The notes below the pieces were generated by a model. The model saw only the letters and a list, made by a program, of their open reading frames with translations. It was not told the DNA's origin and ran no database searches. Of a DNA stretch of 26,861 bases, positions 1 to 26,861 are shown piece by piece (the first letter of the stretch is position 1; every line of letters starts with the position of its first letter). Position numbers and translations under genes: made by a program. This stretch comes from a virus: positions 1 to 26,861 of IMG/VR virus record IMGVR_UViG_3300048592_000795; one strand, given 5' to 3'.

Positions 1-1
1 G

Positions 2-2350
2 GTGCTGGCGCAGCTGCAGACGCTGCGGCAGAACACGGCGCTGATCGGGGCGGATGCCGAGGGCAACGGGTTCGCCCTGATCGAGCTGATGGAAGGCAAG
101 GAGGGCACCGGCAACACCTTCGAATCGGTGCGCTTCACCCGGGACGCGCTCAAACGCCAATTCACTGGCATGATCCGCGAGGCGCTGGCGACGCACGGGA
201 CGAACGTGCTGGGCCAGGTGCGCAACCGCGCCGCGCTGCGCGACCTGGTGCGCGAGTTGCACGGCCAGGCGAGCGGCAGCGCGAGCGCGAAGCGCATGGC
301 CGACGCGGTGCGGGCGGCGCAGACGCGGGCGCGGACGCTCTTCAACGCGCATGGCGGCGACATCGGGGATCTGGCGGATTTCGGCCTGCCGCATGTGCAC
401 GAGACCGGCAAGGTGCGGGCCGCCGGCTTCGACGCCTGGGCGGCGATGGTGCGCGACCGGCTGGACTGGCACCGGATCGAGGACGCGGCCACCGGCAAGC
501 GGTTCACCTCCACCCCCGGCGGGCGGCCGAACCGCGCCGCGGCCGACAGGTTCCTGAAGGATGTCTTCGACGGGATCGTGACGCGGGGGAACGACGACCG
601 GATGCCGTCGATGACCGCGGCGGGCCGGTCGCTGGCGAACCGCCGGGCGGATGCCCGCGTGCTGCATTTCCGCGACGCCGACGCCTGGATGGAATACAAC
701 GACCGGTTCGGCGGGGCGGACCCGTTCCGGGCGATGGTCAGCCACCTCGAGGGCATGGCGCGGGACATCGCGCTGATGCGCGTGCTGGGGCCGAATCCGA
801 AGGCGGGGATGGAGCATGCCGCGCAGGTCGCGGCGAAGGCCGTCGAGACGCGGTTCGAGGCGCTGCGCGCCGCCGCCGGGACCGACGCGGCGAAGCTGGC
901 GCAGGTGGCCAAGGACCAGCAGCGGGCCGAACGCGCGCTGAAGCGGCGCACCGGGCGCGCGAAGGCGATGCTGAACCACGCGACCGGCGCGGCCAACGTT
1001 CCCGAGGACGAGGCCTGGTCGGCGTTCCTGGCCGGGACGCGCAACCTGCTGACCGCGGCGCAGCTGGGCGGCGCGATCCTGTCCTCGGTGACCGACATGT
1101 GGACGATGCGCATGGCGGCGCGGACGATCGGCATGGGCGGCGGCAAGCCGCTGGTCCGCGCGGTGAACCTGATGGCGAGACAGGCGACGCGCGAGACCGC
1201 GGCGCAGATGGGCTATGTCGCCGACACGCTGGCGAACGCCGGATCGGCCAGCGCGCGGTACATGGGCGAGGTCTGGTCGCCCGAGATCACCAGCCGGATC
1301 ACCGACGCCGTGCTGCGCGTCTCGGGCCTGAGCTTCTGGACCGACATGAACCGGCTGGCGTTCCAGATGGAATTCAGCGGCTACCTCGCCGCGAACGCGG
1401 CGCGAGGGTTCGATCAGATCGACGCGCCGCTGCGCCGGGTGCTGGCGGGCCGGGGCATCACCGCCGCCGACTGGGACGCGATCCGCGACCCGGCGGCGAT
1501 GTTCACCGCGCCGAACGGGGCCAGGTTCATCGCGCCGCTGCACTGGCTGGAGAACACGCGCCTGAACCGCGCCGAGGCCGAGGGGCTGGCGACGCGCCTG
1601 CAGGGCATCATCGAGGAGCAGATGGAATTCGCCGTGCCCAGCGTGAACTGGGAGGGCCGCACGATGTTCCTGGGCAACGCCCCTCCCGGCAGTCTGGTCG
1701 GCGAGCTCATGCGATCCGCGCTGATGTACAAGTCCTTCGGCCTGTCGGTGGTCTTCAACCAGTTCAGGCGGACCATGGCAAAGCCGACCGGCCTGAAGCG
1801 GGCCGCGTACGTGGCCGAAATGCTGCTGCCGCTGATGATTCTCGGCGGCGTCGCCATTCAATTGAAGGAACTGGCCAAGGGCCGCGACCCACGGCCGATG
1901 GACAACGCGACCTTCTGGGGGCAGGCGTTCCTGCAGGGCGGCGGCCTCGGCATCTTCGGCGATTTCCTGACCGCCGAGGTCAGCCGCACCGGCGGCGGGC
2001 TGGCCGAGACGATCACCGGGCCGGTGGTCGGCCTGGCCGCGGACGTTTCGCGCGCCGTCACGTCGAACGCCGCCCGCGCCGTGCGGGGCGAGGACACGCT
2101 GATCGGGCGCGACGTGGCGAACCTGCTGCGCCGCTACACCCCAGGCACCAGCCTCTGGCAGATCCGCGCCGCGCTCGACCGCATCCTCTGGGACAACCTG
2201 CAGGAGCTGCTGGACCCCGACGCCCGGCAGGCGATGCGCACGCAGGAGGCGAACCGGCGCCGGGCCGGCGGCAACGAGAGCTGGTGGGAACGCGGCGAGG
2301 TGCTGCCCGCGCGCGCCCCGGACTTCGGCAACGTGGTGGGGGCGCGATGA
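2..2350 (+). CDS. Internal virion / DNA-ejection-type protein, 3' part
   Basis: This is the C-terminal 782 residues of a large phage structural protein. The reading frame is open to the window edge, so the true start probably lies upstream. The protein is Ala/Arg-rich and mostly helical, with a long charged segment at about residues 270-325. It has hydrophobic stretches near residues 345-370 and 610-632 (PLMILGGVAIQL) and a Gly-rich patch at about 655-665. It lies directly before the tail-fibre and lysis genes, as internal core or ejection proteins of podovirus-like phages (T7 gp16-like role) often do. Such proteins leave the virion and help DNA cross the envelope. The stop codon overlaps the next start (ATGA). 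I recognise the general type from composition and context, not from a catalytic motif; another large structural or polyvalent phage protein is possible. Confidence 0.6.
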   Translation: MLAQLQTLRQNTALIGADAEGNGFALIELMEGKEGTGNTFESVRFTRDALKRQFTGMIREALATHGTNVLGQVRNRAALRDLVRELHGQASGSASAKRMADAVRAAQTRARTLFNAHGGDIGDLADFGLPHVHETGKVRAAGFDAWAAMVRDRLDWHRIEDAATGKRFTSTPGGRPNRAAADRFLKDVFDGIVTRGNDDRMPSMTAAGRSLANRRADARVLHFRDADAWMEYNDRFGGADPFRAMVSHLEGMARDIALMRVLGPNPKAGMEHAAQVAAKAVETRFEALRAAAGTDAAKLAQVAKDQQRAERALKRRTGRAKAMLNHATGAANVPEDEAWSAFLAGTRNLLTAAQLGGAILSSVTDMWTMRMAARTIGMGGGKPLVRAVNLMARQATRETAAQMGYVADTLANAGSASARYMGEVWSPEITSRITDAVLRVSGLSFWTDMNRLAFQMEFSGYLAANAARGFDQIDAPLRRVLAGRGITAADWDAIRDPAAMFTAPNGARFIAPLHWLENTRLNRAEAEGLATRLQGIIEEQMEFAVPSVNWEGRTMFLGNAPPGSLVGELMRSALMYKSFGLSVVFNQFRRTMAKPTGLKRAAYVAEMLLPLMILGGVAIQLKELAKGRDPRPMDNATFWGQAFLQGGGLGIFGDFLTAEVSRTGGGLAETITGPVVGLAADVSRAVTSNAARAVRGEDTLIGRDVANLLRRYTPGTSLWQIRAALDRILWDNLQELLDPDARQAMRTQEANRRRAGGNESWWERGEVLPARAPDFGNVVGAR

Positions 2351-2631
2351 CACGGCCGCAGATCGACTGGAAGATCAGCGTGGGGACGGTGATCTCGCTC
2401 GCCACGATCCTGTTCATGGGCGGGATGGCCTGGCGCGACCTGCACCGCGACGGGCTGGAGCTGCGCGGCCGGCTGATCGCGGTCGAGACGCTGGCCAACG
2501 CCAACCACACCCGGCTGAACGCCAACGACGTGGCCGCCGGGCGGCTGGACGAGAAGTTCCTGCAGCTCGAGCGGCTGATGTTCGAGGTCCGCAACGAGCT
2601 GCGCGCATTGAACGGGAGGCCCGAGCAATGA
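2347..2631 (+). CDS. Small single-pass membrane/coiled-coil protein
   Basis: A 94-aa protein starting at an ATG that overlaps the previous stop. One hydrophobic segment (about residues 11-27, VGTVISLATILFMGGMAW) is followed by a charged helical region with heptad-like spacing (about 35-90). That topology, with the N-terminus inside and a coiled coil outside, resembles an inner-membrane spanin or a holin-class accessory protein. It also resembles small membrane proteins found in many phage late operons. The neighbours are the tail fibre immediately downstream and the endolysin 1.8 kb further on in the same operon, so a role in lysis is plausible but unproven. It is translationally coupled on both sides by 4-bp overlaps. 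Existence as a gene is well supported; function is inference. Confidence 0.75.
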   Translation: MTRPQIDWKISVGTVISLATILFMGGMAWRDLHRDGLELRGRLIAVETLANANHTRLNANDVAAGRLDEKFLQLERLMFEVRNELRALNGRPEQ

Positions 2632-3905
2632 GCACCGAGGCGCTGGTCCCCGCACCGCCCTATCCCGTCGACGGACAGGGGCCGTACACCGTGCCGCATC
2701 CCTATGCCGGCGGCGACCTGATCGTGACGGTGAACGCCGATGGCGCCCTGACGACGCTCACGGAGGGCGAGGACTGGACCGTCGCCCCGGCGGCGAGCGA
2801 GACCGGCGGCGCGGTCACGTTGAGCGAGGCGGCGGCGATCGCGCATGACGGCGCGATCCTGACCATCGTGCGCGACACTGCGCTGGAGCAGGGCTGGGCG
2901 CCGGTCTATCCGCGCGAGGCCGGGCTGGCGGCGCAGCTCGACCGGATCGTGCGGGCGGCGCAGGACATCCGCGCGGCGAGCGTGCGGGCGCTGCGCCTGC
3001 CGGTCGGCAGCGGCATCGACGCCGAGCTGCCCACGCTGACCCCCGGCACGACGCTGATGGTGAACGAAACCGGCACCGGGTTCACCGCCGGGCCGGACCT
3101 GGCCGACATCGCGCTGGCCGCCGCCGGCGCGGCCGAGCTGCTCGAGGCGCTCGATGACATCGACCTGAACGGGCTGGTGCCGCAGTCGTCGGCCAGCGAC
3201 GCGACCGCCGGGCGGCTGCTGCGCGTCGGCGCGTTCGGCCTCGGCGGCCCGGCGCTGGCCACCGCGAACTTCGACACGCTGACCGTCGGGGGCCTCTACG
3301 CGAATGCCGCCACCGACGCCACGGGAGCGCCCACCACGGCCGCGGGCTGGCAGGTGCTGTTCAGCCCGCGCGACGCAGACACGGCCGTGCAGCTGGCCAT
3401 CCTGGGCGGCAGCGACGACCTGCGGTTCCGGCGCAAGGCCGCCGGCGTCTGGTCGACCTGGCGGGCGGTGGTCCTGTCGGGGCAGGAGGCGCTGCCCTCG
3501 GGCGTGATCCTGATGTGGTCGGGGTCGGTCGCCAGCATCCCCGAGGGCTTCGTCCTGTGCGACGGCGACAACGACACGCCGGATCTGCGCGACCGCTTCG
3601 TCGTCGGGGCGGGTGGTGCCTATGCCGTCGACGCCACCGGGGGCAGCGCCGACGCGGTGGTCGTCGAGCACACCCACACGGGGACCGCCAGTTCCGCCGG
3701 GGCGCACACGCACAACGTGCCGCAGGGACCGACCGGCGAGTCGACGAACCGGATCACCACCGGCCCGACCTCCGGCAGCGCGAACACCGCGACCAGTTCC
3801 AACGGCGCGCATACCCACGACCTGAGCATCGCCAGCGCGGGCGAGAGCGGCACGGGCAAGAACCTGCCGCCCTACTACGCGCTGGCCTACATCATGAAGG
3901 AGTGA
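2628..3905 (+). CDS. Tail fibre protein with collar-type tip
   Basis: A 425-aa fibre. The N-terminal ~125 residues (PYTVPHPYAGGD, then LTEGEDWTV and a long amphipathic helix with GLAAQLDRIVRAAQDIR) look like the T7-gp17-type adaptor that docks a fibre on a podoviral tail. Residues ~215-285 (GWQVLFSPRDADTAVQLAI ... VWSTWRAVV) resemble the pyocin-knob fold. The C-terminal ~135 residues are a classic phage tail-collar domain: ILMWSGS, IPEGFVLCDGDN, TPDLRDRFVVGAG, His-rich EHTHTG and GAHTHN repeats that usually bind metal, ending in PPYYALAYIMK. The start ATG overlaps the previous stop and follows a GGGAGG ribosome site. Role: host recognition at the tail tip. Fibre identity is secure; the exact receptor is unknown. 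Confidence 0.88.
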   Translation: MSTEALVPAPPYPVDGQGPYTVPHPYAGGDLIVTVNADGALTTLTEGEDWTVAPAASETGGAVTLSEAAAIAHDGAILTIVRDTALEQGWAPVYPREAGLAAQLDRIVRAAQDIRAASVRALRLPVGSGIDAELPTLTPGTTLMVNETGTGFTAGPDLADIALAAAGAAELLEALDDIDLNGLVPQSSASDATAGRLLRVGAFGLGGPALATANFDTLTVGGLYANAATDATGAPTTAAGWQVLFSPRDADTAVQLAILGGSDDLRFRRKAAGVWSTWRAVVLSGQEALPSGVILMWSGSVASIPEGFVLCDGDNDTPDLRDRFVVGAGGAYAVDATGGSADAVVVEHTHTGTASSAGAHTHNVPQGPTGESTNRITTGPTSGSANTATSSNGAHTHDLSIASAGESGTGKNLPPYYALAYIMKE

Positions 3906-3909
3906 GGCT

Positions 3910-4443
3910 TTGCGCGCGATCCTCGCCCGCGAGAACCTGGTGTTCCTGGACCCCGCGCGGGGCTGGCCGGTCAATTGCGCGCCGGTGCGGAACCAGGGCT
4001 TCGTCCATATCGGCGAGGACGAGACGGGCCTCTGGGCCGAGGCGGCGCCCTTCACCGGGCGGCTGCGCCAGTTCGACACCGCCCCGGCCGAGGCGCTGTT
4101 CGACCATGCCGCGGGGCTGGCCGAGCCGCCCGCCGGGCCGCCCGACCTGAGCTACGCGCAGTTCCAGGTGGCGCTGGCGTCGCAGTCGCCCGAGGGCACG
4201 TTCCTGGAGGATGTGATCGACAGCGTGCTGGACGCGCTGAAGAACGGCGTGGGCGAGGTGCCGGCCGACCCCGCCACCTATCGCATGCTGCGCGGCCTGC
4301 TGGCCCGGCAGCGGTTCGCCTTTGCCGACGTGATGGCCCTGATCGGCCAGCTGGCGCCGCTCCTGGCGGCGCTCTGGCCCGAGGAGGACTTTTCCGAGGA
4401 AGCGGTGCTGGCCGTCTGGCAGGCCGCGCAGGAGGACGCATGA
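3910..4443 (+). CDS. Uncharacterised late-operon protein
   Basis: A 177-aa protein of unknown function between the tail fibre and the endolysin. A TTG start is chosen because AGGAG at 3898-3902 lies at good spacing and the frame begins just after the fibre stop; a GTG at 3940 is the alternative. The N-terminal half looks beta-rich (FLDPARGWPVNC, GFVHIGEDETGLWAEAAPF). The C-terminal half is helical and acidic, with PATYRMLRGLLARQRFAF and a final Leu/Ala-rich helix. Position after a fibre gene would suit a fibre-assembly chaperone or adaptor, but no family motif is recognised. The stop overlaps the endolysin start. Confidence 0.7.
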   Translation: MRAILARENLVFLDPARGWPVNCAPVRNQGFVHIGEDETGLWAEAAPFTGRLRQFDTAPAEALFDHAAGLAEPPAGPPDLSYAQFQVALASQSPEGTFLEDVIDSVLDALKNGVGEVPADPATYRMLRGLLARQRFAFADVMALIGQLAPLLAALWPEEDFSEEAVLAVWQAAQEDA

Positions 4444-5135
4444 AGTTCACCGCCTACGAGCACATGGAGCGCTGGGAGGGGCTGAGGCTCGACGCCTACC
4501 TCTGCCCCGCGAAGGTGTGGACGATCGGCTACGGCCACACCCGCACCGCGAAGCCGGGCATGAAGATCACCGAGGCCGATGCGAAGGCCCTGCTGGAATC
4601 GGACCTCGGCTGGGCGACGGCGGCGGTGAACCGGCTGGTGCGCGTGCCGCTGAACCAGAACCAGTTCGATGCGCTGGTGTCGCTGGTCTACAACATCGGC
4701 GAGGGCGGGTTCGCGGGATCCACGGTGCTGCGCCGGCTGAACGCGGGCGACTATGCCGGCGCGGCCCGGGCCTTCGAGATGTGGAACAAGATCACCGACA
4801 GCGCGGGCCGCAAGGTCGTCAGCCGCGGTCTGGAGAACCGCCGCGCGTCCGAGCGGCTGCTGTTCGAGACGAGCGCCGGGCACATCACCCCGGCCGAGGA
4901 TGCCGACCGCACCGTGATCCCCGCCGACGCGCTGCCCGTGCCGAAGGTCACGGCCGGCGCCAAGGGTGGGGCGGCGGTGATCGCGCTGGCCGCCGCCGCG
5001 TCCGAGCTGGCCGGCCAGTACGGCATTGCCCTGCCGGTCGGCGCGATCGAGGTGCTGATCGTCGGCGGCCTGACCCAGCTGGCGAGCTTCGTCGCCGGCT
5101 ACATGAAACCCTCGCGCGAAGGAGACCACCCATGA
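4440..5135 (+). CDS. Endolysin (GH24 phage lysozyme) with C-terminal membrane segments
   Basis: A 231-aa T4-type lysozyme that would cleave the N-acetylmuramic acid - N-acetylglucosamine bond of peptidoglycan. The catalytic region is clear: ERWEGLRLDAY with E13, then C22 where T4 has Asp20, then T28 in WTIGYGHT. This is the E-8-(D/C)-5-T pattern known for the family. The later FDALVSLVYNIGEGGF and GLENRRASERLLF motifs also fit. The enzyme domain ends near residue 145. About 85 further residues carry two hydrophobic stretches (~176-191 and ~200-221), so the protein probably has a membrane anchor at its C-terminus, not an N-terminal SAR signal. The start ATG overlaps the upstream stop, and the lipoprotein gene starts on its own stop. 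Confidence 0.93.
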   Translation: MKFTAYEHMERWEGLRLDAYLCPAKVWTIGYGHTRTAKPGMKITEADAKALLESDLGWATAAVNRLVRVPLNQNQFDALVSLVYNIGEGGFAGSTVLRRLNAGDYAGAARAFEMWNKITDSAGRKVVSRGLENRRASERLLFETSAGHITPAEDADRTVIPADALPVPKVTAGAKGGAAVIALAAAASELAGQYGIALPVGAIEVLIVGGLTQLASFVAGYMKPSREGDHP

Positions 5136-5365
5136 AACCGCTGATCGCCCTTTGTGCCGTCCTGCTGCTGGCGGGCTGCATCAACCCCGACGGCACCGTG
5201 ACGGCGGCGGAATGCGCGCAGGCGCAGGCCGGCGTCGAGGGCCTGCGGATGGAGCATGCGGCCGGCAAGGTGTCAGACGACACCCTGCGCCGCGCTGCGC
5301 TGGCCGCCGACCTCTACTGTGCCGGCGTCATCGTCACCGCCCCCGAGGAGGCCCCCGATGCCTGA
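5132..5365 (+). CDS. Small lipoprotein, possible outer-membrane spanin
   Basis: A 77-aa protein with a lipoprotein signal: MKPLIALCAVLLLAGC, lipobox LAGC with Cys16 as the lipidated residue. The mature part is short and contains two further Cys residues. The gene begins with an ATG on the endolysin stop, after AAGGAG at good spacing. A small lipoprotein next to an endolysin is the usual arrangement for an outer-membrane spanin, which fuses inner and outer membranes at lysis. However, it lacks the Pro-rich mature region typical of Rz1 and no overlapping inner-membrane spanin is seen here. The lipoprotein call is firm; the spanin role is inference. Confidence 0.75.
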   Translation: MKPLIALCAVLLLAGCINPDGTVTAAECAQAQAGVEGLRMEHAAGKVSDDTLRRAALAADLYCAGVIVTAPEEAPDA

Positions 5366-5636
5366 CAACACCACGAACGTCGCCGTGCCCGCCGGTGCAT
5401 GGACCGAAGCCGTCACCGGCCCCGAGAGCGAGGGCAGCATCGAGGCGCTGCTGACTGGCAGCGACAACTTCGAATACGCCTATGCCCCGACCGAGACGCC
5501 GCCCGCATCCGGCTTCGTCGGGCATTTCGTCTATGCGCAGCGGAACGAGCCGGTGGTGGTGCTGGCCGACCAGTCGGTCTTCGTCTTCAACGCGCACCGA
5601 CCCCTGAAGCTGGCCGTCACGCAGAGCGAGATCTGA
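5358..5636 (+). CDS. Small uncharacterised beta-rich phage protein
   Basis: A 92-aa protein starting inside the last codons of the lipoprotein gene, with GAGGAGGC just upstream. No signal peptide or membrane segment. The sequence alternates hydrophobic and polar residues (GFVGHFVYAQRNEPVVVLADQSVFVFNA), suggesting a small beta sandwich, as is common for virion decoration or tail-attachment proteins. Gene order (after lysis genes, before adhesion proteins) suggests a virion component, but no family is recognised. Confidence 0.65.
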   Translation: MPDNTTNVAVPAGAWTEAVTGPESEGSIEALLTGSDNFEYAYAPTETPPASGFVGHFVYAQRNEPVVVLADQSVFVFNAHRPLKLAVTQSEI

Positions 5637-6398
5637 ATGACCTTCCTGAAGCCGCCCGGGACGTTCCGCCGCGCCATCCCCTCGGGGCGGTTCGGCCGGC
5701 CGTTCCGGTTGAGCGGCACGACCCTGCCGCCGCTGGTGGTGACGGTGCAGCCCGAGGTGACGGTGGCCGACCCGCCGCGCCTGGGCGACGAGATCGCGCT
5801 GGACGTGGCGATGGTGACCGACCCGGCCGCCGATTCCACCACCTACGAGATCCGCGCGGACGGCGAGCTGGTGGCGACCGGCCTGCCCTGGACCGTGGCG
5901 GACGTGCTGGGCCAGGTGATCACCATGCGCGCGGTGGCGGTCAAGGACGGCTACCGCGCGGCGCGCGTGACCCTCGGCCCCTTCGGGCCGGTCGAGCCCG
6001 CGCTGGCCGCGCCCGTGATCTCGAACGTCACGCTGAGCCCGACGCCGGTGGTGGTCGGCGAGGAAGTGACCGTCAGCTTCGACGTGACCGGCTGGCCGGT
6101 GCCCGAGGTGACGATCGAATGGCGACGCAGTGCCGTCGCGATCGAGGGTGCGGACGAGGCCGGCTACACCCCGGTCGAAGCGGACAGCCTCAGCACCCTG
6201 ACCGCCTTCATCACCGCGACGAACAGCGTCGACACCGACACGGCCGAGAGCGCCGGGCAGGAGGTGTTCATGGCGCCGGTCATCGACGGCGGCGGGTGGG
6301 AGGATGAAGGGCCTGCGGGCGTCTGGCTGCTGGCCGACGGCGTCTGGAACGATGATGGCGTCTGGGACGACGACGCGCAATGGAACGACGGAGTGTAG
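5637..6398 (+). CDS. Ig-like-domain virion/adhesion protein
   Basis: A 253-aa protein whose ATG directly abuts the previous stop. After a basic N-terminus it contains a Fn3/Ig-like stretch (residues ~40-115, TTYEIRADGELVATG) and a second Ig-like domain (~125-215) beginning APVISNVTLSPTPVVVGEEV, with the core Trp in VTIEWRR. It ends in an acidic, Trp-rich tail with repeated W-N/D-D-G units (GVWNDDGVWDDDAQWNDG). Ig-like domains are common on tail fibres and capsids, where they bind weakly to cell-surface sugars. No signal peptide. Likely part of the tail or an accessory adhesin. Confidence 0.7.
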   Translation: MTFLKPPGTFRRAIPSGRFGRPFRLSGTTLPPLVVTVQPEVTVADPPRLGDEIALDVAMVTDPAADSTTYEIRADGELVATGLPWTVADVLGQVITMRAVAVKDGYRAARVTLGPFGPVEPALAAPVISNVTLSPTPVVVGEEVTVSFDVTGWPVPEVTIEWRRSAVAIEGADEAGYTPVEADSLSTLTAFITATNSVDTDTAESAGQEVFMAPVIDGGGWEDEGPAGVWLLADGVWNDDGVWDDDAQWNDGV

Positions 6399-6401
6399 CG
6401 C

Positions 6402-6965
6402 ATGGCACAGATCGCTGACGACGAAGACGGAATCGACGTTCGGAACAAGCTGAACGCGACCGGCCTCCGCAAGAACAACTTCGCGGCGACCACCGACCCC
6501 GGCACGGGCGACGATACCGGCGACGGCTACGAGGTCGGATCGGTCTGGATCAACACCACGGCCGGGACGGTCTGGGTCTGCGAGAACGACACCTCGACGG
6601 AGGCGGTCTGGGTGCAGGTCTATGACGCAGCCACGCTGAAATCGGACACGACCGCGACCCTGACCGCGGGCTACGGGAACACGTCACACCCGCTCGGCAC
6701 GATCACGTCGGGCACCGTCACACCAGACGTAGCGAATGGCCACCATCAGCATGGGACCATTGGCGGGGCGTTTACACTGGCGCCGCCGAGTGCGGTCTGC
6801 GAGATCGCGGTCGAGTTCACAAATAACGGCTCCGCTGGATCGGTTACGACTTCTGGCTTCACTTTTGTTGCTGGCGAACACGAAACGACAGACGGAAGCA
6901 AATACATCGCCAGAATAACCAAGACGCATAACTATTCGTCGCTCATCTGGCAGGCGCTGCAATGA
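6402..6965 (+). CDS. Fibre-like virion protein with mosaic base composition
   Basis: A 187-aa protein. The N-terminal ~75 residues contain a motif often found in phage fibres and adhesins (GDGYEVGSVWINTTAGTVWVCENDTSTEAVW). The C-terminal half is Thr/Ser/Gly-rich and looks beta-stranded. From about 6725 the DNA drops to about 50% GC, far below the neighbouring genes, so the C-terminal half appears to have been exchanged by recombination. The stop overlaps the next ATG. Probably a short receptor-binding or fibre-tip protein; no enzymatic motif. Confidence 0.65.
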   Translation: MAQIADDEDGIDVRNKLNATGLRKNNFAATTDPGTGDDTGDGYEVGSVWINTTAGTVWVCENDTSTEAVWVQVYDAATLKSDTTATLTAGYGNTSHPLGTITSGTVTPDVANGHHQHGTIGGAFTLAPPSAVCEIAVEFTNNGSAGSVTTSGFTFVAGEHETTDGSKYIARITKTHNYSSLIWQALQ

Positions 6966-7699
6966 TCGGTGGGGCTGGCATCGGCGCGGCGGGGGCGGCA
7001 TGGGCGGCGGGGGTGTCCGTCAGCCCGCCCGAGGCGTTCGGGTCGGGTGACTGGTCGGTGGTCGGGACGCTGGCGGGGCATACCGCCGCGGTGACGATCA
7101 CGAACGTTCCGTCAGGCACCGAGGATATAGAGTACCGCGTCGATGGCGGCTCGGAGGTATCGTTCGGCTCGGCGGACCCGGATACCTACGACATCACCGG
7201 CCTGCCCAATTGGAGCGAGGTCGACATCGAGATCAGGCCCATTGGTGCTGGCGGCGTGGAGGGCGAGTGGTCGACCGCGAAGCCCGCGACGCCGGAGAGC
7301 CCGAACCTGCTCACTAACCCGAGCTTCGAGACGGACACGACTGGCTGGACGCTAGGTTCCCCCACATGGTCGCGGGAGACCGGGCCGACGCGAGCCAAGC
7401 ACACGCACAACAGCACCAACTCGGTGCACCTCATTCAGAATGTGTCCATCACCGGCGGGCGCAACTATCGACTGCGGGGAAAGTTGCGCGAAAGAAGCGG
7501 CAACGGCGCAGGCGGGTCTCCGGCGCTTATCAGCGGAACAAACACATTCTTCGACGCCACTCCGAGCACGACTGCCGACCACGATTACGACAGCACGAAG
7601 ACGGCTTTAGGTAACGCTGCGCAAATACGATTGCCGGGGACAACGGCGCTAACATACTCCTGGACTGATCTTATCCTGCAGGACCTGGACGACATCTAA
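6962..7699 (+). CDS. Fn3/carbohydrate-binding-module-like adhesion protein
   Basis: A 245-aa protein. After a short Gly/Ala-rich N-terminus, residues ~20-115 form a fibronectin-III-like domain (AVTITNVPSGTEDIEYRVDGG, then WSEVDIEIRPIGAGGVEGEWS). Residues ~118-240 begin NLLTNPSFETDTTGWTLGS, a hallmark opening of galactose-binding-like or CBM4/9-type beta sandwiches. This suggests a sugar-binding surface protein of the virion. The region is AT-richer than the rest of the phage, in line with module swapping. The start overlaps the previous stop; the stop TAA shares its last A with the next ATG. Confidence 0.7.
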   Translation: MIGGAGIGAAGAAWAAGVSVSPPEAFGSGDWSVVGTLAGHTAAVTITNVPSGTEDIEYRVDGGSEVSFGSADPDTYDITGLPNWSEVDIEIRPIGAGGVEGEWSTAKPATPESPNLLTNPSFETDTTGWTLGSPTWSRETGPTRAKHTHNSTNSVHLIQNVSITGGRNYRLRGKLRERSGNGAGGSPALISGTNTFFDATPSTTADHDYDSTKTALGNAAQIRLPGTTALTYSWTDLILQDLDDI

Positions 7700-10600
7700 T
7701 GGCGACGATTACCAGCGCATCGCTCGGGTGGACTGACGGGCAGGACGTTACCAGCGTGATCGCCGCGGCGCTGGCGGCGCTGGAAAGCGGTGACACGTTC
7801 ATCCTGTCGCACAGGTACGAATTGACCGGCGGTCCCTACACCCTGCCTGGCGGCGTCATCCTTGACGCGGTAGTCGGGGCCGGGTTCGACGTGATGGACC
7901 CGGACCGCACGACCAGCAATGGGTACGTGTTCCAGCTCGGCGGCGACGGCATCACGATCCGCAACTGGACCGTGACGATGCCGACCGCGATAGACTGGAC
8001 TGAGTTGGCGCTGACGGTCAACCCGCAACTGAACACGCACTACAACGCCCGGATATTCCTGCGCGGCCAAGACCGGCAAAACTTCACGCTGGAAAACTGC
8101 GACATCGATTTCAACGGCCAGCACATCGTTGTCTTCGACAATTGCGACGCGCTGGTATTCAGGAGAACCCGATTTCGGGGGGCGTATTGGGTCTCAACGT
8201 TCTATCAGTGCCACGATGTCTTGCACGAATACTGCCTATGGGATGGCGGCCCGGGAGAAGGGATCAAGACCAGTGTCGCCGGGTCTACTCCGACCAAGGG
8301 GTGCAAGGACTTCATCATCCGTCACTGCCTGTTCCGCTTCTTGTTCCGGGACGGCACGGACACCACGGGCGGGTTCCTCGACAGTGTGATCGAGGACAGC
8401 ATTTTCTACCGCAATTCATACGGCGGGGTGGGCGGCGGCGTCGATCTGAAATGCGCCCACGACGGCGGGCAGGAGCCGCACCCGGCCGTGGTAAGCAGCA
8501 ATGTGCTGATCCAGCGATGCCGGTTCATCGACATTCGGCATGCCATCGTGACCGCGATCGGCGATCCCGCGCCCTACGAAATAACGCTGGAAAATGAAGA
8601 GTACGCCATTCCGAACAATATCCGGGTGGATGCGTGCTCGTTCGAGCGCACCACGAGCGGGGCTTATGAGGTGCAGCGGGCCCTCACAAAGGGCGGTTAC
8701 GACGTCGAAATCACGAACTCCACGATCAAGGGGACGGTGACCGCCCCCGCCAATTTGAGCCCCGGTGTCGTGAGCGGGCCGGGGTCGTTCTGGGATGAAG
8801 ACCTCACGCTGCCGAACACGTCCCTGTCGGGCGACACGCCGACCCCGCAGGCGGCGGAGGACTACGAGGACATCGTCCCGTTCACCTACGGGCCGCAGGA
8901 ACCAGAGGAGCCCGCCGTGACTGGACGAGCGCTGTTCACCGAGCCGGAGAAGAAGGGGAACCCCGAGCCGAGCCGCGTGCTGGCATTCACCGTGGCCGGG
9001 GAGCCGGTCGAGGCCGAGGCCGTGGAGACGGGCGTGTGGCTCGTCGAGGGGCCGGTCGGGCCGGCGTCGGTTCTGGTGACGGACACCAACCAGTTCGGGC
9101 AGGTCAGCCGCCGCTACGACTGGACCCTGAAGGAAACGCCGAACCTGCTGCCGAGTTTCTCCGGGCGTGGGCCGGTGCTGGAGATCGTGCCGTTCGAGGG
9201 CGGGGGCGAGGAACCGCCGCCGGGCGGTGACGGAGAGAACCCCGGCGACGTGGACCCGACGCCGCTGGCGATCCTCTACGTCGCGCCTGAGACCGGCAGC
9301 GACAGCAACGACGGCTCGACCGAGATCCTCGCGAAACAGAACATCCCCTCGGCCCCCGGCGCCGGCACGCGGGTGGTGGTCGTCGAGGGCGAGCGGTTCA
9401 GCACTGCGCAGACGATCGGCACCGGCGGCACGCTCGAGAACCCGGTGCAGGTCTATTTCGATGGCAGCGGCGACACCGAGGCCGGATGGGACTGCGGCAT
9501 CGACATGGACGGCACCTGGACCAGCGAGGGCACGCTGAACGGCGCGACGGTCTGGTCCTACCCGTGGGTTCCCGACGAGACCTATCCCAGCGACACGACC
9601 TACCCCGGCGCGATCCGGTTCTTCCAGGACGACGAGGACGGCGATCGGCGGTGCTACTACCCCGCGCAGTGGCCGCCGGTCGAGCGGGACAGCCATTCGA
9701 ACAACGTCCGGGGCGAATGGCAGGCCGCGCCGAATTCCGGCTTTGCCAGCACGTCGGTGACGATCCCGGCGGGCGACCTCCGGACCACGATCAACGCCTT
9801 CCATGCGACCGAAGACCTGGCCATCCGGACCCAGATCAAGCTGTGGGCGACGCCGAACGTCACGACCGACCGGCGCATCACGTCCTACGATCCCGACACG
9901 GGCGTGATCACCTTCACGCCGGCCTATTCGAAGCAGTCGTCGAACCCGAACAACTACTTCGCGCTCGTCGGGCATCCGGCGTTCCTGGTACGCGAAGGCC
10001 AGTTCATCACCGACCGCACCGAGGGAACCAGCAAGATCATCGTCCGCCCGTTCGGCGCGATCGACCCGAACGAGGGCGCCTGGCAGCGCGAGGGCCTCGC
10101 CAGTCATGGCCTGTGGATCAATGCCAGCCATGTCCGGGTGCGCGGCGGATACTGGCGCCGGGGGTATTCCAACGGCAACACGAACTACGCGAGCCCCCTG
10201 GCAATCGTGCAACTGGGATCCGGCAAGCACGAGCGCGTCTTCTGCTCGGGCCAGCGCGTGGAGCAGTGGCGGCAGGACGGGGCGTCGACGATCCGCGTGA
10301 CCGATGTGCAGGACTGCCTGATCGAAGGCGTGTCGCTGCGCGAGACCGGCGACTACGGCGCGCTCTGCACCCGGGTGGTGAACATGTTCATCATCGACAG
10401 CGTTGCGCAGGAGACCGGGTCCACCGGCTTCAGCTTCCGCTTCTCGAACCAGGGCGGATGCGTCGCCTGCGACATCATCGACATGAAGTCGGTGCACGCG
10501 AACCTCGTGAGCTTCTACGAGGGCAACGAGAACATGGTCTTCGTGGGCAACCGCGGCTGGATCAAGCAGGAGGGCACCTACAACCCCGGCTTCGTCTCGC

Positions 10601-11670
10601 ACCCGCTGAAGAACACGCTGATCGTGGGCAACGAGATTCCGGTGCCGATCTCGAACGCGATCCAGCGCTGGAACCCGAACGGGGCGCGCGCCCGCGGCGA
10701 CGGCGCGGACATCATGGTCAACAACTCCACCTTCTCCGCCGACAATTCGATCGCGCACAAGCAGGCGTCGGGGCTGGGCGGGCTCATGGCGAACAACATC
10801 GGCACGATCAACCACGCGGGCTTGCCCGACGCGACGCTGGACTATGCCGACGATCGGTTCCGGTGGCGCGAATCCGCCATGTCGGGCCTGATCCCGACCG
10901 CAGGTGTCAGCGCGACCAGCGTCGCGGTCGAGAACGGCAAGGGCGAAGGCTCGGACATCGCCAGCAACAACGCGCGGAGTTTCGACTTCGCGAGCGCGGA
11001 CGACTATGTCGACATCCCCCTCGACATGGTGGACGAGATCGAGGCGGAGACGCCCTGGCTGATCGTGTTCGACCGCAAGCGTGGCACCAGCAGCACGACC
11101 ACCATGACGGACATCACCGTCGAGCGGCACGTGCGGACGGCCGCAGGGTGGAGCACGGCGAGCGCGACGTTCTCGCTCGCGACGAGCTGGGGGACCGGAT
11201 CGTCGCTGGCTTTCACCCCGGGAGGCGAGGTGCTGGAGGCGTTCCTGCGCGTGCGCCCGGGGCCGAGCTGGACCACCACGCGGCGCATCGGGATGATCGG
11301 CCGCCCGCGGCACTACATGGACGGGCTGAACCGCTGGGCGATCCGCACGGGCAACGGCTACTGGGGCAACCCGAGCGGCCAGTCGGCGAACTATCTCAAC
11401 AGCACGCAGCGCGCGGCGATCGGGGAGTTCACGCTGGTCTCGGGCGCGCTGGTCGGCGAGGCGCCGGGCGAGCGGTTCGACTTCACCCCCGCCTATGACG
11501 GCGAAGACCTGGTCGAGCCGCGCCTGCTGAGTTCCGCCGCGACGCTCGAGATCACGCATCCGAGTCTGCCGGACACAACGCTGGAGTTCGACTTCGTCGG
11601 CGCGATCGACCCGCGCACGGGCCTGCCGCCCTATGACTGGAAGACGCTGAACTGGGGAGGCCTGCGATGA
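7699..11670 (+). CDS. Giant tailspike with two beta-helix modules
   Basis: A 1323-aa protein, the largest in the window. Residues ~20-340 form a first right-handed beta-helix-like module with repeated short strands (FTLENCDIDFNG, DALVFRRTRFRG, FIIRHCLFRF, VLIQRCRFIDI). Residues ~400-515 are an Ig-like linker ending in a Pro/Gly-rich hinge (GGGEEPPPGGDG). A second beta-helix module starts near residue 523 with ILYVAPETGSDSNDG, typical of parallel beta-helix surface proteins, and runs to ~1070. The last ~250 residues resemble a beta-sandwich tip. Such spikes bind and often cleave host polysaccharide; acidic residues are plentiful but no specific catalytic pair can be assigned. The first module is at about 50-55% GC, the second much higher, so the gene looks like a fusion of two spikes. 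Confidence 0.85.
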   Translation: MATITSASLGWTDGQDVTSVIAAALAALESGDTFILSHRYELTGGPYTLPGGVILDAVVGAGFDVMDPDRTTSNGYVFQLGGDGITIRNWTVTMPTAIDWTELALTVNPQLNTHYNARIFLRGQDRQNFTLENCDIDFNGQHIVVFDNCDALVFRRTRFRGAYWVSTFYQCHDVLHEYCLWDGGPGEGIKTSVAGSTPTKGCKDFIIRHCLFRFLFRDGTDTTGGFLDSVIEDSIFYRNSYGGVGGGVDLKCAHDGGQEPHPAVVSSNVLIQRCRFIDIRHAIVTAIGDPAPYEITLENEEYAIPNNIRVDACSFERTTSGAYEVQRALTKGGYDVEITNSTIKGTVTAPANLSPGVVSGPGSFWDEDLTLPNTSLSGDTPTPQAAEDYEDIVPFTYGPQEPEEPAVTGRALFTEPEKKGNPEPSRVLAFTVAGEPVEAEAVETGVWLVEGPVGPASVLVTDTNQFGQVSRRYDWTLKETPNLLPSFSGRGPVLEIVPFEGGGEEPPPGGDGENPGDVDPTPLAILYVAPETGSDSNDGSTEILAKQNIPSAPGAGTRVVVVEGERFSTAQTIGTGGTLENPVQVYFDGSGDTEAGWDCGIDMDGTWTSEGTLNGATVWSYPWVPDETYPSDTTYPGAIRFFQDDEDGDRRCYYPAQWPPVERDSHSNNVRGEWQAAPNSGFASTSVTIPAGDLRTTINAFHATEDLAIRTQIKLWATPNVTTDRRITSYDPDTGVITFTPAYSKQSSNPNNYFALVGHPAFLVREGQFITDRTEGTSKIIVRPFGAIDPNEGAWQREGLASHGLWINASHVRVRGGYWRRGYSNGNTNYASPLAIVQLGSGKHERVFCSGQRVEQWRQDGASTIRVTDVQDCLIEGVSLRETGDYGALCTRVVNMFIIDSVAQETGSTGFSFRFSNQGGCVACDIIDMKSVHANLVSFYEGNENMVFVGNRGWIKQEGTYNPGFVSHPLKNTLIVGNEIPVPISNAIQRWNPNGARARGDGADIMVNNSTFSADNSIAHKQASGLGGLMANNIGTINHAGLPDATLDYADDRFRWRESAMSGLIPTAGVSATSVAVENGKGEGSDIASNNARSFDFASADDYVDIPLDMVDEIEAETPWLIVFDRKRGTSSTTTMTDITVERHVRTAAGWSTASATFSLATSWGTGSSLAFTPGGEVLEAFLRVRPGPSWTTTRRIGMIGRPRHYMDGLNRWAIRTGNGYWGNPSGQSANYLNSTQRAAIGEFTLVSGALVGEAPGERFDFTPAYDGEDLVEPRLLSSAATLEITHPSLPDTTLEFDFVGAIDPRTGLPPYDWKTLNWGGLR

Positions 11671-13082
11671 GCGAGCACATGCTGATGGTGGAGTTGACCG
11701 ACTCGGTGAAGTACATCCCCGATCCCGACGCGATCGACTTCGACACCCGCGGCGTGCAGTGGTATCGCGAGGGGGCCGAGGGCGCGCTGCTGCCGATCGA
11801 CGGCGACCCCTACGACTGGGATCCGCTGACCGACCCGCGGGGCTATCCCTTCACCCCGGTGGCCCGCGGCACCTATGCCGCGCGCGAGTTCCTGACCAAT
11901 GCCGAGGGCACCGTCTGGGACGACTACGTCTATTTCGTGGCCTTCAACCCCGAGGACGCGCAGCCGGCGGTGGTCGAGGCCCCGATCCTGTCGGGCCTGT
12001 CGACGCCGCCGAAGGTGGGCGAGTTGTTGGTCGTGACGACGCGCGCCACGATCGCGGGCACGCCCACGCCGACGCTGGTCGAACTGGGAATCGAGCGCAA
12101 GCTGGCCGAGGACGACGACAGCGAGGCCGAGCTGGTCGTGGCGGACGAGGAATGGACGCTGGTCGAGGCGGACGAGGACTACCTCTTCCGGTTCTTCGAG
12201 GAATGGGAGAACGAGCTCGGCACCGTCCGCGCGGTGTCGGAATGGACCGACCCGGTCGCCGCGGCCGGTGCGGCGCAGGGCAGCCTCGCCTTTCCCGACG
12301 ATCCGGTGATCTTCAACCCCGACAGCGACGCGGCCCTGACGCTGGTGGACGGGCGCATCTCGGAGATGCGCAACCAGAACTACCTGGCGGGCAGCTTCTG
12401 GTCGCCACCCTCCGCGCCGCGGAACCCGGCGCGGCCGACACTGCCGAACGGGCTGCGCACGCTGCACCTCGACAATACCGGATCCTCGGCCTGCATCCTG
12501 ACCTATCCCGCCCGCACGCTGGCCTATGACGGCGGCACCGTGTCGATGGACGCGGCCGGCGCCGACCTGTGGACGCACTCGATCTGTTTCCGGCCGCTGG
12601 TGATCGACCAGCTTCGCTACATCGTCGCGATCTCGAACGGGCTGGCGACGGCGCGGCTGTACCAGTTGCTCTTCAACTCGACCGGCAGCCTGCGGCTGCG
12701 CCTGAGGATGGACAACGACGCGGCGGACGAGGCCGAGTTCGGGTTCACCGACTTGGGCGTGACGCTGGAGGTCGGCACCGACTATGCCGTGACCCTGCGC
12801 AAGAGCGCGGCGGACACGGTCCATGCCTTCGTCGCCAGCGGCAAGATGGTCGACGGCACCCCGGTCGTCGACCTCGGGCCCGGCGCTGGCGTTGCCTGCA
12901 ACGTGGGCGGGCTGACCGGCACGCTGCCGAGCGTCACGTACATGGCCAACCGAACCGTGGCCTCGGGCGGCTTCCAAGGCTACGTGCATTCCTTCATCGC
13001 CCGCCCCGAGTCGGTGACGGACGAAATTGCAACGGACCGGAACAAGAGATTGCTGCGCCGCGCCGGGGTGGTGATCCCGTAA
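11667..13082 (+). CDS. Ig/lectin-like adhesion protein, last gene of late operon
   Basis: A 471-aa protein starting on the tailspike stop (ATGA). Residues ~1-95 include paired aromatic/acidic motifs (GVQWYREGAEG, YDWDPLTDPRGYPF). Residues ~100-200 are Ig-like (APILSGLSTPPKVGEL). Residues ~215-470 resemble a concanavalin-A/LamG-type lectin fold (LRTLHLDNTGS, HSICFRPLVI, GTDYAVTLRKS, GGFQGYVHSFIARP). It ends just 30 bp before the attachment site, so it closes the tail operon. Likely a receptor-binding or spike-associated subunit. No catalytic motif or membrane segment is seen. Confidence 0.7.
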   Translation: MSEHMLMVELTDSVKYIPDPDAIDFDTRGVQWYREGAEGALLPIDGDPYDWDPLTDPRGYPFTPVARGTYAAREFLTNAEGTVWDDYVYFVAFNPEDAQPAVVEAPILSGLSTPPKVGELLVVTTRATIAGTPTPTLVELGIERKLAEDDDSEAELVVADEEWTLVEADEDYLFRFFEEWENELGTVRAVSEWTDPVAAAGAAQGSLAFPDDPVIFNPDSDAALTLVDGRISEMRNQNYLAGSFWSPPSAPRNPARPTLPNGLRTLHLDNTGSSACILTYPARTLAYDGGTVSMDAAGADLWTHSICFRPLVIDQLRYIVAISNGLATARLYQLLFNSTGSLRLRLRMDNDAADEAEFGFTDLGVTLEVGTDYAVTLRKSAADTVHAFVASGKMVDGTPVVDLGPGAGVACNVGGLTGTLPSVTYMANRTVASGGFQGYVHSFIARPESVTDEIATDRNKRLLRRAGVVIP

Positions 13083-13111
13083 CCGATTGAAATCACGGCA
13101 AAGCGCCGTAA

Positions 13112-13157
13112 CTCTTAATCAATTGGTCGAAGGTTCGAATCCTTCCGAGCCCACCAT
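13112..13157 (+). other. Probable attP core: 3' end of tRNA-Lys(CUU)
   Basis: From the anticodon loop (CTCTTAA, anticodon CUU) through the T-arm (GAAGG stem, TTCGAAT loop, CCTTC) and acceptor strand CGAGCCC to the final ACCA, this matches the 3' part of a tRNA-Lys. The 5' half (acceptor 5' strand, D-arm, 5' anticodon stem) is absent: the pairing fails one base 5' of position 31. Phage genes lie on both sides and the integrase operon is 0.5 kb to the right. This is the usual form of an attP that restores the tRNA on integration. Confidence 0.85.
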
Positions 13158-13203
13158 CGTTTCAAGGGGTTAGGCCAGTGCGGGGCGGAACACTTGGGGA
13201 ACC

Positions 13204-13236
13204 GTCCGACTCGTCCGACTCCTGTCCGACTCGGAC
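13204..13236 (+). repeat. Three 9-bp direct repeats, possible integrase arm sites
   Basis: GTCCGACTC occurs at 13204-13212, 13213-13221 and 13224-13232. The last copy runs into a near-palindrome GTCCGA-C-TCGGAC (13224-13236). They lie 47-80 bp from the tRNA-derived core, between it and the integrase operon. That is where arm-type integrase or Xis binding sites would be expected. Confidence 0.55.
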
Positions 13237-13253
13237 GGAATCGGGAGGGCGCC

Positions 13254-13526
13254 TCACCCTTCTTTCCAATCCGGGCGCCGATTGAATACGTATTGCCCAT
13301 CGGCCGCGATCTGAACCGTGATCTCGTCGTCGGCGGCTCGCTGGCCGATCGCCTTGACGAGGCTGTCAGGATAACCGAGCGCGGCGGAGAGGATGTCACG
13401 GGCTTCCGCGACCCGCTCGCGCATCAGGGGGTGGAGCACGCGGTCCGAAAGCGGGTGCGCGAGCATCCCAGACATCCGCCGGTGCAGCCTGATTGCCACC
13501 TCGACGCGGTCGGCGTCCATTTCCAT
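13254..13526 (-). CDS. Small unknown protein, last gene of leftward operon
   Basis: A 90-aa protein of unknown function. The start ATG at 13526 is preferred over one 18 bp upstream because it overlaps the previous stop (TGATG) and has GGAGG upstream. It has an N-terminal helix (MDADRVEVAIRLHRRMSGML), a central Arg/Glu-rich helix and a C-terminal beta hairpin (ITVQIAADGQYVFNR). It sits nearest the attachment site, at the end of the int operon. Confidence 0.65.
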   Translation of the reverse strand: MEMDADRVEVAIRLHRRMSGMLAHPLSDRVLHPLMRERVAEARDILSAALGYPDSLVKAIGQRAADDEITVQIAADGQYVFNRRPDWKEG

Positions 13527-13717
13527 CAGGCCTCCGTCTGCCAAGTCAGCCGCGCGGGGTGGGCGCGGAGGCTCTGGCGTTCGTTGTACTCGGCGACCAT
13601 GCGCTGCTTTTCGTCGTTCGACAATGCCTCGAAGGCGCGAATGGCGGCCTCCACCGGATCCCGACGCGCCTCGACCTGCAGTCGGCGCAGGTGTTCGGTA
13701 AGGGCTGCCCGTGTCAC
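13526..13717 (-). CDS. Small helical protein coupled to integrase
   Basis: A 63-aa, highly charged helical protein (EHLRRLQVEARRDPVEAAIRAF). The GTG start has a strong GGAGGAG site and overlaps the integrase stop by 4 bp (GTGA). Short, charged proteins next to int are often recombination directionality factors or regulators, but no HTH is clear. Function unknown. Confidence 0.65.
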   Translation of the reverse strand: MTRAALTEHLRRLQVEARRDPVEAAIRAFEALSNDEKQRMVAEYNERQSLRAHPARLTWQTEA

Positions 13718-14823
13718 GTCTCCTCCGGTCTCCTGATGGCCTTCACCGCGCGGCTGGCGGTGTGGCGGGTGGCGGGCATGTAGGTGCCCGAGAGCTTGGG
13801 GTCGGTCCAGGCGCTGTTGCCGAGGGCGTCGGCCACGTCGCGTTCGGAGGCGCCGGCGGCGCGGGCGAGGTGGCCGAAGGTGCGGCGCAGGTCGCGGAAC
13901 TGGAGGCTGGCGAGGGCGGGCAGGGTTTCCGCCGCTCGGGCGCGGACGCGCATCCAGGCGCGGGCGAATCGGTCGGGGTCGTAGGGGCGGCCGGTGCCTT
14001 CGTAGTGGAGGAGGCGGGCGCGGTCGCCGGCGGTGTCGAGGGCGGCCTGCAGGTGCGGCGCCAGATCCGGGTGGATGTCGAGCGCGCCGTGGTTGCCGCG
14101 CTTCGAGCGGACAAGCCGCCACATGCCCTCGCGGAAGTCGGCGGGTGCGGCGGTGATGATGTCGCGCTGGCGCTGGCCCTGGTAGAGGGCGAGGCGCACG
14201 GCGAGCGCGATCGAGGGCAGGCCAAGCGATTCGGCCGCGCCGGTCAGGGCGTCGATCTCCTCCCACCCCGCGACGCGGCGGCGGGGCGGCGGGGTGACCA
14301 TGCGCAGGCGCAGGCAGGGGTTGAGGTCGATCCAGCCCTTGCGCTCGGCATAGGACATCAGGACCGACATGTGGCGCAGCAGGCCCGCGGCCATCCACGG
14401 CCCGCGCGTGCGATAGAGCGTCTCGTACCATTCGACCATGACGGGGCGGACGAAGTCCGCGACCATGGCGGAGCCCCACTTGTCCTCGATCTGGCGAAAG
14501 AAGGCCTCGTAGCCCTTGCGGGTGTCGGGGCTGAGCCCGTCCCAGGCGGGGCTGGCGCGGTAGGCGGCGATCAGGGCGTGCACGGTGCGTCCCCGCTTGC
14601 GCGGGGATGACATGGTGCTTCCCTGCCCCCGGGCGTCGTCCACTGCGGCGTTCAGGCGCGCGGCCTCGCGCACCGACCAGGTCAGGCGCGCGGGGTCGAG
14701 CGCGACGGGTTCGAACCCGAGCTCGCGCAGCGGCGTCTCGGGTTCCCACCAGATCCGCCAGGTGCCGTCCGTGCGCCGGCGCTGGCGCAGGCGGGGCGGC
14801 GGGTTGCGGACCGGGCGGGTCAC
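13714..14823 (-). CDS. int: Tyrosine-recombinase integrase
   Basis: A 369-aa site-specific recombinase that would join attP to the host tRNA-Lys attB. Motifs: Arg I at R218 (LYQGQRQRDI), the beta-hairpin Lys at K241 (VRSKRGNHG), box II RDLRRTFGHLA at 310-320 with R313, and the nucleophile Y348 (SGTYMPATR). The usual His of HxxR is Arg (R310) and the later His/Trp position is Asn (N336, LGNSAW), variants known to me from alphaproteobacterial phage integrases. A core-binding SAM-like domain lies at about 80-180. Start GTG overlaps the upstream zinc-ribbon gene stop. Residues ~71-80 are encoded by a dispersed palindrome (14589-14611), so the very N-terminal extension may not be part of the conserved enzyme. 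It is leftward, 560 bp from the att core. Confidence 0.93.
   Translation of the reverse strand: MTRPVRNPPPRLRQRRRTDGTWRIWWEPETPLRELGFEPVALDPARLTWSVREAARLNAAVDDARGQGSTMSSPRKRGRTVHALIAAYRASPAWDGLSPDTRKGYEAFFRQIEDKWGSAMVADFVRPVMVEWYETLYRTRGPWMAAGLLRHMSVLMSYAERKGWIDLNPCLRLRMVTPPPRRRVAGWEEIDALTGAAESLGLPSIALAVRLALYQGQRQRDIITAAPADFREGMWRLVRSKRGNHGALDIHPDLAPHLQAALDTAGDRARLLHYEGTGRPYDPDRFARAWMRVRARAAETLPALASLQFRDLRRTFGHLARAAGASERDVADALGNSAWTDPKLSGTYMPATRHTASRAVKAIRRPEET
14589..14611. repeat. Dispersed palindrome inside integrase gene
   Basis: CCCCGC (14591-14596), loop TTGC, GCGGGG (14601-14606), followed by ATGAC. Same stem as the copies at 20923, 21213 and 21507. It lies in frame in the N-terminal linker of the integrase. 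Confidence 0.8.
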
Positions 14824-15059
14824 GAGCGCGCCCGGCAGTCGTTGCAGAGGCGGTGGTGCGGCCCTTCGCTGCGGATCTCGATGCCGCAGCAGAGGCAGGG
14901 GCGCGGGCGGGCCATTTCCGCCTTCAGGCGCCGTTCCTCGATGCCGATGTAATATTCGACATAGCCGTTATGGGCGGAGATCGTGCGCAGGACGCGCTCG
15001 CCGTGCCGCAACTCCACGCGATTGCCACCGACACGGACGGCGTCAATCTGCAGCTTCAT
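14820..15059 (-). CDS. Small zinc-ribbon protein
   Basis: A 79-aa protein. The start at 15059 is chosen because GGGAGAAGAG precedes it and it overlaps the previous gene stop (ATGA). The N-terminal ~45 residues look beta-rich (LQIDAVRVGGNRVELRHGE). The C-terminus has two CxxC pairs (C55/C58 and C72/C75; CLCCGIEIRSEGPHHRLCNDC), a four-Cys zinc-binding motif typical of small nucleic-acid or protein-binding phage regulators. It is coupled to int by a GTGA overlap. Function unknown. Confidence 0.7.
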   Translation of the reverse strand: MKLQIDAVRVGGNRVELRHGERVLRTISAHNGYVEYYIGIEERRLKAEMARPRPCLCCGIEIRSEGPHHRLCNDCRARS

Positions 15060-15172
15060 CGTCTCTTCTCCCTGTCCTCGTCGTCGTCGAGCGCCGAGAG
15101 CAGCATCAGCCACCCGGCGAGCGTGATCATGGCGAGGCCGCCGAGCAGGTCGAGGATCCGGCGGCCCCGCAT
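15056..15172 (-). CDS. Very small membrane protein (38 aa)
   Basis: A 38-aa protein with a basic start (MRGRR), one transmembrane helix (about 7-26, LDLLGGLAMITLAGWLMLL) and a charged tail (DDDEDREKRR), giving an N-in single-pass topology by the positive-inside rule only weakly, since both ends carry Arg. It overlaps the next gene by 4 bp, which supports translation. Function unknown. Confidence 0.6.
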   Translation of the reverse strand: MRGRRILDLLGGLAMITLAGWLMLLSALDDDEDREKRR

Positions 15173-15176
15173 GGCG

Positions 15177-15674
15177 TCAGCCGCGCCCGCGCCCGCGGCC
15201 CTGGCCGTTGTCGTGGTGCCCGGTCCAGCCGTAGTTGCCGCCCTGCCCGTTGTTGGCGCTGGCGTTGCCGCGGGGGCCGCGCGGGCGGTCGCCGTGACCA
15301 TGGCCGTGCCCGTGGCCGTTCCCGGCGTGGCCACCGTCGCCGCCATCGCCGTCACCGTCGCCGCCGTCGCCGCCATCGCCGTCACCGTCGCCACCGTCGC
15401 CGCCACCGTCGCCACCGCCGTTCGAGGGCGGGGCGGGCGCGGCGAGGACGACCGGCGCCTCGGCATTGCCGCCGCCGTCACCCCAGAGCGCGGCGCATTC
15501 GGCGTTGTCCATGCGCGGCTGGATCCCGGTCGCGGCGCGGACCTGGGCGAGGTTGCCGAAGAGGATCGCGCACTGGCGGTAGGGCTGCGACGGGTCGGCC
15601 GCGGCCGGGCTGGACAGGAGGGTGGAGGCGAGCATCATGGCCGCCGCGGCGGCCGGAATCGTCAGGGTCTTCAT
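15177..15674 (-). CDS. Secreted Gly/Asp/His-rich protein
   Basis: A 165-aa protein with a Sec signal peptide (MKTLTIPAAAAAMMLASTLL, likely cleavage after AAA at ~26). The start at 15674 is chosen for the signal peptide and an AAGGAG site. The mature N-terminus has a small domain with two Cys (C35, C60). Residues 86-115 are almost only Gly and Asp, residues 120-128 alternate Gly-His, and the rest is Gly/Asn/Arg-rich. The Gly-Asp part is encoded by 30-bp tandem repeats. Acidic Gly-Asp and His-Gly runs could bind Ca2+ or transition metals, but it is not an RTX consensus. A secreted low-complexity protein in an early phage operon is unusual. Function unknown. Confidence 0.65.
   Translation of the reverse strand: MKTLTIPAAAAAMMLASTLLSSPAAADPSQPYRQCAILFGNLAQVRAATGIQPRMDNAECAALWGDGGGNAEAPVVLAAPAPPSNGGGDGGGDGGDGDGDGGDGGDGDGDGGDGGHAGNGHGHGHGHGDRPRGPRGNASANNGQGGNYGWTGHHDNGQGRGRGRG
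15331..15420. repeat. 30-bp tandem repeat in the Gly/Asp-rich gene
   Basis: 15331-15360 and 15361-15390 are identical except at one base. 15391-15420 is a degenerate third unit. They encode the Gly-Asp run, and slippage here could change its length. Confidence 0.85.
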
Positions 15675-15765
15675 TGCAGGTTGCTCCTTGCGGGCTGGTT
15701 GCCGCGGCGGGCGGGTGTTGGCGCACCCGTCCGCCACGCTCGGGATGATCCCGGCGCTGCCGCCC

Positions 15766-15788
15766 TCCCCGATCAGGCCGGGGATGAC
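15766..15788. repeat. Intergenic REP-like palindrome
   Basis: TCCCCG (15766-15771), 7-nt loop, CGGGGA (15779-15784), then TGAC. A second small dyad CGGGAT-G-ATCCCG lies at 15741-15753. Both are in the 138-bp gap 15675-15812 between two leftward genes, which otherwise holds nothing I recognise. Related to the copy at 19706. Confidence 0.7.
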
Positions 15789-15812
15789 AGGGGCGGCAGA
15801 ACGGGGAACACG

Positions 15813-15923
15813 TCAGTCGTCGCCTTCGGCCCGGCCGCCCGCGTAGAGCAGGGCGAGCATCAGCGGAAAAACGGCGCAGGCGCCGAGTGCCCAGATCGTC
15901 AGCGCGTCGAGGATCCAGCTCAT
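15813..15923 (-). CDS. Very small membrane protein (36 aa)
   Basis: A 36-aa protein that is almost entirely one membrane helix (MSWILDALTIWALGACAVFPLMLALLYAG) with a short acidic tail. The ATG overlaps the stop of the upstream gene (ATGA). This coupling is the main evidence that it is translated. Function unknown. Confidence 0.55.
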   Translation of the reverse strand: MSWILDALTIWALGACAVFPLMLALLYAGGRAEGDD

Positions 15924-16189
15924 GCGCGGCGCGCCTCGGCCAGCAGCACCACCTTGCGGGCGGTGTCGGGGGTTGCGGGCGGTGCCTCGGGGTCGAAGCG
16001 GGCGCCGTCGAGCCAGGCGCGCACGTCGGCCGCGCGCCATTTCATCGGGCGGGTGCAGAACGGCACCGGGCGGGGAAAGCCCATGGCCTCGAGCCGGGCG
16101 CGGCGGGTCAGGAACTGGGCCGCGTCGTGGAATTCCATCAGCGCGGCGACCTCGCCCGCGCCGATGTAGATGCGGTCAGGACGCGGCAC
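15920..16189 (-). CDS. AlpA/Xis-like DNA-binding protein
   Basis: An 89-aa protein. The GTG at 16189 with GGGAG upstream is preferred because longer versions begin in Arg-only sequence. It has the layout of AlpA/excisionase-type winged HTH proteins: IYIGAGEVAALMEFHDAAQFLTRR, then GFPRPVPF, then MKWRAADVRAWLDG, where the FPRPV...WRAADVRAWL pattern marks the wing and last helix. In this operon with int it is the best candidate for the excisionase. It overlaps the upstream gene by 14 bp. Confidence 0.68.
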   Translation of the reverse strand: MPRPDRIYIGAGEVAALMEFHDAAQFLTRRARLEAMGFPRPVPFCTRPMKWRAADVRAWLDGARFDPEAPPATPDTARKVVLLAEARRA

Positions 16190-16457
16190 GGCGGTTCTCC
16201 CTCTCGGCCTTCTGCGCCTTCGCCGGCAGGCCGACATGCGGCAGGCCGTCGCGGTCGTTCAGGAAGTTGGCGATCTGGAAGGGCGCGAGCGGGAACTGCT
16301 CGACCCAGAGGCCGGAGAAGAAGGCGACGAGCCCGCCGTGGGCGGCGAGGCGGGTCTTGCCTGCGCCCACATCCTCGTGCCGGTCGGCCCGGTGGATGGC
16401 GCAGCCCGAGACGTAGTAGCCGCCGTCGGTGCGGGAGGCGGAAGCGGTCTTCGTCAT
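16176..16457 (-). CDS. Small unknown early protein
   Basis: A 93-aa soluble protein of unknown function. It starts on the stop of the upstream gene (ATGA). Features: GGYYVSGCAIHRADRHED in the N-terminal half, VAFFSGLWVEQFPLAPFQIANFL in the middle, and a Lys/Arg/Glu-rich C-terminus. It looks like a compact alpha/beta protein. It is the second gene after the PL-type promoter, a position often held by host-takeover or anti-defence proteins. Confidence 0.65.
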   Translation of the reverse strand: MTKTASASRTDGGYYVSGCAIHRADRHEDVGAGKTRLAAHGGLVAFFSGLWVEQFPLAPFQIANFLNDRDGLPHVGLPAKAQKAERENRRAAS

Positions 16458-16756
16458 GCCGCGCCCTCGCCGGGTTCGGCGGCGGGCAGGGCCGGGCGGG
16501 TGGGGAAGCGGGTGACGCGGGGGTCGGTGGCGGCGATGGCGTCGAGGTCGAGGACGGCGGCGTACTGCTCGCCGATCAGGCGGCGGTAGGTCAGAAGCTC
16601 CTCGAGCAGGTCGGGCACGCAGAGCGCGACCAGGCGCGCGGCCTCGGGCAAGGCGTTCACGCCGCGGCCGAAGGCGCGCATCAGATCGACGATGTCGGCC
16701 ACCAGCGCATCGTCGATCGGTTCCGACCGGGCCGGCGGTATGAGCGGGAATTGCAT
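16454..16756 (-). CDS. First gene of the leftward early operon, unknown
   Basis: A 100-aa, mostly helical protein (ALVADIVDLMRAFGRGVNAL, LVALCVPDLLEELLTYRRL, IGEQYAAVLDLDAIAA) with a disordered Pro/Ala C-terminus. It has the best ribosome site of the region (AGGAGGGG) and follows a strong promoter by ~30 bp, so it should be among the first proteins made. No family recognised. Confidence 0.7.
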   Translation of the reverse strand: MQFPLIPPARSEPIDDALVADIVDLMRAFGRGVNALPEAARLVALCVPDLLEELLTYRRLIGEQYAAVLDLDAIAATDPRVTRFPTRPALPAAEPGEGAA

Positions 16757-16783
16757 GGTTACCCCTCCTGTGACAGATGGGGT

Positions 16784-16813
16784 ATCATATGTGTGCGATT
16801 ATCGCACTGTCAA
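16784..16813 (-). promoter_or_regulatory. PL-type sigma70 promoter
   Basis: On the minus strand: -35 TTGACA (16813-16808, perfect), 18-bp spacer, -10 TATGAT (16789-16784, 5 of 6). It reads into the leftward early operon. Confidence 0.85.
16793..16807. promoter_or_regulatory. Operator dyad in the PL spacer
   Basis: A perfect inverted repeat, GTGCGAT-T-ATCGCAC, fills the spacer between -35 and -10 and would block RNA polymerase when bound. Half-sites TGTGCGA recur at the cro/cI promoters. Confidence 0.8.
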
Positions 16814-16829
16814 CCTATGTGTGATGTTC

Positions 16830-16848
16830 CCGCACAAATCATGTGCGG
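16830..16848. promoter_or_regulatory. Second dyad upstream of PL
   Basis: CCGCACA-AATCA-TGTGCGG. It lies just after the stop of the leftward membrane gene and upstream of the PL -35. It may be a second operator (shared CGCAC core) or the terminator of the cI transcript; no T-run follows, which disfavours the latter. Confidence 0.5.
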
Positions 16849-16851
16849 CAC

Positions 16852-17283
16852 CTACATCTGGCGCCGCGCCTCGATGACCGACAGCGAATAATGAAGGGCT
16901 GTCGGAATCGCCAGAACGGCAAAATACCAAGCGAGCTGATCGCCGAAACGGTCGTAGCGACCCATCAACAGAACATCTTCGGCAAACCGTGCGGAGAAGC
17001 CGAACGGGACCAGCCAGCCGAACAGGCAGTTCGCCGCGGTGCCGGCCAGAAACCACGGCAGGAAGGTCGAGACGATTCGGTCGCGTGGAGAGCGCGGGCT
17101 CTCGTAGTCTATCCGCAGGCGCAGTAGCGCGTTCGCATACATGAAGGAGGTGGCTGCGATAATCAGGGCGGTCACGCAGCCCATGAGGGCGGCGGCGATC
17201 ACCGAGAGTTCGGGCCGGAACATGAATCCGAAGGTGATCTTGTAGAACATGAACGTGGCAAATGCCCAAAAGATGAAGATCAC
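16852..17283 (-). CDS. Multi-pass membrane protein coupled to the repressor
   Basis: A 143-aa integral membrane protein with about four hydrophobic segments (about 1-20, 27-50, 74-94, 116-134). Its GTG start overlaps the repressor stop (GTGA), so it should be made with the repressor in lysogens. Base composition drops to about 50% GC, unlike the operons around it, which marks it as a later addition (moron). This position and topology suit a superinfection-exclusion or other prophage-encoded protection protein. No family motif is recognised, and function is inference. Confidence 0.75.
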   Translation of the reverse strand: MIFIFWAFATFMFYKITFGFMFRPELSVIAAALMGCVTALIIAATSFMYANALLRLRIDYESPRSPRDRIVSTFLPWFLAGTAANCLFGWLVPFGFSARFAEDVLLMGRYDRFGDQLAWYFAVLAIPTALHYSLSVIEARRQM

Positions 17284-17906
17284 TTCTGCCTCCAGCTGCT
17301 GGTGACGACGCCGACGATCACGACGCGCTCGTTGTCGACGAGCATCGGCTTCAGTTCGGCCTGGTCGGTCGAGATGGCGAACAGGAACGGCGGATCGTAG
17401 CGGCGGAAGACCCGCTGCGCGTCGGCGTGGTTGAGATCGTAGACCTGCGCCAACACGTCGTCGCCAGCGCGGGCGCGCTCGGCCCGGTGCGAATCGACCA
17501 CGATCATGTCGCCGTCGACATAGCCCGCGAGGTCCATGCTGCGGCCCTTGACGGCCCAGACATCGACGCCGGGGCGATCGAATCCGAGCGGTCCGGCGAG
17601 CCGGTCCCGCAGATCGCCCCTGCCGGTCCAGTCGAAGGGCACCGCCTCCTGATCGGAAAAGCCGGGCGTCGTCATCGCGCGCACCGTCGACCCGGCCTTG
17701 AGGCCCGCGCGCTCGATCACCTCGTCGATGGTCATGTCCAGCAGTCTCGCGAAGACCGGCACCTCCTCGGCCTTCATCGGGCGCGCGTTCGAGTAGATCT
17801 TTGAGATGACCGTCCGGTCGCGGCCGATGGCGCGGCCGAGGTCGTCGCTGGTGATGCCGAGCTGGCGCTGGCGGCGCTTGAAGTGGTCCGCGTCCATGCG
17901 GGACAT
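17280..17906 (-). CDS. CI/LexA-like phage repressor (S24 fold)
   Basis: A 208-aa repressor. The N-terminal HTH spans about residues 16-40 (LGITSDDLGRAIGRDRTVISKIY). The C-terminal half is an S24-type dimerisation/self-cleavage fold: VWAVKGRSMDLAGYVDGDMIVVD with S123 as the candidate nucleophile. Where the catalytic Lys is expected (usually xVKRL) it has QRVFRRY, so Arg replaces Lys and self-cleavage is doubtful. The start is placed at 17906 by domain length; there is no good ribosome site and a GTGCGCAC palindrome abuts the ATG, so it may be leaderless as lambda cI is from PRM. It is divergent from the Cro-like gene. Confidence 0.85.
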   Translation of the reverse strand: MSRMDADHFKRRQRQLGITSDDLGRAIGRDRTVISKIYSNARPMKAEEVPVFARLLDMTIDEVIERAGLKAGSTVRAMTTPGFSDQEAVPFDWTGRGDLRDRLAGPLGFDRPGVDVWAVKGRSMDLAGYVDGDMIVVDSHRAERARAGDDVLAQVYDLNHADAQRVFRRYDPPFLFAISTDQAELKPMLVDNERVVIVGVVTSSWRQK

Positions 17907-17968
17907 GTGCGCACGTTCAACTTCACCGTGAAGTGACGAAATCGCACAATTCCCTTGATCGTCGCACA
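17907..17968. promoter_or_regulatory. Immunity control region: operators between cI and cro
   Basis: It contains GTGCGCAC (17907-17914), a perfect dyad ACTTCAC-C-GTGAAGT (17920-17934), and two TGTGCGA half-sites on the minus strand (17948-17942 and 17968-17962) exactly 20 bp apart. A possible rightward promoter is TTGATC (17955-17960), 17-bp spacer, TATGGC (17978-17983), weak. The second half-site lies in that spacer. Confidence 0.65.
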
Positions 17969-17990
17969 CCTGTCGGCTATGGCATGGGTT

Positions 17991-18269
17991 ATGACGCGCA
18001 AGCTCACCCCAGCCGATGTTGTCTTCGCGAAGATCGGGCCTCCTGCGGTTGTCGCCGGTATCATCGGCAAGGACCGCACGACCGTGACGCAGTGGCGCTA
18101 TGGCCGCCCTCGCCGTCCGGCGGGGGATATCCCGAGCGACGAGGACAAGCGGGCGCTGCTGAACTACGCGCGGGCGCACGGCATCGACCTGACCGCCGAG
18201 GAGCTGATCTTCGGCGCCGAGCTGGTGGTGCAGTACCTCCCCCCCCGAACCCCGGTAGCCGCCGAATGA
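17991..18269 (+). CDS. Cro-like DNA-binding regulator
   Basis: A 92-aa protein divergent from the repressor. It has an HTH-like pattern early (VFAKIGPPAVVAGIIGKDRTTVTQWRYG) followed by GDIPSDEDKRALLNYARAHGIDLTAEEL, the layout of Cro/YdaS-like regulators that recognise an operator and shut the lysogenic promoter. Starts at 17979 or 17955 are also in frame. 17991 is preferred because the weak promoter -10 would overlap the earlier ATG; no clear ribosome site exists, so a leaderless transcript is possible. Confidence 0.72.
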   Translation: MTRKLTPADVVFAKIGPPAVVAGIIGKDRTTVTQWRYGRPRRPAGDIPSDEDKRALLNYARAHGIDLTAEELIFGAELVVQYLPPRTPVAAE

Positions 18270-18421
18270 CCCCTGATCCGCTCGCCGAACTCTTCCGCTC
18301 TACGAACTGGGTGCGCCGCGCCCGTCCAGCCGTTCCGACAGGAGCGCGGCCAGGACCTGTCCGGCGCGCGCTGCGATTTCTGGCGGCGCGGATGCGCGCA
18401 GCGTCTCGAAGCGGGAGGTGA
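18266..18421 (+). CDS. Doubtful 51-aa ORF after cro
   Basis: Starts on the Cro-like stop (ATGA) and begins MTPDPLAELFRSTNWVRRARP. From 18300 it runs antisense to a better-supported minus-strand gene and becomes an Arg/Ala-rich sequence typical of shadow frames. It may be the remnant of a gene cut by insertion of the minus-strand gene. Weak support. Confidence 0.25.
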   Translation: MTPDPLAELFRSTNWVRRARPAVPTGARPGPVRRALRFLAARMRAASRSGR

Positions 18422-18539
18422 TCTTGCCCGGGTCGAGCGGCGTCACCTCGCAGAGACAGGCAACGGCGACCGAAAGCGCCGCCATGTATGCGTGCGCCTC
18501 CTCGACGCTGCGCGTCAGTTCCTCGATCCGGTCGTCCAT
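18300..18539 (-). CDS. Small helical protein, opposite to the rightward operon
   Basis: A 79-aa helical protein (MDDRIEELTRSVEEAHAYMA, then SRFETLRASAPPEIAARAGQVL). It has a very good ribosome site (AGGAGGGG, 5 bp spacing), which is the main reason to accept it over the overlapping plus-strand ORF. It converges on the Cro-like gene and is isolated from other leftward genes, so it probably has its own promoter (weak TATCCT near 18570). Function unknown. Confidence 0.65.
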   Translation of the reverse strand: MDDRIEELTRSVEEAHAYMAALSVAVACLCEVTPLDPGKITSRFETLRASAPPEIAARAGQVLAALLSERLDGRGAPSS

Positions 18540-18815
18540 CGCATCCCCTCCTGGCCGATTCGGCGGAGAGGATAGCACGGAGACCCCACGGCGTTTCCTC
18601 CCGGAAACGGACGGCGTCTCGCCGTCAGCCCGCCTGCCCGCGCGGTCAATCCCCCGCGCGGGCCTTTTCCATTCCGATCCGGGGCCGGCTGGCCGAACAC
18701 CGACAGCCCCGGACCGCCCCCGCCTGGCCGTGCCCCCACGTGTGGCCGGCGGGGGCAACGCGTCCGTGGCCGCTGGAAGCCCCCCCGTTTCCCCTCACCG
18801 GCCACGGCGGCAGCC
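18540..18815. other. Intergenic stretch with three hairpins
   Basis: No gene is supported in these 276 bp. Consecutive inverted repeats: CGTTTCC-TCCC-GGAAACG (18592-18609), ACGGCG-TCT-CGCCGT (18611-18625), and the terminator-like hairpin at 18637-18662. No good promoter for the next operon is seen. Confidence 0.6.
18637..18668 (+). terminator. Probable rho-independent terminator (tR-like)
   Basis: Perfect 9-bp all-GC stem CCCGCGCGG / CCGCGCGGG (18637-18645, 18654-18662), 8-nt loop, followed by CCTTTTCC. It stands between the Cro-like gene and the replication operon, where an early terminator relieved by antitermination would be expected. Confidence 0.65.
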
Positions 18816-19166
18816 ATGACGCGCGCGCCCGAGGTCGAGATCGCGCTGTCGCTGAAGGCGCTGGCGGTGGCCATGAAGGCCAAGGCGGGCGTGTTGCGCG
18901 ACATCGACCGGCTGGGGTTCCTGCGCGACGTGCTGATCCTGGGTTCCGGTGTGGGCAACGGTTCCGACTGGCTGGTGATCGCGGCGGATTTCGAGGCGCT
19001 GGTGATGCATGACGCGGGCGCGGCAGGTGCCGCGCTGCACGACTGGCTGATCGAGCGCGGGTCGCTGGCCGGCGGCAATGCGGAGCGGATCGAGGCGGCG
19101 CTGGAGGGTGCGATAGGCCCGCTTCGGCATTTCGCGTGGATGGACCGGGTGGACATCAATGGCTGA
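18816..19166 (+). CDS. Unknown protein, first gene of replication operon
   Basis: A 116-aa protein with a helical N-terminus (VEIALSLKALAVAMKAKAGVLRDIDRLGFLRDV), a Gly/Ser loop (LGSGVGNGSDW) and a hydrophobic strand (WLVIAADFEALV). No signal or membrane segment. The start ATG has only a weak ribosome site. It overlaps the next gene by 8 bp. Position suggests a role early in the replication programme; no family recognised. Confidence 0.65.
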   Translation: MTRAPEVEIALSLKALAVAMKAKAGVLRDIDRLGFLRDVLILGSGVGNGSDWLVIAADFEALVMHDAGAAGAALHDWLIERGSLAGGNAERIEAALEGAIGPLRHFAWMDRVDING

Positions 19167-19530
19167 CCTGACCGCCGCCACGCGGGCCGTGCCCGCCACG
19201 CGCCAGCCGACGCTGTGGGACGCGATCCTGATCAACTGCGCGGCTGCGCATTCGGTCGACCCGATCCGGGCATGGCAGGAGGAGCTGGAGGACATCGAGA
19301 TCCTGCGCGCGGTGCTGCCGAAGGTCAGCCGCGATTCGCTGATGATGCGCGACCTGGCCGTGGCCTGCGACGCGCTGGTCGAGGCGTGGTCGGACCGGGC
19401 GACGCGCGAGGGGTTCCCCGGGCCGCGCTGGCTGGCCGCGCAGTTCGACGTGCGGCGGGCGCTGAGCGTGGTGTTCCGGTGGCGCATGGGCGACGCCTGG
19501 AACCGGGTCTATGCGGCGGAGGGGCAGTGA
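19159..19530 (+). CDS. Unknown protein of replication operon
   Basis: A 123-aa helical protein (TLWDAILINCAAAHSVDPIRAWQEELEDIEILRAVLPKV ...), soluble, with a Trp/Arg-rich C-terminus (VVFRWRMGDAWNRVY). It begins inside the previous gene and its stop TGA shares its last A with the next ATG. No recognised motif. Confidence 0.65.
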   Translation: MADLTAATRAVPATRQPTLWDAILINCAAAHSVDPIRAWQEELEDIEILRAVLPKVSRDSLMMRDLAVACDALVEAWSDRATREGFPGPRWLAAQFDVRRALSVVFRWRMGDAWNRVYAAEGQ

Positions 19531-19835
19531 TGCGGCGGCGCCGGGCGTTCATGCGCGTGCTGTCGTGGCGCCTGATGGTGCACACGAGTTTCGCGCATTA
19601 CGCGCCGACCGGGCGCAGCAGGGGTTTGCAGGCCGGGCAGTGGCCGGGGACGGCGGAACCAGCCGCCGCCCCGGATGCCGGCAGCCTTCCGGTGCCGGAG
19701 GATGGACCCCCGATCAAGTCGGGGGTGACAGGTTTGAGTATCGACCCGGCGGTGCGCGAGAAGTGGCGCGCGGAGCTGGCGGAGAGGCAGGCGCAGCGGG
19801 CCGTGACGGATGCCTATCGGGAGGGGTGGGCGTGA
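19530..19835 (+). CDS. Small basic protein carrying a REP-like insert
   Basis: A 101-aa protein with a very basic start (MRRRRAFMRVLSWR) and a charged helical end (REKWRAELAERQAQRAVTDAYREGW). The middle (about residues 58-68, around PPIKSGVTG) is encoded by the palindrome at 19706-19730 and a low-complexity Pro/Ala linker. A GTG three bases upstream is an alternative start. Function unknown; the palindrome may have joined two segments. Confidence 0.55.
   Translation: MRRRRAFMRVLSWRLMVHTSFAHYAPTGRSRGLQAGQWPGTAEPAAAPDAGSLPVPEDGPPIKSGVTGLSIDPAVREKWRAELAERQAQRAVTDAYREGWA
19706..19730. repeat. REP-like palindrome inside a coding region
   Basis: ACCCCCGA (19706-19713), loop TCAAG, TCGGGGGT (19719-19726), then GACA. 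An 8-bp perfect stem of the kind widely dispersed in alphaproteobacterial chromosomes. Confidence 0.85.
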
Positions 19836-20959
19836 CCCGGCTGATCGAGATCGGCGAGTTGTCCGGCAAGCTGACCGACCGCGCGCTGGACGTGGCCGAG
19901 CGCTATGCGCCTGACGGAATCCTCGAAAGGGGCCGGTACTGGGTTCAATGCCCGTGGCGGGACAGCACGCGCGAGAGCTTCTGCATCAACATCACAGGGA
20001 CCTATGCGGGCCGGTGGTACGACTGGTCACGTAAGGAAGGCGGCGACCTGCTGGACCTGATCCGGCGAAAGCACAGCCTGACCTTGCTGGAGGCCATCGA
20101 CGAGGCCTGCCGGTTTCTGGGGATCGCGAACGAGACCCCGGAGCAGCGCAGGGAGCGCGAGAGGCGCGACGCGAAGGAGCGGGAAGCGCGGGCCGAGCGC
20201 GCGCGGCTGGAGGCCGAGAAGGCGGCGGCCGAGCGTGCCCGGGAAGTAGCCAAGGCACATGCGCTGTGGCTCGAGGCGCGGCCGATCGATGGCACGCCGG
20301 CGGCGGAGTACCTGTCGGCGCGGGGCGTCGGGATCGAGCGGCTGGGGCGGTCGCCGCTGTCGCTGCGGTTCGTGCCGGCGCTGCGCTACTACCACCTGGA
20401 CAAGAAGACCAGGCAGGTCGTCGAGGGCGTGTTTCCGGCGATGGTGGCAGCGATCCATGGGCCGCGGGACGAGAGCGGACATGCGCGGTTCATGGGTGTG
20501 CACCGGACGTGGCTCGCCCGGGACGATGCGGGCGTGTGGCGCAAGGCGCCGGTGCCTAAGCCGAAGAAGGTCATGGGCGAGATGCAGGGCGGTTATATCC
20601 GGCTTTGGGCCGGGTCAGGTCGCCGGCCGGGCGCGCGGCTAAACATCGCCGAGGGGATCGAGAATGCGCTGTCTGCCGTCTTTCTCCAGCCGTCGGTGCC
20701 GGCCGCGGCGGCGATCAGCCTCGGCAATCTGAGCGAGATCGTCCTGCCCGCAGCGGTGCGGCACGTGACGCTGATCCGGGACAACGACACGAAGGCGGAT
20801 TTGCGGGCGATGGCCGACCGGGCGCGCGAGCGCTGGCTGGGCGATGGCCGCACGGTCGCGGAGTGGCCGAACGCCTTCGGCTTCAAGGACCTGAACGACG
20901 CGCTGCAGGCGGCGCTGGAAATGGGGCCTGTCCCCGCGAAGGCGGGGAGCGTGGCGTGA
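19832..20959 (+). CDS. DNA primase with CHC2-like and Toprim domains
   Basis: A 375-aa replication primase. The N-terminus has a degenerate CHC2-type zinc-finger region (about 34-98; YWVQCPWRDSTRESFCI with C40 and C51, then WYDWSRKEGGDLLDLI). A charged coiled coil follows at about 104-148. The Toprim domain lies at about 265-360: E274 in NIAEGIENAL and the D317-N-D319 pair in LIRDNDTKAD, the metal-binding acidic residues, followed by FKDLNDAL. It would make primers for the helicase encoded 0.5 kb downstream. GTG start overlaps the upstream stop (GTGA). The last ~10 residues (PVPAKAGSVA) come from a dispersed palindrome that overlaps the stop. Confidence 0.85.
   Translation: MTRLIEIGELSGKLTDRALDVAERYAPDGILERGRYWVQCPWRDSTRESFCINITGTYAGRWYDWSRKEGGDLLDLIRRKHSLTLLEAIDEACRFLGIANETPEQRRERERRDAKEREARAERARLEAEKAAAERAREVAKAHALWLEARPIDGTPAAEYLSARGVGIERLGRSPLSLRFVPALRYYHLDKKTRQVVEGVFPAMVAAIHGPRDESGHARFMGVHRTWLARDDAGVWRKAPVPKPKKVMGEMQGGYIRLWAGSGRRPGARLNIAEGIENALSAVFLQPSVPAAAAISLGNLSEIVLPAAVRHVTLIRDNDTKADLRAMADRARERWLGDGRTVAEWPNAFGFKDLNDALQAALEMGPVPAKAGSVA
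20923..20949. repeat. Dispersed palindrome at the primase C-terminus
   Basis: GGGGCCTG, then CCCCGC (20932-20937), GAAG loop, GCGGGG (20942-20947). Translated in frame as PVPAKAG. Confidence 0.85.
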
Positions 20960-21246
20960 AGACGAAGGTGCGGGACCATCCCCGGCGCGAGGACGAGCGC
21001 GTCCTGATGATGCTGCACCTGCGCGAGGTCGAGGGCCTGCAATGGGCCGAGATTTCCGAGCGCTACGGCAATCCGAAGACCTATGCGAACGTGACCTGCA
21101 ACCGGGTGCTGCGCGACCTGGCGGAGAGCGAGGGGCCGGTGCCCGTGGTGCAGGCCAAGCCCGAGAACCGCGACGGGTCGCAGGGGCCGCTCTGGTGGCG
21201 GAAGAGGGCGGTGGGGCCTGCTCCCGCGAAAGCGGGGGTGCGATGA
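20956..21246 (+). CDS. HTH protein of replication operon
   Basis: A 96-aa protein with a sigma-region-4-like HTH: LMMLHLREVEGLQWAEISERYGNPKTYANVTCNRVLRDL (about 17-56). It starts with GTG on the primase stop. The C-terminal ~15 residues (VGPAPAKAGVR) are encoded by a dispersed palindrome. It might regulate early/late switching or assist origin recognition; this is inference. Confidence 0.68.
   Translation: MKTKVRDHPRREDERVLMMLHLREVEGLQWAEISERYGNPKTYANVTCNRVLRDLAESEGPVPVVQAKPENRDGSQGPLWWRKRAVGPAPAKAGVR
21213..21240. repeat. Dispersed palindrome at the HTH-protein C-terminus
   Basis: GGGGCCTG then CTCCCGC (21221-21227), GAAA loop, GCGGGGG (21232-21238). Same order and orientation as the copy at 20923. 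Confidence 0.85.
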
Positions 21247-21431
21247 TTTATGCCGTCGTCACCGTCTGCGCGCTCGCCATGCCGGACCGCTGCCGGACGG
21301 TCGAGTTACCGATGCCGCCGTGGTTCCGGATCGAGTTCTGTGCGCGGGCGGCGGTGTCGCTGCAGGCGCATCTGGCGCTGAACGGGATGCACCTGGTGGC
21401 CTACGAGTGCAAGGAGGGCGAGCCGGCATGA
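21243..21431 (+). CDS. Small Cys-containing unknown protein
   Basis: A 62-aa protein with four Cys residues (VCALAMPDRCRTVELP, EFCARAAVSL, YECKEGE). The spacing is not a standard zinc finger. Start ATG overlaps the upstream stop (ATGA), and the next gene starts on its stop. Small proteins of this form occur beside phage helicases, but I cannot name it. Confidence 0.6.
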   Translation: MIYAVVTVCALAMPDRCRTVELPMPPWFRIEFCARAAVSLQAHLALNGMHLVAYECKEGEPA

Positions 21432-23329
21432 GCGATTCGCCCGAGGTGCCGAAGCGTCCGACGCTGCAGCTGTTGCGCGGCGAGCTGGAGGGCGCGCCGG
21501 AGCAGGTGCCACCCGCTTTCGCGGGTGCAGGCTCCGCACCCCCCGAGACCCCGGCAGACTACTCGCCAGGGCGCGCCGGTCCCCCGCGCGGGCGGCCGGA
21601 CCGGGCGCCGGGCGAGATCTGGCCGGGGTGCCCGGTGAAGGCGCTGGGGGTACACGGGTCGGTCTATTTCTACCTCGACCTCCTCAACCAGCTCGCGGCC
21701 GTCGAGGGGCACACGAAGGACCGGATGCGCGGGGTGTTCGGCGGGCGGTCGGACCTCTTGATGTCGAAGTTCCCGCAGTATTCGCGGGGCGAGACGCCGA
21801 GCGTCATCGGGTGGAAGCAGGAGGACTGCGCCACGGCGATGATGCGGGCGGCGACCGAGAAGGGCATCTGGAACGCCTACGAGCGCGTCCGCGGCCTCGG
21901 CGCCTGGCCGGACGGTGCGGGCGGCGCGATCCTGCATTGCGGCGACGGGGTGCTGATCGGCGGGCGCTGGCAGGTCCCGGGCGAGCACGACGGATACGTC
22001 TATCCCGGCGCGGGGGCGATCCCGCGGCCGGTGGACGAGACGGCGAGCCACGACACGCCGGCGGCCGACCTCGTGGACCTGCTGGCAACGTGGAAGTGGT
22101 CGCGGGGCGAGATCGACGCCTGGCTGCTGCTCGGCTGGGTGTGCGGGGCGATGTTCGCCGGGGCGCTCGACTGGCGGCCGCTCGTCTGGATCACGGGAGA
22201 CGCGGGCACGGGCAAGAGCACGCTTCAGAAGCTGCTGGTCACGCTGCTCGGCGGCGAGCGGGCCGTCCTGGCGTCGTCCGACCCGACCGAGGCCGCCATC
22301 CGGCAGTTCCTGGCCGCGCATTCGCAATCGACGATCCCCGTGATCCTCGACGAGATGGAGGCGGAGGAATCGAACCAGCGGGTGAACGCGCTGATCAAGC
22401 TGGCGCGGCAGGCGGCGAGCGGCGGCGTGGTGCTGCGCGGATCGACCGACCACAAGGGCCACGAGTTCCGGATCCGCTCGACGTTCCTGTTTTCCTCGAT
22501 CCTCGTGCCGCCCTTGCTCGACCAGGACATCAGCCGCATCGCGCTCCTGGAGCTGATGGAGTTGCCGCGCGACGTCGTGCCGCCCAGGATCGACCCGAAG
22601 CGCTGGGGGCGCGTCGGGCAGGCGCTGGCGAGGCTCGTCATCGAGCGCTGGGGGCGGCTGGCGGATACGCTCGCCATCTATCGCGCGGCGCTGGCGCGGG
22701 CGGGTCACAACGCGCGCGGCTGCGACCAGCTGGGAACGCTGCTCGCCATGGCGGACATGGCCTATTACCCCGACCCGCCGGACGCCGACCGGGCCGACAC
22801 CTGGGCGAAGCAGCTGAGCGCCGAAGACATCGTAGACCAGACCGACATGAGCCGGGATTGGCAGCGGATGCTGAACCACCTGCTTGGCCAGCACATCGAG
22901 CCGTTCAGGAGCGGGCAGCGGTATAGCGTCGGGCGCTGGGTGCGCGCGGCCGCGGGCCTCGAGGAGGCGCCGCAGCCGCATGACGCGCGAAGTGCCCTGC
23001 CGAGCTATGGGTTGCGTGTCGAGGGGCGCGGCGATGCGGCGCGGCTGGTGGTGGCGAACAGTCATCCGATGCTGGCGCAGCTCTTCGCGAATACCCGCTG
23101 GTACTCGGGCAGCGCGTCGCGCGGCGTGTGGGCGCAGGCCTGCAAGCGCGTGCCGGGCTCAACCGCAACGAAAGCGATCCGATTCGACGGCGTGGCCTCG
23201 CGCGCGTGGTCGATCCCCCTGCCCTCGATCCCCGGCCTCTTCGGCGAGGACGCGCCCGGTGGCGCGCAGAATGCCGAGCGTGTGCCGTCGCTTAGCGGCG
23301 ATCCCTCAAGCCCCGATCACTTCGTCTAG
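21428..23329 (+). CDS. AAA+/SF3-like replicative helicase
   Basis: A 633-aa ATPase. Walker A GDAGTGKST is at about residues 257-265 and Walker B VILDEME at about 305-311. A downstream RSTFLFSSILVPPL probably holds sensor 1 and DISRIALLEL an Arg-finger region, as in SF3 or phage D5-like helicases. The N-terminal ~50 residues are Pro/Ala-rich and include a dispersed palindrome product (PPAFAGAGS), so they are probably an unstructured linker. The C-terminal ~170 residues look like a DNA-binding region (QRYSVGRWVRAAAGLEE). With the primase it would form the phage replisome core. No DNA polymerase is visible in the window. Confidence 0.8.
   Translation: MSDSPEVPKRPTLQLLRGELEGAPEQVPPAFAGAGSAPPETPADYSPGRAGPPRGRPDRAPGEIWPGCPVKALGVHGSVYFYLDLLNQLAAVEGHTKDRMRGVFGGRSDLLMSKFPQYSRGETPSVIGWKQEDCATAMMRAATEKGIWNAYERVRGLGAWPDGAGGAILHCGDGVLIGGRWQVPGEHDGYVYPGAGAIPRPVDETASHDTPAADLVDLLATWKWSRGEIDAWLLLGWVCGAMFAGALDWRPLVWITGDAGTGKSTLQKLLVTLLGGERAVLASSDPTEAAIRQFLAAHSQSTIPVILDEMEAEESNQRVNALIKLARQAASGGVVLRGSTDHKGHEFRIRSTFLFSSILVPPLLDQDISRIALLELMELPRDVVPPRIDPKRWGRVGQALARLVIERWGRLADTLAIYRAALARAGHNARGCDQLGTLLAMADMAYYPDPPDADRADTWAKQLSAEDIVDQTDMSRDWQRMLNHLLGQHIEPFRSGQRYSVGRWVRAAAGLEEAPQPHDARSALPSYGLRVEGRGDAARLVVANSHPMLAQLFANTRWYSGSASRGVWAQACKRVPGSTATKAIRFDGVASRAWSIPLPSIPGLFGEDAPGGAQNAERVPSLSGDPSSPDHFV
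21507..21534. repeat. Dispersed palindrome near the helicase N-terminus, inverted
   Basis: ACCCGC (21511-21516), TTTC loop, GCGGGT (21521-21526), then GCAGGCTC. It is the reverse complement orientation of the copies at 20923 and 21213. Confidence 0.85.
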
Positions 23330-23791
23330 GTCGCCCGCGATGACACCGCGCCCCCATCCCCGCGCCAGTTTCGACCCCGCGCCCCGACCCTGTGGGCAGA
23401 AGCCATCAACGCGCGATCGGGCGGGCGTGGCTCGCGCGTGGGTTGTGCCGTGCGGCCGGGTCCGGGGTGATCGCCCTGTGGTTGCAAGCCGCAACGGTCG
23501 GGAAAAACGTTACACCGGCGTTACAGTTTTTGTTGCGGCGAATGTCCAGCGAAAACAACGGCTTGGCGCGCATCCGCAACGGTGCAACGGTTTTTTGCGC
23601 CTTCCTCGCATACGCGCGCAGACGCTACGCGCGCGCGCGACATGCGTTGCGTTGTTGCGTTTCTATCTTAACCTATTGATAGATATAGGAATTCTCTGCA
23701 ACGTTGGGTGTAACGCCGGCTGCAACACCCTGAGGGAGTGTTGCAGCGGCGGGGTCAACTTGTTGAAATCATTAAATATGGGGGTGCGGTG
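23330..23791. other. Repeat-dense non-coding segment: candidate origin or cos site
   Basis: No convincing gene in 462 bp. About ten GCAAC/GTTGC pentamers lie between 23481 and 23747. GCAACGGT occurs at 23491-23498 and twice in tandem at 23576-23591. CGTTACA occurs at 23508 and 23519 (11 bp apart). CCGGCGTTACA (23515-23525) has a perfect inverted copy at 23709-23719. A hairpin GCTGCAACAC / GTGTTGCAGC lies at 23719-23747. A clearly AT-rich island is at about 23659-23697. It stands between the helicase and small-terminase genes. Confidence 0.65.
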
Positions 23792-24442
23792 ATGCCCTCG
23801 GAGAGCAAGCTGGCCGTGTTCGAGGTCAAGGCGCGGGAGGCTGCGGGGCGGCTGGACCGTGCGGCGGGGCTCGGGCGGCAGCTGAGCCTGATCCCGGCGG
23901 AGGCGAGCCCGGCGGATCCCGGCGAGCTGGAGCGGCGCGGGCCGGGCCGGCCGCAGGGCGCGCGGAACAAGCGGACCTCGAAGCTGCGGCAGATGCTGGC
24001 GGCGCGCGGGTTCCGGATGCCCGAGGACGTGCTGTCGGAGATCGCGGGGCTGTCGGCGCGGGTGTCGTCGGTGGAGCTCGCCATGCAGCGGGCCGAGCAG
24101 GTGCTGGCCTGGGCGCACGACGGGGCGGAAGAGCCTGCCACGCCGGGCCAGCGCCTGGCGGTGTTCCTGGCGTGCCACAAGGAGGCGACACAGGCGGCGG
24201 CGGCGCTGCTGCCTTACGGGCTGGAGCGGATGACGCCCGACCAGGTGGCGCCGGCGGTGACGGTGCTGCAGCTGCCGGGACAGGCGCGGCCGGGCGATCG
24301 GGCGCGGGTGATCGAGGGATCGGCGTCCGACTGCGCGCCGCCGCCGCTGCCTCTGAAATTCGTGGAAAATCAAGCGGTTGAGTTCGGGCAGGATCCCGGA
24401 TCGGACGGGGCGAGTCGGACGGATGGGGCGAGCGATGGGTAA
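23792..24442 (+). CDS. terS: Probable terminase small subunit
   Basis: A 216-aa protein directly upstream of the large terminase. The N-terminal ~70 residues are charged and helical, with RRGPGRPQGARNKRTSKLRQML (~50-70), a pattern I associate with phage small terminase or DNA-binding packaging proteins. The middle is helical (VELAMQRAEQVLAWAHDG, RLAVFLACHKEATQAAAALLPYG) and suits ring oligomerisation. It would recognise the packaging site and load DNA to TerL. The start ATG at 23792 is preferred over an in-frame ATG 54 bp upstream, which lies in the hairpin. The call rests on gene order and composition. Confidence 0.68.
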   Translation: MPSESKLAVFEVKAREAAGRLDRAAGLGRQLSLIPAEASPADPGELERRGPGRPQGARNKRTSKLRQMLAARGFRMPEDVLSEIAGLSARVSSVELAMQRAEQVLAWAHDGAEEPATPGQRLAVFLACHKEATQAAAALLPYGLERMTPDQVAPAVTVLQLPGQARPGDRARVIEGSASDCAPPPLPLKFVENQAVEFGQDPGSDGASRTDGASDG

Positions 24443-24698
24443 GGCGTTGAAATCGCAGGGCAATCGCGGTGCGGTGCGGTTGATTGGAAATCAGGCGCGT
24501 GCCGTGGTGGCCGGGCGCCACCGGGCTGGCCGCGGCGCCGAGCTGGTCGTCCAGGGCGACGGATCGCGACCCACCCCCGGGTCTTCGCCTGCGGGCCGCG
24601 CGCGGCGCGCGACCCCCGGGGGGGCCTCGGCCGCCCGAAGACTGCCGCCCCGGAGTGTGAGGCCATCCGGCCTTTCGGGAATCGGAGGTCGGGCATGA
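24435..24698 (+). CDS. Doubtful small ORF before the large terminase
   Basis: An 87-aa ORF overlapping the small-terminase end by 8 bp and the large-terminase start by 4 bp. The first ~45 residues (MGKALKSQGNRGAVRLIGNQ) could be real. The rest is Arg/Ala/Pro-rich and lies in sequence with strong GC palindromes around CCCCCGGG (24574-24582 and 24613-24622) and GTCTTCG/CGAAGAC (24582-24588, 24637-24643). It may be a spurious frame. Confidence 0.3.
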   Translation: MGKALKSQGNRGAVRLIGNQARAVVAGRHRAGRGAELVVQGDGSRPTPGSSPAGRARRATPGGASAARRLPPRSVRPSGLSGIGGRA

Positions 24699-26398
24699 GC
24701 GCGGACGGAGGTTGTCCGGATCGGGGTCGGGGGGGAAAGCCCCTGGCCGCACCCGCGAACGGGCTGGGGTTCGATCCGGTCGGGGCGGACGCCGCCGAGA
24801 CGGTCGCGAGGCTGGAGGGCAACTTCGCCGATGGGGTGGAGATGCCGAACGCCCTAGGCTTACGCTTCCCGGGGCCGGTGGCGCAAGCCTTTTATCACGA
24901 CGACCGGCCGGTGACCTGCATCCAGGGGCCGGTCGGTTCGGGCAAGACGACCACGGTGGTCTATTCCCGCCTGCGCCGGGCGCGGCAGATGCCCCGGTCG
25001 GTGATCGACGGGGTGCGCCGCTACAAGCTGCTGGCGCTGCGCGAGACGTACCGGCAGCTCTGGTCCTCGACCATCCCGAGCTACCTGGAGACGATCCCGA
25101 AATCGCTGGGTGCGTGGTCGGGCGGGCGGGGCGCGCCGGTCAGCCACACGGTGCAGTTCGAGGACGAGTTCGGCCCGATCGAGTGGGTGGCCGAGTTCAT
25201 GGCCTTCGGCGACGACATCATCGGCTCGATGCGCGGCATCCAGACCGTCGACATGTGGCTGAACGAGGCCGACACCGTGCCGGTCGAGACGCTGACGACC
25301 GGGATCGGCCGCATCAAGCGCTGGCCCGGCCGGCGGCATTTCGAGGGCTATGCCCCGCCGCACGACAGCTGGGGTCAGATCGCCTGCGACATGAACGCGC
25401 CCGACCGGGACAACTGGACGTTCCAGGTGTTCCACGACGAGGAAGGCCGCGGCCGGATGGAGCGGGACCTCGGCATCGCGATCGGGTTCCACGACCAGCC
25501 GGGCGGGCGCGCGCCGGGGGCGGAGAACCTGACGAACCTGCCGGCGGATTACTACACCACGCAGGTGGCGACGATGACGCTGGCCGGGCGCGGCGACATG
25601 GTGGCGCGGCTGGTCGACAACCGGGTGACGTGGCTGCGCGCGGGCGATCCGGTCTTCAGGCGCGAGTTCGCCCCGGCGATCCACGTGGCGCGCGAGCGGA
25701 TCCCGGTGGACCGGGCGCTGCCGCTGATGATCGGGCTGGACCAGGGCTTCCTCGGCGCGGCGGTGGTGGCGCAGAAGCCCGCGCCGGGACGGTGGCGGGT
25801 GCTGGCCTGCCTGATGTTCCCGCGCGAGCGGCTGATGGCGCGCGAATTCGGCAACCGGCTGCGCGACCTCTTGGACGCGCATTTCCCCGACATGCCGGTC
25901 GGCGGCGCCTGGGGCGACATGGCGGGCGAGCACGGGGCGAGCCAGGCGGCGGACGAGAACGCCACCTGGAACCTGATGGTGGGCAAGGCCGCGGGGTTCC
26001 GGGTGATGCCCCAGCGGATCGGGTCGAACCGCCTGCAGCCGCGGCTGGAGGCCGTGCGCGCGGTGCTGGAGAGCCTGCACGGCGGCGAGCCCGGCCTGTC
26101 GATCTGCCCGAAGGGGCCGGGCACCGACATGCTGATCGCGGGGCTGGAGGCGCGGTACGTCTGGAAGGACGAGATCGACGCCCGCGGCGACAAGCGCAAG
26201 ACGCCCGACAAGTCGATCGCCGAGGCGAACGTGGTCGACGCGCTGCAGTACCTGCTGCTGAGCGAGGTGCGCGGCGACGGGGCCAGCCCCGGCACCTTCG
26301 CCAGCCGCGTCAGCCACGCGCGGCGGTGGGAAGGCGCGCCGGTGAGCGGCCTGAGCGTGCGGCACGACGTGCTGAACCCCTACGGGGGTGCTGCGTGA
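24695..26398 (+). CDS. terL: Terminase large subunit
   Basis: A 567-aa DNA-packaging motor. ATPase domain: Walker A GPVGSGKTT at 78-86, a Walker B-like VDMWLNEAD at 185-193 with E191 as catalytic carboxylate, and LRETYRQLWSSTIPSYLETIP between them. Nuclease domain: D349 (MIGLDQGFLG), D408 (AWGDMAGE) and D near 512 (ANVVDALQY), the three-Asp RNase-H-like site that cuts the concatemer. Start ATG has GGAGG seven bases upstream. It shares its stop with the next ATG (TGATG). Confidence 0.93.
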   Translation: MSADGGCPDRGRGGKPLAAPANGLGFDPVGADAAETVARLEGNFADGVEMPNALGLRFPGPVAQAFYHDDRPVTCIQGPVGSGKTTTVVYSRLRRARQMPRSVIDGVRRYKLLALRETYRQLWSSTIPSYLETIPKSLGAWSGGRGAPVSHTVQFEDEFGPIEWVAEFMAFGDDIIGSMRGIQTVDMWLNEADTVPVETLTTGIGRIKRWPGRRHFEGYAPPHDSWGQIACDMNAPDRDNWTFQVFHDEEGRGRMERDLGIAIGFHDQPGGRAPGAENLTNLPADYYTTQVATMTLAGRGDMVARLVDNRVTWLRAGDPVFRREFAPAIHVARERIPVDRALPLMIGLDQGFLGAAVVAQKPAPGRWRVLACLMFPRERLMAREFGNRLRDLLDAHFPDMPVGGAWGDMAGEHGASQAADENATWNLMVGKAAGFRVMPQRIGSNRLQPRLEAVRAVLESLHGGEPGLSICPKGPGTDMLIAGLEARYVWKDEIDARGDKRKTPDKSIAEANVVDALQYLLLSEVRGDGASPGTFASRVSHARRWEGAPVSGLSVRHDVLNPYGGAA

Positions 26399-26861
26399 TG
26401 GTGGCCTGGTACAACGAGCACGATCCGAACGCCGCAGCATGGCTGCGCGAGCTTATCCGGCGGGGCCTGATCGCGCCCGGCGACGTGGACGAAAGGAGCA
26501 TCGAGGATGTACGACCAGCCGACCTTGCCGGGTATCGGCAATGCCATTTCTTTGCGGGCGTCGGGGTCTGGTCCTACGCCCTCCGCCTCGCCGGCGTCCC
26601 CGACGATTATCCGATCTGGACGGGATCGTGCCCTTGCCAGCCTTTCAGCGCGGCAGGCAAAGGGAAAGGGTTTGCTGACGAGCGGCATCTTTGGCCCGCC
26701 TTCTTCCATCTCATCTCGCAGTGCGGCCCTGAGCTTGTCCTTGGCGAGCAGGTTGCGCGAAAGGACGGCTTCGCATGGCTCGACCTTGTATCGACTGACC
26801 TGGAAGTCGCAGGCTACACCGTTGGGGCGGTCGTGGCCCCTGCTGCGGGCTTCGGTGCTCC
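26398..26861 (+). CDS. C5 cytosine DNA methyltransferase, 5' part
   Basis: The first 154 residues of an m5C methyltransferase, cut by the window end. Motif I HFFAGVGVWSYALRLAG (50-66) binds S-adenosylmethionine. Motif IV GSCPCQPFSAAG has the catalytic C80. Motif VI is VLGEQVA, with EQV where ENV is usual. The N-terminal NEHDPNAAAWLRELIRRG ... DVDERSIEDV extension is typical of phage-encoded enzymes. It probably modifies phage DNA against host restriction. Start ATG is coupled to the TerL stop. Its GC (~62%) is lower than that of TerL, which suggests a separate origin. Confidence 0.93.
   Translation, partial: MVAWYNEHDPNAAAWLRELIRRGLIAPGDVDERSIEDVRPADLAGYRQCHFFAGVGVWSYALRLAGVPDDYPIWTGSCPCQPFSAAGKGKGFADERHLWPAFFHLISQCGPELVLGEQVARKDGFAWLDLVSTDLEVAGYTVGAVVAPAAGFGA

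Follow-up and report, generated by a model that had tools for sequence, protein, structure and literature searches.

A symmetrical array of short repeats at 23481–23744 of the viral sequence analysed here (the window, 26,861 nt; IMG/VR record IMGVR_UViG_3300048592_000795) is very probably an iteron-based replication origin of the kind known from SaPI, PICI and P4, with a D5-fold helicase as its predicted reader. Our analysis establishes that the array exists, that its symmetrical layout is conserved and that it is linked to the helicase and not to the terminase; it also shows a covariation between helicase residues and iteron bases, and matches to the IHF consensus in the spacers.

Iteron array in the window

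Ten GCAAC/GTTGC pentamers fall within 23470–23750 (at 23481, 23491, 23532, 23576, 23584, 23646, 23654, 23698, 23722 and 23740), against 0.55–0.57 expected from Markov sequences of the window's composition, in which the maximum was 4 (2000 trials each). A preliminary description of the sequence had reported such a cluster, and the count of 10 against about 0.6 bears it out; no second 281-bp stretch of the window reaches 10, and no second iteron cluster was found within this incomplete record, a 26.9-kb linear fragment. The other elements listed in that description were likewise recovered: tandem GCAACGGT units at 23576 and 23584, a CGTTACA pair spaced by 11 bp (with GTTAC at 23509 and 23520), an 11-bp inverted repeat CCGGCGTTACA/TGTAACGCCGG at 23515 and 23709, and an AT-rich island at 23659–23697. 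The CGTTACA copies are one-base variants of the same iteron at the positions expected for the left group, and the inverted repeat derives from variant iterons of the left and right groups. Because the variants GTTAC (23509, 23520) and GTAAC (23710) occupy positions held by exact iterons in relatives, the array comprises 13 iterons in 264 bp, 10 with an exact GCAAC and 3 differing by one base.

The iteron of the window is TGCAACG, and the first copy lies 152 bp 3' of the helicase stop codon. Group A (23481–23536) consists of 23481<, 23491>, 23509<, 23520< and 23532< (> and < denoting the two orientations), with the 11–12 bp spacing seen in relatives. The A–B spacer (23537–23575; 39 bp, or 44 bp between iteron starts) carries an IHF-like site, AAACAACGGCTTG, at 23553–23565 on the plus strand, which agrees with the consensus at 8 of 9 positions. 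It is followed by pair B (23576–23588, plus strand; 23576> and 23584>, 8 bp apart) and by a central GCGC-rich stretch with alternating purine/pyrimidine runs (23589–23645), similar to that of relatives, which contains the axis of two-fold symmetry. Beyond the axis lie pair C (23646–23658, minus strand; 23646< and 23654<, 8 bp apart), the C–D spacer (23659–23697) and group D (23698–23744; 23698>, 23710>, 23722> and 23740<). The C–D spacer is AT-rich (28% G+C) and is the proposed unwinding element, whereas the A–B spacer, at 62% G+C, is not AT-rich; a perfect 9/9 IHF-like site, TATCAATAGGTTA, at 23669–23681 on the minus strand mirrors the one between A and B.

The segment 23470–23750 contains no evident gene, Rfam family or sigma-70-like promoter. 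Intergenic DNA with short words in both inverted and direct arrangement might also be an operator array for a transcription regulator, either the small protein encoded at 20956–21246 or a CI-like repressor (17280–17885, minus strand). We regard this as scarcely credible, given the lack of a promoter and the presence of 13 sites in a fixed, symmetrical 264-bp layout that tracks the helicase across phages and plasmids. The 20956–21246 protein had also been named in the preliminary description, as a helix-turn-helix (HTH) protein, among the candidates for tests of binding to the repeats, a role that did not hold up: tblastn found a homologue in none of 50 terL-bearing relatives and there was no family match, so this protein is not a general iteron reader.

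Genes flanking the array

The genes preceding the array form a replication module on the plus strand. A DNA primase (19820–20959; Pfam/PHROG matches, DUF7146 and Toprim_3) is encoded upstream of a D5-type AAA+ helicase (21428–23329; PHROG primase/helicase families), the proposed origin-binding initiator, whose residues are numbered here from an upstream GTG at 21320 (669-aa reading). No match to the helicase emerged from a profile search of PDB sequences. Its AF2 model (pLDDT 82) matched D5/E5 (MPXV E5, vaccinia D5), SCCmec Cch (5dgk) and SaPI5 Rep (7ola) in Foldseek, with E of about 3e-8 to 6e-7 and 10–14% identity, and these matches assign the modelled protein to the D5-type fold. The C-terminal domain (22826–23242, plus strand), in which covariation with the iteron sequence is elevated, is the proposed iteron-reading domain; it was modelled at a pLDDT of 90.5, and since a fold search with this domain alone gave no significant solved relative, we do not describe it as a winged helix. 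On the other side of the array, outside the proposed origin, lie a small terminase subunit homologue (terS; 23792–24442, plus strand), which is conserved between array and terL in relatives, and the large terminase subunit (terL; 24695–26398, plus strand; PHROG phrog_2).

Elsewhere in the window, 13110–13155 has a CTCTTAA loop, GGTTCGAATCC and a CCA end and with these features resembles the 3' portion of a gene for a tRNA, possibly tRNA-Lys CTT, although ARAGORN and Rfam reported no tRNA there. It lies about 0.6 kb from an integrase gene (13714–14823, minus strand) and is a probable attP core.

Conserved symmetrical layout with variable iteron words

Fifty loci carrying a relative of the large terminase were retrieved. 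Five of them (L015, L028, L029, L031 and L032) contain 10–14 GCAAC/GTTGC per 281 bp at the same place, 1.2–1.3 kb upstream of terL, and the remaining loci with enough flanking sequence have an array of a different word between helicase and terS (CCGCTACA, CCACGACG, CACAACG, CTACAAC, GCCATACC, GGTAAC and AAAACA, among others). The gene order is constant throughout: primase, helicase, about 450 bp, terS, terL. In L031, a perfect DnaA box at 4717–4725, TTATCCACA, immediately precedes the array; the corresponding place in the window lacks one.

Across 92 dereplicated loci the iteron word varies by lineage, with 40 different 4-base words preceding AC, yet the layout stays constant despite the change of word: A(>> <<), 44 bp, B(>>), alternating purine/pyrimidine, C(<<), 44 bp, D(>> <<). 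In relatives, group A has forward iterons about 8 bp apart and reverse iterons 11–12 bp apart, and is separated by 43–44 bp from B (>> 8 bp apart); a stretch of about 60–90 bp rich in alternating purine/pyrimidine leads to C (<< 8 bp apart), which is separated by 43–44 bp from D (>> 12 bp apart, then <<). The spacing between neighbouring iterons in the 92 loci peaks sharply at 43–44 bp for divergent copies and at 8 and 12 bp for copies of the same orientation, while the copy number of single groups varies from one to three. The two halves of the array mirror each other, and the whole is nearly two-fold symmetric about its centre. Mean G+C was 0.48 in the A–B spacer and 0.33 in the C–D spacer, compared with 0.64 for whole loci (35 loci with both spacers measured).

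The spacers were scored against the IHF consensus WATCAANNNNTTR (9 positions). At least 8 of 9 positions matched in 36 of 61 A–B spacers compared with 1.3% of shuffles, and these matches are nearly always located 16–17 bp into the spacer in a single orientation. The C–D signal is weaker and in the mirror orientation (at least 8 positions in 13 of 63 spacers, against 4% of shuffles); matches of at least 7 in this orientation gather at the mirror place, whereas those in the opposite orientation are equally many but scattered.

Linkage of the array to the helicase

Homologues of the helicase were collected by tblastn in phage and plasmid records and by an alignment-based (A1) search of genome and viral contigs; a single-sequence search of the viral contigs found nothing, and the alignment-based search succeeded. 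Of 167 helicase loci, 139 had an array at p<1e-6 downstream of the helicase gene, compared with 1 of 736 control windows from the same loci; the other 28 helicase loci lack an array by this threshold. The distance from the helicase stop to the first iteron had a median of 114 bp and was at most 300 bp in 83 of the 92 dereplicated loci, and 73 of 77 loci with an array encode the primase family upstream of the helicase. Several loci (L059, L079, L080, L121, L122, L143, L147, L150, L173, L178 and others) have a helicase homologue and no clear array within 1.5 kb downstream.

The position of the array next to terS raises the question of a packaging site, cos or pac, in which the small terminase encoded 48 bp downstream would bind the repeats with the help of IHF bending. 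Phage lambda cosB combines repeats with IHF bending, a resemblance that favours this reading, as does the placement of the array directly 5' of terS in the window and in the terL relatives with flanking sequence. Furthermore, in three contrary cases (L033, L034 and L052) the array is found 0.7–2.5 kb from the helicase after insertions and still beside terS. In L033 and L034, about 0.7–2.1 kb of extra DNA lies between helicase and array.

Against a packaging site, the array also follows the helicase gene in phages that have other terminases, at loci without the terminase families, and in a linear plasmid for which no terminase is annotated. The Arsenophonus plasmid paNv_CH14 (NZ_CP123558.1; L058) has five annotated genes, including those for a protelomerase and a helicase homologous at E 3e-52 to the A1 profile, with no annotated terminase among the five and no TerS-family match. 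Directly after its helicase gene it carries an array of the form << 45 >> ... << 45 >>, with about 45 bp between divergent iterons and 8/9 IHF matches at the same places in the spacers. In two sister plasmids, which carry a distant terS gene, the helicase is followed by arrays of other words, GGTAACA and CTAACA-type, with 13 copies in each. L058, L187 and L188 are small linear plasmids of Arsenophonus nasoniae with helicase, iteron array and an Rpn-family gene. L058 and L188 also have an annotated protelomerase, and terS is far from the array in two of the three. Among array loci with 1.8 kb of downstream sequence, 35 of 91 had no TerS-family match, and 6 of these 35 (including L058) also had no TerL-family match, a score that leaves room for an unrelated terminase. 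The two-fold symmetry, in addition, is more in keeping with bidirectional replication from an origin than with packaging that starts in one direction. Taken together, these comparisons strongly support an array that belongs with the primase–helicase module and not with the terminase.

It is possible, if rather unlikely, that the region serves two purposes, as an origin whose terS-proximal edge (group D and a TTGAAATC..GGGGG element at about 23757–23791) is also the packaging start. By a rough pattern match, that element precedes terS in roughly half of the array loci that have TerS and is rare in the others, and the persistence of the array beside terS after insertions is in keeping with such a dual role; on the other hand, GGGGG is explicable as a ribosome-binding site. 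Position 23757–23791 and the same place in relatives show a conserved TAAsCCnTTGAAATCnTT...AAGGGGGnTTTT directly before terS, of which the TTGAAATC part could be a packaging or promoter element and GGGGG may be the ribosome-binding site.

Covariation of helicase residues with iteron bases

To relate helicase residues to iteron bases, the words were registered on the nearly universal AC, which two loci lack; because the choice of this anchor was in part made during alignment of the words, we do not press its invariance. By mutual information, the helicase column most strongly tied to base −3 was residue 621 (Z 18.6, against 11.6 for the next), and that most strongly tied to base +1 was residue 628 (Z 9.8, against 6.5). 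In the window both are arginines (R621, codon 23180–23182; R628, codon 23201–23203; plus strand), corresponding to positions 119 and 126 of the C-terminal domain, in the last beta strands of that domain. The contingency table for residue 621 and base −3 paired 32 of 35 Thr with A, 23 of 25 Arg with G and 6 of 7 Tyr with C, and all 8 Lys at 628 occurred with C or T. Position −2 gave a high Z in helicase and primase alike. A sliding-window partial correlation showed several peaks (N-terminal 186–206 and the C-terminus) and was therefore not used to single out a site.

As raw covariation Z is inflated by shared ancestry, a tree test was conducted on a quick maximum-likelihood tree from which residues 612–645 were left out. 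Thr as opposed to Arg/Lys/His/Asn at 621 matched A as opposed to G at −3 in 64 of 66 cases, and about 7 of 7 independent switches went in the same direction with none contrary (P=0.016); for residue 628 about 4 of 5 switches agreed, too few for significance. Forty pairs of helicases more than 50% identical differ only at −3 within the four variable bases of their iterons, a minority of which do not fit. Examples are L014 and L164 (80% identical), in which Thr to Lys accompanies CACAAC to CGCAAC, and L113 and the window (53% identical), in which Thr to Arg accompanies TACAAC to TGCAAC.

The neighbouring proteins are linked more weakly to the iteron than helicase residue 621. In the 56 loci with TerS, mutual information with base −3 was 0.75 for residue 621 and 0.48 for the best TerS column, and for the primase, in its own set of 80, the maximum was 0.53 for base −3 and 0.61 when all positions are considered. 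A helper protein co-evolving with the helicase could in principle underlie the covariation; primase and TerS were the candidates checked and were found weaker. Of the two readings in the preliminary description, an iteron origin next to the helicase or a cos/pac site next to terS, the first is the one with which array, architecture and covariation agree; the second we consider very unlikely because arrays are present without the TerS and TerL families and the TerS covariation is weaker.

The residue–base covariation strongly supports recognition of the iterons by the C-terminal domain of the helicase. We think it likely, on these sequence comparisons, that origin specificity follows a legible code in which residue 621 sets base −3 (Thr–A, Arg/Lys–G, Tyr–C) and residue 628 sets base +1, such that the phages would come to have many origin types that exclude one another, on a mirror-image, IHF-bent architecture that remains fixed.

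Proposed mechanism and implications

For the iteron origin we propose a model in which the helicase encoded just upstream would bind the TGCAACG iterons through its C-terminal domain, with R621 setting base −3 (G) and R628 base +1. Host IHF would bend both 44-bp spacers, so that two nucleoprotein complexes, one on A+B and one on C+D, arise as mirror images; these would load two helicase rings facing opposite ways, the AT-rich C–D spacer would melt, and the primase of the same operon would prime both forks for bidirectional replication. Helicase binding, IHF action, the melting site, ring loading and bidirectionality are what we infer from the features described above, and how binding would lead on to loading and melting is drawn by analogy with SaPI, P4 and IHF-dependent origins. 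GC skew was uninformative as an origin indicator, since on a 26.9-kb linear fragment it is not readable across the genome.

In the openly accessible literature we found no description of the origin of this phage family or of such a residue–base code. If the model is correct, the location and type of the origin could be predicted from sequence alone in this family, and incompatibility of origins among related elements would become a question of one residue and one base. Furthermore, an origin organisation that has been called exclusive to phage-inducible islands would be common in temperate phages and present in plasmids, and this wider spread would bear on the source of the islands.

Comparison with known systems

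Lambda-type and Rep-type origins also place iterons beside an AT-rich segment; the iterons of the window, however, lie outside the initiator gene, and the proposed initiator is a helicase and not O or Rep_3. In SCCmec, the C-terminal domain of Cch2 binds iterons downstream of its own gene (PMC7581432), and the fold of the window helicase matches that of Cch (5dgk), but Cch2 has three 5-nt iterons without a mirror-image array.

The type I iteron of P4, GGTGAACA, fits an N4-AC-N word; its ori (9312>, 9322>, 9333>, 9354<, 44 bp, 9398>, 9408>) corresponds to a single half module, and there are two in crr, which lies directly 3' of alpha. In P4, however, the half modules are direct repeats at two separate sites (in the incomplete record analysed here, one region with both was seen), primase and helicase are fused, and no IHF match was found in the spacers. 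A kinship of the helicase with P4 alpha by sequence was not supported, as only 36 columns aligned, at the Walker A motif (hhalign probability 17.7%).

The SaPI/PICI module comprises primase and D5-type helicase genes with the origin 3' of the helicase, where iteron sets flank an AT-rich segment (PMC7581432, PMC6092414), and the C-terminal domain of SaPI Rep recognises the iteron origin directly downstream of rep (PMC7581432). The window resembles this pri–rep–ori order in its adjoining primase and D5-type helicase genes, in a candidate origin immediately 3' of the helicase gene, and in groups A/B and C/D arranged around 44-bp spacers, of which C–D is AT-rich; a PICI-like plasmid (L056) has a helicase of the same family together with such an array. 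It differs in belonging to a family of temperate phages of Alphaproteobacteria, in having a Toprim primase as opposed to the AEP type of SaPIs, and in the mirror-image 44-bp half modules, the IHF-like sites and the 40 iteron words of its family. Because the features of SaPI/PICI and P4 are shared, the array of the window would be expected to work like this known kind; it is set apart by half modules that form a mirror-image pair, by IHF-like sites, by the diversity of words and by its occurrence in alphaproteobacterial temperate phages.
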